DNA of 64,000 bases from Gemmatimonadota bacterium. GTDB lineage: Bacteria; Gemmatimonadota; Gemmatimonadetes; Longimicrobiales; Gaopeijiaceae. Where the stretch lies: positions 1 through 64,000 of the forward strand of contig JAJDVT010000084.1 of the NCBI GenBank assembly GCA_022826005.1. Reading direction: 5' to 3'. The position numbers were made by a program, and so were the translations under genes. Below the pieces are notes generated by a model, which was given only the letters and a program-made list of their open reading frames with translations, was not told where the DNA came from and ran no database searches. Positions 1-64,000 of this stretch are shown here, in pieces. The first letter of the stretch is position 1, and every line of letters begins with the position of its first letter.

Positions 1-285
1 AGCGAGCCGACGAGGGACAACTCAGGAAGGCACTGGATGCCCGCCGCCGGACGCACGGCTGAAGCCACAAGTAGCGGGAACCATCCAGAGGGAATCAGAC
101 CCCGCCACGCATGCAACCACAACCACCACAACGAGATGCGAAACTGTCGGCCTCTGCCGGGCTGGCAAGGCGCGACTGTCCAGCGCGGATGCATCGCCTC
201 CCGAATGCAGCGGGGACTTGTTCCACCGGCTGCCCAGGGCCGCGAACGGCCCGGCTTCGACCACCACACAACCCGGCAACGCCTC
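1..285. other. Leader region without a recognisable gene
   Basis: I see no gene I can support before the M24 peptidase start. Reading frames run through this stretch on both strands, but none resembles a known protein, and the upstream extension of the peptidase frame has no signal-peptide character. The upstream neighbour is outside the window. Confidence 0.5.
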
Positions 286-1686
286 ATGACGACACCGACC
301 CCCCTCCACCGCCCCCTCGGCGCGGCCGCCATCCTCACCCTCGCCGCGGCGGCCACCCTCACCCTCCCCTCCCCCACCCTCCACGCCCAGGCGCGCGACT
401 ACGATCCCGCGCGCCCCTTCGGCACCCTGCGCGAGCAGGCCCGCACCCAGCAGGCGTGGCTCGAGGAGCGGCTCGAGACGAACCTCCCCATGCTGATGCG
501 CAAGCACGGTGTGGACATGTGGGTCGTCACGATGCGCGAATACAACGAGGACCCCGTCTTCCGCGCCCTCGTGTCGCCGACCACCTTCGCCGCGCGGCGC
601 CGTACGATCTACATCTTCCACGACCGCGGCCCGGAGGAGGGGGTGGAGCGGCTCGCGCTCGGCGGCTCCTCGCAAGGGGGCGTCTACGAGGCCGTGCGCG
701 CCACCGTCACCGCGCCGGACGGCCGCGCGGCGGAACTCTGGGGCAAGGACCAGTGGAATCTGTTCGCGGACATGGTGCGCGAACGCGACCCCGAGCGCAT
801 CGCGGTGAACATCTCGCACGACCACAACTTCGCCGACGGCCTCAGCGCGGGCGAGTGGGAGCAGATGCGGGAAGCCCTAGGCCCGGAGCTGACCGGGCGC
901 GTCGTGCGGGAGCCGCTCCTCGCGATCGAATACCTGGCCATGCGGGTCCCTGCCATGACCCCCGTCTACCGCAAGATGCAGACGATCGTCCACGAGATTA
1001 TCGCGACCGCCTTCTCGGACGTCGTGATCGTGCCCGGCCGGACCACCACAGCCGACGTCGTCTGGTGGATGCGCCAGCGCGTCCACGACCTGGGGCTCGG
1101 GTCGTGGTTCCAGCCATCGGTGTCGGCGCAGCGCAGGGGCGTGGAGATGCGGGATTCGGTCGCGCCGGTGATCCAGCGCGGCGACGTGCTCCACTGCGAC
1201 TTCGGGCTCGTCGCGCTCGGCCTCACGACCGACACCCAGCACATGGCGTACGTCCTGCGCGAGGGCGAGATGGACGCGCCCGCAGGGCTGCGGAATGCGC
1301 TCGCCAACTCGAACCGCCTGCAGGACATCCTGCTGGAGGAGACGAAGGTCGGCCGCACCGGCAACGAGATCCTCGCCATCGTCCTGGAGCGGATGCGCGC
1401 CGAGGGTCTCAACGGAACGATGTACACCCACCCGATCGGCGACCACGGCCACGGGGCGGGCCCGCTCATCGGCCTGTGGGACTACCAGACCGGCGTGCCG
1501 GGCCGCGGGGACCCTCCGGTCATCCCCGGCATGTGGTTCTCGACGGAGCTTCAGGTCAGGACACCCGTGCCCGAGTGGGACGGCCAGCCGGTGCGCATGG
1601 CCCAGGAGGAGGAAGCCGAGGTGACCCTGGACGGGGAGATCCGCTGGATGTTGAGGCGCCAGACGGAACTGCATCTGGTGCGGTAA
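286..1686 (+). CDS. Secreted M24-family metallopeptidase (Xaa-Pro aminopeptidase-like)
   Basis: This is a 466-residue exported peptidase of the pita-bread (M24) fold, the family of Xaa-Pro aminopeptidases and creatinases, which cleave or bind substrates at a dinuclear metal site. I chose the ATG at 286 because it opens a signal peptide: a Leu/Ala-rich stretch at residues 14-32 ending in H-A-Q. The five metal ligands expected of an active M24 enzyme are all visible: D305 (in H-C-D-F-G), D316 (T-T-D-T-Q-H), H389 (in G-D-H-G-H-G), E421 (S-T-E-L-Q) and E445 (E-A-E-V-T). The N-terminal half (about 40-240) is the usual creatinase-N-like domain. It is probably periplasmic and active in peptide turnover. 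The gene seems to be transcribed alone; 157 nt separate it from the next gene. Confidence 0.9.
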   Translation: MTTPTPLHRPLGAAAILTLAAAATLTLPSPTLHAQARDYDPARPFGTLREQARTQQAWLEERLETNLPMLMRKHGVDMWVVTMREYNEDPVFRALVSPTTFAARRRTIYIFHDRGPEEGVERLALGGSSQGGVYEAVRATVTAPDGRAAELWGKDQWNLFADMVRERDPERIAVNISHDHNFADGLSAGEWEQMREALGPELTGRVVREPLLAIEYLAMRVPAMTPVYRKMQTIVHEIIATAFSDVVIVPGRTTTADVVWWMRQRVHDLGLGSWFQPSVSAQRRGVEMRDSVAPVIQRGDVLHCDFGLVALGLTTDTQHMAYVLREGEMDAPAGLRNALANSNRLQDILLEETKVGRTGNEILAIVLERMRAEGLNGTMYTHPIGDHGHGAGPLIGLWDYQTGVPGRGDPPVIPGMWFSTELQVRTPVPEWDGQPVRMAQEEEAEVTLDGEIRWMLRRQTELHLVR

Positions 1687-1753
1687 GGGTGGCCGTGGCG
1701 GGCGACTGGTGGGCCGGGTCGGCACCGCAGGTGAGGCGCGAGAAGAACGACTC

Positions 1754-1782
1754 TTGACACCCCTTCCCGCTTTGCATGAATA
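1754..1782 (+). promoter_or_regulatory. Candidate sigma70-type promoter
   Basis: TTGACA at 1754-1759 is followed after 17 nt by TGAATA (1777-1782). It lies 62 nt upstream of the start codon at 1844. The -35 box is perfect and the -10 box is weak, so the call rests mainly on position and spacing. Confidence 0.35.
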
Positions 1783-1843
1783 CGCCCCACCCCGTAATAT
1801 GTATCGTCGGGAACGAAGCTCTCCCCCTTGACACGGGTATGCA

Positions 1844-2680
1844 ATGTCCATCACCCGCTTGCTCGCCTGCTGCACGGCTGTTCTCGCCGCCGGCCTGGCG
1901 CTGCCGAACCAATCCGCCGCCCAGGTCCCCCTCGGCATCCGCACCGCTTCCGGCCTGACCGTCACCCCCGCCTACGAGGGCTGGTACCAGAACGCCGACG
2001 GCACCTTCAGCCTCTCCTTCGGCTACTACAACCGGAACTTCGAGGAGATCGTCGATATCCCCGTCGGGCCCGGCAACAGCATCGCGCCCGCCGATTTCGA
2101 CGGCGGCCAGCCCACGCGCTTCCACCCGCGCCGCCACTGGGGCGTGTTCACGGTCGTGGTCCCGGCCGACTTCGGCGACCGGGCCGTCGTCTGGACGATC
2201 GACTTCCGGGGCGAGAAGTACGCGATCCCGGGAACGCTCCACATCGACTGGCAGATCGACGCGCTCGAGGGCGAGGCGGGAGCGGGCAATACGCCGCCCG
2301 TGCTCGCCTTCTCGGAGGGCGGGGCGGAGGGTACCGGACCGGGCGGCATCTGGGGCGACCCGATCGAGGCCATGGCGGGAGCACCCGTCGCCGTCGCGGT
2401 ATGGGCGCGTGACGATGGGCGCGGCGTTTTCACACGGAACGAGGAGGGGCCGCAGGTCGCCCTGAGGTGGTTCAAGCACCAGGGCCCGGGCGACGTCACT
2501 TTCACCGAGGCCGCGGGCCAGGTCCCGATCGCCGGCGGCATGATGATGACCACCGCCACCTTCGCGGAACCGGGCGAATACGTGCTGCGCGTCCGCGCCA
2601 ACGACACATCGGTAGCCGGAGCCGGACACGCCCAGTGCTGCTGGACCAATGCATTCTTGCGAGTAACCGTCACCAACTGA
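1844..2680 (+). CDS. Secreted protein of unknown function, partner of the cytochrome/monooxygenase
   Basis: A 278-residue protein with a clear signal peptide (residues 1-26, ending S-A-A-Q). The mature part is beta-rich and contains two W/Y-rich segments, at about residues 40-110 and 140-278. A late stretch (H-A-Q-C-C-W-T-N) carries adjacent cysteines that could bind metal or form a disulfide. I do not recognise a named domain. The stop codon is 17 nt upstream of the next gene, whose ribosome-binding site (AGGAGG) lies in the gap, so the two are almost certainly one transcript. The partner is a haem/copper oxidoreductase-like protein, so this may be its periplasmic accessory or substrate-binding subunit. 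That is inference from position only. Confidence 0.8.
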   Translation: MSITRLLACCTAVLAAGLALPNQSAAQVPLGIRTASGLTVTPAYEGWYQNADGTFSLSFGYYNRNFEEIVDIPVGPGNSIAPADFDGGQPTRFHPRRHWGVFTVVVPADFGDRAVVWTIDFRGEKYAIPGTLHIDWQIDALEGEAGAGNTPPVLAFSEGGAEGTGPGGIWGDPIEAMAGAPVAVAVWARDDGRGVFTRNEEGPQVALRWFKHQGPGDVTFTEAAGQVPIAGGMMMTTATFAEPGEYVLRVRANDTSVAGAGHAQCCWTNAFLRVTVTN

Positions 2681-2697
2681 CGACCAGGAGGAAATCC

Positions 2698-4077
2698 ATG
2701 CGCAGAGAGAAAAACGTCCGCGGGGCGGGAGCCGTCTGCCTCGCGATCACCTGCGCCATCGTCGCCTGGCCCGCGCCGGCCGGTGCGCAGGACCAGCCCA
2801 CCTACGCCCGCGATGTCGCGCCCATCATCCAGGGGAACTGCCAGGTGTGCCACCAGCCCGGGTCGATCGCGCCGATGTCGCTGATGACCTACGAGGCGGT
2901 CAAGCGCTACGCGCCCCGGATCCGGGAGAAGGTCACGGCCCGTCTGATGCCCCCCTGGCACATCGACCGGTCGGTCGGCATCCAGGAGTTCAAGAACGAC
3001 ATGGCCCTGACGGATGAAGAGCTCGAGACGCTGGTCGCCTGGCTGGACAGCGACATGCCTCTCGGCGACGAGGCCGACATGCCGCCGCCGGCCGTCTTCC
3101 CCGACCCGTCGGCATGGCAGTTCGAGGAGACCTTCGGCCGCCCACCCGACCTGATCGTCCCCTCCGAGCCCTACACGCTGGCCGCGAAGACGCAGGACAA
3201 GTGGTTCACGCCCACGGTTCCGACCGGGCTGACCGAGGAGCGCTGGGTGAAGGCGATCGAGATACGGCCGTCCTGGCCGGACGGGCCGAAGATCGTGCAC
3301 CATGCGCTCGCCTTCCTTATCCAGCAGGAGGATTACGACGAGATGTCGGCGGAGACCGCGTCGCTCGCCTCCAGCAGCCGAGCCATGGGAGGGGCGGGCC
3401 TCTTCATGGAGTGGGCGGTCGGGAAGGTCGGCGAGATCTTCCCCGACGGTGCGGGCAAGCTCATGCTCCCGGGCTCGCGGATCCGGTGGGAGGTGCACTA
3501 CCACGCGATCGGCAGGGAGGTCAAGGACAGCTACGTGGAGCTGGGCATCTGGCTCTACCCCGAAGGCTACGTCCCGCAGAACCGGACCCGGCTGCGCATG
3601 TTCAACGCCACCGGCGACGGGCTCGACATTCCGCCGGGCAGGGTCGCCGTCACCCAGGACACCTACACGCTGAGGTGGCCCGCGCGCCTGGAGAACTTCC
3701 AGCCGCACATGCACATGCGCGGCAAGGCGATGTCGATGTCGGCCATCTACCCGGACGGTCAAAAGGAGCTTCTCAGCCAGGTCACGAACTTCCAGTGGAA
3801 CTGGCACGTCAACTACATCTACGAGGACCACGCGGCGCCGCTGCTCCCGGCGGGGACCACGCTCGTGTTCACCGCCTGGCACGACAACACGCCCGAGAAC
3901 CCCAACAACCCGGACCACACCCAGTGGGTCGGCTGGGGTGACCGCACCGTGGACGAGATGGCCCACGCGTGGGTCGACGTCACCTACCTGACCGACGAGC
4001 AGTACGCGGCGGCGGTCGCGGAGCGGGAGGCCAGGGCGGCCGAGCAGAACGAGAACAGGGAGGGGACCAACCGGTAG
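2698..4077 (+). CDS. Secreted c-type cytochrome fused to a PHM/DBH-like copper monooxygenase domain
   Basis: A 459-residue exported protein. The ATG at 2698 follows a strong Shine-Dalgarno sequence (AGGAGGA) and starts a signal peptide ending A-G-A-Q. A haem-binding C48-x-x-C-H52 sits in an N-terminal cytochrome c-like domain (residues 30-125), with a Met-containing segment (R-L-M-P-P-W-H) further on. Residues 140-440 resemble the ascorbate-dependent type II copper monooxygenase fold: histidine clusters K-I-V-H-H-A, E-V-H-Y-H-A-I and P-H-M-H-M-R are in the order expected for the two copper sites. The combination suggests periplasmic oxidation chemistry with electrons delivered through the haem. 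The substrate is unknown. The C-terminus is a charged Ala/Glu/Arg tail. Confidence 0.85.
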   Translation: MRREKNVRGAGAVCLAITCAIVAWPAPAGAQDQPTYARDVAPIIQGNCQVCHQPGSIAPMSLMTYEAVKRYAPRIREKVTARLMPPWHIDRSVGIQEFKNDMALTDEELETLVAWLDSDMPLGDEADMPPPAVFPDPSAWQFEETFGRPPDLIVPSEPYTLAAKTQDKWFTPTVPTGLTEERWVKAIEIRPSWPDGPKIVHHALAFLIQQEDYDEMSAETASLASSSRAMGGAGLFMEWAVGKVGEIFPDGAGKLMLPGSRIRWEVHYHAIGREVKDSYVELGIWLYPEGYVPQNRTRLRMFNATGDGLDIPPGRVAVTQDTYTLRWPARLENFQPHMHMRGKAMSMSAIYPDGQKELLSQVTNFQWNWHVNYIYEDHAAPLLPAGTTLVFTAWHDNTPENPNNPDHTQWVGWGDRTVDEMAHAWVDVTYLTDEQYAAAVAEREARAAEQNENREGTNR

Positions 4078-4116
4078 AGCCCCGGCCCACCAGCCACGGC
4101 CCCTGAAGAACGGAGA

Positions 4117-4212
4117 ATGCCGGAACTGCACAACATCCTTGCGAAGAGCCCGAAGCCGGTCGTCGTCGATGTGGAGACGACCGGCTTCGGTGCGTTTGCG
4201 CTCCATCGATGA
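4117..4212 (+). pseudogene. Truncated DnaQ-like 3'-5' exonuclease remnant (31 codons)
   Basis: An ATG at 4117, preceded by GGAGA, opens a 31-codon frame whose residues 15-25 (V-V-V-D-V-E-T-T-G-F-G) are the Exo I motif of the DEDD exonuclease family (DnaQ/RNase T type). The D and E are the first catalytic metal ligands. The frame then ends at TGA 4210-4212, overlapping the next start codon (ATG 4209-4211) as ATGA. Family members are 180 residues or longer, so this is either a decayed gene start or a leader peptide coupled to the downstream gene. A perfect 15-bp inverted repeat sits inside it. Confidence 0.5.
4150..4190 (+). repeat. Perfect 15-bp inverted repeat with an 11-nt loop
   Basis: Arms 4150-4164 and 4176-4190 are exactly complementary and would make a very stable hairpin in RNA. 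No U-run follows, so it is not a classical intrinsic terminator. It could still attenuate transcription between the monooxygenase gene and the channel gene. It overlaps the exonuclease remnant. Confidence 0.7.
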
Positions 4213-4904
4213 GCCCTGCCGCAGAAAGAAGTGCACCTTCCGGCCCCCAGATCATCGTCGAGGGCCTGTATGCCCTCCTCGCCGTTGGCACGGTCATCCT
4301 CTTCGGGCTGCGCGAGACGGGTTCCCTTACGCCCGAGGCCGCACACCTCGCCGAGCTGGTGGATCTGGTGGTCTGCGGGCTCTTCTGGGTGAAGGCGGCC
4401 TGGGATATCTACCGGGCGCCCTCGGTTTCCGGATGGCTGCGCTGGGGTTGGGCCGATCTGGCGGCAGCCATCCCCGCCGTGGGCTTTCTCCGGCCGCTTC
4501 GCGCCCTTCGGCTGCTCATGATGGTGCGGGTGATCCGCTCGACCACCCGTGGAATGCACGGGATGGCCACCTATTTCAACGTGGACCGGTCGCGCTCCGT
4601 GGCCGCCACCGTGTTCGCGCTCATCGTGATCTCCGTGCTCACGACCAGCTTCGTGGTGCTGGGGGTCGAAAGCGGGGCGCCGGACGCCAACATCCTGACC
4701 GCCGAGGACGCCCTGTGGTGGGCGGTGTCGACGCTGTTCGGGGCGGAGATGGCGGGGTTCGGCGAGCACTACACGGTTACCATGGCGGGGCGGTTCATGT
4801 CGCTGTGGCTCGTAATCCTCTCACTGGGCCTGATCGGTTCACTCGCGGGCATCATTTCCGCGTGGATCGAGGAAGAGCCCACTCCGGGTGAAGACAACCA
4901 GTAA
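4209..4904 (+). CDS. Voltage-gated cation channel-like membrane protein with a non-canonical pore
   Basis: A 231-residue membrane protein with the layout of a single voltage-gated channel subunit: hydrophobic segments near residues 18-34, 48-65, 78-92, 133-156 and 193-215. Between the third and fourth lies an S4-like helix (about 95-112) with arginines at roughly every third position (R-P-L-R-A-L-R, then V-R-V-I-R). The pore helix begins at W170-W171. Where potassium channels have T-V-G-Y-G, this protein reads M181-A-G-F-G185, so the potassium selectivity filter is not conserved. Ion selectivity cannot be assigned. The start codon overlaps the stop of the exonuclease remnant, and the anion symporter begins directly after the stop codon, which suggests co-expression. 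Confidence 0.8.
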   Translation: MSPAAERSAPSGPQIIVEGLYALLAVGTVILFGLRETGSLTPEAAHLAELVDLVVCGLFWVKAAWDIYRAPSVSGWLRWGWADLAAAIPAVGFLRPLRALRLLMMVRVIRSTTRGMHGMATYFNVDRSRSVAATVFALIVISVLTTSFVVLGVESGAPDANILTAEDALWWAVSTLFGAEMAGFGEHYTVTMAGRFMSLWLVILSLGLIGSLAGIISAWIEEEPTPGEDNQ

Positions 4905-6449
4905 ATGGCCGTAGAAAAACACACATCCGCCAGAGGGCGGACCATCGGGCTCTGGCTCGGCCTCTCCTCGTTCGTCCTGCTGCTCATCTTCCCGGTCGAT
5001 CCGGGGAATGAGCCTGCCAGCCGTCTGGCCGCGGTGGCGCTGCTGATGGCGATCTGGTGGGTGACCGACGCCATCCCCCTCTTCGCCACGGCGATGCTCC
5101 CGCTCGTCCTCTACCCGCTCCTGGGCATCATGTCCGGGCACGACACCGCGCCGATCTACTTCAACAGCACCATCGTGCTCTTCCTCGGCGGGTTCATGAT
5201 CGCGCTCACGATGGAGAAGTGGAACCTTCACCGGCGCATCGCGCTCAACATCATTCACGCGGTGGGGGGCGGGCCCGCGCGCATCGTGCTCGGTTTCATG
5301 ATCGCGGCCGCCTTCCTCTCGATGTGGATCTCGAACACGGCCACCGCGGTCATGATGGTCCCGATCGGGCTCGCGATCATCCTGCAGATCGAGGGCGAAT
5401 TCGGCCGCGACGAGGCGCGCCACCTCTCGGTGGGACTGATGCTCGGGATCGCCTACGGCGCCACCGTGGGTGGGCTGACCACCCTTGTGGGCACGCCGCC
5501 CAACCTCTCCTTCGTGCGGATCTTCCAGATCCTCTTCCCAGAGGCGCCGCCGATCGCCTTCGGGCACTGGATCGTGATGGCCTTCCCGGTGGGCGCGATC
5601 ATGCTGGTCGCGGCGTGGCTGATGATCACGAAGGTATTCCACCGGGTGCCCGCCAGCGTCAACGTCGACCAGCAGGTCGTGAAGGTCGAGCGCGGGCGTC
5701 TCGGCGGGATCGCCTTCGAGGAGCGCGCGGTGATGGGCGTCTTCGTCACGACCGCGCTTCTGTGGGTGTTCCGGGTGGACCTGGAGCTCGGCTTCCTCAC
5801 GATTCCCGGCTGGTCACGCGTCCTCCCGGACCCGGGGATGATCGACGACGGAACGATCGCCATCACCCTCGCGTCCGTCCTCTTCTTCATCCCGGCGCGC
5901 AACCGCGAGAGCGGCGCCACCCGCGTCATGGGGCCGGACGTCATCCCCCGCCTGCCGTGGAACATCGTCCTGCTCTTCGGCGGCGGCTTCGCGCTGGCGG
6001 CCGGCTTTCAGGACACCGGGCTCGCCCAGCTCATCGGCAACCAGTTCGAGGTCCTCGGCAACCTGCCGGTCTTCCTGCTGATCCTGATCGTCTGCGTGGC
6101 GCTCACTTTCCTCACCGAATTCACGAGCAACACCGCCACCACCGAGATGATCCTGCCGATCCTGGCGTCGGTGGCGGTGGTGACCGGCACCCATCCCCTC
6201 GTGCTGATGATCCCGGCGACGCTGTCCGCCTCCTGCGCCTTCATGATGCCGGTTGCCACGCCTCCCAACGCGATCGTCTTCGGGAGCGACCGGATCACCG
6301 TGGGCGAGATGGCCCGCACGGGGATCCTGCTGAACCTCATCGGGGTGCTGGTGATCGCGACCATCGTGTTCACCGTGGGGCTGACGGTCTTCGACATCGA
6401 TCCGTCGGTGGTGCCGGAGTGGGCGACGAGCCTGGCCGGCGAGCCTTGA
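4905..6449 (+). CDS. DASS/SLC13-family sodium:anion (dicarboxylate or sulfate) symporter
   Basis: A 514-residue polytopic inner-membrane transporter. The two S-N-T-A-T motifs that coordinate sodium and substrate in the divalent anion:sodium symporter family are at about residues 142 and 407. Each is paired with a proline-rich loop (G-T-P-P-N-L near 197 and A-T-P-P-N-A near 452), giving the expected inverted-repeat structure. Length is normal for the family. The substrate is probably a C4-dicarboxylate, citrate or sulfate; sequence alone does not decide. The ATG immediately follows the TAA of the channel gene. Confidence 0.9.
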   Translation: MAVEKHTSARGRTIGLWLGLSSFVLLLIFPVDPGNEPASRLAAVALLMAIWWVTDAIPLFATAMLPLVLYPLLGIMSGHDTAPIYFNSTIVLFLGGFMIALTMEKWNLHRRIALNIIHAVGGGPARIVLGFMIAAAFLSMWISNTATAVMMVPIGLAIILQIEGEFGRDEARHLSVGLMLGIAYGATVGGLTTLVGTPPNLSFVRIFQILFPEAPPIAFGHWIVMAFPVGAIMLVAAWLMITKVFHRVPASVNVDQQVVKVERGRLGGIAFEERAVMGVFVTTALLWVFRVDLELGFLTIPGWSRVLPDPGMIDDGTIAITLASVLFFIPARNRESGATRVMGPDVIPRLPWNIVLLFGGGFALAAGFQDTGLAQLIGNQFEVLGNLPVFLLILIVCVALTFLTEFTSNTATTEMILPILASVAVVTGTHPLVLMIPATLSASCAFMMPVATPPNAIVFGSDRITVGEMARTGILLNLIGVLVIATIVFTVGLTVFDIDPSVVPEWATSLAGEP

Positions 6450-6510
6450 TGGAGGCGTGGCTCAGCCCGACGCCCAAGGGCGGCGACGCGCGGACGGTTT
6501 TGTCCACGGG

Positions 6511-6747
6511 TTAAGGTTCCGACGCAGCCCGCGGCAACGTGCTTCCACGTTGCGGATCGAGCAGTCGCGGGGGCCGGTGCTGCACCTCAAGAGCCCGCTG
6601 CGAGCCCGGGATCGGCGCCACCTCTTTCCACCACCCCCGCATGGCAAGCTGGAACACTGCACCGTCGTTGCAGACGACAAAGTTGGCTCCCTCGCCTACC
6701 GAGACTCCGACGGGATGGCGCAGCTGCGCTGAATCAGGTTTGCTCAT
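6511..6747 (-). CDS. Possible small hypothetical protein (78 aa)
   Basis: ATG at 6747 opens a 78-residue frame. Its middle (E-G-A-N-F-V-V-C-N-D-G, then W-W-K-E-V-A-P-I-P-G) looks like folded beta-structure rather than antisense noise. The tail is Arg/Pro-rich and unlike a protein end. I do not recognise a family. It could be a real small gene, a gene remnant or a chance frame. Confidence 0.3.
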   Translation of the reverse strand: MSKPDSAQLRHPVGVSVGEGANFVVCNDGAVFQLAMRGWWKEVAPIPGSQRALEVQHRPPRLLDPQRGSTLPRAASEP

Positions 6748-6892
6748 AACGCTCACCGTTGTGGGGAAATTCGGACAGGGTTCCCACAGTACCGCCATCC
6801 CCGGATCGGCGCTATGCAAGGGCCACTCTGATGCGCTGTAACGGATCCACACTGCACCGCGCCAGGTTCACACGCGTTCCGGCTCCCCCTTC

Positions 6893-6942
6893 TTGACACC
6901 GCGCGCCCTGCCTCTGCACTTTGTTCGGCGACCGAACAAAGT
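6893..6942 (+). promoter_or_regulatory. Promoter with overlapping 25-bp ROK-type operator (site 1)
   Basis: A perfect palindrome at 6918-6942 has arms ACTTTGTTCGG and CCGAACAAAGT separated by CGA. A TTGACA box at 6893-6898 precedes GCACTT by 17 nt, so the operator overlaps the -10 region, the usual position for repression. An identical site with the same upstream spacing sits before the divergent glycosidase gene at 19717-19741. The ROK regulator encoded at 9023-10246 is the obvious candidate binder. Confidence 0.8.
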
Positions 6943-7012
6943 CTGACGGGGTGATTCCGGTGCTCCGCCCGTGGCGGGCCCCGGAGGTATCCGATCAACC
7001 GGGGACGGAATC

Positions 7013-8956
7013 ATGAGAGCGCGTACCTCCCATCGGCCGACACTCGCAGCGGCGACCCAAGGCAGCGGAGGAATCGGCGAACATCTTGAGTGCTGGCTGC
7101 TCCTCATCCTCATCGGAACCGCGGCCTGCGAACGGGACCTGGACATGCTCGATCCGGCCCCCTTCCCCCCCGAGTCCGCCGTGTTCATCGACGGCTTCGG
7201 CCCAGGCGTGCAGTTCTCGGCCTTCGGCGGGTCCAAGGTCGACGCGCTCGACATCGAGCAGGATCTGGTCTACGAGGGGACGGCTGCGCTCAAGTTCACG
7301 ATTCCGGCTCCCTCCGACCCGTCCGGCAGCTACGCCGGGGGCGTCTTCCATTCCACCGGGCCGCGCGACCTCAGCCAGTTCGACGCGCTCACCTTCTGGG
7401 CCCGCTCAAGCACCGCGGCAACGCTCAACACCGTGGGAATCGGCAACGACAACGCCGGGAACCAGCTTTACGCCGCGACGATGGACAACCTGCCGCTCTC
7501 CACGCGCTGGACGAAGTTCGCGCTGCCGCTGCCGCTCCCCGCCAGGTTGACCGAGGAGAGGGGACTGTTCCTGATGGCGGAGGGGTCCGAATTCCCCATC
7601 GGCTACGACATCTGGTTCGACAACGTGCAGTTCGAACGGCTCGGCACGATCGTGAACCCGCGGCCCGAGATCGCCACTCAGTCGGTGAGCGGGGAGGTGG
7701 GTGGAACGCTCGCCGTCGGCGGGACGCGGGTCACCTTCGATGTTAACGGGACCGACCGCACGGTGACGGCGGCACCCGCCTACTTCACCTTCTCTTCGTC
7801 GAACAGCGGCGTGGCAACGGTGGCCCCGGACGGCTCGGTTCAACTGGTCGGCCGGGGGACTGCCACGATCACCGCGTCGCTCGGGCCGACCGCCGCGAGC
7901 GGAGAGGTCACCGTCAACGTCTCCGTGCCGCCGAACGCCCCGCCACCGACCCCGGAGGTCCCGGCCGAGGACGTGATCTCGCTCTTCAGCGACGCCTACG
8001 CGGACGTACACGTCGACACCTGGTCCGCCGTGTGGGACCAGGCGGACGTCGCCGACGTGCAGATCGCCGGCAACGCGGCCAAGAAGTACACCAACCTGAA
8101 CTACGCGGGGATCGAGTTCACCTCGCAGCCGGTCGACGCGTCGGCGATGACCGAGCTGCATGTGGACCTGTGGACGAACGACGATTCCGCCTTCCGCATC
8201 AAGCTGGTGGACTTCGGGGCCAACGGCGTATTCGGTGGCGGCGACGACACCGAGCACGAAATCACGCTGAACGAGGGCTCGATGCCCCCGATCACGACCG
8301 GCGAGTGGAACGTTCTGGACATCCCGCTTTCCGCCTTCGCCGGATTGTCGAGCCGGAGCAGCCTGGCCCAGATGATCATCTCGGGGGCGAGCCCGACGGT
8401 CTACCTCGACAACGTCTTCTTCTACAAGGCGGTGGCGCCTGAACCCGCCGAGCCCGCGCCCACGCCGAGCCACGCCGCCGACAAGGTCGTTTCGCTCTTC
8501 AGCGACGCGTACGACGATGTCGAGGTCGACACCTGGTCGGCCTCCTGGGACCAGGCCGACGTGGAGGATGTGCAGATCGGCGGAAACACCACCAAGAAGT
8601 ACACGAACCTGGTCTTCGCCGGGATAGAGTTCACCTCCAGCACCATCGACGCATCGGAGATGACGCACTTCCGCATGGACTTCTGGACGCCCGACGCCAC
8701 CGGGGATCCTGCTGCCTTCCGCATCAAACTGGTGGATTTCGGGGCCGACGGCGGCTTCGGGGGCGGTGACGACACGGAGCACGAACTGTCGCTCACCGCG
8801 GCGACGGATCCGGCGCTGGCCACCGGCCGGTGGGTGAGCTTCGACATTCCGCTCACCACCTTCACCGGACTGACCACCCGGGGACATCTCGCGCAGTTGA
8901 TAATTTCGGGCGACCCCAGCACGGTGTTCATCGACAACGTCTACCTGCGCCGATGA
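7013..8956 (+). CDS. Surface lipoprotein with Ig-like domain and two carbohydrate-binding-type repeats
   Basis: A 647-residue lipoprotein, with start at 7013 and a lipobox ending G-T-A-A-C39. Residues 55-215 form a jelly-roll-like domain (partner segment W-F-D-N-V-Q-F). Residues 220-305 look like a bacterial Ig-like (BIG2) domain. Two homologous repeats follow, at about 320-472 and 492-647. Each opens with D-x-V-x-S-L-F-S-D-A-Y, contains F-R-I-K-L-V-D-F-G in the middle and ends with V-x-x-D-N-V, a pattern seen in domains attached to laminarinases. It is probably a glucan-binding surface protein. It is the first gene after operator site 1 and the likely first gene of an operon with the ROK regulator, GH16 and transporter. 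A permuted copy of the same repeat occurs in the transporter at 11110-13227. Confidence 0.85.
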   Translation: MRARTSHRPTLAAATQGSGGIGEHLECWLLLILIGTAACERDLDMLDPAPFPPESAVFIDGFGPGVQFSAFGGSKVDALDIEQDLVYEGTAALKFTIPAPSDPSGSYAGGVFHSTGPRDLSQFDALTFWARSSTAATLNTVGIGNDNAGNQLYAATMDNLPLSTRWTKFALPLPLPARLTEERGLFLMAEGSEFPIGYDIWFDNVQFERLGTIVNPRPEIATQSVSGEVGGTLAVGGTRVTFDVNGTDRTVTAAPAYFTFSSSNSGVATVAPDGSVQLVGRGTATITASLGPTAASGEVTVNVSVPPNAPPPTPEVPAEDVISLFSDAYADVHVDTWSAVWDQADVADVQIAGNAAKKYTNLNYAGIEFTSQPVDASAMTELHVDLWTNDDSAFRIKLVDFGANGVFGGGDDTEHEITLNEGSMPPITTGEWNVLDIPLSAFAGLSSRSSLAQMIISGASPTVYLDNVFFYKAVAPEPAEPAPTPSHAADKVVSLFSDAYDDVEVDTWSASWDQADVEDVQIGGNTTKKYTNLVFAGIEFTSSTIDASEMTHFRMDFWTPDATGDPAAFRIKLVDFGADGGFGGGDDTEHELSLTAATDPALATGRWVSFDIPLTTFTGLTTRGHLAQLIISGDPSTVFIDNVYLRR

Positions 8957-9022
8957 GCCGCGGCGTCTGACCCGAACCCGCGATCCACCGCGCAACGACC
9001 CAGCACGGGAAAGGCGGCAGAC

Positions 9023-10246
9023 ATGCCGTACGTCAGAAAAGCGCCCAGAGCAGACACCGATCGCGAGCTGACCAGCACGGTTCTGGAACTCGTCTGGAGG
9101 CGGCAACAGGTCTCCCGGGCCGAGATTGCCCGCCACACGGGACGATCCCGTTCGACCATCTCGGAAGCCGTCGCGCGGCTCCTCGACACCGGGCTGGTGG
9201 CAGAGGTGGGGAGCGGTGAGAGCCGGGGCGGCCGACGTCCCATCCTGATCGGCTTCCAGGACGAAGCGGGCGTAATCCTGGGCGTGGACATCGGCGCGAC
9301 CCACGTCGCCGTGATCCTCACCGACCTGCGCGGAAGGACCCTGGCGTGGCGGGAGCGGCCCCACCCCGTGCGCAGCGATCCCAAGGGCGCGGATGCGCTG
9401 ATTACGGGGCTGGGGGAGGTGTGCCTGCACGAGTGGAACGGGGACCGGGACCGGCTGATGGGGATCGGGGTCGCCGTGCCCAGTCCGGTCGATCCGCAAT
9501 CGCCCGATGTCGTGCTGGACCGCGTCCTCCCCGCCTGGCGCGGGCACGGGATCCTGGACCGGCTGAAGAGCGTCTTCGACGTGCCCGTGTTCGTCGACAA
9601 CGACGCCAATCTGGGCGCGGTGGCGGAGCACTGGTGGGGGAAGGCGGTCGGGATCGACGACTTCGTGTACCTGAAGGTCGCGACCGGGGTGGGCGCCGGG
9701 CTGATGATCGGGGGCGAGATCTACCGGGGCGCGACCGGGGTGGCAGGCGAGATCGGCCATATCGCGATCGACCCGAACGGACCGAAGTGCGTGTGCGGGA
9801 ACCGGGGCTGCCTCGCCACCTTCGTGGGAACCCGGCACCTGGTGGAGCGCGCCACGGCCCTGGTCCCCAGCCACCCCGATAGTGCCCTCGCCGGGACGGA
9901 ACCGGACATTCGCATAATCGAAGACGCCGCGCTGGCGGGCGATGAACTTGCACTGCGGGTGGTGAACGAGGCCGCGGTGCACCTGGGCATCGTCGTGGCC
10001 GGCGTCCTCAACCTGATGAACCCCGGTTCGGTGATCATCGGAGGCAGCCTGGCCCGCGCCGGCGACCGGCTGCTCGCTCCCCTGCGGGAGGCCGTGGCCA
10101 GCCGCACCCTCGTGGCTTCGGCCGCCGCCTCGGAGATCCGGACCAGCGAACTGGGCAAGCGCGCCACGGCTCTGGGTGCCGCCACGCACGTCCTGGTCGC
10201 GGCTCTCGACAATCCCCGGCTCTTTCCAGGAGTGAAGTCGGCATGA
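9023..10246 (+). CDS. ROK-family transcriptional repressor
   Basis: A 407-residue regulator. Residues 15-65 form a winged helix-turn-helix (V-S-R-A-E-I-A-R-H-T-G-R-S). The rest is the ROK sugar-kinase-like fold with V-D-I-G-A-T, V-D-N-D-A-N and E-I-G-H. The zinc motif C-x-C-G-x-x-G-C is present, but the Glu usually two residues after the last Cys is Ala. ROK repressors such as NagC and XylR release DNA on binding a sugar or sugar phosphate; here the inducer is likely a glucose or laminari-oligosaccharide derivative (inferred from neighbours). Two identical 25-bp palindromes at the promoters of the flanking glycan genes are its probable operators, so it would also control its own operon. Its TGA overlaps the ATG of GH16. 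Confidence 0.9.
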   Translation: MPYVRKAPRADTDRELTSTVLELVWRRQQVSRAEIARHTGRSRSTISEAVARLLDTGLVAEVGSGESRGGRRPILIGFQDEAGVILGVDIGATHVAVILTDLRGRTLAWRERPHPVRSDPKGADALITGLGEVCLHEWNGDRDRLMGIGVAVPSPVDPQSPDVVLDRVLPAWRGHGILDRLKSVFDVPVFVDNDANLGAVAEHWWGKAVGIDDFVYLKVATGVGAGLMIGGEIYRGATGVAGEIGHIAIDPNGPKCVCGNRGCLATFVGTRHLVERATALVPSHPDSALAGTEPDIRIIEDAALAGDELALRVVNEAAVHLGIVVAGVLNLMNPGSVIIGGSLARAGDRLLAPLREAVASRTLVASAAASEIRTSELGKRATALGAATHVLVAALDNPRLFPGVKSA

Positions 10247-11106
10247 AGCACAATCGACGCAGATCCACCACCCGCCACCGCAGAGGCGCCGACTGGCGCC
10301 TCCGGTACGACCGCCCCTCCCTACTCTTCCTGCTGTTCGCACTGGCACCGGTCGGCTGCGACAGCTTCGACGGCGACGCAGAGCCGGTCTGGACACTGGT
10401 CTGGAGCGACGAGTTCGACGGCCCGGCCGGACAGCTCCCAAGCGCTGCCAACTGGACCTTCGACATCGGGACCGACTGGGGCAACAACCAGCTCGAGTAC
10501 GACACCGACCGTCCCGAGAACGTGTCGCTGGACGGCGACGGCAACCTGGCGATCACCGCTCGGGAGGAATCGTACATTGGCAGCGCCTACACCTCGGGCC
10601 GCATCAAGACGCAGGGGCTCTTCGAGCAGACGTATGGCCGCTTCGAGGCGCGCATCCGGTTGCCCACCGGACAGGGGATCTGGCCCGCCTTCTGGATGCT
10701 GGGCAACGACATCGACACCGTCGGATGGCCCGAGTGCGGCGAGATCGACATCATGGAATACCGCGGACAGGAGCCGACCATGGTCCTTGGCACCGTTCAC
10801 GGACCCGGCTATTCCGGCGGTGGCGGGGTCGGCGGCCGCTACGCCCTCACCGGCGACCGCTTCGACACCGGCTTCCACGAGTTCGCGATCGAGTGGACCG
10901 AAGGCGGCATCGTGTGGTTCGTCGACGGCCAGCGCTACTACTCCGTGGACCAGGGCGACGTGAACGGCCGCTGGGCCTTCGACCACCCCTTCTTCATCCT
11001 TCTGAACGTCGCCGTGGGGGGCGGCTTCGTCGGCCCTCCCAACGAATCCACGACCTTCCCCCAGACCATGCTCGTCGACTGGGTGCGGGTCTATGGCAGC
11101 AATTGA
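10243..11106 (+). CDS. GH16 endo-beta-1,3-glucanase (laminarinase-type) lipoprotein
   Basis: A 287-residue glycoside hydrolase. A lipobox (L-A-P-V-G-C) follows a basic N-terminus, so the enzyme is probably anchored to a membrane and faces outward. The GH16 active-site signature E167-I-D169-I-M-E172 carries the nucleophile (E167), assisting Asp and acid/base (E172). The extra Met between D and E is the form typical of laminarinases rather than kappa-carrageenases or lichenases. Start W-S-D-E-F-D-G and end V-D-W-V-R-V-Y are standard family landmarks, so the catalytic domain is complete. No carbohydrate-binding domain is attached, unlike many relatives. The ATGA overlap with the ROK gene indicates translational coupling. 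Confidence 0.92.
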   Translation: MKHNRRRSTTRHRRGADWRLRYDRPSLLFLLFALAPVGCDSFDGDAEPVWTLVWSDEFDGPAGQLPSAANWTFDIGTDWGNNQLEYDTDRPENVSLDGDGNLAITAREESYIGSAYTSGRIKTQGLFEQTYGRFEARIRLPTGQGIWPAFWMLGNDIDTVGWPECGEIDIMEYRGQEPTMVLGTVHGPGYSGGGGVGGRYALTGDRFDTGFHEFAIEWTEGGIVWFVDGQRYYSVDQGDVNGRWAFDHPFFILLNVAVGGGFVGPPNESTTFPQTMLVDWVRVYGSN

Positions 11107-11109
11107 GCC

Positions 11110-13227
11110 GTGAGCCAGCGGACCGCTCCCGAAGACCGGATTTCCTTTCCGCACAAGGTCATCTACGGGATTGGCGGCTTCGTAAACAACCTGCTCGCTT
11201 CCGCAATCGGCGGAATGGCGATCATTCTCACGCTGGCTCTGGGCGTCAGTCCCGCGCTCGTCGGCCTCCTGGGGCTGTTCCCCCGCATCTTCGACGCGAT
11301 AACCGACCCTCTCGTCGGCTTCATTTCGGACAACACCAGGTCGCGCTGGGGGCGACGGCGGCCCTTCATCTTCGTCGGAGCCATCTTCACGGGCATCGTG
11401 TTTGCACTGCTCTGGCAGATTCCGGCACCGGCCCAGTTCCGTCTCAAGCTCGTGGACTACGGCGCGGACGGCGTCTACAGCGGTGTGGAGGCGGTTCAGG
11501 ACGAGACGGAAGCAGTGGGGGTCGCGCGGGCCGTACCCGGGCTGATCGGCACCGGCCAGCGGATGGACGACGTCGAACATGAAGTGATCATCACGCCGCC
11601 CACACTGGTCACAGGCCGGTGGGTCGGCATCGATGTTCCCCTGGCGGATTTCGACCAGCTGACCACGCGTGACCACCTCGCCCAGATCCTCATCTCGGGC
11701 GACCTCGAGAACGTCTACGTCGACAACATCTATCTGTACCGGGTAGGCGATCCCGGTGAGCGGGCTGAACCGCTGCCCCAGGAAGACGCGGACGGGGCAA
11801 CGGCACCGTCGACCGCTGCGCCGACACCCACCGTCCCCGCCGAAGACGTGATTTCCTTCTTCAGCGACGCCTACGAAAACGTCCCCGTCGGGTACTTCTC
11901 CACGGACTGGGACCGCGCGGAGGTGGAAGACGCAGCCGCGGGCGGGGACCCCGTCAAACGCTACTTCGACCTTCGCTTCGCCGGAATCGACTTCGGCGAG
12001 CAGACGGTTGACGCAACCGGCATGACGCACGTCCACCTCGACATCTGGACGCCCGACGAGACGCCCGAGGGCCGAAGCGACATGTACTACTTCTGGCACT
12101 TCCTGATCGGGTCGCTGATCTTCTTCCTGGGCTACACGATCTTCGCGACGCCCTGGGTGGCGCTGGGCTACGAGCTGACGCCGGCCTACAACGAGCGTAC
12201 GCGGCTGATGGGCGTGCAGAACTTCATCAGCAACTTCGCCTTCATCATCGCGCCGTGGTTTCTCGTCATCATGACGAATCCGAACTGGTTCCGGAACCAG
12301 ATCGACGGCGCAAAGTTCCTCGCGCTGATGGTCTGCATCGCGACGATCGCCCTCGGCGTCCTCCCCGCCCTCTTTCTGCGGGAGCGGGTCGCCCCGGCAC
12401 CCGCCGCGGCGGCGGCCAGCAGGGCCAGCAGGAACAGGACCAGCAAGAGCAGAAGTACCAGGGCAGGCGTCGGCGATTTCCTGTCCGGCCTGGTGAAGAC
12501 CGTCAAGTCCGGGCCGTTCCTGCTCCTGTGTCTCGCGACCTTCCTGATCTTCAACAGCTTCATCATGATCTCGTCGTTCCAGATCTTCGTGTTCATTTAC
12601 CACATCTCCGAGGGGAGCCAGGTCGACGGGGCCTGGCTGGCTGGGATCGTGGGCACGGTAGGGATCGTGGCGGGGTTCGGGGCCATCGTGGTCGTCACCT
12701 GGCTGGGGACCAGAATCGGGAAACGCAAGGCGTTCTTCGTATCGACCGGGATTTCCATGCTGGGGTATGCACTGAAGTGGTTTTGCTACCGGCCCGACAT
12801 GCCCATGCTGGCCCTCGTGCCTGCACCCTTCCTGGCCTTCGGCCTGAGCGGGCTCTTCACCCTCATGGGCTCGATGATCGCGGATGTGGTCGATCTGGAC
12901 GAGCTCCGGAACATGGACGCCCAGGGACGCAGCGAGCGGCGGGAGGGGATGTTCGGCTCCATCTACTGGTGGGTGGTCAAGGTCGGCCAGGCGGTCGCTC
13001 TCGGCCTCGGCGGCTACCTCCTGGTCGCCACCGGATTCGACATCGATCTGGGGGCCAACCAGGCGGCCGGGACCCTCGTGCAGATGCGCGCATTCGACGC
13101 CTTCATCCCCTTTGTGGCGTCGGGCGTGGCGATCTGGGCGATTGCGAAGTTCCCCATCACCGAGGAGATGGCGCGGGGAACCCGCGCGGAGCTCGAGCGT
13201 CGGCGGACGGGGGGCGGGGCGGCATAG
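11110..13227 (+). CDS. GPH/MelB-type MFS sugar transporter with an inserted, circularly permuted carbohydrate-binding-like domain
   Basis: A 705-residue protein starting at GTG 11110, four bases after the GH16 stop. Residues 1-105 and 319-705 form a normal glycoside:cation symporter: the cytoplasmic R-S-R-W-G-R-R-R-P loop follows TM2, and Y-T-I-F-A-x-P-W-V-A-L-G-Y-E-L-T is typical of the family. Residues about 106-318 are foreign to it. They match the repeat of the lipoprotein at 7013-8956, but with halves swapped: first F-R-L-K-L-V-D-Y-G to V-D-N-I-Y-L-Y, then an acidic/Pro/Thr linker, then D-V-I-S-F-F-S-D-A-Y to H-L-D-I-W-T-P-D. A 26-residue extra loop lies within the first half. The frame is intact throughout. 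The insertion is in the loop between TM3 and TM4, which faces the periplasm. A Ser/Arg/Ala-rich segment at about 430-455 is the central cytoplasmic loop. Confidence 0.85.
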   Translation: MSQRTAPEDRISFPHKVIYGIGGFVNNLLASAIGGMAIILTLALGVSPALVGLLGLFPRIFDAITDPLVGFISDNTRSRWGRRRPFIFVGAIFTGIVFALLWQIPAPAQFRLKLVDYGADGVYSGVEAVQDETEAVGVARAVPGLIGTGQRMDDVEHEVIITPPTLVTGRWVGIDVPLADFDQLTTRDHLAQILISGDLENVYVDNIYLYRVGDPGERAEPLPQEDADGATAPSTAAPTPTVPAEDVISFFSDAYENVPVGYFSTDWDRAEVEDAAAGGDPVKRYFDLRFAGIDFGEQTVDATGMTHVHLDIWTPDETPEGRSDMYYFWHFLIGSLIFFLGYTIFATPWVALGYELTPAYNERTRLMGVQNFISNFAFIIAPWFLVIMTNPNWFRNQIDGAKFLALMVCIATIALGVLPALFLRERVAPAPAAAAASRASRNRTSKSRSTRAGVGDFLSGLVKTVKSGPFLLLCLATFLIFNSFIMISSFQIFVFIYHISEGSQVDGAWLAGIVGTVGIVAGFGAIVVVTWLGTRIGKRKAFFVSTGISMLGYALKWFCYRPDMPMLALVPAPFLAFGLSGLFTLMGSMIADVVDLDELRNMDAQGRSERREGMFGSIYWWVVKVGQAVALGLGGYLLVATGFDIDLGANQAAGTLVQMRAFDAFIPFVASGVAIWAIAKFPITEEMARGTRAELERRRTGGGAA

Positions 13228-13271
13228 ATTGGCAATAACTGTGTAAATCAGGCACACGCCGTTACATTTGC

Positions 13272-14465
13272 ATGGTTATGACTGAGTTGATTCCCCGCGA
13301 AGCCAGCAACCGGTTGGCGCATCTGCTGGCCAGAGCTCCCGCAGTTGTGCTGACGGGGCCGCGTCAGGTCGGCAAGACGACTGTGGCGCTGGAGTTCGTC
13401 CGTGAGCAAAACGGCGCCTACCTCGACCTCGAGGATCCGCGTGATCGTGCGAAGCTCACCGATGTCCACAAGTACTGCGAACGGAACGCCAGCCGCCTCG
13501 TGGTCCTCGACGAGATCCACCGGATCCCGGGACTCTTCGAGCCTCTGCGGGGAATCATCGACCGGCGCAGACGCGAGGGCCGGCGGACGAGCCACTTTCT
13601 ACTGCTGGGTTCGGCGTCGATCGATCTGCTCCGGCAGACCGGAGAGACCCTCGCGGGACGGGTCGCGTACTGCGAGATGCGGCCCCTGAACGTGCGCGAG
13701 GCGGCCGAAACGGATGTGGAAGACCTCTGGCATCGTGGCGGCATGCCCGACAGCCTGCTGGCGGCAGACGACGCCGACAGCTTCGGGTGGCGCTTCGACT
13801 TCATCCGAACCTGTCTCGAGCGTGACATCCCCGCCCTCGGCCCCCGTATCCCGCGCGAGACGTTGCGGCGGTTCTGGACAATGCTGGCCCACGATCAGGG
13901 GCAGCCCTTCAACGCCGCGGTCCTGGCCAGATCCCTTGGCCTCAGCGGCCGGACCGTGGGGCGCTACCTCGACCTGATGGTCGATCTGCTTCTGGTACGG
14001 CGTCTGCCGTCATGGCGGAAAAGCGTGCGAAAGCGCCTGGTCAAGGCGCCAAGGGCCTACCTCCGGGATAGTGGCATCTGCCATGCCCTGCTCGGCATCG
14101 ACTCATTTGACGCGCTGCTGGGCCATCCGGTAGCTGGCGGCAGCTGGGAAGGCTTCGTGATCGAGAACATCCTGAGTGGGCTTCCGGCGCACGTCGCGTG
14201 CTCCTATTACCGCAGCACGGGAGGCTCGGAGATCGACCTGGTCCTGGAGTTGGGGGGCGGGGAGGTCTGGGCCGTGGAGATCAAACGGAGCTCGGTACCC
14301 AAAGTCGCGCGCGGCTTCCACAACGCGTGCGACGATGTCAAGGCCGATCGCCGCCTCGTGGTACACGGAGGCGACGAGAGCCATCCGTTGGGCGACGGCA
14401 TCGAAGCGGTCTCGCTTCGGGATATCTGCGCGGAGTTGAGGGGCCGCAACCGTTCCTGCGGGTAA
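13272..14465 (+). CDS. AAA_14/DUF4143 ATP-binding protein
   Basis: A 397-residue protein of the widespread AAA_14-DUF4143 family. Walker A is G-P-R-Q-V-G-K-T-T (near residue 29) and Walker B is R-L-V-V-L-D-E-I-H (near 78). The DUF4143 half (about 190-390) contains a winged-helix-like stretch (S-L-G-L-S-G-R-T-V-G-R-Y) and a nuclease-like E-I-D-L-V-x-E followed by A-V-E-I-K, the PD-(D/E)XK pattern. The cellular role of these proteins is unresolved; they are often found in accessory regions. It lies 44 nt after the transporter with no functional link to it, and probably marks the end of the glucan operon. Confidence 0.88.
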   Translation: MVMTELIPREASNRLAHLLARAPAVVLTGPRQVGKTTVALEFVREQNGAYLDLEDPRDRAKLTDVHKYCERNASRLVVLDEIHRIPGLFEPLRGIIDRRRREGRRTSHFLLLGSASIDLLRQTGETLAGRVAYCEMRPLNVREAAETDVEDLWHRGGMPDSLLAADDADSFGWRFDFIRTCLERDIPALGPRIPRETLRRFWTMLAHDQGQPFNAAVLARSLGLSGRTVGRYLDLMVDLLLVRRLPSWRKSVRKRLVKAPRAYLRDSGICHALLGIDSFDALLGHPVAGGSWEGFVIENILSGLPAHVACSYYRSTGGSEIDLVLELGGGEVWAVEIKRSSVPKVARGFHNACDDVKADRRLVVHGGDESHPLGDGIEAVSLRDICAELRGRNRSCG

Positions 14466-14532
14466 CGGGCAAAGGAAAGAGCGAATCGCACCCCAAGCTC
14501 GTCAGCAGACTCGGAAGCAGCCATTTCCGACC

Positions 14533-16395
14533 TCACTTCCGAGTAGCAGACAATCCGTAACCGCGCGGGAACAGAACCCCGCCGCGCCCCCCCTCCGTCC
14601 CCTCCCCACCCCCCGGCATCTCGCCCGGCCACGCCATCGGCAACCGCCCCACGAAATCGTGGTCCCCGAACAGCACATCGGCCACGCCGGCTCCCTCCGA
14701 GCCCGGCAGCCACGCGGACACGAAGGCCCGCGACGCGTCCAGCTCGGCGCTCACCACCAGGGGCCGCCCCGAGATCAGCACGGTCACCACGGGAATCCCC
14801 TGCGCGGCCAGCCCCCGTATGAGCCGCAGGGCCTCCGGATGGAGCGCCGCAAGTTCCAGCGTGTTGCCGTAGGGTTGAAGTGCACCCGGACCCGCGGGGA
14901 GGTGGTTTGTCCCCGGCCGCACGGGGCCGGGCTCGCGGATGTCGCCGAGTCCCTCGGCGTAGGGGCGCTCGCCGACCACCACCACTGTCGCGTCGAAGTC
15001 GTGCGTGTCGGGGAGTTCACCCACCGCGGTCCCGTCCCCCCCCTCCCCCCACAGCACCGCCTCCGGCGCCACCGCGCGAATCCCCTCCCAGACCGACGTG
15101 CCCCCCTCGATCGCGCCGTTGCCGCCGACGCCCTGCCACTCGACGGTGAAGCCACCGCACTGCCGCCCGCGGTCGTGCGCGGCGGGGCCGGTCACCAGAA
15201 TGCGGGCACCCTTGTCCAGCGGCAGCACGCCGGCGTCGTTCTTCAGCAGCACCAGCGACTTGCGCACAGCCTCCCGCGCCACTTCGCGATGCTCGCGCGA
15301 TCCGAAGCTGCTGCCGTTGGATCCGCGTCTGCCCCACGGCCGGGGCCGCTCGAACAGCCCGCACAAGAACTTCACCCGCAGGATCCGCGCGACCGCGTCG
15401 TCGATCCTCTCGATCGGCACGTGCCCCCACTCCACCCGCTCCCTGAGCCCCGCGATGAAGGCCTGCCACGTCTCCGGCACCATGAACATGTCGATCCCGG
15501 CGTTTACCGCCATCACGGCCGCCTCGGTGTAGTCGTCAGCCAGGGGATCGATCCCGTTCCAGTCGGATACCACAAAGCCGCGGAACCCCATTTCCCCCTT
15601 CAGCACATCCTGGATCAGGTACCGGTGCCCGTGGCACTTCTCTCCGTTCCAGCTGCTCAGCGAAACCATCACCGTCAGCACGCCTGCTTCCAGCGCGGCT
15701 GTGTACGGAGCAGTGTGCACCCTACGCAACTCCTCCTCGTCAACCACCGTGTCCCCCTGGTCCACCCCCGCCCGGGTCCCCCCGTCGCCCACCCAGTGCT
15801 TGGCGCACGCTGCGACGCCGCTGTCCTGCAGTCCCTTCACCATCCTCCCCGCGTACGCGGCCACCAACTCCGGATCCTCCGAAAAACTCTCGTAGGTGCG
15901 CCCCCAGCGCGGATCGTGCGCCACGGCCAGGGTGGGTGCGAAGGTCCAGTCGACACCGGCGGCCCGCACCTCGCGCGCCGTCACGACCCCGATCCGCTCG
16001 ACCAGATCCGGATCGCGCATGGCACCCAGGCCAATGTTGTGCGGAAAGATCGTGGCGCCGAGCACGTTGGCATTCCCGTGGATCGCGTCGACGCCGTAGA
16101 GGATCGGGATCGCCAGATGGTCCCCGTCCTCCTCCATCGACGCCGCCCAGTACGCGTCGTTCATCGCCACCCAGTCGGCCGGGCGGTTGTCCCCCGGGCA
16201 GGAACCGCCCCCGCTGAGCACCGAACCGATGTGGTAGCGCTTCACCTCGTCCGGGGTGACGTGCATCCGCTCCGGCTGCGTCATCTGCCCTATCTTCTGG
16301 TCGAGGGTCATGCGCGCGAGGAGAACCGCAACCTGCTCCTGCACGGTGGAGGATGGTTCGGCCAAAGCCGGCGCGGAGCTTGTGAAACTCGTCAC
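14533..16395 (-). CDS. GH3 beta-glucosidase
   Basis: A 620-residue glycoside hydrolase family 3 enzyme. The catalytic nucleophile is D278 in F-V-V-S-D-W-N-G, and K-H-W-V-G-D marks the (beta/alpha)8 domain. The second, alpha/beta-sandwich domain follows from about residue 385 (S-L-V-L-L-K-N-D). It resembles the plant-type beta-glucan exohydrolases in layout. GTG at 16395 is the likely start. No signal peptide is evident, although the N-terminus is Ser/Ala-rich, so the location is uncertain. It lies 57 nt downstream of the GH-A glycosidase and is probably co-transcribed from operator site 2. It would release glucose from oligosaccharides made by the GH16 enzyme. Confidence 0.92.
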   Translation of the reverse strand: MTSFTSSAPALAEPSSTVQEQVAVLLARMTLDQKIGQMTQPERMHVTPDEVKRYHIGSVLSGGGSCPGDNRPADWVAMNDAYWAASMEEDGDHLAIPILYGVDAIHGNANVLGATIFPHNIGLGAMRDPDLVERIGVVTAREVRAAGVDWTFAPTLAVAHDPRWGRTYESFSEDPELVAAYAGRMVKGLQDSGVAACAKHWVGDGGTRAGVDQGDTVVDEEELRRVHTAPYTAALEAGVLTVMVSLSSWNGEKCHGHRYLIQDVLKGEMGFRGFVVSDWNGIDPLADDYTEAAVMAVNAGIDMFMVPETWQAFIAGLRERVEWGHVPIERIDDAVARILRVKFLCGLFERPRPWGRRGSNGSSFGSREHREVAREAVRKSLVLLKNDAGVLPLDKGARILVTGPAAHDRGRQCGGFTVEWQGVGGNGAIEGGTSVWEGIRAVAPEAVLWGEGGDGTAVGELPDTHDFDATVVVVGERPYAEGLGDIREPGPVRPGTNHLPAGPGALQPYGNTLELAALHPEALRLIRGLAAQGIPVVTVLISGRPLVVSAELDASRAFVSAWLPGSEGAGVADVLFGDHDFVGRLPMAWPGEMPGGGEGTEGGRGGVLFPRGYGLSATRK

Positions 16396-16398
16396 AAG
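16379..16398. repeat. 7-bp inverted repeat over the GH3 start codon
   Basis: Arms CTTGTGA and TCACAAG with a 6-nt spacer cover the GTG start of the GH3 gene. It could affect translation initiation, or it may be chance. Confidence 0.35.
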
Positions 16399-16452
16399 CC
16401 GGCGCCTGCACCCGAGAACCGTATACGGGAAGCCAAGGGTTCGAAGACCCCG

Positions 16453-19400
16453 CTACATCCCGATGTGCAGGTACGTCCGGATTTCCCACTCACGCCCGTT
16501 GTCGCCGCCGAGTTTCGGGTTGCATTCCATCCTCCCGAAGTCGTCGGGGCTCATCCCGGGGCAGTAGCGCGGCGAATACTCGTTCAGCGTGCGCATGGTG
16601 GCACGCACGCCGAACCGCGTCTGCGGCATGTCGAACCACTCCGGCGGCCCCAGCGTGTACGAGATGTCGCCCATGACCTGCAGCGGGAAGGTGTGGTTGA
16701 AGTCGCGGTGGTAGTCGTAGGGCCCCCAGTCGTTCAGGCGCGCCATGCCCTGGAGCTTCACCGAGCCCGTGATCACGCGGAGGTCGAGCCCGGCCCGGTT
16801 GATCTTGCGGTCGTCGCTGCCGTTCGGCTCGCCGGTTCCCGCGAAGACGTTGGCGATCATGCCCGGGCCGGCCTGCCGCTTCGAGACGATCCGCGCCTTG
16901 AACTCCCAGAGGTCCTGCGCGGGGGGCGCGCCGGGGAAGGCGAAGGTGGACCGGCCGTCCGCGAAGATGCCGATGCCTGCGTCCTGGGTGGTGGGGAAGT
17001 TGAAGTAGACGAAGCCGAACGAGGTCGCGAAGATGGCGTCTTCGCGCATGTCGCTGTCCCAGGTGTACATCCAGGTGGCCGGCGTCGGGTCGTAGGTGAA
17101 GAGGATCTCGGCGGCGCGGGTCTCGCGGTTGCCGCGGACCGCAAAGGGGTCGTCGAGGATGTTGCGGGGGCGCCCCGGGGCCTGCACGTCCGACGGGACC
17201 GGTCCCACCAGCGGCTTGCGCCACAGGAAGTTGGGCGCGACCTGCCAGTTGCCGTTGGTGATCGCGAAACCGGTGAGGAGGTTGCGCTGGTTGCCGCTGC
17301 CGGTGTCCTTGAGCGTCCACCCGGTGAAGGTCTGGGTCTGGGTGTAGCCGCCGTCGGCCACGAGGCCCATCGCCGCGCCCTGCAGATACCAGCTGAGCCG
17401 GCCCATCGTCATCGTGATCCTGGCCTTGGCGCCGAGGGCGTCGTCCGCCTTGATCTCGTCGGCGAGCACGCGGTAGTTCCCGGCCTCGCCGTCCACGACC
17501 TGGAAGGGCTGCCCCTCCTTTGTGCTCCCGGACCAGATCCCGCCGATGTCGAAGATCGTGCTGCCGCGCGTTGCTGTAAGGTGCAACGTCGCCTTGCGCG
17601 TGGCCGGCACCGGAATCGCGAAGGAGCTGGCCGCCTTGCCCGCCTCCGCCAGGTCCTCCTGGAAGATGCCCGTGGTCTCGAAGGGCCCCAGCCGGGTCTG
17701 GTACTTGGCCAACACCGCCGGGTTGGCCCCCCACCACAGCTCGGGACCGATCGCCACCTTCAGTCCACCAAGGCTGCGCTTGCCGGTGATCTCCATCCCG
17801 ACCGGCGCGACCCCGTTGTAGGTGTCCATGTTCGGCCCGTAGTTGGCCTCCGGATACAGTCCGAAGAAGTCCCCTTCGTACCCCCAGTGGTAGTGGCCGG
17901 TGCGGTAGAATCCCTCGAGGCTGAACCAGCGGTCGTCCCAGGATACGTTGGCGCTGTACACCTTGAGCCGTTCGATGTCCTGAAGCTGGTAATCCTGGCC
18001 ATCGACCTTGACGTTCCGCGGACGGCCCCGGTTCTCGTAGAAGAGCTCGTCGATGGGGTTGGTGGGAACGTCGCCGAGGATGTTGATGGAGACGTTGGCG
18101 ATCATGTTCTGGGTGGGACGTCCGGCCAGGTCGGCATAGAAGGACTGCATCTTGTCGAAGCCGCGGAAGCTCGGGTAGGCGGGATTCCGCGCGGGCGCCT
18201 CTTCGGGGGTGCTGACCAGGGAGCCGCCTGTGCTGAAGGTCTCCAGCTCGATGCGCACGCCGCTCAGGTGGACGCGGTCGAGCGCCGTGGCGAGGAGGGC
18301 CGCGCGGTCACCCTGCGCCTTCAGCCCCATGTTGGCCGGCTGAATGCTCGCGAAGTGCTCCCGGATCGCCGTGACGTCGGTCCCGGGCGCGTAGGGATCG
18401 AGCCGGTACGCCTCCTGGAGCGCGTAGTACGCGGCCCGCGGGTAGAGTTCGTAGAGGTTGTTGAGGTCGGTGGGACCCTTGGCGACGATCCCCCACCACT
18501 CCTCGTTCATGTTGTTGTCGCCCTCGACGAAGTCCTCCGGGTAGGCGTCGTTCGCCCAGGAGGCGTTCGTGTCCTGGATGTCCAGCCGGTCCTCCTGGCC
18601 GAACTTCCACCAGCCGTCGGTCCACTGGAAGGTCAGCCCGCCGATCGAGTTGCCGACCATGCCCTTCCCCGCCGACTGCTCGTAGATCTCGCGCCACTGC
18701 TCGACGAGGTACTTCGCCTGGACGACCTGGTCCTCGCGCATGTTCTTCGCGTCCCACACGTCCGCGCCGAACTCGGTGAACATGACGGGGCGGTCCAGCT
18801 TGTCGTGCACCTCCTGGAAGAGGTCCCCGAAGGAGATGCCGCGGTAGACGTTGGTGCCGAAGATGTCCAGGTCGGGGATCTCCTCGGCGATGATGTCGAT
18901 GTACTGGAGGTCGCCGTTGGCCATCGCGATGGGGCGGGTGGGGTCCATCTCCTTGATGCGCGCCGCCACGTCGCCGAAGAGGGAGTACATGTAGCGGGCG
19001 CGGACCGCGTTGGCCTCGCCCTCGGGCAGGTCTTCCGTCTCGGCGGAGCTCCACACCAGCCCGTAGTTGTTCTCGTTGCCCAGCAGCCACATGAGCACGC
19101 CGGGCGTGTCCTTGAAGGCGCTGACCATGTCCTCGATCTCGGCCATCACGACCGCGCGGGCGCGGGGGTCCGAATAGTCCGTGTTCGCGTTGAAGACGCC
19201 GCCCACGGTCACCCCGTAGCGGGCCACCGCGTGGTTGAGGACCGTGTAGATCCCGTACTTCTCGTAGATGTGCCGCACCCACCTGGGCGTAATCCCCACG
19301 TAGGCGCGGATCGCGTTGCCGCCCATCGCCTTGAGCAGCGACATCTCGCGGTCGAGCGCCGCCTCGATGATGTGGTCGGGCTCGGTCCAGAAGTTGTAGT

Positions 19401-19686
19401 TGTAGGTCGTGCCGCGCGGGAAGTAGTCCCAGTTGACGCCGAGCACCATCATGTCCTCGCCGTCGACCTGGAGACGCGTGCCGGAGGCGTCCTTGACGAG
19501 CCGGATGATGGGCAGAGGGGGCGTGTCGGTGTCCTGGGCAGCGCCGGGGCGGAGCGGCGCGAGGGTCAGAAGCACGAAGACCGGAAGGAACAGGGCCGCA
19601 AACCCGCCGCGAAGCGCCCGAAAGGCGCCGGGAGTGGGGAGGGCCGGCACGGCATATCGTCCGGTGTGAATACGGATCGAACTCAT
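16453..19686 (-). CDS. Secreted GH-A-clan glycosidase with a large beta-rich C-terminal half
   Basis: A 1077-residue exported protein (signal peptide about residues 25-50, ending G-A-A-Q). Residues 55-450 form a TIM barrel of the GH-A clan type: the acid/base Glu is E205 in L-L-G-N-E-N-N-Y-G and the nucleophile Glu is E305 in V-M-F-T-E-F-G-A-D, on strands 4 and 7 as expected. I cannot assign a numbered family; GH2-, GH5- or GH72-like enzymes are closest in feel. Residues 540-1077 are alternating amphipathic beta strands rich in W, Y and F with short turns, resembling an outer-membrane barrel or large beta-sandwich, and the protein ends R-T-Y-L-H-I-G-M. Operator site 2 lies 30 nt upstream, so the gene belongs to the ROK-controlled glucan set. 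Confidence 0.82.
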   Translation of the reverse strand: MSSIRIHTGRYAVPALPTPGAFRALRGGFAALFLPVFVLLTLAPLRPGAAQDTDTPPLPIIRLVKDASGTRLQVDGEDMMVLGVNWDYFPRGTTYNYNFWTEPDHIIEAALDREMSLLKAMGGNAIRAYVGITPRWVRHIYEKYGIYTVLNHAVARYGVTVGGVFNANTDYSDPRARAVVMAEIEDMVSAFKDTPGVLMWLLGNENNYGLVWSSAETEDLPEGEANAVRARYMYSLFGDVAARIKEMDPTRPIAMANGDLQYIDIIAEEIPDLDIFGTNVYRGISFGDLFQEVHDKLDRPVMFTEFGADVWDAKNMREDQVVQAKYLVEQWREIYEQSAGKGMVGNSIGGLTFQWTDGWWKFGQEDRLDIQDTNASWANDAYPEDFVEGDNNMNEEWWGIVAKGPTDLNNLYELYPRAAYYALQEAYRLDPYAPGTDVTAIREHFASIQPANMGLKAQGDRAALLATALDRVHLSGVRIELETFSTGGSLVSTPEEAPARNPAYPSFRGFDKMQSFYADLAGRPTQNMIANVSINILGDVPTNPIDELFYENRGRPRNVKVDGQDYQLQDIERLKVYSANVSWDDRWFSLEGFYRTGHYHWGYEGDFFGLYPEANYGPNMDTYNGVAPVGMEITGKRSLGGLKVAIGPELWWGANPAVLAKYQTRLGPFETTGIFQEDLAEAGKAASSFAIPVPATRKATLHLTATRGSTIFDIGGIWSGSTKEGQPFQVVDGEAGNYRVLADEIKADDALGAKARITMTMGRLSWYLQGAAMGLVADGGYTQTQTFTGWTLKDTGSGNQRNLLTGFAITNGNWQVAPNFLWRKPLVGPVPSDVQAPGRPRNILDDPFAVRGNRETRAAEILFTYDPTPATWMYTWDSDMREDAIFATSFGFVYFNFPTTQDAGIGIFADGRSTFAFPGAPPAQDLWEFKARIVSKRQAGPGMIANVFAGTGEPNGSDDRKINRAGLDLRVITGSVKLQGMARLNDWGPYDYHRDFNHTFPLQVMGDISYTLGPPEWFDMPQTRFGVRATMRTLNEYSPRYCPGMSPDDFGRMECNPKLGGDNGREWEIRTYLHIGM

Positions 19687-19716
19687 GATGACGTCCCTCC
19701 CTGGCGTACCCGGCCT

Positions 19717-19766
19717 ACTTTGTTCGGTCGCCGAACAAAGTGCGGAGGCGTGCCTGCTCCTGTCAA
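19717..19766 (-). promoter_or_regulatory. Promoter with overlapping 25-bp ROK-type operator (site 2)
   Basis: The palindrome at 19717-19741, read on the minus strand, is base-for-base identical to site 1 at 6918-6942. A TTGACA box (19761-19766, minus strand) precedes GCACTT by 17 nt, again the same as site 1. It controls the minus-strand glycosidase and, by read-through, the GH3 gene. Confidence 0.8.
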
Positions 19767-19888
19767 GGAGGGGAAGGGCGCGGGGTCACGGGCCGGCGCC
19801 CGACAACAATTGTCCGCGGGAGAGCGGAGGGGCGGCCAGTTGTCGGATCGAAATCTGACGCCGTGCTCGTCGGCAGCGCCCCGCCCCC

Positions 19889-22240
19889 TCAGAACGCCTT
19901 CAGATAGGTCAGTTTCACCACCCCCGTCCTTCGCTGCCAGCGCTCGGTACGCGGATCCAGCAGATCACCCGTCAGGTAGCCCGTGTCGAACACGACGAAG
20001 AGGTCGCTGCCGGGCGTGTGGATCCAGTCGATGCGCACGTTGGCCTGGACGACGTTCGAGACATCGTCGTATTGGACCAGGGCGTTGGCGAAGAGAGCAC
20101 GGCTCGCCGCGCCCAGGATTGACACGCTGATGAGCCGGGTGGTGAAGTCGCCATCGTCGGCGGGAAGGCTGACGTCGTTCCAGCTGTAGTCGCCACCGAC
20201 CGTGAGGTGGGGGCCGGTCTTCCACATCAGCCCGCCGGAGAGCTGCGTCCGCGTGCCGCCCCAGAACTCGCCGGCCACGATGCCTCCGCGCGCCGAGAAC
20301 TCGCGGCTGTCGTTGGTGTTGAAGCGGACTTCGGTGCCGGTGAAGTCGTACTCCCCGGCCTCCAGCCTGCGCCCCTGGATGTACGTGGGCCAGGCCAGCC
20401 ACTCGCCGCGGCGCACGATCGCAATCGAGGCGCGGTCGCCGGTCTGGAGGCTGAGCAGGTTGCTGAAGACCGCCGCCGTGCTCTGCTTGCTGCCGTCCAT
20501 CCCGGTGATGTAATCGCCCCTCAGCGTGGTGACGAGCTGCCGCGCCCAGGCGCTCCGTTCGAAGCGCGGATGTGCCCCGACCGAGCCCGTGAAGCGCTGC
20601 ATGTCGTTGCGCAGCACGAAGCCCAGGGCGGGATCGAAGTCGATGGGGACCCGCCGGTACCCGGCTCCGGCCGCCAGCAGGCTGCTCCGCAGATCGGCCT
20701 GAATGGCACCGGCTACGGGCGAGCCCGGGCCGCCATCGGTGTGGGCGGCCCCGCCGGACTTTGCTGCCGCGGCAGAGCCCGGCGTGCCTCCGAATTCAAC
20801 CGGCGCGTCAGCCGCGCTCGCGGCTTCCCGCTGCGGACCGTAGTCCACCCCCCCTTCCCAGGAGCGCGCAAGCCAACCCCGCACCGAACTCGACCCGCCG
20901 AAACGCACCTGGAAGTCACCGCCCAGAACCCGGTTGAACCCGTCCTCACCGTCCATCGACGTGAGGATCCCCCCCACGGTGGTCCTGGGGAAGGGGTCGG
21001 CTCGTAGTCGCACGACCGATTTGAGTCCACCGGGGGCCGCGTAGTGCTCCCGGTCCCCCTGTGGGTCCTCGGTCCACAGGCTGAGAGCCCCGATTGAGAG
21101 CGGGCCCGCCTGCCCCGTCAGCCGAGCGCCGCCCGCGATGTCGTTGCCGATGCCGATGCGGCGGCTGAAGAAGACGACCGTCTCCCGGGCGTCGCCGAAG
21201 TCGAAGAGCCCCGCACGCTCCAGAAAGAACTCCCGCTTTTCGGGGAAGAAGAGGCCGAAGCGCGTCAGGTTGATCTGGACGTTGTCGGCCTCCACCTGCG
21301 CGAAGTCGGGGTTGACGGTCGCGTCCAGCGTCAGGTTCGATGTGATCGAGTACTTGAAGTCGAGCCCGATTTCGGAAAGGGTCGCGGTCTCGGGGTCGAG
21401 ATCGCCTCGCCGACCGAGGGACGAACGCCCTGCGATCGCGAAGGGCTTGGCCTCCATGTAGCGTCCGCGCCGCAGCCCCTCGAGGCCGGTCAGGGTGGCA
21501 TACTGGGAGACCTGGGTGAGGCCCTGCCGGAACTCCTGCCCGATGTGGGGGAAGTACACCATCTCGTTTTTGCGCCGGATGGTGCGCTCCAAGAGGATCC
21601 CCATCTCGGGCGAATCGGTGTCGGCGAACCGGATGGTGGTGAACGGGATCGCCGCCTCGACGACCCATCCGTCCTCGGTGACCCGCCCCTCGCTCTCGTA
21701 GACCCCCTCCCAATTCCAGTCCGACAGCGTCATGGACTCGTCCGTGATGAGCGCGTCGCCCTGGGTGCCGAATGGGTTGATCTCGAAGATGTATGCGTTG
21801 CGCTCGTCGTTGTAGGTGTCCAGCCCGATGCGGATGTTGTCGTCCTGGTCGATGCGGCCCTCGCGGTGCAGAATGCTGCGGCGAATGCCCTCCGGGTTGG
21901 AGTCGTGGAGAACGATGGCGAAATAGAGATTGTTGTCGTCGAAGGCGACCCTCAGTTCGGTGCGCTCCGACGCTGGCGCGCCGTCGATCGGAACGCGCTG
22001 GCGGAAGTCGGTGACCGGCTCAATGCGTTGCCAGAAGGGCTCGTCGAGGATGGCGTCTATGGTCGGGGGACGGTCGCTGCGGACGGCGCGGATGGTCTGG
22101 CCGGGGCCGGTCTGGCTGCGCGCGGTAGCGGGCGTCCCGGCGGCAAGGCCCGCAAGCGCAACGAGAAGCACTCCGCGGATCGCCGCCCGAATGCAGCGGT
22201 GGCCTGTTCCAGGAACTGCAGAACCCCGGCGGAGCTTCAA
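19889..22240 (-). CDS. CBM9-like/DUF5916 outer-membrane-associated protein
   Basis: A 783-residue exported protein. The frame opens with TTG at 22240 and has a signal peptide ending A-R-S-Q. Residues 45-215 are a CBM9/DOMON-like sandwich (P-P-T-I-D-A-I-L-D-E-P-F-W, then F-D-D-N-N-L-Y-F-A). The remainder matches the DUF5916 pattern: G-L-D-F-K-Y, P-D-F-A-Q-V-E-A-D, and F-F-P-E-K-R-E-F-F-L-E. The rest is antiparallel strands to a terminal Phe, as in outer-membrane barrels. A Gly/Ala/Ser-rich loop sits at about 470-505. The stop codon of the upstream Cys-rich gene is one nucleotide from the TTG, so translation is probably coupled. The function of DUF5916 proteins is not established. Confidence 0.85.
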   Translation of the reverse strand: MKLRRGSAVPGTGHRCIRAAIRGVLLVALAGLAAGTPATARSQTGPGQTIRAVRSDRPPTIDAILDEPFWQRIEPVTDFRQRVPIDGAPASERTELRVAFDDNNLYFAIVLHDSNPEGIRRSILHREGRIDQDDNIRIGLDTYNDERNAYIFEINPFGTQGDALITDESMTLSDWNWEGVYESEGRVTEDGWVVEAAIPFTTIRFADTDSPEMGILLERTIRRKNEMVYFPHIGQEFRQGLTQVSQYATLTGLEGLRRGRYMEAKPFAIAGRSSLGRRGDLDPETATLSEIGLDFKYSITSNLTLDATVNPDFAQVEADNVQINLTRFGLFFPEKREFFLERAGLFDFGDARETVVFFSRRIGIGNDIAGGARLTGQAGPLSIGALSLWTEDPQGDREHYAAPGGLKSVVRLRADPFPRTTVGGILTSMDGEDGFNRVLGGDFQVRFGGSSSVRGWLARSWEGGVDYGPQREAASAADAPVEFGGTPGSAAAAKSGGAAHTDGGPGSPVAGAIQADLRSSLLAAGAGYRRVPIDFDPALGFVLRNDMQRFTGSVGAHPRFERSAWARQLVTTLRGDYITGMDGSKQSTAAVFSNLLSLQTGDRASIAIVRRGEWLAWPTYIQGRRLEAGEYDFTGTEVRFNTNDSREFSARGGIVAGEFWGGTRTQLSGGLMWKTGPHLTVGGDYSWNDVSLPADDGDFTTRLISVSILGAASRALFANALVQYDDVSNVVQANVRIDWIHTPGSDLFVVFDTGYLTGDLLDPRTERWQRRTGVVKLTYLKAF

Positions 22241-22241
22241 G

Positions 22242-22736
22242 TCAGGAGTCGTCAGCCTCGGCTTCGACTTCAGCCTCTTCGGCGACTTCGGCCTCCACGA
22301 CTTCGGCCTCCATCACTTCGGCGTCTTCCATCGCTTCGGCCTCTTCCATCACTTCGGTCTCTTCCACGACTTCGGCCTCGACTTCGATGTCGGCCTGTGC
22401 CTCGGCCTCGACATTATCTTCTGCGCCCATGTCGCAAGCGCGCCCGTCATTGCAGCAGCACTTGCCGCAGGTGCAGCCGCACTCCGTCCGGCAGCAGCAG
22501 TACCAGCCCCATCTGCCCCACCTGCCGCGCATGCCGGGCCACCGGCCGCGTGCTCTGCCCCACGTCCAGCAGCAGGACTTGTCGTCCGACTTGTCGCCGC
22601 ACTTGCGACAGCGCGGCCGCCGCAGGCACATGAGGATCAGGATCAGAAGCAGGATCTGGGGAAGCCCGAGCCGCAGGGCGGTGCCCCAGAAGTCGACGAG
22701 CGCCCCGAAGTACCAGCTGAAGAATTCGCCTATCAT
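22242..22736 (-). CDS. Small membrane protein with Cys/Arg/Trp-rich centre and acidic repetitive tail
   Basis: A 164-residue protein that I do not recognise. Residues 20-40 are one strong transmembrane helix (I-L-L-L-I-L-I-L-M). Residues 37-100 hold 15 cysteines in pairs and triplets, around an Arg/Trp/Gly segment. Residues 102-164 are a low-complexity tail of Glu, Ala, Val and Met with short periodicity. ATG at 22736 has a GGGGAAG sequence about ten bases upstream. The gene is directly upstream of, and probably coupled to, the DUF5916 gene. The Cys cluster could bind metals or a cofactor. The tail is encoded by near-repeats, so its length may vary between strains. Confidence 0.6.
   Translation of the reverse strand: MIGEFFSWYFGALVDFWGTALRLGLPQILLLILILMCLRRPRCRKCGDKSDDKSCCWTWGRARGRWPGMRGRWGRWGWYCCCRTECGCTCGKCCCNDGRACDMGAEDNVEAEAQADIEVEAEVVEETEVMEEAEAMEDAEVMEAEVVEAEVAEEAEVEAEADDS
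22252..22420. repeat. Degenerate tandem repeat (about 9/18-bp units) encoding an acidic tail
   Basis: Units built on CTTCGGCCTC with TTCCATCA or similar fillers repeat through this segment. On the minus strand they encode the Glu/Ala/Val tail of the small membrane protein. Confidence 0.6.
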
Positions 22737-22896
22737 GATGGACTTCCCCGTTTCTGTTGATTCACCGTGGGCCGTTCAACTGTGGTACGGTCGCGGTGGG
22801 ACTGATGTTCCGTTCCGCGCAGCCCGGAGTGCGGAAGGGCCCGGCGGTCGCACTACCGCGGGTAGCCGGCCCGGCCGACATGGTCCGCAGGTGTCC

Positions 22897-23085
22897 CTAT
22901 ATCAAGGAATCGGACCTCAGGCGGTAGATGGCAAGGCCCACCCACGCGCCGATGAGGGCGGCACCGACCGTGACCCAGGTTGTGGCCGGAACGATGAGCC
23001 CGGTCAGCGCCAGGGCGCCGAGGGCCACTGCGCCGGCAACGCAGTAGATCGCGAGGATGCGGAATTCACGGCGTCGGTCGGTCAT
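22897..23085 (-). CDS. Small two-helix membrane protein (62 aa)
   Basis: ATG at 23085 overlaps the TGA of the TolB-like gene (ATGA). The 62 residues contain a basic N-terminus and two hydrophobic helices (about 10-31 and 36-54), followed by a short R-L-R-S tail. I do not recognise a family. Tight coupling suggests it works with the upstream beta-propeller lipoprotein at the inner membrane. Confidence 0.6.
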   Translation of the reverse strand: MTDRRREFRILAIYCVAGAVALGALALTGLIVPATTWVTVGAALIGAWVGLAIYRLRSDSLI

Positions 23086-24113
23086 CGGGACCTCACAATT
23101 GCAATTGCATTGCCGTCGGGGCTGACGGCGATTCGGGAAATGTCGCCGGACGGCCCGACCCCCGCTACCTTGGTCCATCCGCCATCCGCCGTCCAGGCGT
23201 GGAGCACGGCACCGTCTCCCATGAGGATCTCGCCACGGGGCGTCCAGGCGTAGTCCTCGCGCCCGGGAAGCGTGCGCACGATGCGCTCGGTCTCGCCTGT
23301 GGCCGGGTCGAGCCCTTCGATCCACCACTCGTCCTCCGACACTTTGCGCACGAAGGAGATGGCGGCCGTGCCGGGGATGCGGTGGATGGAGCGGCCGGGG
23401 TTCTCGGCGACCGTGCGCACCTCGCCGGAGAGCGGGTCGCCGACCTGCAGGGTGGGCGGGTCGCCGAGCACGAACATCGCCGCGGTGCGCTCGTCGGCCC
23501 ACGCGTGATAGCCTACCGGCTCGACGGTCGCGAAGATGGCGCCCAGGTCGGTCCCGTCGGTGCCGTAGCGCCAGAGGTACTGCGCGCCGCGCTCCTCGTG
23601 GATGGCGGAGAGGGCGTCCTGGCCGGGGATCACGGTGGGGGAGAACTCGCTGGCGCCGGGGGTGCGGGTGACCTGCTGAGCGGCGCCGGTGTGCGTGGCC
23701 GACCCGCCGGTTCCCCGGTCGCCGCTCGCGCCGCCGCTCGCCTCCTCCGTCGCGCCGCTCTCGACGCCAAGGCGGAAGATCTCCGTCTGGGTGGAGTCCA
23801 CCGCCGAGGTGTAGTAGAGCGCCGCGCCCGCCGGGCCGAAGGAGGGCTGGTTGTCGTAGCCATCGCGGTCGGTGGCGTTTGCGAGGCCGGTGACGATGAG
23901 CGCGCCGTCTTCGGCGCGCTCGAGGCGGCCGATCCAGATGTCGGTCGAGGGGGCACCCGCCGCAGTGGGGCGGTAGTCGTCCGGGGCCGGGCCGATCTCG
24001 GGGGCCGGTCCATCGGCGGGGGTGGCTGCGAAGGGGTCGTCGGCAGGCGGCTCGCCGGGGGCCGAATCCGCGGTGCAGGTCGGGGCAAGCGTCACAGAAA
24101 GTAAACAAAACAT
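23082..24113 (-). CDS. TolB-like beta-propeller lipoprotein
   Basis: From ATG 24113 the protein is 343 residues and begins with a short hydrophobic stretch ending L-A-P-T-C, a lipobox. An upstream in-frame ATG at 24203 would add 30 residues and overlap the neighbouring gene, so I prefer 24113. The mature protein is a TolB/WD40-type propeller: blades with S-P-D-G-N, P-S-F-G-P-A-G and A-W-T-P-R-G-E-I motifs and a long Gly/Ser/Thr-rich loop near residues 120-150. A 13-bp inverted repeat covers the start codon, suggesting regulation at or near the transcription start. The function is probably periplasmic protein interaction. Confidence 0.75.
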   Translation of the reverse strand: MFCLLSVTLAPTCTADSAPGEPPADDPFAATPADGPAPEIGPAPDDYRPTAAGAPSTDIWIGRLERAEDGALIVTGLANATDRDGYDNQPSFGPAGAALYYTSAVDSTQTEIFRLGVESGATEEASGGASGDRGTGGSATHTGAAQQVTRTPGASEFSPTVIPGQDALSAIHEERGAQYLWRYGTDGTDLGAIFATVEPVGYHAWADERTAAMFVLGDPPTLQVGDPLSGEVRTVAENPGRSIHRIPGTAAISFVRKVSEDEWWIEGLDPATGETERIVRTLPGREDYAWTPRGEILMGDGAVLHAWTADGGWTKVAGVGPSGDISRIAVSPDGNAIAIVRSR

Positions 24114-24137
24114 GACATTCTGTAATGTTTTGTTTAC
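24101..24137. promoter_or_regulatory. AT-rich operator-like inverted repeat at the TolB-like gene start
   Basis: A perfect 13-bp inverted repeat (arms 24101-24113 and 24125-24137, 11-nt spacer) surrounds a second dyad, ACATGACA-TTC-TGTAATGT, at 24110-24128. The inner dyad recurs at 56199-56217 and, weaker, at 51632-51650. Its T-T-A-C-A/T-G-T-A-A half-sites resemble operators of BlaI/MecI-type repressors; no such regulator is encoded in this window. Confidence 0.6.
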
Positions 24138-24195
24138 AGATAGTTTCGTTGGCAGCAATCCGGCACGGCTCCATCGCCGACCGACGGGAGAAGGT

Positions 24196-24606
24196 TCATT
24201 CATCGGTCGCCAGGGCAGCCGCGAGGGCGTCCTCCTTCATCCCCCAGCCCTCCAGCACGCCGCGTGACTTGTCGTCGCCGGCCTTTGCGACGCCGACCAG
24301 AAGGTGTGCGCTGGCGGTCGGCTTCCCGGGCCCGGCCGATTCGATCGCGGCCGCCAGAACCTCGTGGGCGTCCGGGGTGAAGGGCAGGTGCCCGCCGTAC
24401 ACCTCGGGAGCGTCGCGCAGATGTTCGGGCAGGGCGTCCAGGACGAGGGCGAGTTCGTCCAGGGCTTCGATGAGTCCCGGGTCGCGCTGGGAGATGGTCC
24501 CCGCGAGGATATGTCCCGGGGCAATTGCCTCCTCGTCCTCGCGCGCGGCGGCGGCGGCGGCGCGATTAAGCGCGTGGACGGCGTCTTCGGTCAGGTTGAT
24601 GGCCAT
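24196..24606 (-). CDS. Stand-alone Clp N-terminal-domain protein
   Basis: A 136-residue protein made only of the two-repeat Clp N (R) domain: A-I-A-P-G-H-I-L-A-G-T-I in the first repeat, and F-T-P-D-A-H-E-V-L followed by A-S-A-H-L-L-V-G-V in the second. No AAA+ ATPase follows, so it may modulate a separate ClpC/ClpB chaperone, or bind protein N-termini or phosphoarginine-type marks as Clp N domains do. No signal peptide, so cytoplasmic. It lies 45 nt downstream of the esterase gene on the same strand. Confidence 0.8.
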   Translation of the reverse strand: MAINLTEDAVHALNRAAAAAAREDEEAIAPGHILAGTISQRDPGLIEALDELALVLDALPEHLRDAPEVYGGHLPFTPDAHEVLAAAIESAGPGKPTASAHLLVGVAKAGDDKSRGVLEGWGMKEDALAAALATDE

Positions 24607-24651
24607 GTTGGAATCTGGGTCGAGGGCCGGCGGGCTTTCAAGGCCGGTGGG

Positions 24652-25551
24652 CTACCCGCCCGCGGTCAGGAACCACGCCACCACCCGCGCGCCGAAGTCG
24701 TCCGGATCGAATCGTGGAACGTGCTGCCCGTTCTCGATGGTCCAGAGTTCCACTCTCAGCCCGTCCTCGCACCCGGCGTGGTACCGTGTCACGTCCGTCT
24801 CCTCGTCGGGCAGCACCTCGACCAGGTCCAGGGAAGCCATGGTTTCGGCCGCCTCCATGTCGCATCCGGCCCGGGTGGCCCAGCGGTGGACGGTCTCTTC
24901 CGCGCCGGGATAGCTTGCACCCCCCCGGCGTCCGCCTCCTCCGTAGCGGATGGTTGGGTCCGCCGTGCCGTGAATGTGCAGGATCGAGATCGGGAGGGCG
25001 CCATCGCACCTTGCAGCGTCCCCGAAGCTGGTGCCCGCGACGGACGCGATCGCCCGCAAGCCCGGCATCGATTCGCAGGCCATGCGGTAGGACATGAATC
25101 CGCCGTTCGAGAGGCCGATCAGGTAAACGCCGTCGACCACCATGTGTTCGGTAGCGTCTTCGACCAGGCTGTTGAGGTAGGCGACATCGTCGACATCGCT
25201 CCCCAGGAGGTTGCAGCAGAAGTCGGTGGCGTTCCAGAACGACCGGTCCTCGGAGTCGCGGGTGCCGTTGGGCAGAACGACGGCGATGTCGTCCGGGTCG
25301 ATCCGCTTCGAGATCCCGAATCTGTTGTCGGTCCATCCCGCGCTGCCCGTGAAGCCGTGCAGCACCATTACCAGCGGGATGGGCGTGCTGCCGTCGTAGC
25401 CGTTGGGAAGCGCGAGCGTGGCGGGCCGGTCCCCCCCGATGGTGCGGACGGGGTCGTTGACCGGGTCGGTCGCCTGCGGCTCTTCCCTGCAGGCCGCTAT
25501 CGCGGCGAGCACCAGGGCGGCCGGTCCGATGAGTGTCCACCATCTCTTCAC
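24652..25551 (-). CDS. LpqC/PHB-depolymerase-type esterase lipoprotein
   Basis: A 299-residue alpha/beta hydrolase starting at GTG 25551, which overlaps the hydantoinase stop as GTGA. The signal ends in a lipobox (A-A-I-A-A-C). The oxyanion region is V-L-H-G-F-T-G, the nucleophile S148 is in G-L-S-N-G-G, the acid is in H-G-T-A-D-P-T, and the histidine is in E-N-G-Q-H-V-P, so the catalytic triad is complete. Relatives include poly(3-hydroxybutyrate) depolymerases and feruloyl esterases; a specific substrate cannot be chosen. Cys pairs (C-C-N-L-L) near residue 110 could form disulfides. Confidence 0.88.
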   Translation of the reverse strand: MKRWWTLIGPAALVLAAIAACREEPQATDPVNDPVRTIGGDRPATLALPNGYDGSTPIPLVMVLHGFTGSAGWTDNRFGISKRIDPDDIAVVLPNGTRDSEDRSFWNATDFCCNLLGSDVDDVAYLNSLVEDATEHMVVDGVYLIGLSNGGFMSYRMACESMPGLRAIASVAGTSFGDAARCDGALPISILHIHGTADPTIRYGGGGRRGGASYPGAEETVHRWATRAGCDMEAAETMASLDLVEVLPDEETDVTRYHAGCEDGLRVELWTIENGQHVPRFDPDDFGARVVAWFLTAGG

Positions 25552-28500
25552 GAATCTTCCTCCTTCATGCCATACTCCCGTGCTGCGGCTTCCGCGGTAA
25601 CATACCCGTCGAGCACGTCTGCGCGCACCTTATCGCGGGCCCGGCGGCGCGGGTCCCCCAGCCCCCCGCCCCCCGGCGTCGCCATCACGATCCGGTGTCC
25701 TGGCGGCACCACCTCGCGGCCCTTCACGCGCAACTCCCCCGCGCCCGGGACGTGGACCCGCCCGGGAGCGCCCGCCCCACCCCCCTCCCTGCCCCGCGCG
25801 GCGTTGCGCACCCGCTCGAACATCTTGGAGACGGCGAAGGCCGCCCCTTCCGCGTGCGCAACCTCCATCACCTGACCCAGACCGCCCCGGTGCTCGCCCG
25901 GCCCGCCCGAGTCCGGGATGTACTCCTTCCGCCAGAAGATCAGCGGCGCGACCGTCTCGGTGATCTCGATCGGCGTCGAGCGCACGCCCGACGGGAACGC
26001 GGTCGCCGAGAGGCCGTCCTTGCCCGGGCGGGCCCCGGTGCCGCCGGTGTGGAAGGGGTTGACCACGAAGGGCTCCGCGTCGCCATACCCGTATGAGCCG
26101 GCCAGCCCCGGGCCTCCCATGATCACCGGGTTCCAGAGGCAGGACGCGCCCTCGGCAGGGACGGAGCCGGGGGGCATGGCCTGGCCGAGCGCGCCGAGCA
26201 CCACATCCGGCAGCATCTGGCCGATCGAGTGGCGCGCCGAAACCGCGGCCGGCGGCGGCGCGTTGAGGAGGCAGCCGCGCGGAGCAGTGACGGTGATCGC
26301 GCTCAGGGAGCCCGCGTTGTTGGGGACTTCCGAGCCGACCACGCAGCGGACGCCGAAGGACGCGTAGGCCCGCGTGTAGGTCTCCGGCACGTTGATGCCG
26401 TACGGAGACATCGGCGAGGTGCCGTCCCAGTCGATGCGGATGCCGTCGGGAGTGGCGGTCAGCGCGCAGACCAGTTCGAGGTCCTTGTCGTAGCCGTCGA
26501 TGGTCATGCGGTGGCGGTAGGTGCCGGGGCGCAGGGCGCGGATGCGGTCGAGCATGGCGCGCCGCGAGGCGGTGACGATCATCTCGGCGAGGTCGTCAAG
26601 CGAATCGAGGCCGAATTCGGTCATCATGGCGACGAGGCGCTCGCACCCGGTCTCGTTGCAGGCCGCGAGGGAGTACAGGTCGCCCTGGGCGACATCGGGC
26701 TCGCGCACGTTCGCGCGGACCATCCGCATCAGGGTCTCGTCGACCTCGCCGGCGCGGATGAGGTAGCCGATCGGGATGCGGATGCCCTCCTCGAAGACCT
26801 GGTTGGCGTCGGCGCCGAAGCCGCGGCCACCAACGTCGGCGATGTGGCTGGTGGCCGCGAATAGCGCGACCAGGTCGCCGTGCAGGAAGGCCGGGGTGAC
26901 GACCGTGAAGTCGTTGAGGTGGCCGGTGCCCTCCCAGGGGTCGTTGGTGACGAGGACATCGCCCTCGCGCAGGGTGTGAACGGGGTGGTCGCGCAGGAAA
27001 CACCCCACCGAGGCGGCCATCGCGTTGACGTGCCCGGGTGTCCCCGTGACCGCCTGGGCCAGCATGCGGCCCTTGAGGTCGAAGACGCCCGCCGAGAGGT
27101 CGCCAGCTTCGCGGACCGGGGTCGAGAAGGCCGTACGGACGAGAGTCCTGGCCTGTTCCTCGACTACCGACAGCAGCCGGCTCCACATGATCTGGTCCTC
27201 GAGGACGGAGACGCCGGTGCGGGCGGCCCGGCGGACACGGCGTTCGACGAGGAGGTGACCGCCGGGGAGGACGAGGGCTTCCCAGCCTTCCGGGACGACG
27301 GTGGTGGTTTGCTCCTCGGCGATGAGGGCGGGGCCGGGGATGGCGGCGCCGGCGCGCAGGTCGGGGCGATGGTGGACGGCGGCGGCGACGTGGCCTTCCG
27401 CGGCGCTCGCGAAGAGGTCGGCGAAGGCGGGCGGAGTGGGGTGGGACGGGGGATGGCCGGGGGGGGACGTTTCAGCTGAAACGCCGCGACTTGCGGCTGC
27501 GTCCCGACTTGCGGCTGAGGCGTCGCGATTTGCGGCTGAAGGGTCGCGATTTGCGGCTGCGACAGCGGGAGTTTCAGCTGAAAGGCAGAGGGGCCCGGCA
27601 GCAGTGGAGGACGTTTCAGCTGAAACGCGGGAAGTCTCGGATGCAACACAGGACGTTTCAGCTGAAACGCCCCCCGGCGCCGATACCACCAGGGTCCAGC
27701 TCAGCACCTCGATGTCGAGCCCGGGGATCGTACGCCCGTACACCGTTTCGTAGGCGTGGTCGAAGGCGGCGCGCAGCGCGGCGACTGGCTCCGGGCCCAC
27801 TTCCGAGTTCGCGGCCACGTCCGGGTCCGCTTCCGAGTCCACTGCCGAGCCCGCTTCCGAGTTCGCCTCCGAGTTCGCCTCCCGGCCCGCTTCCGAGTCC
27901 CGGGCGGCCACCACCCCCCGCGGCAGCTCCACCCCGATCTCGTGACCCTGCCCCACGTACCGCATGTACGCATGGGCGCGCTCCGTCGTCTCGGCTCCCG
28001 GGGCACCGCTCCCCACCACCGCCGCCGCCTCCGCCCTCATCCCGGCGAGCACCTCGCGCACCAGCGCCGCATCGAACCCGGAGAGGCGCATGTAGCGGCT
28101 CTGCACGACCTCGAACGAGATCGGCGCCAGCAGGAACCCCACCGCCGAGCCCACCCCCGCATGTCCCGGCACGATGAACCGGTCGACCTCGAGCTTCTCC
28201 GCCACGCGCGCCGCGTGGATCGGCGCCGATCCCCCGAACGCCACCACCGTCCGCCCGGTGAGCCCCTTCCCCCACTCGATCGCGTGGGTGCGCGCGGCGT
28301 TGGACATGTTCTCGTCCACCATCTCGCTCACCCCCAGCGCGGCCACCCCCGTCTCCATCCCCAGCCTGCCGCCCACCCGGCCCGCGATCGCCGCCTCGGC
28401 CCGGCCCCGGTCCAGCCCGATCGCGCCCCCCGCAAACAGCTCGGGATCGATGCGCCCCAGCACCACGTCGGCATCGGTGACGGTCGGCTCTTCCCCGCCC

Positions 28501-29702
28501 CGCCCGTACGCCGCCGGACCCGGCTCCGACCCCGCGCTCGCCGGCCCCACATGAATGCGGTCCAGATCGTCCACCCCCGCGATCGACCCGCCCCCCGCCC
28601 CGATCTCCACCATCTCGATCACCGGGATCCGCACGGGCAGACCGCTGCCCTGCTTGAAGCGGTAGCTGCGCGCCACCTCGAAGGTGCGCGAGTGGAGCGG
28701 CTCGCCGCCGTCGATTACGCAGAGCTTGGCGGTGGTGCCCCCCATGTCGAAGGAGAGCACGTCGCCTAGCGCGAGCTCCCGGGCGAGGTGGCTCGCCAGG
28801 ATCGCGCCGCCGGCCGGGCCCGACTCGACCAGTCGGATCGGGGCCGCGACGGCGGTGTCCAGGGTAGTCAGTCCGCCGCCCGAGGTCATCAGCAGGAAGG
28901 GGCAGGCGAGGCCCTCGTCGCGCAGCGCGGCCGCGAGGCCCGTCAGGTAGCGCGCCATCAGCGGCTGCACGTAGGCGTTGGCGCAGGCCGTGGAGAGGCG
29001 TTCGTATTCGCGGATCTCGGGGCAGACGTCGGAGGCGAGGGTGACCGCCAGGCCGGGCCGCTCGGCTGCGAGGATCTCCGCGATGCGGCGCTCGTGCGCG
29101 GGGTTGGCGTAGCCGTGGATGAGCCCGACCGCGACCGACTCGACCCCGTGCCGGTCAAGGTGGGGCAGGACGGCCCGCATGGAGTCCTCGCAGAGAGGGA
29201 TGAGGACCCGGCCGCGCCGGTCGACGCGCTCGGTGACGGGCAGGCGCAGGTGGCGCGGGACCAGCGGCGGCGGCCGGTCGACCCCGATGTCGTACTGCTC
29301 GAATCGGTTCTCCTGGGCCATCTCGAGGGCGTCGCGGTGCCCTGCGGTCACGATCAGCGCGGTCTTCGCGCCCTTGCGCTCGATGATCGCGTTGGTGGCC
29401 AGGGTCGTGCCGTGGATGACGAGCCGCACCGCAGCGGGGGCCACCGCGGCCATCTCCAGGACCTGGCGCACGCCTTCCAGAACCCCCCGCTCCGGGGCCG
29501 CCTGCGTGGTGAGGACCTTGGTGGTGACGAGCCGGCCGCGCGCTTCGAGCGCCACATCGGTGAAGGTGCCGCCGATGTCGACGGCGAGGCGTGCGCCATC
29601 GGTCCGGGCGCCGCCAGTTCGGCTTCCGTCAGCTAGGGGGCCGCGCGGCCCGCACTCCTCGGCATCTGCGTCCGTCCCGCTGGCCCCCGCGCCGTCAGCC
29701 AT
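25548..29702 (-). CDS. Fused hydantoinase A/B (5-oxoprolinase-type) ATP-dependent amidohydrolase
   Basis: A 1384-residue fusion. Residues 38-810 are HyuA-like: the ASKHA ATP-binding start V-D-I-G-G-T-F-T-D-V, F-D-M-G-G-T-T-A-K near 340, and G-A-G-G-G-S-I-A. Residues 830-1384 are HyuB-like, with typical L-F-A-A-T-S-H-I-A-D-V-G-G-R-G-F-G and D-G-T-S-P-M-S. Such enzymes open 5-oxoproline or hydantoins, or carboxylate ketones, with ATP. Fusion of A and B occurs in eukaryotic 5-oxoprolinases and in some bacteria. Between them lie two low-complexity inserts: an acidic Ser/Glu/Ala segment at about 595-635 and a heptapeptide repeat at about 678-747. The gene overlaps the SDR gene by 8 nt upstream and the esterase gene downstream. 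Confidence 0.88.
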   Translation of the reverse strand: MADGAGASGTDADAEECGPRGPLADGSRTGGARTDGARLAVDIGGTFTDVALEARGRLVTTKVLTTQAAPERGVLEGVRQVLEMAAVAPAAVRLVIHGTTLATNAIIERKGAKTALIVTAGHRDALEMAQENRFEQYDIGVDRPPPLVPRHLRLPVTERVDRRGRVLIPLCEDSMRAVLPHLDRHGVESVAVGLIHGYANPAHERRIAEILAAERPGLAVTLASDVCPEIREYERLSTACANAYVQPLMARYLTGLAAALRDEGLACPFLLMTSGGGLTTLDTAVAAPIRLVESGPAGGAILASHLARELALGDVLSFDMGGTTAKLCVIDGGEPLHSRTFEVARSYRFKQGSGLPVRIPVIEMVEIGAGGGSIAGVDDLDRIHVGPASAGSEPGPAAYGRGGEEPTVTDADVVLGRIDPELFAGGAIGLDRGRAEAAIAGRVGGRLGMETGVAALGVSEMVDENMSNAARTHAIEWGKGLTGRTVVAFGGSAPIHAARVAEKLEVDRFIVPGHAGVGSAVGFLLAPISFEVVQSRYMRLSGFDAALVREVLAGMRAEAAAVVGSGAPGAETTERAHAYMRYVGQGHEIGVELPRGVVAARDSEAGREANSEANSEAGSAVDSEADPDVAANSEVGPEPVAALRAAFDHAYETVYGRTIPGLDIEVLSWTLVVSAPGGVSAETSCVASETSRVSAETSSTAAGPLCLSAETPAVAAANRDPSAANRDASAASRDAAASRGVSAETSPPGHPPSHPTPPAFADLFASAAEGHVAAAVHHRPDLRAGAAIPGPALIAEEQTTTVVPEGWEALVLPGGHLLVERRVRRAARTGVSVLEDQIMWSRLLSVVEEQARTLVRTAFSTPVREAGDLSAGVFDLKGRMLAQAVTGTPGHVNAMAASVGCFLRDHPVHTLREGDVLVTNDPWEGTGHLNDFTVVTPAFLHGDLVALFAATSHIADVGGRGFGADANQVFEEGIRIPIGYLIRAGEVDETLMRMVRANVREPDVAQGDLYSLAACNETGCERLVAMMTEFGLDSLDDLAEMIVTASRRAMLDRIRALRPGTYRHRMTIDGYDKDLELVCALTATPDGIRIDWDGTSPMSPYGINVPETYTRAYASFGVRCVVGSEVPNNAGSLSAITVTAPRGCLLNAPPPAAVSARHSIGQMLPDVVLGALGQAMPPGSVPAEGASCLWNPVIMGGPGLAGSYGYGDAEPFVVNPFHTGGTGARPGKDGLSATAFPSGVRSTPIEITETVAPLIFWRKEYIPDSGGPGEHRGGLGQVMEVAHAEGAAFAVSKMFERVRNAARGREGGGAGAPGRVHVPGAGELRVKGREVVPPGHRIVMATPGGGGLGDPRRRARDKVRADVLDGYVTAEAAAREYGMKEEDS
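27460..27672. repeat. 21-bp coding minisatellite in the hydantoinase gene, including four 14-bp palindromes
   Basis: About ten in-frame 21-bp units encode variants of V-S-A-E-T-S-x and P-S-A-A-N-R-D. The palindrome GTTTCAGCTGAAAC occurs at 27469-27482, 27613-27626 and 27655-27668, and with one end mismatch at 27571-27584; the spacings are 102, 42 and 42 bp. It lies in the linker before the end of the HyuA half. Confidence 0.85.
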
Positions 29703-30483
29703 CTTCCCTTAGCGGAACGGTGTAGTTGAGCGACAGCCGGCCCCCGTCCGGGAAGATCGTGTCGCCGGTCACGTACGACGCGTACTCCGACGCCAGGAAG
29801 ACGGCGATGGTCGCGACCTCGGAGGGGTCGCCGGTACGGCCCAGGGGTGTGCGGGACAGGATGGTGCGCCGCGCCTCCTCGTTGTTCATCGTCACCTTGG
29901 CCATCTCGGTGTGGATCGTCCCGGGGCCGATGGCGTTCACGCGGATGTCGTGTGGGGCGAGCGCCATCGCCATCACCCGGGTGAGCTGCTGGATCCCGCC
30001 CTTCGAGACCGCGTACGGCAGCTGGTCGGGGATGGCCACGACCGAATTCGTCGAAGACATGTGGATGATGCTGCCCCTGATGCCCCGCTCCACCATGTGC
30101 CGCGCCACCAGCCGGCTGAGCAGGAAGGGGCCGCGCAGGTTCACCGCCAGCACCCGGTCGAAGTCCTCCACGGTTCCGTCCAGGATCGAGCCGGAGACGA
30201 TGATCCCCGCGTTGTTGAGGAGGATGTCGCAGGCGCCGAAGCGGTCGAGGCAGGCTGCGAGCACCGCGTCGCAGTCCTCCTCCAGGCTGACATCGGCGCG
30301 CACCGCGGCGGTCGCCCCTCCCGTGTCCTCCTCGATCCGGCGGGAGGTGGCGGCGCACTCCTCGTCGAGCACGTCCGCGAGCACCACCCGGGCCCCGTGT
30401 TCGGCGAAGGCGCGCGCACATGCGGCCCCTATCCCCCGGGCCGCCCCCGTCACGATGGCGGTCCTGCCCGCGAGCGAGATCAT
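29695..30483 (-). CDS. Short-chain dehydrogenase/reductase
   Basis: A 262-residue classical SDR: NAD(P)-binding T-G-A-A-R-G-I-G at residues 12-19, N-N-A-G near 90, catalytic Ser in M-S-S-T, and Tyr/Lys in Y-A-V-S-K. An Asp at the end of strand 2 (L-A-D-V) suggests NAD preference. Start ATG 30483 overlaps the DinB stop as ATGA; the far end overlaps the hydantoinase start. This coupling suggests a shared catabolic or detoxification pathway, but the substrate is unknown. Confidence 0.9.
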   Translation of the reverse strand: MISLAGRTAIVTGAARGIGAACARAFAEHGARVVLADVLDEECAATSRRIEEDTGGATAAVRADVSLEEDCDAVLAACLDRFGACDILLNNAGIIVSGSILDGTVEDFDRVLAVNLRGPFLLSRLVARHMVERGIRGSIIHMSSTNSVVAIPDQLPYAVSKGGIQQLTRVMAMALAPHDIRVNAIGPGTIHTEMAKVTMNNEEARRTILSRTPLGRTGDPSEVATIAVFLASEYASYVTGDTIFPDGGRLSLNYTVPLREDG

Positions 30484-30953
30484 CAGCTGTAGGGCATCTT
30501 CGGCGCCTTGCCCAACAGGCGGGCGTACACCGTGAGCGCGCCGCGATGGTGGGCCGAGTGGTCGGAGATGCCGTTCACGATCGTGTACCGCGGCGCACCC
30601 CCCATGATGCGCTTGTCGGGAATCGACGCCCGCAGCTCCTCCTCCGAAGCCGATTCGACCGCCGCGATGGCCGCCTCGTAGGCCCGAACCAGCCACGCAT
30701 TGGCCTCGTCGAGCGAAGTCACGGCCTTCACCGCCGCGATCATCCCTTCGAAGTCCATGTTCCAGCCCTCGCCGAAGGCTCCCTCCACAAACCAGTCGAC
30801 GGAGTCCGCCGCATGTGCGACGTGTCCAGCGACCGTGTAGAGCTCGCTTTGGGGTGCGAAGCCGGAGTCCTCTTCGGTGAAGGTGGACGCGGTGGCCTGA
30901 AAGTACTTGAGTGAAGCGCGAAGCTGGGAGACGAGCGTTTCTTGCATTGTCAC
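30483..30953 (-). CDS. DinB-family metal-binding protein
   Basis: A 156-residue four-helix-bundle protein of the DinB/YfiT superfamily. Metal-binding histidines are in H-V-A-H-A (near residue 44) and in D-H-S-A-H-H-R-G (near 130), the usual three-His arrangement. Family members include thiol-dependent transferases such as bacillithiol or mycothiol S-transferases; a specific role is not clear. It is the first gene of the minus-strand run, divergent from a serine hydrolase gene with about 125 nt between the starts. Confidence 0.85.
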   Translation of the reverse strand: MTMQETLVSQLRASLKYFQATASTFTEEDSGFAPQSELYTVAGHVAHAADSVDWFVEGAFGEGWNMDFEGMIAAVKAVTSLDEANAWLVRAYEAAIAAVESASEEELRASIPDKRIMGGAPRYTIVNGISDHSAHHRGALTVYARLLGKAPKMPYS

Positions 30954-31078
30954 GGGATACCTTGAGGTTCATTGTGGGTAACGTGGCGGCACGAAAGCTG
31001 CTCCAAACGGAGTTGGACCCTTGCAATCGACGCCGGGGCGCCCCAAGTCTAGCGGAGGTCCCCGCAGGAAGGAAACCG

Positions 31079-32419
31079 ATGTTGACAGCTCTTCACACGC
31101 GCGGAGCGGATGGGTTCCGCACGACACCAGCCGCCACCGCCGGCCTGTTTCGCACGGGCATGCTCTTCGCGGCGGCCCTCTTCCTCACGCATCTCGGCGC
31201 CGTGGCCGCAACGGCCCAGGAGCTGCCGCGCGCCGAACCGGAGGTCGCCGGTTTCGCACCCGAAGGAATCGACCGGCTCGATGCCTTCCTCGACGACTAC
31301 ACCACCGACGGAAGCCTTCCCGGCACTGTGCTGATGGTGCTCCGCGACGGAACGGTCGTCTACGAGAGGGCGGCCGGGTATCGGGACATCGAGTCCGGGG
31401 ACAGGATGCGCACGGACGCGATCTTCCGCATCGCGTCGCAGACGAAGGCGATCGTGAGCGTGGCCGTGATGATCCTTCAGGACGAAGGCGCCCTCCTGAT
31501 CTCCGACCCGGTCGCCAGGTATCTCCCGGCCTTCGCCCGCACCACCGTGGCCGTCCCGAGGACCGAAACCCCCGGGTATGAGGTCGTCGGCGCCAACCGG
31601 CGCATCACGATCCGCGACCTCCTCACCCACACGGCGGGCGTCGCCTATGGGGGCGGACCCGGCGGCGACCAGTGGCGCGATGCCGAGATCACCGGGTGGT
31701 ACTTCGCGCACCGCGACGAGCCGATCCGGGAAACCGTCGACCGCATGGCCGGGCTGCCCTTCCAGGCCCAGCCGGGCTCGCGCTTCGTCTACGGCTACTC
31801 CACCGACATCCTCGGCGCCCTCGTCGAGGAGGTCTCCGGCATGAACCTGGACGAGTTCCTCTACCGGCGGATCTTCGAGCCGCTGGGGATGGAGGACACG
31901 TTTTTCTACCTGCCCCCCGACCGGATCCGGCGGCTGGCGACGGTCTACGGCCACGACGGCGAGGGCAACCTCGTTCGCTCGCCGGACGGCCCCGGGATGA
32001 ACACCCAGGGCCAGTATACATCGGGCCCGCGGATCAGCTTCTCCGGCGGCGCCGGGCTGCTCTCGACCGCCCGCGACTACGCCCGCTTCCTCCAGATGAT
32101 GCTGAACGGCGGCACGCTCGGCGACGCGCGCATCCTGTCCCCCGCCAGCGTCGTGCTGATGACCTCCAACCACATCGGCGACCTGATGGGCCCCGGCACC
32201 GGATTCGGGCTGGGGTTCCAGGTCCGCCTGGACCTCGGGGCGGCCGGCGCGCCCGGTTCGGTCGGGGACTACGGCTGGGGCGGCGCATACCACACCACAT
32301 ACTGGGTCGATCCGGCGGAGCGGATGGTTGTGGTCTACTTCACCCAGCTGCGGAGCCCGCGGCCGGTCGACGATCACGGGAAGTTGCGCGCGCTGGTGTA
32401 TGGGGCGCTGGCGCGTTGA
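31079..32419 (+). CDS. Secreted serine hydrolase (beta-lactamase class C/esterase family)
   Basis: A 446-residue exported enzyme with a Leu/Ala signal ending A-T-A-Q. The nucleophile is S120 with K123 in S-Q-T-K. The second motif is Y-G-Y-S in place of the usual Y-x-N, and a G-G-A-G-L segment followed by W-G-G-A-Y near the end stands where K-T-G is found. These variations are common in esterase-type members (EstB-like) rather than true beta-lactamases. The ATG at 31079 follows a GGAAGGAAA purine-rich stretch. Confidence 0.88.
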   Translation: MLTALHTRGADGFRTTPAATAGLFRTGMLFAAALFLTHLGAVAATAQELPRAEPEVAGFAPEGIDRLDAFLDDYTTDGSLPGTVLMVLRDGTVVYERAAGYRDIESGDRMRTDAIFRIASQTKAIVSVAVMILQDEGALLISDPVARYLPAFARTTVAVPRTETPGYEVVGANRRITIRDLLTHTAGVAYGGGPGGDQWRDAEITGWYFAHRDEPIRETVDRMAGLPFQAQPGSRFVYGYSTDILGALVEEVSGMNLDEFLYRRIFEPLGMEDTFFYLPPDRIRRLATVYGHDGEGNLVRSPDGPGMNTQGQYTSGPRISFSGGAGLLSTARDYARFLQMMLNGGTLGDARILSPASVVLMTSNHIGDLMGPGTGFGLGFQVRLDLGAAGAPGSVGDYGWGGAYHTTYWVDPAERMVVVYFTQLRSPRPVDDHGKLRALVYGALAR

Positions 32420-32486
32420 CCCGCGGGCCTTGCCGGGCGAAGCACAGTCTGGCTAGAGTGTTGGAAACAGATGGAGTAAAGCCAGA

Positions 32487-33593
32487 GTGATTCTCATAGA
32501 CCGGCACACGATGTCCGGCGAGGGCCCGTTCCACGCCACGCTGCGGATCAAGCCTGCGGCCCGCATCCAGCTTACCGATGTGCGCGGCAAGCTGCTGGAC
32601 GAATTCGGCGACGACTTCACGAAGTACACCCGGTCCTTCTACATCTCCAATCACACGACCGCCGGATACCTGGACCAGCGGCTGGCCGAACTGCTGGAAC
32701 ACGACGGGCGAGGGATTCAGGGCTACCTGCAGCTCTTCCGGGAGCTCTTTCCGCCCGATGCAGGCTATGTGCACGACAAGATGCACCTGCGGACCGAACT
32801 GTCGGAGGAGCAGCGGGCAAGTGAACCGCTGAACGCCGATTCCCACCTCACCTTCATCGGCGCCGGGCTGCGCAACTCCGCGTCATACGAGCTGGTCGGT
32901 ACGGAGCCGGTCTGGTTCGTGGAACTCGACGGCGTGCACCTTGGGGGAACCCGTCACCGGCGCACCTCGGTCATCGCGTACGACGACGAGGAGGAAGTGG
33001 CGCGGAAGGTCATTCCCGTCCAGTCGTCGCAGCACGCTATCGACGCGTTGAATCTGCGCGATCCGGCCCTCGGGTTCATCGGCACCCTGGAGAAGATGGT
33101 GGCCCGTCACAACGTGGCGTTCGGCCGCTTCGACGTGTCGCTGCCCGAAGACGAGCAGGACGCGGGCCTCACGGTGAACGAGTACGAACCGCTGCTGATG
33201 AACTACGATCTGCGCAACGCGCTCCGGAACCCGTTCCGGTTCATGGCCCAAACCGGAAAGGACGTTCGGGACGTGCTGCGCGACCCCCGCACCATCCCCG
33301 CCAAGGCGATCAACTTCGCGCAGTTCGACGCGGTCCAGGCCCTGAACCAGGTGCTCGACCGGATCGGGCTGCGCGACTCGGTGGTGGAGCGCGTGGTCAA
33401 CAAGGCGGTGGCGCTGCCCGTGTCACACTTCCTGCGCATGAAGAGGGCGTTCAGCCTGCCGGTCCTGGACCGCCGCGGGGACGGGGCCGGCGAGATCGGC
33501 TGGGGCACCTACCAGAGCCCGATCCTGGTGCAGTGGAAGGGGGCCGCGGGGAAGACGCGCACGCTGGAAGTGAGGCTCGTGCGGTTCGTCTGA
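32487..33593 (+). CDS. YjbQ/UPF0047-like protein with an added C-terminal domain
   Basis: A 368-residue protein from GTG 32487. Residues 1-170 match the YjbQ fold: F-Y-I-S-N-H-T-T-A-G-Y, then N-A-D-S-H-L-T-F-I-G-A-G-L, then V-E-L-D-G, with the histidines that bind metal or phosphate in the family. Members are normally about 130-150 residues; here roughly 200 further residues follow that I cannot assign. They have mixed alpha/beta character, with the conserved-looking stretch F-A-Q-F-D-A-V-Q-A-L-N-Q. YjbQ proteins have weak thiamine phosphate synthase activity; the physiological role is uncertain. No signal peptide. Confidence 0.7.
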   Translation: MILIDRHTMSGEGPFHATLRIKPAARIQLTDVRGKLLDEFGDDFTKYTRSFYISNHTTAGYLDQRLAELLEHDGRGIQGYLQLFRELFPPDAGYVHDKMHLRTELSEEQRASEPLNADSHLTFIGAGLRNSASYELVGTEPVWFVELDGVHLGGTRHRRTSVIAYDDEEEVARKVIPVQSSQHAIDALNLRDPALGFIGTLEKMVARHNVAFGRFDVSLPEDEQDAGLTVNEYEPLLMNYDLRNALRNPFRFMAQTGKDVRDVLRDPRTIPAKAINFAQFDAVQALNQVLDRIGLRDSVVERVVNKAVALPVSHFLRMKRAFSLPVLDRRGDGAGEIGWGTYQSPILVQWKGAAGKTRTLEVRLVRFV

Positions 33594-33673
33594 GTCGGGG
33601 GCGGCGTATCACGCGACCGCCGCCCGGTCGGGGCCAATTGCTCCGCCGCTCGCGTGCCCCCTACCTTCCCACC

Positions 33674-35257
33674 ATGCGAGACTTCAACACCTCCGGTCCG
33701 GTCCGCCCCGAAGAGCACTACTGCATACCGGCGCTCGACCGGATCGACCTGCAGGAGGTCCTGGCGCTGATCGGAAGGCGGCGCTACTTCATCCTTCACG
33801 CGCCGAGGCAGACCGGTAAGACCTCCACTCTGCTGGCACTGCGCGACCTCCTGAACAGCGGATCGGTCGGAGACTACCGCTGTGTCTATGTGAATGTCGA
33901 GCCCGGGCAGTCGGCGCGCGAGGACGTGGCTCAGGCCATGGGTGCAATTCTGGACGGATTGGCCAAGCAGCTGCGTCGCACGCTCGGCGATTCCGAGACC
34001 GCTGTGTTGGCTGAATCCATGGATACGTCGGTGCGGTCCCACAGCGTCCTTGGCAGGGCTCTCACGAGCTGGGCGGAGAATGATGCCGCGCCGGCGGTGC
34101 TTCTCATCGACGAGATCGACTCGCTGGTCGGGGACACGCTGATCTCGGTACTGCGACAGCTCCGTGCCGGCTACAGTGACCGTCCCGAAGGGTTCCCCCA
34201 GAGCGTGGTCCTGAGCGGCGTCCGCGACGTGCGGGACTATCGTATTCGGGCCAGTTCCGAGAAAGATCTCGTGGCTGGCGGCAGCGCCTTCAACATCAAG
34301 GCGAAGTCGCTCAGGCTGGGCGACTTCGACAGAGACGAGGTCACCACCCTGCTCGGGCAACATACCGCTGCGACCGGACAGGAGTTCGCACCCCAGGCCG
34401 TGGCCGCCGTGTGGGAACAGACCCGGGGGCAGCCGTGGCTGGTCAATGCCCTGGCGCAGGAGATGTGCTTCGAGTACGTCGGCAGACCGCGCACCATCGG
34501 GCGGCCCGTCAACATCGACGATGTCTTCGAAGCCCGGGAGACGCTGATCAGGCGGCGCGAGACACACATCGACCAGTTGGCGGACAAGCTCCAGGAACCG
34601 CGCGTGCGCCGCGTGATCGAACCGTTGCTGAGCGGCGGGACCGCAAACCACGCGGCCCGGGATCTCGAGTACGCGCGCGATCTCGGGCTGGTCGCGCTTG
34701 ACTCGCCACTCAGGATTGCCAACCCCATCTACACAGAGGTCGTGCCGCGCGAACTCACCTCGGTATTGCAGGACGACATTCGCCAGGAGGCCGCGTGGTA
34801 TGTCCGCCGCGATGGCGGCCTCGACATGAACAGGTTGCTCACCGCGTTCCAGGAGTTCTTTCGGGAGAACTCGGAGCACTGGATCCAAAGGGCGCAGTAC
34901 ACCGAAGCCGGGCCGCAGCTCGTGCTGCAGGCGTTTCTGCACAGGGTGGTGAACGCGACGGGAAGGATCGAACGGGAGTACGCACTGGGAAGCCGCCGGG
35001 TCGATCTGCTGGTCGTCTGGCCCGCCGGGCAGGGCCGCCAGGAGCGGTTCGTCGTGGAGTGCAAGCTGCTGCGGAGCGGTCGCGGTCGGACCATGGAGAA
35101 GGGCCTGGAACAGACGGCCGCCTACATGGACCTGTCAGGAACCGACAAGGGGCACCTGATCATCTTCGACATGCGGGAGGGGAGCAGCTGGGACGAGCGC
35201 GTGTTTCGGGAGGAGCACACGCACGACGGGAAGCGGATCACGGTGTGGGGGGCGTGA
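33674..35257 (+). CDS. AAA+ ATPase with C-terminal PD-(D/E)XK nuclease-like domain
   Basis: A 527-residue protein. Walker A A-P-R-Q-T-G-K-T-S (near 40) and Walker B V-L-L-I-D-E-I-D (near 142) are intact. The C-terminus has R-V-D-L-L-V-V-W followed by F-V-V-E-C-K-L, the core of a PD-(D/E)XK nuclease fold. Similar proteins are widespread and sparsely characterised; some relatives lie in defence or mobile islands. It shares general architecture with the protein at 13272-14465 but is not a close paralogue. I start it at ATG 33674, because the upstream in-frame extension reads through antisense-like sequence. Confidence 0.85.
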   Translation: MRDFNTSGPVRPEEHYCIPALDRIDLQEVLALIGRRRYFILHAPRQTGKTSTLLALRDLLNSGSVGDYRCVYVNVEPGQSAREDVAQAMGAILDGLAKQLRRTLGDSETAVLAESMDTSVRSHSVLGRALTSWAENDAAPAVLLIDEIDSLVGDTLISVLRQLRAGYSDRPEGFPQSVVLSGVRDVRDYRIRASSEKDLVAGGSAFNIKAKSLRLGDFDRDEVTTLLGQHTAATGQEFAPQAVAAVWEQTRGQPWLVNALAQEMCFEYVGRPRTIGRPVNIDDVFEARETLIRRRETHIDQLADKLQEPRVRRVIEPLLSGGTANHAARDLEYARDLGLVALDSPLRIANPIYTEVVPRELTSVLQDDIRQEAAWYVRRDGGLDMNRLLTAFQEFFRENSEHWIQRAQYTEAGPQLVLQAFLHRVVNATGRIEREYALGSRRVDLLVVWPAGQGRQERFVVECKLLRSGRGRTMEKGLEQTAAYMDLSGTDKGHLIIFDMREGSSWDERVFREEHTHDGKRITVWGA

Positions 35258-35266
35258 GGCCGCAAG

Positions 35267-36043
35267 TCACACCAGCGACCGCCCCTGCCCCCCATCCGCC
35301 GCGATACACGCCCCCGTGATCAGGCTCGCGCGCTCCGACGCCAGGAACGCCACCACGTCCCCCACCTCCTCCCCCCGCCCGAACCGCCCGAGAGGCAGGT
35401 TGGCCTTCACGAAGGCGCGCATTCCTTCCGGGTCGGCCTGCACGCGCTTGTCCCAGTTGCCACCCGGAAACTGGATAGATCCCGGCGCGACGCAGTTCAC
35501 GCGGATGCCTTCCGGCGCGAGCTCCAGCGCCATGATTCCGGCCGCCGAGATCAGCGCCGACTTGGTCGTGTTGTAGATCGAGAGCCCCGGCCCGCCCTTT
35601 TCGCGCCCGAAGACCGATGAGATGAAGATGATCGAGCCGCCTCGGCCCGCACGCATCATCGGGATCGCCAGCCGGGCGGTTCGGAATCCCGACAGCACGT
35701 TCAGTTGGATGATGTCCAGCCAGTCCTGGTCGCCGACCTCCTCAAAACGGCCCCGCCGGTTGCCCCCAACGTTGTTGACCAGCACGTCGAGGACCCCGTA
35801 GCGCTCCCGCACGGCCTCGATCAGCGCCCCCGCCCCCCCCTCCTCCGCCACATCACAGCACACCGTCAGCACCTCCGCGCCATCCGCCCTCAGCGTCCCG
35901 GCGGCGGCCGCCAGCCCCTCCTCCCCCCTCGCGCAGATCGCGATCCTCGCGCCCTCGGCCGCCAGCGCACGCGCACTGTAGAAGCCGAGGCCGCGGCTGC
36001 CACCGGTGACAGCCGCGACCTTGCCCTGGAGTCCCAGATCCAT
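35267..36043 (-). CDS. Short-chain dehydrogenase/reductase
   Basis: A 258-residue classical SDR with T-G-G-S-R-G-L-G (residues 14-21), N-N-V-G-G, I-S-S-V and Y-N-T-T-K. An Arg after strand 2 (I-C-A-R-G) favours NADP(H). It begins 3 nt after the end of the sortilin-type propeller gene on the same strand, so the two are probably co-transcribed. It is not the closest paralogue of the SDR at 29695-30483. Confidence 0.9.
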   Translation of the reverse strand: MDLGLQGKVAAVTGGSRGLGFYSARALAAEGARIAICARGEEGLAAAAGTLRADGAEVLTVCCDVAEEGGAGALIEAVRERYGVLDVLVNNVGGNRRGRFEEVGDQDWLDIIQLNVLSGFRTARLAIPMMRAGRGGSIIFISSVFGREKGGPGLSIYNTTKSALISAAGIMALELAPEGIRVNCVAPGSIQFPGGNWDKRVQADPEGMRAFVKANLPLGRFGRGEEVGDVVAFLASERASLITGACIAADGGQGRSLV

Positions 36044-36046
36044 ATC

Positions 36047-39000
36047 TCAGCGCCCGGGGCGCGTACCCGCGCCACCGCGCCGCGCCCAACCGAGCATGGT
36101 AGCGCCCGCCGCCCGCCACGCACGCGCAACTGCCGCCTCCCCGTCCGCGCCTACCGCCGCCTCGGCCCCAGCACCCGCCCCCTCATCCGAGATATTCGCC
36201 CTGAGCAGCCTCTCCAGCGTCCGCACATGCCCCTGCAGGGCCGTATTCAGCTGATCATACCGCCGCACCGCGTCCTCACCCGGCTCCTGGTCGGCACGGG
36301 TCAGGTTGCCGTACAGGTACTGCAGCTGGTCGACCAGCATGGGGCGCGAGTAGCGGCGCGGTTCGGTGACCAACTCCTTCTCCACCGCCTCGATCTCGTC
36401 GGCGAGTTCGCCGCCGCCGCGCCGCCGCGCTTCGCTGATCCGGTTCACGGCCAGCCGCGCCTCGCTGAGCGCGTCCCGCACCTCCAGCGCGAACGCCACC
36501 TGGCGCTCCACCAGGTCCGCACCGATCCCCTCGGCCGCGACGCGCGGGTCGAGCATGACCTCGAAGGTGTGGCTCGCGCTCCATTCCCCGGCCGAGAGGC
36601 GCGCCGTGTACGTCCCCGGCGGCACCATCGGGCCACCGCGCCCCGCGGCTCCCGGGTTGGGGGCCCAGGGCCCGGGGTGGGACAGGTCCCAGGTGAAGCG
36701 GTGGGTTCCCGCTGTCGCGTCCAACCGCGGCGTCCCGAAACGCTCCAGCCGCCACTCCCGCATGCCGGGCTCGGCCGGCACGGTGTACTCACCCGGCCCC
36801 TCGCTCGAGAACGACCGGACCAGGTTCCCCTCCGCGTCCATGATGTCGAGGGTCAGCGGCCCGTCCGCGTTCTCCGCAAGCATGTAGTCGATGTTGGCCC
36901 CGGCGGGCGGGTAGCTCGGGCGTGCCTCGGAGCCGGCTCCGCGCCCCCCGAAGCCCCCACCGTAGCGCAGCCTGTAGGTGTCCTCCACCCCGTAGAAGTG
37001 TGCGCCCGCGCCCGCCACCTGCTCGTCCAGCTCGTGCAGCGGCGTGACGTTGTCCATGATCCAGAATCCCCGGCCCATCGTCGACAGCACCAGGTCACCG
37101 TGCACGAGCTTCATGTCCGTGATGGGCGTCACCGGCAGGTTGAGCTGGAAGGGCTGCCAGGAGCCGCCGTCGTCGAACGAGATGAACATCCCGAACTCGG
37201 TGCCGAGGTAGAGCAGCCCCTCGCGGTGCGGGTCCTCGCGCACGACGCGCACCGGATGGTTGCCCGGCACGCCGTTCTCGCCGGTCGTGATCCGCGTCCA
37301 GGTCTCTCCATAGTCCTCGGTGCGGTAGGTGTGCGGCGAGAAGTCGCCCATCATGTAGCGCAGGATGGCCACATAGGCCTTCGCGGGGTCATGATGGGAC
37401 ACCTCGATCGTCTGCACCCGCCCGTACGGACCGATCCCCGGGGGCGTCACGTCGGTCCAGTTGGCCCCCCCGTCGCGCGTCACATGCACCGGCCCGTCGT
37501 TGGCGCCCGCCCAGATCACTCCCGGTTCAAGCACCGACTCCTGAATGTCGTAGAGCACCGCGAAGTGCTCCTCCCCGGTCACGTCGATGGTGATCGGGTA
37601 CCCCGAAATAACCTGCGTCTCCGCGGTGAACGCGGTCAGGTCCGGCGAGATCGTCTCCCACAGCTGGCCCCCGTTGGTGCTCACGTGCACGAACTGCGAA
37701 CCGTGGTAGACCTTGTCCGGGTCGTGCGGCGACACATGCACCGGCACCACGCGCTGGAAGCGGAACTCCAGGTCGCGCGGGTTGTGCCCGTAGAGGTTCC
37801 CGAAGCCGACGTAGTACTGCTGCTCCTGTCCCGTTCTGCGGTTGTAGAGCCCGAAACGGCCCTTGCAGTTGGCGTAGACGATGTCCGGATCGCCGGGCTT
37901 GGGCACCACCGGACCGGTCTCGCAGCCCCCGTGGGCCTCCCAGGCGCCCTGCGCCCCTCCGGGTACCGACCGCTCGGGCAGGCTGGGCACCGAGATGGTC
38001 GAATTGTCCTGCTGGCCCGCGTAGAGGCGGTAGGGGAAGTCGTCCGACACGTCCACCTGGTAGAGCTCGGCGGTGGGCTGGTTCAACTGCGTCGACCAGG
38101 TGTTGCCGCCGTCGATCGATACGTTGGCGCCCCCGTCGTTGGACTGGATCATGATGTCCGGGTTGTCCGGGTTGATCCACAGGTCGTGATTGTCGCCGTG
38201 GGGGGTGCGCCGCGACTGCCAGCTCACGCCGCCGTCCATGCTCATCCAGTGGCCCTCGGCCATCCCCCAGAGCCTGTCGGGATCGGTCGGATGACCTTCC
38301 AGGTTCATGTAGTAGAAGGGCCGGTTGAGGATCGGCTGGAAGTCGGTGACCTGACGCCAGGTGGCGCCGCGGTCGTCGGAGCGGTAGACGCCGCCGGTGT
38401 CGGGGGGCGCCTCGATGAGCGCGTAGACGCGGTCGGGGTCCGCCGCGCTGACCGCGATGTCGGACTTGCCGCGCAACCCGGTGGGGAGGCCCGCCGCGGC
38501 CTGCTCCCAGCTGTCGCCGCCGTCCCGGGAGATGTAGACGCCGCCCTCCAGCCCGCCCGAGATGATCGTCCAGGGCTTGCGCTCGGCCCGCCACATGCTC
38601 GCGTAGATCGTGTTCGGGTCGTCCGGCGCGAACTCCAGGTCGACCGCGCCGGTGCTGTCCGAGACGAAGAGGACGTTCTCCCAGCTCGCGCCGCCGTCCC
38701 GGCTGCGGTACACGCCGCGCTCCGGGTTCGGGGCGAACGGGTTGCCGATCTGAGCCACGTACACCAGGTCGGGGTTGTCGGGGTGGATGAGGACCGCGCC
38801 GCTGTTCCCGGTGCGCTCCAGCCCGATGTGCTGCCAGGTCTCGCCGGCGTCGGTGGACTTGTAGACCCCGTCGCCGATGATCACGTTGCTGCGGAGCCCG
38901 TCGGAGCCGGTCGTCACGTAGACGACGTTCGGGTCCGACTCCGCCACCCGGATCGCGCCGATCGAGCCGGTGCCGAAGTAGCCGTCGGAGATGTTGCGCC

Positions 39001-39271
39001 AGTTGTGGCCGTAGTCGGTGGTCTTCCAGACGCCGCCGCCGGTGGCCCCCATGTAGAAGGTGGACGGGTGGCTGCGGTGGCCTGCCACGGCCGTGACGCG
39101 GCCGCCGCGCGAGGGGCCGACGTAGCGGTAGCCGAGGCTGCCGAAGAGGTCTTCCGAGAAGCGGGCGCCGCCGTTCTGGGCGTGGGCGGGGGCGGGTGGT
39201 GCGAGGGTCGCGGCGATGGTGAGGATCGCCAGCGCGGCGAGGGTGACCGGAGATGGGCGTGGCCTGGTCAT
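36047..39271 (-). CDS. Secreted sortilin/BNR-type beta-propeller protein
   Basis: A 1074-residue exported protein (signal peptide to A-H-A-Q). It contains at least seven Asp-box repeats of the S-x-D-x-G-x-T-W type (for example K-S-T-D-A-G-E-T-W and S-I-D-G-G-N-T-W) over residues 40-740, forming one or two large propellers like those of VPS10/sortilin and xyloglucanases. Residues 770-960 carry a Gly/Arg-rich segment and a beta-sandwich (F-T-W-D-L-S), and the end is alpha-helical. No catalytic residues are evident. These proteins are very abundant in Gemmatimonadota-like genomes, and a specific function is not known. Confidence 0.85.
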   Translation of the reverse strand: MTRPRPSPVTLAALAILTIAATLAPPAPAHAQNGGARFSEDLFGSLGYRYVGPSRGGRVTAVAGHRSHPSTFYMGATGGGVWKTTDYGHNWRNISDGYFGTGSIGAIRVAESDPNVVYVTTGSDGLRSNVIIGDGVYKSTDAGETWQHIGLERTGNSGAVLIHPDNPDLVYVAQIGNPFAPNPERGVYRSRDGGASWENVLFVSDSTGAVDLEFAPDDPNTIYASMWRAERKPWTIISGGLEGGVYISRDGGDSWEQAAAGLPTGLRGKSDIAVSAADPDRVYALIEAPPDTGGVYRSDDRGATWRQVTDFQPILNRPFYYMNLEGHPTDPDRLWGMAEGHWMSMDGGVSWQSRRTPHGDNHDLWINPDNPDIMIQSNDGGANVSIDGGNTWSTQLNQPTAELYQVDVSDDFPYRLYAGQQDNSTISVPSLPERSVPGGAQGAWEAHGGCETGPVVPKPGDPDIVYANCKGRFGLYNRRTGQEQQYYVGFGNLYGHNPRDLEFRFQRVVPVHVSPHDPDKVYHGSQFVHVSTNGGQLWETISPDLTAFTAETQVISGYPITIDVTGEEHFAVLYDIQESVLEPGVIWAGANDGPVHVTRDGGANWTDVTPPGIGPYGRVQTIEVSHHDPAKAYVAILRYMMGDFSPHTYRTEDYGETWTRITTGENGVPGNHPVRVVREDPHREGLLYLGTEFGMFISFDDGGSWQPFQLNLPVTPITDMKLVHGDLVLSTMGRGFWIMDNVTPLHELDEQVAGAGAHFYGVEDTYRLRYGGGFGGRGAGSEARPSYPPAGANIDYMLAENADGPLTLDIMDAEGNLVRSFSSEGPGEYTVPAEPGMREWRLERFGTPRLDATAGTHRFTWDLSHPGPWAPNPGAAGRGGPMVPPGTYTARLSAGEWSASHTFEVMLDPRVAAEGIGADLVERQVAFALEVRDALSEARLAVNRISEARRRGGGELADEIEAVEKELVTEPRRYSRPMLVDQLQYLYGNLTRADQEPGEDAVRRYDQLNTALQGHVRTLERLLRANISDEGAGAGAEAAVGADGEAAVARAWRAAGATMLGWARRGGAGTRPGR

Positions 39272-39383
39272 TCGTGGATCTCTTCCTGCTTTGGGTGGTC
39301 TCTGCTTCTCTGACGGAGCGTTGATGCGAGCGGGCTGAAGATACTGTGCCGGGCGGACGTGGAACAGCGAAGGCGGGCTCTTC

Positions 39384-39481
39384 GAGTTCCGCTGTCGACT
39401 CGGAGGGAACCGGGACGAACCAGCCCTTCTCGGGGCAGGACAGCAGCAGGTCCACCAGCCCCGAGTTGGGCACCCGCAAGC
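39384..39481 (-). pseudogene. Possible antitoxin-like gene tail
   Basis: In one minus-strand frame this stretch reads like a protein C-terminus: V-P-N-S-G-L-V-D-L-L-L-S-C-P, then K-G-W-F-V-P and S-E-S-T-A-E-L. This resembles tails of small VapB-type antitoxins as I remember them. No start and no correctly placed stop are present. If real it is a fragment downstream of the AlbA_2 gene. Confidence 0.2.
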
Positions 39482-40735
39482 TCACGCGGTCGGCTGCTGC
39501 TCGACACCCGGTCTGGCCCGCACGACGCATCGCACCCAGCTGGGTTGCACATCGAAGAACGGTTCCGGTTGCGCGTTGCGGCGCAGCGCGGTGCGGGCGA
39601 TGCCGATTCCCACACCGAATCTCTGGACGATTCCCAGAACGCGCATCGACTCGGCCAGGCTTGGATTCCGGTAGTCGGCAGCCCCCGGCTGGCCGAAGTT
39701 CTCGGCCGTGACCACTCCGTACGCGCCCCCGGGGCTCAGAATCTCGACCCGGTCATCGTACCACGTGACCCGGATGGGCGCGTTGGTGGCCTCGTAGGTC
39801 CGGTGCATGACCGCGTTGTAGGCGATCTGCCGCAGCGCCGCCGCGGAATGGGTCGAGCGGCGCTCCTCGATCGGCCCCGACGTGATGTCGACCGCGGTGC
39901 GGTTGTGGGAGTCGAGCTTCCCGACGAGCTGCTCGAGCTGCGTCGACACGGGGCCCGTGCATCTCGCCTCGTCCAGCACCGGGCCCGGGAACTCGGTGCC
40001 GCCCATGCGCAGGAACTGGATGTACGCCCCGGGAATGAACTCCTGCGGGCTGCGCCCGAAGACCAGCATCCCCACAACCGTGGGCACCGGATCGTCGACC
40101 GACGCGATCATCCGGGTGGCGGCGAGACGCTCTTCGGTGGTCCGATCATTCGCGGCCAGCAACTCGGGATCGAAAGCGCGGGGCAGGTAGTCCTCCTCGA
40201 AGCGCCGAACGTCGATGTCCGTGAGCGTGGCCCGCGACACGGGACGCGCATCGAAGGGCGCGTCGCGGTGTCGCCGTCGCTCGTTCAGGATCCGTTCATC
40301 CTGTGCCGCCGCGATCGCTCGCCGCGATCCCACACGGATCCACACCTGGCCCCGCGCACGCACCGGCGGTGCGTCGGAGGGGTGGACCGTGACCACCGCG
40401 ATCTCGCCTCCCGCCAGTGTGCGCTTCGACACCGACATGACCGGCGGAGGCAGCGTGTGGCCGTCACTCCTGATGTCGGCGAGACGCTGGAGGAGTCGGT
40501 CGGTGATGGAGATGCCGGAGGGACTGCCGTCGTCGCGGGCACCCACGAAGACGACGCCCGCGCGTCCATGTCCCGGAAGATCGTTGGCGAAGGCGCAGAC
40601 CGCCTGCCGGATCCGCTCAATGGGACCGTCCTTTCCGGGGGGAGCCTTCCTGAGTGATTCCTTGCGCTCCACGAGTTCGGACTCGAGGTCGGCCATCATC
40701 GCTTCGAGCTGCAGGTCCGAGTAGGGGCTGCTCAT
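39482..40735 (-). CDS. AlbA_2 (Schlafen-type) ATP-binding protein
   Basis: A 417-residue protein with an N-terminal AlbA_2 domain (residues 15-130: E-L-V-E-R-K-E-S-L near 22 and G-V-V-F-V-G-A-R-D-D-G-S) and a C-terminal HATPase_c_4 region (A-Y-N-A-V-M-H-R-T-Y, then N-P-S-L-A-E-S-M-R-V-L). Such proteins are usually called putative DNA-binding or transcriptional regulators and are frequent in defence islands. Start ATG 40735 overlaps the stop of a 55-codon frame upstream (ATGA). The next genes on the same strand are a RES/Xre toxin-antitoxin pair. Confidence 0.85.
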   Translation of the reverse strand: MSSPYSDLQLEAMMADLESELVERKESLRKAPPGKDGPIERIRQAVCAFANDLPGHGRAGVVFVGARDDGSPSGISITDRLLQRLADIRSDGHTLPPPVMSVSKRTLAGGEIAVVTVHPSDAPPVRARGQVWIRVGSRRAIAAAQDERILNERRRHRDAPFDARPVSRATLTDIDVRRFEEDYLPRAFDPELLAANDRTTEERLAATRMIASVDDPVPTVVGMLVFGRSPQEFIPGAYIQFLRMGGTEFPGPVLDEARCTGPVSTQLEQLVGKLDSHNRTAVDITSGPIEERRSTHSAAALRQIAYNAVMHRTYEATNAPIRVTWYDDRVEILSPGGAYGVVTAENFGQPGAADYRNPSLAESMRVLGIVQRFGVGIGIARTALRRNAQPEPFFDVQPSWVRCVVRARPGVEQQPTA

Positions 40736-40899
40736 GATCGCCTCAGCCTTCTGTCCTGGGAGAACCGCTCCTGATACAGCGGGTCCAAACGGAAACAGGG
40801 GGCCCTCGTGAGCCGCTCAAAGAGACGCCCTTTCCGGGCCTCGGTTTCGGAAATCGAACGGATTTGGTCGAGGGCTCGCTGGAATCCGTTCTCGGTCAT
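40732..40899 (-). pseudogene. Truncated N-terminus of an ISP-type restriction/helicase gene (55 aa)
   Basis: ATG at 40899 opens a 55-codon frame. Residues 6-46 (F-Q-R-A-L-D-Q-I-R-S-I-S, then G-R-L-F-E-R-L, then D-P-L-Y-Q-E-R-F) follow the conserved beginning of large type ISP restriction-modification/helicase proteins. It then ends R-R-L-R-R-S before TGA, which overlaps the AlbA_2 start. The full-length family exceeds 800 residues, so this is a severe truncation; the fragment may survive as a leader coupled to AlbA_2 translation. Confidence 0.6.
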
Positions 40900-41017
40900 T
40901 GTGGGATGCGCTCCGGTGCGAAGGGTGTCGCTTGAGCCGTAAACCGGTGGTTCAAGATACTACTCGGACTTCACCGGTCCCAAATGGCCGTACAACCCCA
41001 GGACTCGACAGCTCAAG

Positions 41018-41581
41018 TCAGGTCGCCAACCTCATCCCGAGCGCCTCGACCGCCTCGCGGAGCGCGGAGGTGTCGCGCGAGATGACCTCCGGTTCGGAGA
41101 AGTGGACCCCGTGCCGCGTACGCTTCGTGAAGAGGACCACGCCATGCCAGTCGCTCCACAAGCTCGACCACCAGCGGAGGCCCGTGTGGCCGCGGTCCCA
41201 GGCCAACGCGGCGATGGGCTGGGTGGTGCGGCGGTGCCGCGACGCGATTCGGTCCGGATTCAGGCGCCGGCGGTGCAAGGTGCGCGGGTCACAGAGGTCC
41301 AGCAGTCCCGAAGCTTCGTCCGGATCCAGTCGCACCCTGACCAGCGCCAGCGGGCGTCCGGCGCGGCGCAGGTGGTGTTTGCGCAGGGGGCGATTGCGCC
41401 ACGGCTGAATGGCCTCGGCGATCGCGTACTCCGGTGACTCGGCCACGTAGAGCACGGGCGAACAGGCCACGGGCAGGTCGAAACGGCCGCGGCCGGTAGC
41501 CGGAGGGATGTAGGACGGAGAAAACAGGTTTCCCTCGTTGACATCGGGGTCCCAGGGAAACACGCGCCAGAAGAGGGCCAA
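41018..41581 (-). CDS. RES-domain toxin (NAD+ phosphorylase/hydrolase type)
   Basis: A 187-residue RES protein. The N-terminal W-R-V-F, then G-R-F-D-L-P and L-Y-V-A-E-S-P-E-Y-A-I-A-E give the family's Arg, Tyr and Glu active-site residues in order. RES toxins degrade NAD+ or ADP-ribosylate a target, and are neutralised by Xre/MbcA-type antitoxins. The antitoxin gene is immediately upstream (15 nt gap) on the same strand, the standard order for this system. Confidence 0.88.
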   Translation of the reverse strand: MALFWRVFPWDPDVNEGNLFSPSYIPPATGRGRFDLPVACSPVLYVAESPEYAIAEAIQPWRNRPLRKHHLRRAGRPLALVRVRLDPDEASGLLDLCDPRTLHRRRLNPDRIASRHRRTTQPIAALAWDRGHTGLRWWSSLWSDWHGVVLFTKRTRHGVHFSEPEVISRDTSALREAVEALGMRLAT

Positions 41582-41596
41582 GGTCAGCGTTACCGA

Positions 41597-41971
41597 TCAG
41601 GCGAAGACACCGGTCTTCATTGCCTCCACCGCTCCGACCACCTCCGCCAGGCGGCTGTGCTGGATGAAGTACGAAGGCGTGGCGCCATCGAGGTGGGCAT
41701 TGGCTCCGGTGAGCCACTCCTCGACGATGTCGGCGTCCAGCCACCGGAGCAGCATCTCGACAACCAGGGCCAGTCCGGCCAGCCGGTCGGCGTTCGACCG
41801 GTCGGGGCGCTGGCCCTGACGCCAGCGCGACACCTGGGAATTGGAGACCCCCAGTACATCCGCGATGCAGCGGTCGGAGCTTACCCCGGCACGAATCATC
41901 TTCAGATGACTCTGGGCTCTGGCGGTGCGGCGATCGAGTGACTGCACGGTGGCGGCGGCGGGTTGGCTCAT
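41597..41971 (-). CDS. Xre/MbcA/ParS-type antitoxin
   Basis: From ATG 41971, a 124-residue protein. An Xre-like helix-turn-helix (I-A-D-V-L-G-V-S-N-S-Q-V-S-R-W-R-Q-G) lies at about residues 36-54. A toxin-binding C-terminal domain follows, with W-L-x-x-x-N-x-x-L-D-G-x-T-P-x-x-F, the DUF2384 signature. It pairs with the RES toxin directly downstream and probably represses the shared promoter. Confidence 0.88.
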   Translation of the reverse strand: MSQPAAATVQSLDRRTARAQSHLKMIRAGVSSDRCIADVLGVSNSQVSRWRQGQRPDRSNADRLAGLALVVEMLLRWLDADIVEEWLTGANAHLDGATPSYFIQHSRLAEVVGAVEAMKTGVFA

Positions 41972-42127
41972 GAAGGAAATGTAGCGGTGGCCGGCTGGGA
42001 CGCGCAACGAAAAACGATGCGCGTCCTCCAAAAATCCCCCACACAAGCACTACACGCATCAGAATCTGTTGCGTACACCCATCTGCGCGAAGAGCCCCCA
42101 CGTCACCGCAGCCCCCGGGTGGGCCCC

Positions 42128-44504
42128 CTACGAGATCGGCCGCCTCCCCTTGTACCTCACGACGAAGAACCCCTCCCCTCCCGAGGTCACCACGACGATC
42201 CCCGACTCGAAGAACGGGTAGTTGCTCCACGACCCGTTCATGGACGGGAAATCCTCTCCCGGGACGGTGTCGAAAAAGCCCGTCGGGCGCGGGTTCTCCC
42301 GGTCCGAGATGTCGAAGACGCGCAGGCCGCTGTTGTAGTTCGACTGGTACATCAGGTCGCCCACGATGTACAGGTTGTGATCGCTGGAGGTGTTGTCGGA
42401 GAAATACTCCTTGACCAGGATCGGCTCGTCGAGGTCCGCGACATCGTAAATGAGGGTGCGGGTGTTCGACACCTGGCCCCCGGTCTCGTCCAGCTCGTCG
42501 TTCATGTAGAACCAGGCCTGGTCATCGGTGAGCCAGCCCTGGTGCGTGTAGCCGACGTTGGGGTACTCCGCCACCGAGAGCGCGACCGGGTTCTCCTTGT
42601 CGGTAACATCGGCGATGCTGAGGCCCGTCTCGTTGGAGCCGAAGCAGATCTCCTTGCCGTGGTGCTCCGTATCGGGTCCGCGATAGACGACGCACTGGGC
42701 GTCGTGCGAATACCCCGTGTTGTTCCTGCCCGTCCTCTCGTCGGCGAAGCAGCCGGCGAAGGTCGGATTCTTCGGGTCGCGGATGTCGATCATGTGAAGG
42801 CCGCCGCCGCAGCTCTCGCCGCCGGCACCCGCCCCGACCGCGTACGCGAAGCCGGTCTCCTCGTTGATCACGATGTTGTGCACGGCGCTGACGAGGTCGT
42901 AGTGCGCGTCCATGGTGAGCTCCAGCGGCTCCCCGTCGTACTCCCGCAGTCTCGTCAGATCCAGGACCTGCATGCCGTGCTCGGGCGCACCGTCGGAGAC
43001 GATGTACACGTGGTCGCTGTAGACCTTCATGTCACGCCAGCTCGAGGTCGGCGTACCCTCCGTCCTGGGGAGGTTCCCGACGAGGAACGGATTGGGCGGG
43101 TCGGTGACATCGACGAACGAGGTGCCATCGGTGCGGCCCACGATCGCATAGTCCCGGTTGGTCTCCGGGTCGGTCCAGCCCCAGATGTCGTTGACGCGCA
43201 CGCCACGCCCGCCGCCCAGCTGCGACACCGGCATGTAGGCCACAAGGTCCACTTCGTTGCAGCCGAAGACGGTGGCTTCGCCGTCGGCACAGGCGACCTC
43301 GCCGCCCAGTACCGGCTCGATCTCGAGCACATCCTTGAAGACGGTGGAGCCCTCGGACCAGCTGCCCGGGCCGCCATCCAGGATGAGCGCGTTGCCCATG
43401 CCGTTGTCGCCGGCGGGATTGCCGGCGACGAGCACCCCGCCCTCGTACGCGAGCCGGCCGCCCAGCTGCGAGCCGTCCGACCCGCTGTGCACCCTTTGAA
43501 CCGGTCCCGGTCCGGAATCATCCAGGGCCAGCTCAAAGATCGCGCCCCGTTGACCGTCCACACCCGGCGCGCCCACCCAAACGGTGGCGCCGTCGGTGGT
43601 CAACGTGGCGCCGAAGCGGTCCTGGGGCACGGGGTCGGGCGCCTGCATGCGGCCGCTCTCTGCCCATGCGTCGCCATCGCGCTCGAACACGATGACGCGG
43701 CCGGGATGTACCGACGGGTTGCCCGCCGAAACGAGGACGCGATCACCCGCCAAAGCCACTGCGGCACCGAAGAAGGAGGCCGGGCCGTCCGGGTTCGGAA
43801 GTTCGCCCGTGGCGCTCCAGCCATCGGGACCGGGCTCATAGACGAAGGCCGCACCCGCGAGCGGCCCGGCGCGCGAAGCACCGATCACCAGCATCTCGTC
43901 CCCCAGGGCGAGCGATCCTCCGAAGCGGGAAAGCCGGTTGAAGGGAGACTCGAGCAGGGCCTCCTGCGCCCACCCGTCACCCGTGTCCCGGAAGACGAGA
44001 ACCACGCCATCGACCGGAAGAGCGTTCGGCTCCGGCGGCAGCGATGCGGCTACCGCGGCCAGATCCCCGTAGAGAACCACGTTTCCCAGTTGCGCACCCT
44101 CCGGGAGGCCTTCCGGAACAATCGTGCCCTCCGGAGTCCAGCCATCCGCCGTCCTGGAGAAGACATGGATCCGTCCGGTCGCTCCATCGTTCGAATTCGC
44201 CGCAACCACCACCAGACGCCCTCCCGTCGCGGCCACGCTCGTGCCGAACCCGCCACCCACGGCCGCATCCGGATTCATGATTGCGCCCGTCTCCGTCCAC
44301 TCCCCGCCGTTCTTCGCGTAGGTGTAGACGCAGCCTCCGGTCGCACCGCCGCAATTCGGAAACCCGACCATCACCTCCCCGCCGGCTACCGCAACCGATC
44401 TCCCGTAGCCCTGCGCCTGTGAGCTGGCCGGGTACAGGCCAACGAGGGCAAAAGCAGGAAGAACAACGCCGAATACAGTCTTCATGTCGTTCACCAGGTT
44501 CATT
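42128..44504 (-). CDS. Secreted choice-of-anchor B (LVIVD-repeat) protein, paralogue 1
   Basis: A 792-residue exported protein; ATG 44504 or 44486 could be the start, and the signal ends S-S-Q-A-Q. Residues 30-400 are a beta-propeller of FG-GAP-like blades (V-A-V-A-G-G-E-V-M-V-G, F-G-T-S-V-A). Residues 430-780 are the choice-of-anchor B region with LVIVD-type repeats: I-D-I-R-D-P-K-N-P, S-I-A-D-V-T-D-K-E-N-P-V, and V-F-D-I-S-D-R-E-N-P. Cysteines in T-F-A-G-C-F-A-D and Q-C-V-V-Y are conserved in the second copy at 51801-54212. The two are clear paralogues, but this one lacks the Gly-rich insert of the second. Function unknown; probably surface-exposed. Confidence 0.88.
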
Positions 44505-44565
44505 CTGCACGCGCTCCTTGTAGCACGGGTTTCTGTTGGGCGGGGTCGGTGACGCGGACCACTGG

Positions 44566-45432
44566 TCAGTTCACCAGCCGCAGCTTCGAGGGTCCGGCCA
44601 TGGTCATGGACATCGACATGCCCATCATCGACATGGATCCGTCCATGGTGCGGACGAGGTCCGCGGCGACAACCAGTCCGCGCTCGGCGTCCCAGAGAAT
44701 GAAGCCGTCCAGGGTGCTGCTCATGTCCATGGGCATCGTCTGGCCGGCCTCTTCCACCGAGGTTTGCACGCTCACGACGTTGCTCAGCGTGATCTTCCGG
44801 AGCGTACGGCCATCGACGAGGGTATCTCCCAGGAGTGTGTAGTTGTAGATGGTGGTGTCTTCCCCCATGCCGGGAAGGGGAACCGGCAAGCCGAGCGCCT
44901 CCAGGTCCAACGATTCGATCACCGTGTCGGCCCACATGTCGCCGGGTTGCAAGCGGCGGTCGGGAAAACGCGGGAACATTTCCTGAGCGTTGAACTGGAA
45001 GGGCATTGACGTAGGGAGGTCGGCACCCGTGACCTCGGGCGTCGATATCATCTCCACATCGCCGAGCGGGCCGACTACAAACTCCAGATCGCCGGATATG
45101 TCCACCCCGCTCATGTCCACGTTGCCCAGCATGGTACTGGCCATGCTCGACGAATAGTCCGACACCGTGCCGGTGGCGCGCACGCCGCCGGAATCCGCCG
45201 CAAAGGTCAATTCAACCGTGCTGGCGGATGACATGGCCATATCCATTTCCCCGTCGGGCATACCAATGATCATGGTGGTGGTGTCGGCCAGCCGGTATGT
45301 GGCCGTGGGGGGTGTCGGGACTTCGTACCTGTACGAATCGCCGGCCGCGGCGGATTCGCCGGGGGCGGGCCCCCCGGAGGCGCACGCGGCGAAGAGTGTT
45401 GCGGCGGCGGCAAGGAAAGTTCGGTTCGACAC
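44566..45432 (-). CDS. Met-rich lipoprotein of unknown function
   Basis: A 288-residue lipoprotein (GTG start at 45432, lipobox F-A-A-C). The mature protein is beta-rich and ends with a run rich in Met (S-M-S-M-M-G-M-S-M-S-M-T-M) near residues 265-280. Another M-P-D-G-E-M-D-M-A-M stretch is near 57. Methionine clusters can bind Cu(I), but I cannot tell whether this is functional. It lies 61 nt upstream of the choice-of-anchor B gene on the same strand. Confidence 0.7.
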   Translation of the reverse strand: MSNRTFLAAAATLFAACASGGPAPGESAAAGDSYRYEVPTPPTATYRLADTTTMIIGMPDGEMDMAMSSASTVELTFAADSGGVRATGTVSDYSSSMASTMLGNVDMSGVDISGDLEFVVGPLGDVEMISTPEVTGADLPTSMPFQFNAQEMFPRFPDRRLQPGDMWADTVIESLDLEALGLPVPLPGMGEDTTIYNYTLLGDTLVDGRTLRKITLSNVVSVQTSVEEAGQTMPMDMSSTLDGFILWDAERGLVVAADLVRTMDGSMSMMGMSMSMTMAGPSKLRLVN

Positions 45433-45444
45433 GGGTGATTCCTT

Positions 45445-46359
45445 TCAGTTTCGGTAATCGTTGGCGGGAGATGCGCCATCCCCCTTCACTGCTGCGATCG
45501 TCCCGCCGTGGATCGACTCCACGAAGGCGCGCACCTCGGCCTCGCGGTCCGGATCCCGGCGAAAGACTGCCTGCACCCGGGGATCGGCCAGGATGTGTTC
45601 GCCCGGGTAGCGCTGCAGCGGCTCCACGCGGACGCCCGAGAACCCCGCGGCGGCCAGATCCGCCTCGTACTCCCGCACCGTCACGGGGAGACAGCCGACC
45701 AGCGAGTCGGGCGACGCGGCGACGAAGTCCGGCACCTCCCGGTCCGACACCAGGTCCGAGATCATCACGCGGCCGCCCGGCTTCAGCACACGCATCACCT
45801 CTGCGAGTACGCGCGGGCGGTTGGCCGAGAGGTTCAGCACGCAGTTCGAGATGACGATATCCACCACCCCGTCGGGCACCGGCAGCGCCTCTATCTCGCC
45901 CAAGCGGAACTCCACGTTCCCGTACCCGCCCTTGCGCGCGTTGTGGCGGGCCCGCTCCAGCATCTCCGGGGTCATGTCCACCCCGATCACACGCCCCTTC
46001 GGTCCCACCCGGGCGGCAGCGAGGAAGCAGTCGAAGCCCGCGCCGGAGCCGAGGTCGAGCACGGTCTCGCCGGGGGCCAGCGAGGCAAGCGCGACCGGGT
46101 TGCCGCAGCCGAGGCCGAGGTTCGCGCCGTCGGGGACGCTGGCCAGCTCCGCCTCGTCGTATCCGACGGCGCAGCCGAGTTCGGCGGCGGATGAGCCGTC
46201 GGCATCCGCGGTGCCGCTCGCATCGGCATGGACCCCGGCGGTGCCAACCGAGCCATTCGACGGAACTCCGCAACCCGACGGTCCGCAGCAGCCATCGCCC
46301 TGCGTCGCGGCTCTCGCGTATCGTTCACGGACGGCGCTGCGCCGTTCGGCTGTGTTCAT
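45445..46359 (-). CDS. arsM: Arsenite S-adenosylmethionine methyltransferase (ArsM-like)
   Basis: A 304-residue Rossmann methyltransferase. SAM motif I is V-L-D-L-G-S-G-A-G-F-D, motif II G-V-D-M-T, then S-N-C-V-L-N-L, the ArsM hallmark with its conserved Cys. Further cysteines lie in G-C-C-G-P-S-G-C near residue 25 and in V-G-C-L-P near 205; Cys-thiolates bind As(III) in this family. A Ser/Gly/Ala/Asp-rich insert of about 25 residues sits at 32-58. I use ATG 46359, which has GGGAG upstream, rather than ATG 46386. The enzyme methylates arsenite for detoxification. There is no arsR nearby. Confidence 0.85.
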   Translation of the reverse strand: MNTAERRSAVRERYARAATQGDGCCGPSGCGVPSNGSVGTAGVHADASGTADADGSSAAELGCAVGYDEAELASVPDGANLGLGCGNPVALASLAPGETVLDLGSGAGFDCFLAAARVGPKGRVIGVDMTPEMLERARHNARKGGYGNVEFRLGEIEALPVPDGVVDIVISNCVLNLSANRPRVLAEVMRVLKPGGRVMISDLVSDREVPDFVAASPDSLVGCLPVTVREYEADLAAAGFSGVRVEPLQRYPGEHILADPRVQAVFRRDPDREAEVRAFVESIHGGTIAAVKGDGASPANDYRN

Positions 46360-46393
46360 GGTCGTCGTCTCCCGTGGGTCCGGCACATGGAAT

Positions 46394-47626
46394 CTACGCG
46401 GTTTCCGCCCGCGCCCTCGGGTCCTTCACCCGCTGCAGCAGGATCAGCCCGATCAGGAAGAAGGCGGTCAGCACCAGGAAACCGGGGCGCTGGTTGCCGC
46501 CGGCGAGGTAGGTGACCCCCCCGAAGAGCAGCGGCCCGAGTACCGACGACGACCTGCCACACAGCGCGTAGAAGCCGAACAGCTCCGCCTCCCTGCCGTC
46601 CGGGATCAGGGACGCCATCAGCGCCCGGCTGGCCGACTGGACCGAGCCCAGACCGAACCCGGCGGCGATCGCCAAGCCGTAGAAGACGTTCGGATCCTCG
46701 ACGAAGTAGGCGAAGATTCCCGCCGCCACCCAAAGGCAGAGCACGCCCGTCAGCACCTTCTTGGGCCCGAGCGTGTCGGTGGGCTTCGCCAGCGCGAACG
46801 CCCCGGCCATGGCGGAGAACTGGACGATGAGGAAGAGAACGATCACCTGCTGCAGGTCGAAGCCGAAGGTTCCCTGCGCGATCACCGCGGCCATCACGAT
46901 GATGGTCAGCACCCCGTCGATATAGAAGAAGAACGCGACCAGGAACCGACGCAGGTTTGCGTAGCCCCACACCTCGGCGGCGATCCGCCTGAAGTCGGCA
47001 ATCCCCTTCTTCGCAGCCTGGGCGATAGCCATCCCTCCCCTGGTGTCCTTCGGCAGGAAGAGGAACGCCGGAATCGAGAAGACCGCGAAGTAGGCGATGA
47101 CGATCAGCCAGACGATTTCCAACTGTCCGGCCCGCGCGAACGAGAGCACGAGCAGCAGGCCGAGCGCCGATCCGAGGTAACCCAGACCGTAGCCGTGGCC
47201 CGACGTGCGACCCAGACGTTCCGGCGGGACGATGTCCGGCAGGTAGGCGTTGTAGAAGACGTTCGCGCTCTCGAATCCGACGTTCGCGATGATAAAGAAG
47301 AGGAAGCCGGCGACGATCATCCCCGGCCCCAGCGTCGTCATCAACGCCACACCGATCAGGCAGATGGCCACATAGAACACCAGAAAGCGCTTGCGGGCGC
47401 CGCTCCGATCCGCGATCGCGCCCAGAAGCGGCGAGGTGCAGGCGACGATCAGCGCCGAAGCCGCGACCGCCCAGCCCCACCAGAGTTCACCGAGGCCCTC
47501 TTCCCCACCGACAACCGTGCCCCGGTAGAAGAATGGGAACACGACCGTCGTAACGACCGCCGGAAAGATGGAGTTCGCGAAGTCGTACAGCACCCACGAC
47601 CGAACGGTGCGTTTGTCGTAGCTCAC
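46394..47626 (-). CDS. MFS transporter, UMF1/Atg22-like family
   Basis: A 410-residue 12-helix permease. The start W-V-L-Y-D-F-A-N-S and a G-x-x-x-D-R-S-G-A-R-K-R loop between TM2 and TM3 are typical of the UMF1/Atg22-like branch. A central cytoplasmic loop lies near residue 190. Atg22 proteins move amino acids out of the vacuole; bacterial substrates are not known. The ArsM start is about 35 nt away on the same strand, but nothing in the sequence ties the transporter to arsenic. Confidence 0.85.
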   Translation of the reverse strand: MSYDKRTVRSWVLYDFANSIFPAVVTTVVFPFFYRGTVVGGEEGLGELWWGWAVAASALIVACTSPLLGAIADRSGARKRFLVFYVAICLIGVALMTTLGPGMIVAGFLFFIIANVGFESANVFYNAYLPDIVPPERLGRTSGHGYGLGYLGSALGLLLVLSFARAGQLEIVWLIVIAYFAVFSIPAFLFLPKDTRGGMAIAQAAKKGIADFRRIAAEVWGYANLRRFLVAFFFYIDGVLTIIVMAAVIAQGTFGFDLQQVIVLFLIVQFSAMAGAFALAKPTDTLGPKKVLTGVLCLWVAAGIFAYFVEDPNVFYGLAIAAGFGLGSVQSASRALMASLIPDGREAELFGFYALCGRSSSVLGPLLFGGVTYLAGGNQRPGFLVLTAFFLIGLILLQRVKDPRARAETA

Positions 47627-47708
47627 GGGCAGGCTTCCTGGTTGTGCGAGCGGTCTCTTTCCCGCGGACCTTGCCTGCCCCGCGGGCCTTGGTGCCTGGT
47701 GCGGGGAA

Positions 47709-47981
47709 CTACTGCCCCCGCGCCTTCTTGACGCCGACGGCGACGCCGGTGCCGACCCCCAGTCCCACGATCACCGCGGGGAGCACCGGCACAGCCACGA
47801 AGGGAAGAACTCCCAGGGCTCCGACCGCTACGGCCGTCGCCCCGCCGGATGCCAGCCCCAGCGCTGTGGCCGGCTTCTCGACGATGCTCGTGTAGCGAAG
47901 CTTGCGGCTCACCCAATTCTTCGACTTGACGTGTCCGAAGAGCCCCGCGGCTCCCGCGACGCCCAATCCGATCAATGACAT
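47709..47981 (-). CDS. Small Gly/Ala/Val-rich membrane protein (90 aa)
   Basis: A 90-residue protein with a hydrophobic N-terminus, a basic middle (K-S-K-N-W-V-S-R-K-L-R) and one or two Gly-zipper-like hydrophobic helices at about residues 38-82, ending K-K-A-R-G-Q. I do not recognise a family. Gly-zipper helices may insert in or associate with membranes. Confidence 0.55.
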   Translation of the reverse strand: MSLIGLGVAGAAGLFGHVKSKNWVSRKLRYTSIVEKPATALGLASGGATAVAVGALGVLPFVAVPVLPAVIVGLGVGTGVAVGVKKARGQ

Positions 47982-48092
47982 TTTCTTCTGATCCTTTCCC
48001 GGGACTAGATCCCGCGTCGTTTGGGCGCCCCTACGCCTTTCTGCGCCCGAACGTTTCCTGCGCGGCGGGCACGTGGGTCCACTTCGCCGCCC

Positions 48093-48605
48093 TCACGACG
48101 GCTGCTCCATCTCCGCCCAGGCCCGGCTGACCTGGGTGGACACGTCCTGGAGCGCGAAGATCGACGCAGCGTCCAGCTTGCGGCTGATGTCGGGGCCGAC
48201 GAGGTGCTTCAGGAATCGCAGCGGTTCCTGGAAGTCCGCGTCAAAGAGCGGGTCGGGGCCCCGGTTCAGGTTCTCCATGATCCGCAGTGCAAGGTAGGTG
48301 TCATCGAGGAGTCCGGCCATTCCCTTGGTCATCTCGGGAATCAGGTCGACCGGGTTGACGAAATAGCGCGCGGCATGCTCCAGCAGCGGCATGACCACCA
48401 CGGTGAGGCCCCGCTCCTCCGCGGCCTGGGCGGCGCGCGCCAACAGGAGCGGGACGGTCTCGACCACCTCGACGGCCACGGAAGCCGCTTCCGCCACCTC
48501 CTGGTCGGTCGATCCCGGCCAGGTGGCGCGCACGAACTCCTCCAGTTCGCCGCGGTCCCGCACCTTCGCGCTCTCGATGACGGCGCGAACGTCGGCGAGG
48601 TTCAC
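48093..48605 (-). CDS. DUF1232-like small membrane-associated protein
   Basis: From GTG 48605 (overlapping the FG-GAP gene's stop as GTGA) the protein has 170 residues. The core Y-F-V-N-P-V-D-L-I-P-E, then G-L-L-D-D-T-Y-L-A-L-R-I-M, is the DUF1232 signature. The rest is alpha-helical. DUF1232 proteins are membrane-linked and uncharacterised. It is translationally coupled to the upstream lumenal/surface propeller gene. Confidence 0.65.
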   Translation of the reverse strand: MNLADVRAVIESAKVRDRGELEEFVRATWPGSTDQEVAEAASVAVEVVETVPLLLARAAQAAEERGLTVVVMPLLEHAARYFVNPVDLIPEMTKGMAGLLDDTYLALRIMENLNRGPDPLFDADFQEPLRFLKHLVGPDISRKLDAASIFALQDVSTQVSRAWAEMEQPS

Positions 48606-50536
48606 CCGGCACCTCCCACGCGCCGGTAGAACACGAGGCCGCCGCCTATCCCGCCCGCCAGGAGGTCGAGATCGCCGTCGCCGTCCAGGTCGGCGAACAC
48701 CGGGGTGGTGAAGGCGGGCACCGGGACGGGGATCGGGTCCGTTTCCACGAAGACCGGCTCCCGGGGCGACCCCTCGTTGAGGAAGATTCGCACCCCCTCT
48801 ATCTCGTAGCCGACGGCGAGATCGAGGTCGCCGTCGGCGTCCAGATCGACCAGTCTGGGGACGCTGCGGCGCCCGAGGTCGATGTCCTGGTACTCGTCCG
48901 AGACGAGCTCGAAGGCAGGGGCGCCGGGCCCGCCGTCGTTCCGGTAGTAGTTCAGCGCGCCGGATGACTCGCCGACGAGCAGGTCGAGGTCGCCGTCGGC
49001 GTCGAGGTCTCCCAGCGTCGGGGTGGTGTAGCGCCCCCGGGAGAGTGTGGCGACGGCGGAATCGACGAGCGTCCACCGCGGCAGGATCCCGCCCGCGCCG
49101 CCCCCGGGCCCGTCGTTGCGGTAGTAGGCCATCCGGTCGCTCCAGCTGCCCATCACGACATCCTCGTCTCCGTCGCCGTCCAGGTCGCCGAAGGCCGGTG
49201 CATAGTGGTACTGGTCGGCGAGCCCCGGGACCGCGCCCCGCGCCGTGAAGGCGGGAGCGGTGGCCGAGCCCGTGTTCTCCAGTACGTAGAGGTGACCCCT
49301 GCGGTTGTTCACGGTGTCGATCTTGTTGGAGATCAGGAGGTCGAGGTCGCCGTCGGCATCCAGGTCGGTGAGCGCCGGGAAGGACTCGCTGCCCACGTCC
49401 ACGGTGCGGATCAGCCGCGAGGTCACCACCCGGAACGCGCCGTCCGCGCCCTGTTCGAACTGGTAGAGGTTCTCCACCCCGGAGGTCTTGGGGTCGAAGG
49501 CGCCGCCCAGGACTCCCATGACGAGGTCCATGTCGCCGTCGCGGTCGACGTCGCCGAGGGCGGGAGCATTGTAGCCGGAGGTGCCGACCGGGTCGCCGAG
49601 CGGGAAGGGGCGCGGGGTGCCCCGCAGCACGGGGGTCGCGCAGGTGCCGGTGTTCTCGATGAGGAGGAGGCCGGGTTCGAAGAAATCGCCCCAGAAGAGG
49701 TCGTGGTCGCCGTCCTGGTCCACGTCCTCGAGCGCCATGGTGTTCGCGCCGTGCAGGCTCCCCTGGAAGGCGCCGATGATCTCGATGTCCTCGAAGGAAT
49801 CCGTGATGTGACGGAAGCGCGGCACGCCGTCGCCGTCCACGGTCTCGGCCTCGTAGCGCGTGATGGTCCCCGTGAGGCGGCCGATGAGCAGGTCGAGGAA
49901 GCCGTCGCAGTCGATGTCGGCGGCGTTGGGGATGTTCTGGCGGTCGGAGAAGATGGCCTCGCCGGCTACGTCGCGCAGGGTGTCGGTGGCAAGCACGTAG
50001 GAAGCCGGCCCCGACCCGCCGTCGTTGCGGTAGTACCGGATGTAGCTGTAGGGTTCCTCGGCCAGGAGGTCGAGGTCGCCGTCCAGATCGACGTCAACGA
50101 AGCGGAACCACTCGCCGACCGCGAGGTCCTCGTAGCTGTCGGTCACCCACCGGTAGTCGGGCGCGCCCCCGGTGGAGACGTTGCGGAAGAACATCACCCG
50201 GTTGGAGCGCTCCTGCAGGAAGAGGTCGAGGTCGCCGTCGCCGTCCGCGTCGGCGAGCTGGGGGCGCGGCAGGTTGAAGCCGCCGAGGAAGGGGTGGCCG
50301 ATCAACTCGCCGCTCGCGTCCCGGAACTCGATGCCGTACACGACGCGCTCCCAGGCGCCGGGGTCTCCGACGCGCGCGCCGGCCGACCGGGGCTGGGCGG
50401 TGGTGGCCAGGAGGCCGGTGGCGGATCCGAGTGTGGCGAGCATGGCGATGGCGCACGGCCACGCGGCCCGCCCGCGCTTCATGCCCAACGCGGCCGCCCG
50501 CCGCGAGCCGGCACGCCCAACCGGGACCGCTTTCAT
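48602..50536 (-). CDS. Secreted FG-GAP/VCBS-repeat propeller protein
   Basis: A 644-residue exported protein from ATG 50536 (a second ATG at 50482 is possible). About ten blades carry Ca2+-binding D-x-D-G-D-x-D-L-x motifs (for example D-A-D-G-D-G-D-L-D-L and D-L-D-G-D-G-D-E-D), alternating with F-Y-R-N-D-G-G type strands, as in integrin-alpha-like propellers. It is likely an extracellular binding protein. A repeated G-A-G-G-T-C-G pattern at the DNA level reflects these motifs. Confidence 0.88.
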   Translation of the reverse strand: MKAVPVGRAGSRRAAALGMKRGRAAWPCAIAMLATLGSATGLLATTAQPRSAGARVGDPGAWERVVYGIEFRDASGELIGHPFLGGFNLPRPQLADADGDGDLDLFLQERSNRVMFFRNVSTGGAPDYRWVTDSYEDLAVGEWFRFVDVDLDGDLDLLAEEPYSYIRYYRNDGGSGPASYVLATDTLRDVAGEAIFSDRQNIPNAADIDCDGFLDLLIGRLTGTITRYEAETVDGDGVPRFRHITDSFEDIEIIGAFQGSLHGANTMALEDVDQDGDHDLFWGDFFEPGLLLIENTGTCATPVLRGTPRPFPLGDPVGTSGYNAPALGDVDRDGDMDLVMGVLGGAFDPKTSGVENLYQFEQGADGAFRVVTSRLIRTVDVGSESFPALTDLDADGDLDLLISNKIDTVNNRRGHLYVLENTGSATAPAFTARGAVPGLADQYHYAPAFGDLDGDGDEDVVMGSWSDRMAYYRNDGPGGGAGGILPRWTLVDSAVATLSRGRYTTPTLGDLDADGDLDLLVGESSGALNYYRNDGGPGAPAFELVSDEYQDIDLGRRSVPRLVDLDADGDLDLAVGYEIEGVRIFLNEGSPREPVFVETDPIPVPVPAFTTPVFADLDGDGDLDLLAGGIGGGLVFYRRVGGAG

Positions 50537-50547
50537 CGTCCGCCCCA

Positions 50548-51648
50548 CTATCCCGCGGGCCCGATCGAGATGCCGGCCGGATAGGTGCCTACCTCGATCA
50601 CCTTCACGACCTCGAAGGTCTCCAGGTCGATCTTCACCACCGTGCCCACGTCGGCGTTGTTCTCGACCTCGGCCATGGGAGTGTAGGTCCCCTTGAGGTT
50701 GCGGTTCGACACGAACAGGTAGCGCCCGTCGGCGGTGACCGCGGCGCCGTGCGGCTCCACGATCCCCTCGCCACCGAGCCGCCGGGTCACGGTCCATCCC
50801 GCGGTCTCCACCTCGACGATCTCGTCGTCGTCCTTCGCGCCGAAATAGACATGCGCGCCATCGTGCGAAAAGACGGGATGCCACGGCTGCGTACCCACGT
50901 CCACCTCCGCGACCAGCGCGAGGTCCGGGCTCGCCGCGTCGAAAACCAGGAGCTTCCCCGTAAGCTGCGTGGTAGCGACGAGATGGGCGCGGTCGGGGGA
51001 CAGCGCAAACTGCACCAGCGTGTGCGGCGGGCCGTCAACGCCGGCCAGCTCGGGATCGCCGGACTCCCCGTCCACCACCGCGATGCTGTTCTCCACCAGC
51101 GACGCCGAGAAGACCCGGTTCGCCTCCGGGTCCACCATCAGGGCATGTGGCCGCGCGAAAAAGACATCCAGCTCCTCGATGCTCATGTCCGCGGGGTCGA
51201 TGGCGCCGATCCGCTGTGGGGGGTTCACCGCCATCATCGAGCGCCCGACGTAGAGCAGGTTGGCCGCCGGATCGAACGAGAGCAGGCCGGGCGTCTCGAA
51301 GGGCGCCTGCGAGACGAGCTCGAAGTCCGAATTGAACCGCAGGACGTTCCCGCCACCGATCAGCGACACGTACCAGTGTTCCCCGTCGGGGTCGGGCGCG
51401 GTGTGGTGCGGGCGGCTGTTCATGTCGAAGCCGAGCGCGGTCACGTCCACCGTGCGGATGACTTCACCCGACGCCGCGTCGATCACCGACACGCTCGCCG
51501 ACGACTGGTTCGCCACGTAGACGCGCTCGCCCCCGGGGGCGGGGGCGGCGGCCTGCTCCGCGCACGCCCACGACAGAACGGCGACTGGGACCACCGCGAG
51601 GCCCGCGGCAAGAAGTCTTCCTGTAATCCTTACTTTACCAAATGTCAT
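50548..51648 (-). CDS. YVTN-type beta-propeller lipoprotein
   Basis: A 366-residue protein from ATG 51648 (alternatives ATG 51657 and 51705). A lipobox (L-S-W-A-C) follows the hydrophobic segment. Blades contain V-Y-V-A-N-Q-S-S-A-S-V-S-V-I-D, the YVTN signature, with S-P-D-R-A-H-L-V and V-T-A-D-G-R-Y-L-F-V-S-N. The FG-GAP gene begins 12 nt after its stop. A degenerate operator-like dyad covers the start codon (51632-51650). Confidence 0.85.
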   Translation of the reverse strand: MTFGKVRITGRLLAAGLAVVPVAVLSWACAEQAAAPAPGGERVYVANQSSASVSVIDAASGEVIRTVDVTALGFDMNSRPHHTAPDPDGEHWYVSLIGGGNVLRFNSDFELVSQAPFETPGLLSFDPAANLLYVGRSMMAVNPPQRIGAIDPADMSIEELDVFFARPHALMVDPEANRVFSASLVENSIAVVDGESGDPELAGVDGPPHTLVQFALSPDRAHLVATTQLTGKLLVFDAASPDLALVAEVDVGTQPWHPVFSHDGAHVYFGAKDDDEIVEVETAGWTVTRRLGGEGIVEPHGAAVTADGRYLFVSNRNLKGTYTPMAEVENNADVGTVVKIDLETFEVVKVIEVGTYPAGISIGPAG

Positions 51649-51650
51649 GT
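51632..51650. promoter_or_regulatory. Degenerate copy of the 8-3-8 operator-like dyad
   Basis: ACTTTACC-AAA-TGTCATGT. Six of eight left-arm bases and seven of eight right-arm bases match the ACATTACA/TGTAATGT consensus of the sites at 24110-24128 and 56199-56217. It spans the start codon of the YVTN lipoprotein gene. Confidence 0.4.
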
Positions 51651-51689
51651 TAACCATACTTTTCCGGCGCGGGGGCGATCCCCCGGCCT

Positions 51690-51770
51690 GGGAGCCGACC
51701 TCCAAGCCCCGGGCGCCGACCGCCCACTTGGGAGCCGACTCCCCAGCTCTGGGCCGACGCCAGGCCCGGA
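51690..51770. repeat. Imperfect tandem repeat of about 20 bp
   Basis: Four imperfect units begin GGGAGCCGAC, GGGCGCCGAC, GGGAGCCGAC and GGGCCGACGC, in the gap between two minus-strand genes. Function unknown; it may be replication slippage. Confidence 0.5.
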
Positions 51771-51800
51771 GCCAGCCGTGTGCGCGGGTTGAAAGTCATG

Positions 51801-54212
51801 TCAGGAAATCGGCATCCTCGCTCTGTGCTTCACTACGAAGAGCCCCTCCCTCCCCGAGGTAACCACGACGATGCCCGACTCGAAGAACGGGTAGTTGCTC
51901 CACGATCCGTTCATCGACGGTGAGTCCGGGCCCGGAACCGTGTCGAAGAAGGCAATCTCGCGAGGGTTGTCCATGTCCGTGATGTCCAGGACGCGCAGGC
52001 CGCTGTTGTAGTTCGACTGGAACATCAGGTTGCCCCTGATGTAGAGGTTGTGGTCGCTGGCCGTGTTCTCGGACACGTGTTCCTTGACCAGGATCGGGTC
52101 GTCGAGGTCGGTGACGTCCCAGATCATCGTCCGCGTCCCGTTTGTCAGGCCGCGCACCTCGTCGAGCTCGTCGTTCATGTAGAAGTACCTGTGGTCCTCG
52201 GTCAGCCACCCCTGATGGCTGTAGCCGTGGTTCGGATAGGTCATCATCGACAGCGCGACCGGGTTTTCCTTGTCGGTCACGTCGGCGATGCTGAGTGCAT
52301 TCTCGTTGGACCCCAGGCAGATCTCCTTGCCCACGTGCTCCTCGTCCGGGCCCCGGTAGACCACGCACTGCGCGTCGTGGGAGTACCCGGTTTCGCTCCG
52401 GCCGGTCCTCGCGTCGGCGAAGCAGCCCGCAAAGGTCGGGTTCTTCGGGTCGCGGATGTCGATCATGTGGAGGCCGCCGCCGCAGGTCTCCCCACCCCGG
52501 CTCGACCCCACGGCGTAGGCGAAGCCGGTCTCCTCGTTGATCACGATGTTGTGGACGCTGTTGATGCGGTCGTAGTGGGCGTCGTGCTCGAAGGTGAGCA
52601 GCTCGCCCGAGAACTCCCTCAGGCGGGTCAGATCGAACACCTGCATGCCGTGGTTCGCGGCGCCGTCCGACACCACGAAGACGTGGTTCATGTAGACCTT
52701 CATGTCCCGCCAGGTGGAGCCGGGCGCCCAGTCGGGCTTGGGCAGGTTGCCGACGACCACCGGGTTCGGCGGATCGGTCACGTCCACGAAGGAGGTGCCG
52801 TCCGTGCGGCCCACGATCGCGTAGTCGCGGTTCGTCTCAGGGTCGGTCCAGCCCCAGATGTCGTTGACGCGCGCTCCACGGTTGCCTCCCATGTCCTTCG
52901 ACGGGATGAACGACACCAGGTCCACGTCGCCGCACCCGAAGACATGCGCCTCGCCGTCGGAACAGTCGACCTGGCCGCCGAGCACCGGCGCGATGCCTTC
53001 CGCCTCGCGGTACACGGTCGCGCCCTCCGACCAGCCGCCCCGGCCTCCGCTGAAGATCATCGCGGTGCCGAGCCCGTAGTCGTCGCGCGGCATCCCGGTA
53101 ACCAGTACGCCGTCGCCATGGGCCAGCAGCGTGCCCATCCACTCGCCGAGCTGGCGGTGTCCGCCGAGCCTGCTAACCGAGCCCCAGCCCCCGCCGTCCA
53201 TCGCGAATTCGTAGATCGCGCCTCTTCCGCGCCCGGCGCCCGGCGCGCCGACCCATACGGTGCTCCCGTCCGAAGTCATCGCCGCGCCGAACTGGTCGCC
53301 CGCGGCCCCGTCGAAGGCCCTCAGCCGACCGCTCTCGCTCCACGTGTCTCCATCGCGCGCGAAAGCAACGACCTGCCCGGGCTGCTGCTGGGGATGCCCC
53401 GTGGCCACCAGAAGGTGGTCTCCCGCGGCCATCACCGCCATGCCGAAGAACGACCCCGCTCCGTCGCCGCTTGCAAGCTCGGTCGTCATCGTCCATCCGC
53501 CCTCACCCGGCACATACACGAATGCGGCGCCGGCCAACGAGTCGGTCTGCGGGGCCCCCACCACCAGCACCTCCCCGGATAGCGCGACAGACGTCCCGAA
53601 CGCGGTGAAATCGTCCGGCCGCGGGGACTCGAGCACCGCCTCCTGCACCCATTCGCCGCCCTGGTTGCGGAACAGCACGACCATTCCGTCGGCGCGAAAA
53701 ACCGCGTTGTCCGGCCCCCGCCGGAGCGGCCCTGACACCGCAACGGCCGCCAGGTCCGCGCTGGTGGCCACCGCCCCCAATCTTGCCCCTTCGGGAAGTC
53801 CCTCCGGCGTGAGCATTCCGGCGGAGGTCCACCTCGTCCCCGCCCGCTCGAAGACGTGGACGTGGCCGGGTGCCGGCGGTCCAGCACCCCCTCCACCGCG
53901 CCCACCGGGCCCCCGCCCGCCACCACGCGGCGTGGATGCGACCAGCAGACGTCCCCCCGAAACCGCCAGCCCGGTCGCGAAGCCATCACCCTGGGCCGGT
54001 TCGGGGCTGATGATCCTGCCCGATTCCACCCATTCACCGCCGGCCATCGTGTAGATGTACACTGTCCCCCCGTCCGGACCGCGGGACTGTGCCACAAGAA
54101 CCTGGTCACCGGCGACGGCGACCGCTCCCCCGAAGCCCTGTGCGAACGCCGCATGCGGCACGATGCCGACAACGGCGAACCCCAGAAGCGCTGCGACAGA
54201 CACTCTCTTCAT
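51801..54212 (-). CDS. Secreted choice-of-anchor B (LVIVD-repeat) protein, paralogue 2
   Basis: An 803-residue exported protein (signal peptide ending A-F-A-Q). It has the same layout as paralogue 1 at 42128-44504: an N-terminal propeller with a Gly/Pro-rich insert (about residues 95-110, G-R-G-P-G-G-R-G), then the choice-of-anchor B region with I-D-I-R-D-P-K-N-P, V-V-Y-R-G-P-D-E-E-H-V-G-K-E-I-C and S-I-A-D-V-T-D-K-E-N-P-V. The C-terminal end V-V-T-S-G-R-E-G-L-F-V-V is nearly identical to that of paralogue 1. The two are separated by about 7 kb of unrelated genes, so this looks like an older dispersed duplication. Confidence 0.88.
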   Translation of the reverse strand: MKRVSVAALLGFAVVGIVPHAAFAQGFGGAVAVAGDQVLVAQSRGPDGGTVYIYTMAGGEWVESGRIISPEPAQGDGFATGLAVSGGRLLVASTPRGGGRGPGGRGGGGAGPPAPGHVHVFERAGTRWTSAGMLTPEGLPEGARLGAVATSADLAAVAVSGPLRRGPDNAVFRADGMVVLFRNQGGEWVQEAVLESPRPDDFTAFGTSVALSGEVLVVGAPQTDSLAGAAFVYVPGEGGWTMTTELASGDGAGSFFGMAVMAAGDHLLVATGHPQQQPGQVVAFARDGDTWSESGRLRAFDGAAGDQFGAAMTSDGSTVWVGAPGAGRGRGAIYEFAMDGGGWGSVSRLGGHRQLGEWMGTLLAHGDGVLVTGMPRDDYGLGTAMIFSGGRGGWSEGATVYREAEGIAPVLGGQVDCSDGEAHVFGCGDVDLVSFIPSKDMGGNRGARVNDIWGWTDPETNRDYAIVGRTDGTSFVDVTDPPNPVVVGNLPKPDWAPGSTWRDMKVYMNHVFVVSDGAANHGMQVFDLTRLREFSGELLTFEHDAHYDRINSVHNIVINEETGFAYAVGSSRGGETCGGGLHMIDIRDPKNPTFAGCFADARTGRSETGYSHDAQCVVYRGPDEEHVGKEICLGSNENALSIADVTDKENPVALSMMTYPNHGYSHQGWLTEDHRYFYMNDELDEVRGLTNGTRTMIWDVTDLDDPILVKEHVSENTASDHNLYIRGNLMFQSNYNSGLRVLDITDMDNPREIAFFDTVPGPDSPSMNGSWSNYPFFESGIVVVTSGREGLFVVKHRARMPIS

Positions 54213-54342
54213 GTTCCTCTTCCCTGGCCAACAGCTGAACGAACTGACGATTCATGTAGGCTGGCATCTTTGGGCCCCCGGGACAAGACTGGAACAGGTC
54301 GTGGCCTGACGGGGGCGGCGCTTCAGGTGCCGGGGCTCCGCC

Positions 54343-56085
54343 TCAGGTGCCGGGGTCGTCCTTCCCCAGCTTGTCCAGCAACCAGGCGGCCTCGGCCAGC
54401 CGCTGGGCCACCTCGTTCGCGCCGCGCCGCAGGTCCGTACGGACGAAGGGAAGCCGGGGGGATTCGGTCTCGATCAACTCCTCCAGCTCGTGGATCCCTG
54501 CCAGCCGCGGGATCGGGGTGCGGGGCGTCGCCGGGTCCTGCTCGAACCGGGCCCGCTCGGTGTAGCCCAGCGGGACCAGGAGCCTGCCTGTCCTGAGGAG
54601 GAGGTCGTTCGCCGCCTCGGGCGGAATCTCGCCGTCCTCGATCCTCTGGTACAGGGCCTCCAGGCGTTCGGTGACCGCATCCAGTCCCGAGCGGATGGCG
54701 CTCAGATCGAACTTCTTGAGGGCCTTGGCCTCATAGTCCTCCAGCGACTCGTTCAGCTCGGCGACGGTCTCGCGATAGTCGAGCGGGATGATCTCGTCCT
54801 CCACGAAGCGCCCGATCGCGGTCAGGTAGACCTTCAGGTCGCGCTCCAGGTTGGCGCGGTCGGCGATCTCGATCCTGTCCTTCTCGGTGTGCCAGGCGAT
54901 GTTGCCTCCGCACCCGCCCACCGGATAGAAGCCGCGGCGCTCCCGCTCCTCCTGCGGGATGTTGGACAGAAGCATGTAGAAGGAGCTGATCCCGAGGTGA
55001 TTGAAGGAATAGTCTCCCGCCCTCAGCGGCCGCTGCCTGGTGGGCTCGACGCCGACCACAGCCTCGATCGACGAGCGTGCGACCTCGCCGGCTTCGGCCA
55101 TCCAGGCCACCTCGTCGTAGTCGGTAGCCCCGCGGCATCCGGGGGAATCGATGTTCACCGCGGCCACGCAGTGCCTGTGCAGCTCGAGCGCGAAGTTGTC
55201 GGCATACCAGGTCGATCCCGCGTAGCGGCCCGTCGAGTGGCCCGGCCACCAGGCGATCCTCACGGACCGCCGCAGCTCCTCGCGATTGCCGTGGAGGATG
55301 CGGGCGAGCTCGAGCAGCGTCGCATCGCCCACGGCGTTGTCGCCGATGCCGATGTCCCACGAGTCGTAGTGCCCGTGCACGAGCACGAAGTCCTCTTCCT
55401 GTCCGTCAATGCGCGCAACGGGAAGCGGGCAGGAGAACCAGCCTTCGTCCAGTTCCGCCGAGATTGTCAGGTGGTCCAGTCCGCCCTCGATCGACTCGAT
55501 GACCCGGTCGCCGTCCGGCCGGTTGATCGCAACGACCGGAGTGGATGGCTTCCAGGAGATTTGCGCCTCCCCGGGGGCGCCCCAGATCGGCGTGCAAATG
55601 CCCCAGTGAATCCGGACGCCCGGGTTGATGTAAACCTGTCCGGCCGCGCCGGCCGCCTCAAGCCGCTTGACCGATGCAGGCATGGGATACCCTTCGGTGA
55701 CGACGATCTTCCCGGCAACATCGGGGATGTCCTCTCCGTGAGCCGCCTTGAAGAGTTCGGACGCCCCCTCGATCGGAGCCGCCGGCACGTGGACCGGCTC
55801 CGCGGAAAGCCCTTTGGGCCCCGTCGATATCGAAAAGGAGGGGGCCTTGGCGGCGAGAATCGCCCCATCGAGGTCGACCGAGGCACTGCGCGGAATCGAC
55901 AGGTACAGATCCGGCTCGTGAAGCTCGAACGGGACCCCCAGCACTTCCAGCCGGGATGTGATGAAGTGCGCGGCGGCCCGCTCGTCGAGCGAGCCCGACT
56001 CCCTCACCAGGACCGCGAACCGCTCGATCAGGCTCCAGCCCAGGTCAAAGGAAGTATCGGCCAGCAGGTTGTCCACAAGCCTCAT
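54343..56085 (-). CDS. M28-like peptidase with PA domain, catalytic Glu pair not conserved
   Basis: A 580-residue protein. Residues 130-230 are a protease-associated (PA) domain (G-K-I-V-V-T-E-G, A-G-A-A-G-Q-V). The M28 zinc fold follows: H239 and D241 in G-H-Y-D-S, and D-N-A-V-G-D-A. The usual G-E-E-x-G-L-x-G-S segment reads G-H283-S284-T-G-R-Y-A-G-S, so the catalytic base and one zinc ligand are replaced. N-I-D-S-P-G and A-W-H-T-E-K-D are present. No signal peptide. The protein may be a non-peptidase member that binds or modifies another substrate. The C-terminal 150 residues are helical. Confidence 0.82.
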   Translation of the reverse strand: MRLVDNLLADTSFDLGWSLIERFAVLVRESGSLDERAAAHFITSRLEVLGVPFELHEPDLYLSIPRSASVDLDGAILAAKAPSFSISTGPKGLSAEPVHVPAAPIEGASELFKAAHGEDIPDVAGKIVVTEGYPMPASVKRLEAAGAAGQVYINPGVRIHWGICTPIWGAPGEAQISWKPSTPVVAINRPDGDRVIESIEGGLDHLTISAELDEGWFSCPLPVARIDGQEEDFVLVHGHYDSWDIGIGDNAVGDATLLELARILHGNREELRRSVRIAWWPGHSTGRYAGSTWYADNFALELHRHCVAAVNIDSPGCRGATDYDEVAWMAEAGEVARSSIEAVVGVEPTRQRPLRAGDYSFNHLGISSFYMLLSNIPQEERERRGFYPVGGCGGNIAWHTEKDRIEIADRANLERDLKVYLTAIGRFVEDEIIPLDYRETVAELNESLEDYEAKALKKFDLSAIRSGLDAVTERLEALYQRIEDGEIPPEAANDLLLRTGRLLVPLGYTERARFEQDPATPRTPIPRLAGIHELEELIETESPRLPFVRTDLRRGANEVAQRLAEAAWLLDKLGKDDPGT

Positions 56086-56198
56086 GAGGCACCCGTGGTG
56101 CGAGGCGGCATTTGGTCGTCCTTACGTGAATAATCGCGAAGGATTTTTAGTATAACCCCGCTGACAAGGGGGCCAGGAAAGCCAGGAATGTAAACCCG

Positions 56199-56217
56199 AC
56201 ATTACATTTTGTAATGT
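56199..56217. promoter_or_regulatory. Operator-like dyad between the selenoprotein-type gene and the M28-like gene
   Basis: A perfect ACATTACA-TTT-TGTAATGT palindrome lies 5 nt after the end of the peroxiredoxin gene and 114 nt upstream of the M28-like start on the same strand. Half-sites TGTAAA (56189) and TTACA (56222) flank it. It is more like an operator than a terminator because it is AT-rich with no U-tract. Confidence 0.6.
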
Positions 56218-56222
56218 ATGAA

Positions 56223-56852
56223 TTACAGTCCGTTCAGCCCCTCAAGGACTGCGAGAATGTCCTCATTGCTCGGACGCACCCGGTAGTTCGTCTCCACGAA
56301 GCGGTACCTCACGATCCCCTCCTTGTCGATCACGTAGGTCGCGGGGTGGGGCAGCGGGTTGTTCGGCGGCGAGTCCTCCTTGAAGAGGCCGTAGCGGTCG
56401 ATCACGCGGTGGTCCGGGTCGGAGAGCATGATGAAGTCGGGCGCGACGCCGTCGGTGCCGGTCACGCCGTCGATCATCCGCTGCATGCCATCCCGGTCAT
56501 CGACCGACACGGTGACGATCTCGGTGTCGTCCTGCAGTGCGTCGGGGAGAAGGGCTCTCAGCTCCACGAGCTGACGGGTGCAGTACGGTCACCAGTGTCC
56601 CCGGTAGAAGACCAGGACCAGGTTCTTGTCGCCGCGGAAGCCGGCCAGCTCCACGGGTCCCCGGTCGAAGGACTCGAGGGTGAACAGGGGGGCCTCGCTG
56701 CCGACCATGACCCGTTCCAGATCGGTGGCCGGAAGATCGTGCCCGTCCGCGGGTCCGAGGGTCTGGGCGCCGACGGGGGCCGCGGCAAGGAGGAAGGCGG
56801 CGAGGAGCGCGAAGGGAAGCGCGCCGGTTCGGTATCGGATCGAAGCGGTCAT
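56223..56852 (-). CDS. Probable selenoprotein: AhpC/TSA-type peroxiredoxin with UGA at the first Cys of CPYC
   Basis: Read through one in-frame TGA (56589-56591), this is a 209-residue exported thiol oxidoreductase. ATG 56852 begins a signal peptide ending V-G-A-Q. The active-site motif reads V-F-Y-R-G-H-W-(UGA88)-P-Y-C91, where family members have W-C-P-Y-C, so the UGA stands where the peroxidatic Cys belongs. Upstream and downstream parts align as one peroxiredoxin fold: F-T-L-E-S-F and V-L-V-F-Y-R, then V-S-V-D-D, D-P-D-H-R-V-I-D-R-Y-G and A-T-Y-V-I-D-K-E-G. A SECIS-like hairpin begins 14 nt after the UGA. The alternative is a nonsense mutation of a TGC or TGT codon. Confidence 0.78.
56558..56574 (-). 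promoter_or_regulatory. SECIS-like hairpin after the in-frame UGA
   Basis: In the mRNA sense, a 7-bp stem (TCAGCTC paired with GAGCTGA) closes a 3-nt GUG loop. The stem begins 14 nt, and the loop 21 nt, after the UGA. Known bacterial SECIS elements have an apical loop at about this distance with a G among its first two positions, so it fits the pattern. It lies inside the coding region, as expected in bacteria. Confidence 0.6.
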
Positions 56853-56974
56853 CTTGTAGCGGCCTGTGGCTGAAGTGTAGTTACGCGCCGCGTGGGCCGG
56901 CGGAACCGGCACTGTGTTGGCGGGCCGTTGATGCCGGCTACACGGGCGGCGGGTCGCAGGTCTATCTTAACCGC
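56853..56974. promoter_or_regulatory. Divergent intergenic region
   Basis: This 122-bp gap separates the starts of the selenoprotein-type gene (minus) and the asparagine synthase gene (plus) and must hold promoters for both. I cannot pick convincing -35/-10 boxes. Confidence 0.4.
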
Positions 56975-58630
56975 ATGTGCTCCGTCCTCGCCATCCTCGA
57001 TTTCGATCCCGCCGACCCGCCGGCCCGTGAACGCGTCCTCGCGCTCTCGAAGCTGCAGCGGCACCGCGGACCCGACTGGTCCGGTGTCTTCGCCCATGAA
57101 CGCGCGGTTCTGGCGCACAACCGGCTGGCGATCGTCGATGTGGAGCACGGAGCGCAACCTTTGCTCAACGCGGCCGGGACCCACGTCCTCGCCGTGAACG
57201 GGGAGATCTACAACCACCGGGAGATCCAGGCCCGGCTCCCGTCCTTCCACCCCCGCACGGCAAGCGACTGCGAAGTCATCCTGGGCCTCTACGCAGAGGA
57301 GGGTGGCGCCTTCCTGGATCGCCTCAACGGCATCTTCGCCTTCGTGCTGTACGACCTGGAGCGCGACCGCTACATCATCGCACGCGACCACCTCGGCATC
57401 GTCCCCCTCTACACGGGGCGTGACGACGAGGGCCGGCTCTACGTCGCGTCCGAGATGAAGGCGCTGACCCCCGTCTGCCGCACGGTCTCGGAGTTTCCCC
57501 CCGGCCACGTCCTCGATTCGGCGGACGGCACGGCCCGCCCCTACTACCAACGCAGCTGGCGCGAACACGCGGCCGCCGTCGGCGACCCCGACCCGGCCCG
57601 CATACGGGAAGCGCTCGAGGCCGCCGTCCACCGCCAGATGATGTCCGACGTCCCCTACGGAGTCCTCCTCTCGGGCGGGCTCGACTCGTCGATCATCGCG
57701 GCCGTGACCCGGCGTTTCGCGCGCCACCGCATCGAGGACGACGACCGGACCGAGGCCTGGTGGCCCCGCCTGCACTCGTTCTGCATCGGCCTGGAGGGGT
57801 CGCCCGACCTTGCCAGCGCCAGGACGGTCGCCAGCCACATCGGCACCGTGCACCACGAGTTCCGCTTCACCGTGCAGGAGGGCCTCGACGCGCTCTCCGA
57901 CGTCATACACCACCTCGAGACCTACGACGTGACCACCGTGCGCGCCGCCACCCCGATGTACCTGATGGCGCGCCGCATCCGCACGCTGGGGATCAAGATG
58001 GTGCTGTCGGGCGAAGGGGCCGACGAGGTCTTCGGCGGCTACCTCTACTTCCACCGAGCCCCCGACCCCCGTTCCTTCCACGAGGAGACGGTGCGCAAGC
58101 TCGACCGGCTCCACCAGTTCGACTGTCTGCGGGCCAACAAGGCGATGGCCGCGTGGGGAATCGAGGCGCGCGTGCCCTTCATCGACAAGGAGTTCCTCGA
58201 CGTGGCGATGTCGATCGATCCGGCGGCCAAGATGCCGGCGGGCGGGATCGAGAAGCGGATCCTGCGGGAGGCGTTCGCCGAGTACCTGCCCCCGGAGATC
58301 CTCTGGCGCCAGAAGGAACAGTTCTCCGACGGCGTCGGCTACTCCTGGATCGACGCGCTGAGGGAGCACGCCGAGGCATCCGTCACCGACCGGCAGCTCG
58401 CCAACGCCGCTTTCCGCTTCCCCTGGAACCCTCCGGCGGACAAGGAGGCGTACCTCTACCGGCGGGTCTTCGAATCGCACTTCCCCCTGCCCGACGCGGC
58501 GGCGTGCGTGCCTGGCGGCCCCAGCGTCGCTTGCTCGACCCCGGAGGCACTGGCGTGGGACGCGGAGCTGTCGAAGACGATCGACCCGTCTGGGAGGGCG
58601 GTGGCGGGGGTGCACCGGGCGGCGTATTGA
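56975..58630 (+). CDS. asnB: Asparagine synthase B (glutamine-hydrolysing)
   Basis: A 551-residue enzyme that amidates aspartate with glutamine and ATP. Cys2, exposed after Met removal, is the glutaminase nucleophile. R-H-R-G-P-D, V-N-G-E-I-Y-N-H and the N-terminal nucleophile domain cover residues 1-200. The synthetase domain carries the pyrophosphate-loop motif S233-G-G-L-D-S-S and later S-G-E-G-A-D-E-V-F-G-G-Y, I-D-K-E-F-L-D-V-A-M and K-E-Q-F-S-D-G-V-G. Length is that of the E. coli AsnB type. It is an ordinary housekeeping gene, unrelated to its neighbours. Confidence 0.95.
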   Translation: MCSVLAILDFDPADPPARERVLALSKLQRHRGPDWSGVFAHERAVLAHNRLAIVDVEHGAQPLLNAAGTHVLAVNGEIYNHREIQARLPSFHPRTASDCEVILGLYAEEGGAFLDRLNGIFAFVLYDLERDRYIIARDHLGIVPLYTGRDDEGRLYVASEMKALTPVCRTVSEFPPGHVLDSADGTARPYYQRSWREHAAAVGDPDPARIREALEAAVHRQMMSDVPYGVLLSGGLDSSIIAAVTRRFARHRIEDDDRTEAWWPRLHSFCIGLEGSPDLASARTVASHIGTVHHEFRFTVQEGLDALSDVIHHLETYDVTTVRAATPMYLMARRIRTLGIKMVLSGEGADEVFGGYLYFHRAPDPRSFHEETVRKLDRLHQFDCLRANKAMAAWGIEARVPFIDKEFLDVAMSIDPAAKMPAGGIEKRILREAFAEYLPPEILWRQKEQFSDGVGYSWIDALREHAEASVTDRQLANAAFRFPWNPPADKEAYLYRRVFESHFPLPDAAACVPGGPSVACSTPEALAWDAELSKTIDPSGRAVAGVHRAAY

Positions 58631-58768
58631 GGCAACGCTCCCGAGGACGCCGCGCCTCCTAGTGTACTACAACAATAGTTGACTTCCGACAGTGCCGGTC
58701 CGTACGTTCGGCCATTGCTCCAGCTCGTGCGCCCGGCTCGAAGTGGATTCCGGTAGGGAGGCTCGCCG

Positions 58769-60148
58769 ATGACGCCGCAGATTGTCGCAACGTGGATCAG
58801 CGACCTGGCCCCCTGCGACCGTTCCAACGGTCCGCGACGGGCCTTCGGATTGCCGGGATCGTGCCTGGTGGCCATCCTCGCCGTGGCCTGCTCCGAAGCA
58901 CCGGCCGAACCCCCACCCCCCGTTTTCACCGTCACCGACAGCGCGGGGGTGCGGATGGTCGTGAACTCGGGCCGGCAGTGGGGCGAGGGGGAGGGATGGC
59001 AGGTGACCGCCGAGCCCGTGGCGACCCTGGGAGCGATGGACTTCCCGGTGGAACAGCAGTTCCAGAACATCGTCGGCGCCACACGATTGAGCAACGGGAC
59101 CATCGTCATCCTCGAACGGGCAGATTTCAGGCTCCGGGCCTTCAACGCCGCCGGAGACCTTCTGTGGACTGCCGGCGGAGTCGGGGACGGTCCGGGGGAA
59201 ATGAGGAGCTATGCCGATACGGGACCGGTCCTTACGAAGCTCAAGGGCGACACCATTCAGGTGCAGAACGGACGTGACCGAATCCGCTACAGCCCCGGTG
59301 GCGAGGTGATCGAGCATGTCAAGCTGGACATCGCGCGATTCCGCCGGTGGGGACCCCTCTACGTCCAGTACTGCCCCTTCGACGTCTATTTTCTCCACGA
59401 AGACATCGTGGTCTGCAACAAGCCGCGACCTGAAAGGCTTCCGGATCCCTGGACCAGCTACCAGACCATCATGCGGACCACTTGGAATCTGGACGGGCTC
59501 GATACGCTTGGTGTCTTTCTCGAGGAGAGCGGCTTCCGGGATCCAACCCATGGTGTTGCCATGCGAACCCCACTGGCGGCCCGCGGGATATTCCGGGTCG
59601 GCGGCGGCCCGGAGCCCCGGCTGCTCTACGCCCGGAACGACAACTACCGGATCGAAGTCTGGGATATCGCGACCAGCCGTCTGGCAATGGTCGTGGAGAG
59701 GCGGGTACCCCGCCGGGTGCGGACGAACGCGGAAGCCGAGGCGCTGGTGCACACCGGGGACGCCGGCTTCTACCACCCCTACGTGTCGGTGGACATGGAC
59801 GCCGGCCATTGGGCACCGATCGATTCCGTCTCCATCGCCGAGGCGCTCTTCCTCGACGATCTCGGCTTCATGTGGGTCCGGCGCGGTCCCACTGCGCTGG
59901 ATGGCGAACACGCCAGGGTGCGGGTGGTCGCCGGGCACGACGACATGGAGTGGACCGTACCGGCTCACTCAGGCCTCCACGACGTATTTCGCCCTGACGG
60001 GGTGTACCTCGGGACCGTGAAGCTGCCCCACAACCTCCGCATCACCGAGATCGGGCCGGACTACATCCTCGGTGTCATGCGGGACGAGATGGATGTCCAG
60101 TACGTGTGGATGTACGGGCTGGACCGGGTTGGGGGAGGGTCGGGATGA
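58769..60148 (+). CDS. Six-bladed beta-propeller lipoprotein, tandem copy 1
   Basis: A 459-residue protein; the hydrophobic segment ends A-V-A-C41, a lipobox, though the N-terminus before it is longer than in the other copies. The motif T-D-S-A-G-V-R-M-V-V-N-S opens the mature domain. Propeller blades share L-S-N-G-T-I-V, G-V-G-D-G-P-G-E-M-R, F-R-R-W-G and F-L-D-D-L-G-F-M-W-V-R-R-G. The end reads M-D-V-Q-Y-V-W-M-Y-G-L-D-R, almost identical in all complete copies. Its TGA overlaps the ATG of copy 2. Function unknown; these lipoproteins are numerous in Gemmatimonadota-like genomes. Confidence 0.85.
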   Translation: MTPQIVATWISDLAPCDRSNGPRRAFGLPGSCLVAILAVACSEAPAEPPPPVFTVTDSAGVRMVVNSGRQWGEGEGWQVTAEPVATLGAMDFPVEQQFQNIVGATRLSNGTIVILERADFRLRAFNAAGDLLWTAGGVGDGPGEMRSYADTGPVLTKLKGDTIQVQNGRDRIRYSPGGEVIEHVKLDIARFRRWGPLYVQYCPFDVYFLHEDIVVCNKPRPERLPDPWTSYQTIMRTTWNLDGLDTLGVFLEESGFRDPTHGVAMRTPLAARGIFRVGGGPEPRLLYARNDNYRIEVWDIATSRLAMVVERRVPRRVRTNAEAEALVHTGDAGFYHPYVSVDMDAGHWAPIDSVSIAEALFLDDLGFMWVRRGPTALDGEHARVRVVAGHDDMEWTVPAHSGLHDVFRPDGVYLGTVKLPHNLRITEIGPDYILGVMRDEMDVQYVWMYGLDRVGGGSG

Positions 60149-61518
60149 GCCGGGGATCGTGCGCCATCGCGAAGCCGGCCCGGGCGCCCCGGCTTCTGGC
60201 ATGCTGGCTGGTCGTGCTCGCCACGGCCTGCTCCGAAGCACCGCAGGAACCTCCACCCCCCGCATTCACCGTCACCGACAGCGCGGGGGTGCGCGTGGTA
60301 GTCAATTCGGGCCAGCAGTGGGGTAAAGGGGAGGGGTGGCAGGTCACCGCCGAGCCCGTTGTCACCCTGGGAGTCAGGGACTATCCCGTCGAGCAGCAAT
60401 TCGAGCGCCTCGGGGGGGCGACGCGGTTGAGCGACGGCACGATCGTCGTGCTCGAACAGCGGGACATGGAGCTTGAGGCCTTCGACGCCTCCGGAGCACT
60501 GCGCTGGACAGCCGGCGGCATCGGGGACGGCCCAGGCGAGACGAGGCCCTACCCCGACACGCGTGCGGTACTGACGAAACTGCCCGGCGACACCCTCCAG
60601 CTGCAGAACGGCCAGGACCGAGTGCGCTTCGGCCCCTCCGGCGAGCTACTCGAGCACCGCAAGGTGGACTACGCGCGATTCCGCCGCTGGGGGCGGATCT
60701 TCCTGCAATACTGCCCCTTCGAAGTCTACTTCGTGCGGGATGAGATAGTGGTCTGCCACGGCATGCAGTTTGAGCCGCCCTTCCCCGACTCCTGGGCCGG
60801 CCGGCACACCATCATGCGAACCACGTGGGATCTGGACCGGCTCGACACGCTCGGCGTCTTCCTGGAAGCGAGCTTCTTCCGTGCAGGCCCCCCCGGGGTC
60901 GCCGTCCGATCCCCACTGGCGGCTCAAGGGATGTTCCGGGTCGCCACCAGTCCCGAACCCAGGCTGCTCTACGCCCGCAACAACGCCTACCGGATCGAGG
61001 TTTGGGACATCCCGGCCGGCACCCTGGCCATGGTCGTGGAGCGGCGGGTCCCGCGCCGCGTACGGTCGCACGAGGAGGCCGACCATCTGTTGCAGAGCGG
61101 GGACCTTGGTACCGTTCGTCTCATGGCCATCGAAATGAACATCGCCATCGACCTGGAGGCGGAGGCGGACAAGGCACATTCGGCGGCCATCGACTCCGTG
61201 TCGATCGCCGAGGCCCTCTTCCTCGACGAACTCGGCTACATGTGGGTCCGGCGCGGCCCCTCTCCGCTGGACGGCGAACACGTGCGAGTGCGGGAGGTCA
61301 CCGGACCCGACGACACGCGCCGGACGATCCGCGCCCCCTCGGGACTCCACGACGTATTCCGGCCGGACGGCGTGTACCTGGGTACGGTGAAGCTGCCCCC
61401 CGACCTTCGCATCACCGAGATCGGCCCGGACTACATTCTCGGCATCGTGCGGGACGAGATGGATGTCCAGTACGTGTGGATGTACGGGCTGGACCGGGGT
61501 GGGGGAGGATCCGGATGA
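60145..61518 (+). CDS. Six-bladed beta-propeller lipoprotein, tandem copy 2
   Basis: A 457-residue paralogue of the preceding gene, beginning at ATG 60145 within the ATGA overlap. Lipobox L-A-T-A-C. Blades show Y-P-V-E-Q-Q-F-E-R-L, F-L-Q-Y-C-P-F-E-V-Y-F-V-R-D and V-W-D-I-P-A-G-T-L-A. Compared with copy 1 it has a short extra acidic helix (about residues 335-350, E-A-E-A-D-K). The two are intact homologues with the same gene order and overlap. Confidence 0.85.
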   Translation: MSRGSCAIAKPARAPRLLACWLVVLATACSEAPQEPPPPAFTVTDSAGVRVVVNSGQQWGKGEGWQVTAEPVVTLGVRDYPVEQQFERLGGATRLSDGTIVVLEQRDMELEAFDASGALRWTAGGIGDGPGETRPYPDTRAVLTKLPGDTLQLQNGQDRVRFGPSGELLEHRKVDYARFRRWGRIFLQYCPFEVYFVRDEIVVCHGMQFEPPFPDSWAGRHTIMRTTWDLDRLDTLGVFLEASFFRAGPPGVAVRSPLAAQGMFRVATSPEPRLLYARNNAYRIEVWDIPAGTLAMVVERRVPRRVRSHEEADHLLQSGDLGTVRLMAIEMNIAIDLEAEADKAHSAAIDSVSIAEALFLDELGYMWVRRGPSPLDGEHVRVREVTGPDDTRRTIRAPSGLHDVFRPDGVYLGTVKLPPDLRITEIGPDYILGIVRDEMDVQYVWMYGLDRGGGGSG

Positions 61519-62456
61519 GCCGCTGGCAGTGCAACGCCCCGAAGTCGACCCGGGGCGGCCGGAATCTGGCCTGCCTGCTGGCCATCCTCGCCACGGCCTG
61601 CTCCGAAGCGCCGCAAGAACCCCCGCCGCCCGCGTTCACCGCCACCGACAGCGCGGGGGTGCGGATCGTCGTCAATTCGGGACCGCGGTGGGGTGAAGGG
61701 GAGGGGTGGCAGGTCACCGCCGAGCCCGTCGTCACCCTGGGAGTCAGAGACTATCCCGTCGAGCAGCAGTTCGTGCGCCTTGGCGAGGCGACGCGGCTGG
61801 GCGATGGCACGATCGTCCTGCTCGAGATAGAGGATATGCAGCTCCGGGCCTTCAATGCCTCCGGAGGTCTGCTGTGGACGGCCGGTGGAGTCGGCGATGG
61901 TCCCGGGGAGACGAGGCCGTACCCCGATACGCGCCCGGTCCTTACGAAGCTCCGGGGCGACACCCTGCAGTTGCAGAACGGCCAGGACCGCATCCGTTTC
62001 AATTCGGCCGGTGAGCTGATCGAGCAGAGGAAGGTTGACTATGCACGCTTTCGCCGGTGGGGGCAGATCGCATCGTGCAGGAAATAGGCCGCGAACGGGC
62101 AGTATTGCAGGAAGATCTGGTCACCGCTCGATTCGGTGTCCATCGCCGAGGACTTCCTGCTCGACGACCTCGGTTTCCTCTGGGTCCGACGGGGCCCGTC
62201 CCCAGCGGAAGGCGACGAGGGAATGCTTCGAGAGTTCACCGCGCCCGACGGCGTGGAGTGGGCAATACCGTCTTCTTCGGGTCTGCACGACGTCTTCCGC
62301 CCCGACGGCGTGTACCTGGGGACCGTGAAGCTGCCCCATGACCTCAGCATCACCGAGATCGGCCCGGACTACATCCTGGGCACGGTCCGCGACGAAGTGG
62401 ACATCCAGTACGTCTGGATGTACGGGCTGGATCGAAGTGAGGGAGGATCCGAATGA
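61515..62456 (+). pseudogene. Six-bladed beta-propeller lipoprotein, tandem copy 3, disrupted by a 56-bp inversion and a deletion
   Basis: ATG 61515 and a lipobox (L-A-T-A-C) begin a normal paralogue, but the frame ends at TAG 62085-62087 after R-R-W-G-Q-I-A-S-C-R-K. The DNA at 62064-62119 is inverted: its reverse complement encodes Q-I-F-L-Q-Y-C-P-F-A-A-Y-F-L-H-D-A-I, the exact segment expected from the other copies. Restoring it gives one continuous 313-codon frame to TGA 62456 that also lacks about 140 middle residues present in copies 2 and 4. The downstream part (S-I-A-E-D-F-L-L-D-D-L-G-F to the end) is otherwise well conserved. The stop overlaps the start of copy 4. Confidence 0.85.
62064..62119. 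repeat. 56-bp inverted segment bounded by 6-bp inverted repeats
   Basis: CAGATC at 62064-62069 and GATCTG at 62114-62119 bound a segment that reads in the wrong orientation relative to its gene. In the opposite orientation the coding frame is continuous. No recombinase gene is nearby, so this is either a one-time rearrangement or a switch driven by an enzyme elsewhere. Confidence 0.8.
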
Positions 62457-63805
62457 GCCGCAGACCACGAACCGCTCCGAATTCCACCTGGGGACGCCTG
62501 CATCTGGCGTGCCTGCCGGTTGCGCTCGCCGCCGCCTGCTCCCAGACCCCTGCCGAACCCCCACCCCCCGCATTCACCGTCACCGACAGCGCCGGCGTAC
62601 GCATGGTCGTGAACTCCGGCCGGCAGTGGGGCGAGGAAGAGGGATGGCAGGTGACCGCCGAGCCCGTCGTGACGCTGGGAGTGATGGACTTCCCGGTGGA
62701 GCAACAGTTCCAGGACATCGTCGGCGCGACGCGGCTCAGTGACGGCACCATCGTCCTGGTCGAACTGGCAGACTTCGGGCTTCGGGCCTTCAACCCCTCC
62801 GGAGACCGTCTGTGGACCGCAGGCGGAGTCGGGGACGGTCCCGGGGAGATGAGGAGCTATCCCGACACGCGGCCGGTTCTGTCGAGACTCGACGGCGACG
62901 TCGTTCAGCTTCAGAACGGGCTCGACCGCATCCGCTACAGCTCCGGCGGCGAGGTGATCGAACACGTCAAGCTGGACTACGGGCGATTCCGCCGGTGGGG
63001 GCGCATCTTCATCCAATACTGCCCCTTCGACGCCTACTTCCTGCAGGACGACATCGTGTTCTGCCACCGTCCGCAACCTGAATCGCCTCCCGATTCCTGG
63101 ACCATTCATCACACGATCATGCGGACCACATGGGATCTGGACGCTGTCGACACGCTGGGAGGGGACTTTCTCGAAGAGAGCTACTTCCGCCAGAGCAGGT
63201 TTCCCATAGCCATACGATCCCCCCTGGCTGCCCGGGGCATCTTCGGGATCGGCGGCGCCCCCCAGCCCAGGCTACTGTACGCCCGCAACGACGAATACCG
63301 GATCGAGGTGTGGGACATCCTGGCCGGAAGCCTTGCGATGGTGGTGGAGAGGCAGGTCCCCCGCCGGGCGCGGACGGACGAGGAGGCCGACTTCCTGGTG
63401 CAAAGCGGCGATGTCCACTACGCTCGCGACTACGTCGACATCGCCGAGAGTGTGGACAAGGCCCATTCGCAGGCGATCGATTCCGTCTCCCTCGCCGAGG
63501 CGCTCTTCCTCGACGAACTCGGGTACATGTGGGTCCGGCGCGGCCCCTCCGGGCTGGATGGCGAACACGCCCGGGTGCGGGAAATCACCGGGCCCGACGG
63601 CAGGCAGTGGACCGTACCGGCTCCCTCGGGCCTCCACGACGTTTTCCGCCCCGACGGCGTGTACCTCGGGACCGTGAAGCTGCCCCACGACCTGCGCATC
63701 ACAGAGATCGGGGCCGACCACATCCTCGGTATCGTGCGAGACGAGATGGACGTGCAGTACGTATGGATGTACGGGCTGGACCGGGGTGGGGGGGAACCGG
63801 GATGA
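62453..63805 (+). CDS. Six-bladed beta-propeller lipoprotein, tandem copy 4
   Basis: A 450-residue intact paralogue beginning at ATG 62453 in the overlap with copy 3. The signal ends A-L-A-A-A-C. Blades carry T-D-S-A-G-V-R-M-V-V-N-S, L-S-D-G-T-I-V-L-V-E, F-I-Q-Y-C-P-F-D-A-Y-F-L-Q-D-D-I and D-E-L-G-Y-M-W-V-R-R-G. It shares long near-identical stretches with copies 1-3, suggesting recent duplication or gene conversion. Confidence 0.85.
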   Translation: MSRRPRTAPNSTWGRLHLACLPVALAAACSQTPAEPPPPAFTVTDSAGVRMVVNSGRQWGEEEGWQVTAEPVVTLGVMDFPVEQQFQDIVGATRLSDGTIVLVELADFGLRAFNPSGDRLWTAGGVGDGPGEMRSYPDTRPVLSRLDGDVVQLQNGLDRIRYSSGGEVIEHVKLDYGRFRRWGRIFIQYCPFDAYFLQDDIVFCHRPQPESPPDSWTIHHTIMRTTWDLDAVDTLGGDFLEESYFRQSRFPIAIRSPLAARGIFGIGGAPQPRLLYARNDEYRIEVWDILAGSLAMVVERQVPRRARTDEEADFLVQSGDVHYARDYVDIAESVDKAHSQAIDSVSLAEALFLDELGYMWVRRGPSGLDGEHARVREITGPDGRQWTVPAPSGLHDVFRPDGVYLGTVKLPHDLRITEIGADHILGIVRDEMDVQYVWMYGLDRGGGEPG

Positions 63806-64000
63806 CCGGACGGGCTGTCGCCCGCGAGATGTTCGCTGCCTGCTGGCTGGCGCTCGGCGCCGTCGCCTGCACGGTTGGGGACGAGGCCCCCGTCACAACA
63901 GGACCGACAATCACCGACAGCGCAGGCGTGCGGATGGTGGTGAACTCCGACCCGCTCTGGATTGCCGGCGAGGGGTGGCGGGTCACGCCCGAGCCGACGC
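63802..64000 (+). CDS. Six-bladed beta-propeller lipoprotein, tandem copy 5 (partial, window end)
   Basis: Starts at ATG 63802 overlapping the stop of copy 4. Lipobox G-A-V-A-C, then I-T-D-S-A-G-V-R-M-V-V-N-S shows it is a further paralogue. The N-terminus is more divergent than copies 1-4. The window ends after about 66 codons, so the array continues. Confidence 0.8.
   Translation, partial: MTGRAVAREMFAACWLALGAVACTVGDEAPVTTGPTITDSAGVRMVVNSDPLWIAGEGWRVTPEPT

Follow-up and report, generated by a model that had tools for sequence, protein, structure and literature searches.

A permuted carbohydrate-binding-like domain in the periplasmic TM3–TM4 loop of an MFS_2 sugar symporter from Gemmatimonadota

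The window, a 64,000-nucleotide stretch of a Gemmatimonadota genome, encodes an MFS_2-type sugar symporter that carries 213 additional residues (106–318) between TM3 (84–101) and TM4 (324–356). The insert corresponds exactly to a single period in a tandem array of CBM-like domains; it starts halfway through one copy and stops halfway through the following one, and is hence out of register with the domain borders. This architecture is real, old and conserved. On balance, we infer that the permuted CBM-type domain, gained once from repeats of the locus, captures beta-gluco-oligosaccharides for import, so that it would bind them, deliver them and raise their uptake. The features are as follows, with window positions, strand and evidence.

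6971–8956, plus strand: lipoprotein with a Big_2-like region and two tandem copies of the domain (Pfam, profile; true start perhaps 7013)
7964–8422, plus strand: lipoprotein repeat 1 (profile match, 246.2 bits)
8477–8947, plus strand: lipoprotein repeat 2, modelled as a CBM beta-sandwich (pLDDT 96.5; CBM fold matches)
9023–10246, plus strand: ROK-family regulator (Pfam ROK)
10243–11106, plus strand: GH16 beta-glucanase-like lipoprotein, directly upstream of the transporter (Pfam Glyco_hydro_16, 91.2 bits)
11110–13227, plus strand: MFS_2 (GPH/MelB/MFSD2A-like) sugar symporter with insert, 705 aa (Pfam, model, fold matches)
11110–11424, plus strand: TM1–TM3, residues 1–105, including the DAxxDP motif (model helices 13–36, 48–74 and 84–101; MelB alignment 11–103)
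11425–12063, plus strand: inserted domain, residues 106–318, one period of the tandem repeat (permuted profile matches; no insert in 58 of 80 named homologues)
11425–11742, plus strand: second half of the CBM-like domain, coming first, residues 106–211 (profile 75–157; strands 110–116, 158–161, 172–177, 190–197 and 201–210)
11479–11562, plus strand: expanded loop, about residues 124–151, absent from the lipoprotein repeats (alignment; segment 121–156 with pLDDT below 50)
11743–11838, plus strand: Pro/Thr-rich linker, longer counterpart of the inter-repeat linker (linker comparison; dN/dS 0.36–0.90)
11839–12063, plus strand: first half of the CBM-like domain, coming second, residues 244–318 (profile 1–77; strands between 247 and 313)
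12064–13224, plus strand: TM4–TM12 of the symporter (model, from helix 324–356 on)
13272–14465: AAA_14/DUF4143 ATPase gene between the transporter and GH3 genes (Pfam)
14533–16395, minus strand: GH3 beta-glucosidase-like protein, with no obvious signal peptide by eye (Pfam)
16453–19686, minus strand: protein with a GH2-type TIM-barrel match (Pfam Glyco_hydro_2_C)

The transporter frame is open from 11110 to 13227, over its whole length and thus on both sides of the insert, as the sequence-only reading had noted. Its Pfam MFS_2 match reaches 174.9 bits against a gathering cut-off of 27. For TIGR00792 (GPH:cation symporter subfamily) the transporter scores 142.4 bits, below the curated cut-off of 231.35, as do all four insert-free homologues tested (160.7–190 bits); we therefore file it as MFS_2 and GPH-like rather than as a strict subfamily member. 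Structure prediction from an alignment of 28 of the 34 transporter rows extracted (alignment A2) gave a model with a mean pLDDT of 78.8 and a pTM of 0.78. Because this model superposes on MFSD2A (8d2t; Z 37.4, rmsd 2.5, 442 residues aligned) and on MelB (8t60; Z 36.0, rmsd 2.3, 413 of 417 aligned), we judge the membrane part to be whole despite the insert, the predicted transporter fold being intact. The window transporter and MelB have the DAxxDP motif in common (D62 and D66 in the window protein), an acidic pair of the MelB type that would play a part in cation-coupled sugar transport. The arginine-rich loop RSRWGRRRP, which precedes TM3, aligns with the corresponding loop of MelB. By MelB topology this loop is presumably cytoplasmic, and the TM3–TM4 loop should therefore face the periplasm, a placement that fits a domain otherwise found in lipoproteins. 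The helix positions in the model and the intact MFS fold bear out the earlier placement of the insert between TM3 and TM4.

The profile of the lipoprotein repeat matches the transporter, in order, with columns 76–104 (22.8 bits), columns 96–157 (67.6 bits) and, after the linker, columns 1–77 (109.6 bits). The full domain is covered in permuted form, by about 75–157 plus 1–77, which places the insert in the same domain family as the lipoprotein repeats. Every one of the 21 insert rows extracted has the order second half, linker, first half; the permuted layout is therefore not due to chance, and the claim that residues 106–318 are the lipoprotein repeat with its second half first holds throughout. 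The cut lies between W-T-P-D-E-T and A-P-A-Q-F-R, in the loop 71–80 that joins strands 4 and 5 of the native repeat, and the profile is tiled without loss; it was likewise right that nothing is missing at a cut between L-W-T-P-D and F-R-x-K-L-V-D. The strands of the native repeat (6–8, 26–34, 37–51, 64–70, 81–87, 100–106, 120–125, 138–145 and 150–156) reappear, rotated, in the insert of the full transporter model, and because of this match we infer that the two halves pack together. Structure prediction of residues 1–705 and the rotated comparison of the repeats with residues 106–318 thus agree with the sequence-only reading, the former giving an intact MFS fold with rotated repeat strands, the latter full profile coverage with the same strand order.

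The two halves are joined by a linker of 32–52 aa in the 21 inserts, compared to 15–26 aa in 83 linkers between lipoprotein repeats. Many inter-repeat linkers carry A-P-T-P near their end, and the linker of the window insert ends similarly (AAPTPTVPAEDVIS). Its greater length would suit closure inside one domain. Specific to the inserts is also the expanded loop, about 25 extra residues after G-A-D-G that adjoin a conserved DDxE stretch; it is poorly kept between subgroups, with low conservation and low model confidence. One subgroup has an amphipathic-looking stretch here (window 11479–11562), e.g. GLLESIGNSLKGIVTVE, which is possibly a membrane or partner contact.

The native repeat was modelled from 56 aligned copies (alignment A3, 56 of 127 plus-strand repeats, picked for diversity), with a pLDDT of 96.5 and a pTM of 0.91. 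According to VIA-align, its closest folds are CBM8 (7t7y; Z 12.4, rmsd 3.1, 139 residues aligned), CBM30 (2c24; Z 12.0, rmsd 3.2, 142 aligned), a xanthanase (Z 12.0), an agarase (Z 11.9), CBM11 with bound beta-1,3-1,4-glucan (Z 11.7), and the laminarin-binding CBM X584 (8qx6) and the ExoP X domain (both Z 10.8). Foldseek concurs, with CBM11 as the top match (E 9.1e-6). These comparisons, made on the parent lipoprotein repeat and not on the insert alone, assign the repeat to the CBM beta-sandwiches; non-carbohydrate-binding proteins are also among its fold matches, so that the fold by itself is no proof of binding. At the sequence level, neither the insert nor the window repeat matches a Pfam CBM family, nor do the five other insert-bearing transporters scanned; Pfam SGBP_B_XBD matches 2 of the 56 repeats weakly, and Pfam, NCBIfam and a profile comparison with PDB chains gave no clear sequence family for the domain. 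Since no curated CBM family is matched, we call the domain "CBM-like". The earlier description as carbohydrate-binding-like thus stands for the predicted CBM-type fold of the unpermuted parent, but not for membership of a curated CBM sequence family. The repeat family itself has no Pfam entry.

The lipoproteins contain the domain as tandem copies, usually two to four per frame. Five copies share one frame in L085, and eight loci (L050, L051, L056, L057, L059, L060, L061 and L062) have two adjacent frames with full repeat copies. Since the insert corresponds to a single period of such an array, its origin does not call for a permutation event of its own: the term "circularly permuted" is correct for the complete domain, but the insert is better read as one out-of-register period. 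We propose that the source was the tandem CBM-like repeats of the lipoprotein encoded in the same locus, and that the domain was gained once, into the periplasmic TM3–TM4 loop of the inner-membrane MFS_2 symporter of a beta-glucan locus. One period would have been taken from the strand 4–5 loop of one copy to the equivalent loop of the next, and the halves and the linker would then close into a single permuted domain, complete and with its two ends brought together at the loop. As a guess at the route of insertion, microhomology between the target (LW..P) and the repeat (IWTP) at the junctions may have been involved. A recent copy of the window's own lipoprotein is ruled out; the insert is at most 56% identical to its own repeats and up to 85% identical to other inserts.

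How widespread is the insert? Among the 80 named loci listed, from 304 confirmed relatives, 19 contain both junctions, with inserts of 208–228 residues, and 58 are insert-free and read straight through at the insertion point, e.g. L064 (LLWQMPEGRSESYYFWYF), which agrees with the proposed empty I-P-E-G site. The remaining three (L063, L102 and L107) are not in one readable frame, although L063 does carry the insert. Its transporter gene is frameshifted past the insert, near the central loop (around L063 positions 11247–11365), and is either a pseudogene or affected by an assembly error. In a search of the phylum, 50 of 395 genomes had matches at E 1e-20. Nineteen of these genomes, the window's included, have the full-length insert; two others carry part of it, namely G007, with a frameshift behind the insert, and G005, split across two contigs. 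The two collections overlap in organisms, and their counts are not additive. With the insert found in many other Gemmatimonadota, the outcome that all close relatives lack it did not occur. The window genome consists of 143 contigs, which might suggest a misassembly or chimera, but full-length inserts in 18 other genomes and partial ones in two, among them three single-contig genomes (G001, G021 and G114), and the low identity (at most 56%) of the window's repeats to its own insert leave this a negligible probability; independent assemblies with both junctions rule it out.

All insert-bearing named records are labelled as Gemmatimonadota (Longimicrobiales, Candidatus Palauibacter and others), while the insert-free ones come from other Gemmatimonadota, Gammaproteobacteria, Ignavibacteria, Zixibacteria, Krumholzibacteria and more. 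In the membrane-part tree a branch with a support of 100/100, present in 100% of 200 bootstrap trees, sets the 20 insert rows (the window and 19 others) apart from the rest, and every member of the insert branch keeps the insert; the domain-copy tree separates 21 inserts from 136 repeats with a support of 100. The membrane-part tree leaves out the long rows L105, L106, L110, L111 and L119, and neither tree contains L063, L102 and L107, in which one part lies in another frame; alignment A1 has 16 rows. Several independent insertions are not supported, the tree requiring one change (root not inferred). The Palauibacter transporters L057, L059 and L060 nest among other insert rows, some of them labelled Longimicrobiales, which, on the sequences, may reflect transfer of the locus between lineages. 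Passages of PMC9531527 trace the jk18x MAG names to Ircinia sponges, and PMC10469786 reports sponges, corals, sediments and saline soils as habitats of Palauibacterales. For the remaining MAG records our literature search found no hosts, and the portion of PMC12398682 consulted does not name them. As far as these partial sources trace the hosts (jk18x MAGs and Palauibacterales), the insert carriers are marine bacteria, often sponge-associated.

For seven hand-picked pairs we obtained dN/dS values of 0.06–0.50 for the domain halves, 0.36–0.90 for the linker and 0.01–0.17 for the membrane parts. In most of the pairs the rate of evolution is higher in the insert than in the membrane part, and the linker and expanded loop are fast. 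Judging from these ratios, purifying selection acts on the transporter part and on the insert halves. The repeats have 48 near-invariant columns, of which 35 are retained by at least 80% of the inserts, 40 by at least half and 13 by less than 80%; the mean retention of variable columns is 0.43. Most of the conserved aromatic and acidic residues are retained, e.g. Trp-70, Trp-119, Asp-98, Asp-99, Glu-101 and Glu-103, and Trp-24 is kept in 14 of the 21 inserts. Asp-18, Thr-19, Glu-51, Phe-88, Ile-142 and Thr-149 of the repeats are kept in none of the 21. Because of these changes and the expanded loop, the ligand site of the insert may be altered, and its binding may differ from that of the repeats.

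What would the transporter carry? A locus with GH16, GH3, a ROK regulator and a CBM-like lipoprotein indicates beta-glucan use. The top NCBIfam match of the GH3 gene is an exo-beta-1,3/1,6-glucosidase, at a score under that model's cut-off. Across the named insert loci (n = 20) we counted repeat-query matches in 20, ROK in 19, GH16 in 19 and GH3 in 13, with many contigs ending early; in L054, on a short contig, the repeat-query match is the insert itself. The other named loci (n = 60) have GH3 in 42, GH16 in 39, repeats in 22 and ROK in 21. AAA_14/DUF4143 ATPase-like genes also lie near some other insert loci. In four insert-free relatives the transporter is fused at its C-terminus to a complete GH3 in one open frame (L093:2-3565, L112:6170-9556, L115:9953-13327 and L120:9959-13297). 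If the topology is as in MelB, the fused GH3 lies on the cytoplasmic side, and these fusions support beta-glucosides as cargo that is cleaved after import. In PMC11345257 one cluster is mentioned that combines GH16 and CBM proteins with an MFS gene separate from them.

The GH16/GH3/lipoprotein context and the transporter–GH3 fusions lead us to see in the insert a domain for capture in the periplasm. The domain would bind beta-gluco-oligosaccharides set free by GH16 and would concentrate them at the transporter mouth, or pass them to it; GH3 would then split the imported oligosaccharides in the cytoplasm. Since 58 of the 80 listed relatives are insert-free, many of them in similar loci, the insert is not required for transport. 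The existence of such homologues and the fast evolution of the linker and expanded loop would also suit a passenger that a permissive loop tolerates and that does no more than fold harmlessly, a reading to which we give a small probability: the domain halves are constrained (dN/dS 0.06–0.50), although folding constraint alone could account for part of this, and no branch member has lost the insert.

The insert could instead have lost sugar binding and mediate a periplasmic protein–protein contact, e.g. docking to the CBM-like lipoprotein, the GH16 lipoprotein or another transporter copy. The near-invariant repeat residues changed in all inserts and the insert-specific loop would be in line with this, but most of the conserved aromatic and acidic residues named above are retained and the loop is poorly conserved between subgroups, and we regard such a contact as unlikely, if worth keeping in mind. 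Its position in the TM3–TM4 loop of an MFS fold could also let the domain regulate transport, gating or sensing the substrate by ligand binding or by its place over the mouth, instead of delivering it; this seems very improbable to us, as neither the Pro/Thr linker nor the low-confidence loops look like parts of a rigid gate.

With the capture reading as our preferred one, it is quite conceivable, if somewhat short of probable, that here a secondary-active MFS importer contains its own permuted domain for glycan capture, acquired when one period of a tandem CBM array nearby slipped into one of its loops. It would then be the single-chain equivalent of uptake that depends on a binding protein. 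Outside the insert branch, no MFS sugar symporter among the solved relatives and homologues compared has a domain for substrate capture. A conserved natural CBM-type insertion would make the coupling of capture and transport directly testable, with the insert-free homologues as controls. The case also suggests that a tandem array offers a route into a tight loop, an out-of-register period being a complete permuted domain with adjacent ends. Our searches of titles and abstract beginnings in the open-licence literature turned up no description of an MFS transporter with a CBM-type domain inside it, and no papers on laminarin-binding CBMs.

The window transporter shares its fold, the DAxxDP motif and the full set of helices with the MelB- and MFSD2A-type symporters. 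These have no domain in the TM3–TM4 loop (the MelB alignment runs through), like the 58 insert-free homologues, whereas the window transporter has one. CBM11, CBM30, CBM8 and X584 share the beta-sandwich with the parent repeat; however, they have no sequence match to the window domain in Pfam or in the profile comparison with PDB chains, and the window domain is permuted and lies inside a transporter. SGBP-B (7kwb), a PUL surface glycan-binding protein, has a CBM-like fold (Z 9.4 against the repeat model) but is a surface lipoprotein, not a transporter. TRAP and ABC substrate-binding proteins would be functionally similar if periplasmic delivery of substrate is what the domain does, but they have other folds and are, unlike the insert, mostly separate proteins. 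Eukaryotic MFS proteins such as PepT1/2, OATP and OCT also carry a large folded domain in an outward-facing loop, although, as far as is known, the loops and the domains are other ones; OATP1B3 and OCT1 appear in the fold-match list of our transporter model. Because such animal proteins are known, the architecture described here is not of a wholly new kind.

Follow-up and report, generated by a model that had tools for sequence, protein, structure and literature searches.

At positions 56852-56223 on the minus strand of the window (the whole 64,000-nucleotide stretch of Gemmatimonadota DNA analyzed here), a gene for a peroxiredoxin-like protein is interrupted by one in-frame stop codon, which raises the question of whether the gene is broken, is decoded in some unusual way, or is read through the stop as a selenoprotein gene, and if the last, what kind of enzyme it encodes. 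A sequence-only reading had proposed an exported peroxiredoxin in which UGA replaces an active-site cysteine. The frame has 210 codons, from an ATG start to a TAA stop, and would yield a protein of 209 amino acids with selenocysteine (Sec) at residue 88, which we call Sec-Prx.

A conserved in-frame UGA and the Sec machinery

The only internal stop of the frame is the TGA at 56589-56591 (minus strand), codon 88 and first position of U-P-Y-C, which reads FYRGHW-(TGA)-PYC, in agreement with the flanks R-G-H-W and P-Y-C reported earlier; the sequence and its conservation both point to Sec at this codon. Mechanical ORF calling divides the frame into pieces of 107 and 114 amino acids. A single AhpC-TSA domain (PF00578, 4.7e-28) nevertheless runs across the TGA from residue 50 to residue 183 and takes in both halves, which bears out the view that they are in-frame parts of one protein; the same Pfam domain is present in all 35 members of set A1. 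Combined with an AlphaFold2 model, this match delimits an AhpC-TSA/thioredoxin-fold domain of residues about 50-209 (56223-56705, minus strand).

Close orthologues were found in 71 of 121 genomes of the same taxonomic family, those other than the window's own being 46-84% identical to Sec-Prx. All 71 carry a TGA inside the match, at codon 88 wherever the DNA was read, and their motif is U-P-[YFWH]-C. Such conservation argues beyond chance and upholds the earlier statement that a random nonsense mutation is unlikely. Across a class sample of 394 genomes, the TGA is kept in nearly all orthologues, and only three (L180, L181 and L182, in genomes G187, G222 and G365) have TGC (Cys) at the codon. 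No tRNA-Sec match was obtained in any of these three genomes, two of which are single-contig assemblies that are 99% complete. Aligned homologues thus have either residue, Sec or Cys, at this position, and Cys is confined to genomes in which no tRNA-Sec was matched. In a phylogenetic tree, the three Cys forms cluster with full support and lie within the Sec forms on a weakly supported branch. Because they form one fully supported group inside the Sec forms, the tree suggests a single Sec-to-Cys change. These three class-mates, which have neither tRNA-Sec nor the hairpin described below, amount to a natural experiment: comparing the natural Sec and Cys versions of one enzyme makes it possible to test what Sec costs and what it gains.

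The assembly from which the window derives (4.85 Mb in 143 contigs, 97% complete) contains a tRNA-Sec with anticodon TCA (77.9 bits against a cut-off of 47), SelA (483.5 bits), SelB (297 bits), and SelD (L048, 377 bits). Since all four were found, absence of all Sec genes from the genome can no longer be held against Sec insertion. The presence of the orthologue also follows that of the machinery within the family. Among the 71 genomes with an orthologue, tRNA-Sec was matched in 64, SelB in 66, and one or both in 69, whereas tRNA-Sec and/or SelB was matched in 27 of the 50 family genomes without an orthologue (Fisher p 5e-9, with kinship of the genomes ignored). SelD L048 has an in-frame TGA of its own, in the context LSHGAG-U-ACK. 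Given that the UxxK motif is described as a mark of Sec-containing SelD (PMC13188914), L048 itself is a probable selenoprotein by its sequence. A GC-rich inverted repeat was also seen 3' of the UGA in this gene.

Several further observations were made during the survey of homologues. The source assembly holds another Sec-type copy (L010, G000:C12:53058-53576) that is 54% identical to the window protein. Along 841 nt, its DNA matches genomes from a different genus in the family at about 97% identity, and this copy was either acquired horizontally or sits on a foreign contig that was binned with the assembly; as the latter may be the case, we did not use it as independent support. An extra TAG in six orthologues was considered as a second recoded codon and rejected, since this TAG is the ordinary terminal stop. 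Many genomes of the family encode a distant second Prx-like family (L091-L110, e.g., L091 and L095) with the motif FFRGRW-U-PYC and a different hairpin of its own (GAGC...GCTC), and no member of this type was found in the window's own assembly. Peroxiredoxins of Chloroflexi/Dehalococcoidia (L140, L161 and L175) have a TGA exactly on the peroxidatic Cys (FTxG-TGA) and are, judging from their sequences, probable TxxU selenoproteins.

A hairpin downstream of the UGA and other readings of the stop codon

The hairpin UCAGCUC-GUG-GAGCUGA begins 14 nt 3' of the TGA and occupies 56574-56558 on the minus strand, where the sequence-only reading had located a 7-bp stem with a GUG loop. Published parameters for the bacterial SECIS element call for a loop of 3-9 nt, an upper stem of 4-16 bp, and a G among the first two loop positions (PMC13188914), as well as a distance of 16-37 nt from the UGA and a minimum free energy of at most -7.5 kcal/mol (PMC13188914). 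The window hairpin falls within every one of these limits, with a loop of 3 nt, a stem of 7 bp, G as first loop base, a loop 21 nt after the UGA, and -8.6 kcal/mol. Folded alone, it is more stable than its shuffles (z -3.5). Longer stretches around it show no such advantage (z 0.44 for 51 nt and 0.18 for 42 nt), and for this reason the case for the hairpin rests on conservation and covariation rather than on the energy of a single sequence. An Rfam scan of the 64-kb window gave no match at the gathering score.

Among 69 distinct sequences, the seven stem pairs are formed in 98.3% of cells, and the first loop base is G in all 69. The outermost base pair (18/34) is U-A in 46 sequences and G-C in 20. 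Compensatory two-sided changes between U-A and G-C at this pair were counted 20 times, compared with 5.8 in shuffles, and none of 500 shuffles reached so high a count, although the number is inflated by related sequences. The five inner pairs are invariant and therefore give no covariation signal either way. CTC is used for the stem's Leu codon in 63 of 65 cases, compared with 41% elsewhere in the same gene stretches (p 5e-22). At the equivalent site of the three Cys orthologues, the hairpin is destroyed and the sequence folds at 0 to -0.4 kcal/mol. The downstream element thus agrees with the published bacterial model and has a base pair that covaries.

With this evidence in hand, other explanations of the stop codon can be weighed together. 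If a nonsense mutation or a sequencing error had struck an ordinary Cys gene, the locus would be a pseudogene. The splitting of the frame by standard ORF calling is the one point in favor of such a history, whereas the frame is intact on both sides of the TGA, the TGA recurs in all 71 family genomes that have the gene and in nearly all class orthologues, and the sole Cys forms occur in genomes lacking a tRNA-Sec match. We rejected the pseudogene on the conservation of the TGA and consider it vanishingly improbable. Alternatively, UGA might be decoded as another amino acid under a reassigned code, or be passed by unspecific readthrough, as the in-frame UGA itself, and nothing beyond it, would suggest. 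This is very improbable: the full Sec machinery and the SECIS hairpin are present, and the TGA column is Cys in relatives. Moreover, several orthologues appear to end normally at a TGA (L017, L040, L042 and L043 extend only if it is read), which argues that the code is not generally reassigned. We thus arrive at Sec as the amino acid that is almost certainly inserted at codon 88, a conclusion drawn from comparison of sequences, and the proposal of a selenoprotein stands on the machinery, the covarying SECIS, and the confinement of Cys to genomes without tRNA-Sec. In the most likely course of events, the ribosome would read UGA 88 as Sec with the help of the downstream hairpin, SelB, and tRNA-Sec.

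A probable UxxC redox center on a peroxiredoxin fold

The AlphaFold2 model (pLDDT 85, pTM 0.81) places residue 88 directly ahead of helix 89-101. Foldseek matched the model to peroxiredoxins at 4e-11. Its best fold match is AhpE of M. tuberculosis (Z 21.1, rmsd 1.9 over 155 residues), whose profile is also the closest in sequence (E 9e-20). In the alignment to the AhpE profile, Cys91 (56580-56582, minus strand), the UxxC partner of Sec88, pairs with the peroxidatic Cys45 and Sec88 with the conserved Thr42, while the Pro of PxxxTxxC becomes Arg84 and Arg116 becomes Pro170. In place of the classical peroxiredoxin motif P-x-x-x-(T/S)-x-x-C with an active-site Arg, the protein therefore has R84-x-x-x-U88-x-x-C91 and Pro170. 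At the Arg116/Pro170 column, distant relatives in other phyla have Arg if their motif is TxxC and Pro if it is CxxC. Because Sec replaces the Thr of TxxC, and the catalytic Pro and Arg are replaced by Arg and Pro, the center is, as judged from the alignments, a thioredoxin-type UxxC on a peroxiredoxin fold. The designation "peroxiredoxin" accordingly describes the fold correctly but misdescribes the active site. Likewise, the stop does lie on a column that is Cys in relatives, but the peroxidatic position aligns with Cys91.

The family to which such a protein belongs has been described. Prx-like thiol:disulfide oxidoreductases with PF00578 and a UxxC or UxxU motif form a published selenoprotein subfamily (PMC13188914, PMC9312934). 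It is the same as the Prx-like protein of the Sargasso Sea survey and Prx-like 1 of the GOS survey, a high-confidence prediction. The Sargasso Sea paper pointed out that in this family TXXU gives way to a thioredoxin-like UXXC (PMC1088965), and catalogues of prokaryotic selenoproteomes have included UxxC Prx-like proteins from the early surveys onward (PMC13188914, PMC1088965). The thiol:disulfide oxidoreductase activity in the published lists is a predicted one (PMC13188914). Sec-Prx shares with this subfamily PF00578, UxxC, and a UGA followed by a bacterial SECIS. Set against the published description of the subfamily, for which WP_010940744.1 is the representative, the Gemmatimonadota group differs in being spread through the sampled class and in having an N-terminal envelope signal.

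PrxU and other TxxU peroxiredoxins (NF040737) share the fold and likewise have Sec in the active site, but theirs is at the peroxidatic position whereas that of Sec-Prx is three residues earlier, and the NF040737 score of Sec-Prx is 27.7 bits against a cut-off of 270. The SelL-related redox proteins (NF040769), a family named after the Prx-like selenoprotein SelL, also share the Prx-like fold, and here Sec-Prx scores 40 bits against a cut-off of 120. AhpE, a 1-Cys peroxiredoxin (1xvw, 4xih), is the closest solved fold and closest sequence profile, but has P-x-x-x-T-x-x-C with Arg116 and no Sec, in contrast to R-x-x-x-U-x-x-C with Pro170. The TlpA/ResA thiol-disulfide oxidoreductases have in common with Sec-Prx an envelope location, a CxxC-type center, and a Pro before the following strand; the ResA profile match is weaker, however, and sequence, fold ranking, and Pfam all place Sec-Prx with AhpC/TSA. 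None of the curated NCBIfam models reaches its cut-off for Sec-Prx, and a literature search of incomplete coverage returned no paper on selenoproteins of this Gemmatimonadota group. By its sequence, Sec-Prx is a member of the UxxC Prx-like thiol:disulfide oxidoreductase subfamily (PF00578) and belongs to a new orthologous group; the earlier word "new" therefore applies to the group and not to the family.

What the enzyme does is a separate matter. It could be a strict Sec-dependent peroxidase in which Cys91 attacks the peroxide and Sec88 resolves, or the reverse, with protein disulfide exchange not being its job. In favor of this, peroxiredoxins head both the fold and the sequence matches, and Cys91 takes the place of AhpE's peroxidatic Cys45; with scores that lie nearest to peroxidases such as AhpE, some peroxidase activity is possible. 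On the other hand, of the four catalytic residues that peroxiredoxins conserve, three have been replaced (Pro by Arg84, Thr by Sec88, and Arg by Pro170), and the published UxxC subfamily carries the name of a thiol:disulfide oxidoreductase (PMC13188914, PMC9312934). A strict peroxidase is in our judgment a minority prospect, though a serious one, and we lean toward chemistry of the thiol-disulfide type.

Probable envelope placement, proposed mechanism and gene neighborhood

Residues 1-29 (56766-56852, minus strand) form a predicted signal peptide with Arg in the n-region, a hydrophobic core, and a predicted cut at VGA/Q, where cleavage would occur. We surveyed the N termini of orthologues by eye and with a simple hydrophobicity count, setting aside L059 and a few other starts. 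Within the genus, orthologues with a resolved start keep the hydrophobic signal, and A-Q or G-Q closes it in nearly all of them; in more distant orthologues its place is taken by a lipobox (L-x-G/A-C) or an N-terminal membrane anchor, such that nearly all orthologues with a resolved start possess one of the three. The conservation of three signal forms is strong indirect evidence that Sec-Prx is located in the cell envelope, in keeping with the export predicted from sequence earlier. DsbA-, DsbG- and TlpA-like proteins, ABC substrate-binding proteins, and the TonB-dependent receptor are exported families. All of these appear among published selenoproteins (PMC13188914), and with several families of exported type in that table, the suggestion that export would be unusual for a selenoprotein does not hold. 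Taken jointly, that this is a selenoprotein gene and that its product is placed in the envelope is a claim we make with great confidence.

These findings suggest a mechanism in which the signal peptide would take Sec-Prx to the envelope, its likely site of action. There, Sec88, just ahead of the first active-site helix, would be the attacking nucleophile, and Cys91 would resolve the intermediate as a Sec-Cys selenenylsulfide. The periplasmic work would most likely be thiol-dependent reduction of oxidized protein thiols (disulfides or sulfenic acids), with peroxide reduction possibly as additional work. A DsbD/CcdA-type electron shuttle may recharge the enzyme; the genome encodes three transmembrane proteins of this type, which could serve as the electron source.

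A broader reading, which we offer tentatively, is that Gemmatimonadota possess class-wide envelope selenoenzymes that perform UxxC chemistry on a peroxiredoxin scaffold, with Pro in place of the catalytic Arg and Sec kept nearly always while tRNA-Sec is kept, and that these would constitute a Sec-dependent periplasmic reductase without an assayed relative. ORF calling breaks this gene in two and would do the same to its counterparts in some 70 relatives, which makes it easy to overlook a conserved redox enzyme of the Gemmatimonadota envelope.

No conserved operon partner of the Sec-Prx gene was found. A divergent asparagine synthase gene (56975-58630) adjoins it in most of the genus and was not seen as its neighbor beyond the genus. 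Farther along, at least four similar lipoprotein-like frames lie in tandem on the plus strand at 58769-63805, with starts near 58769, 60106, 61520 and 62453, and one frame of this row looks broken.
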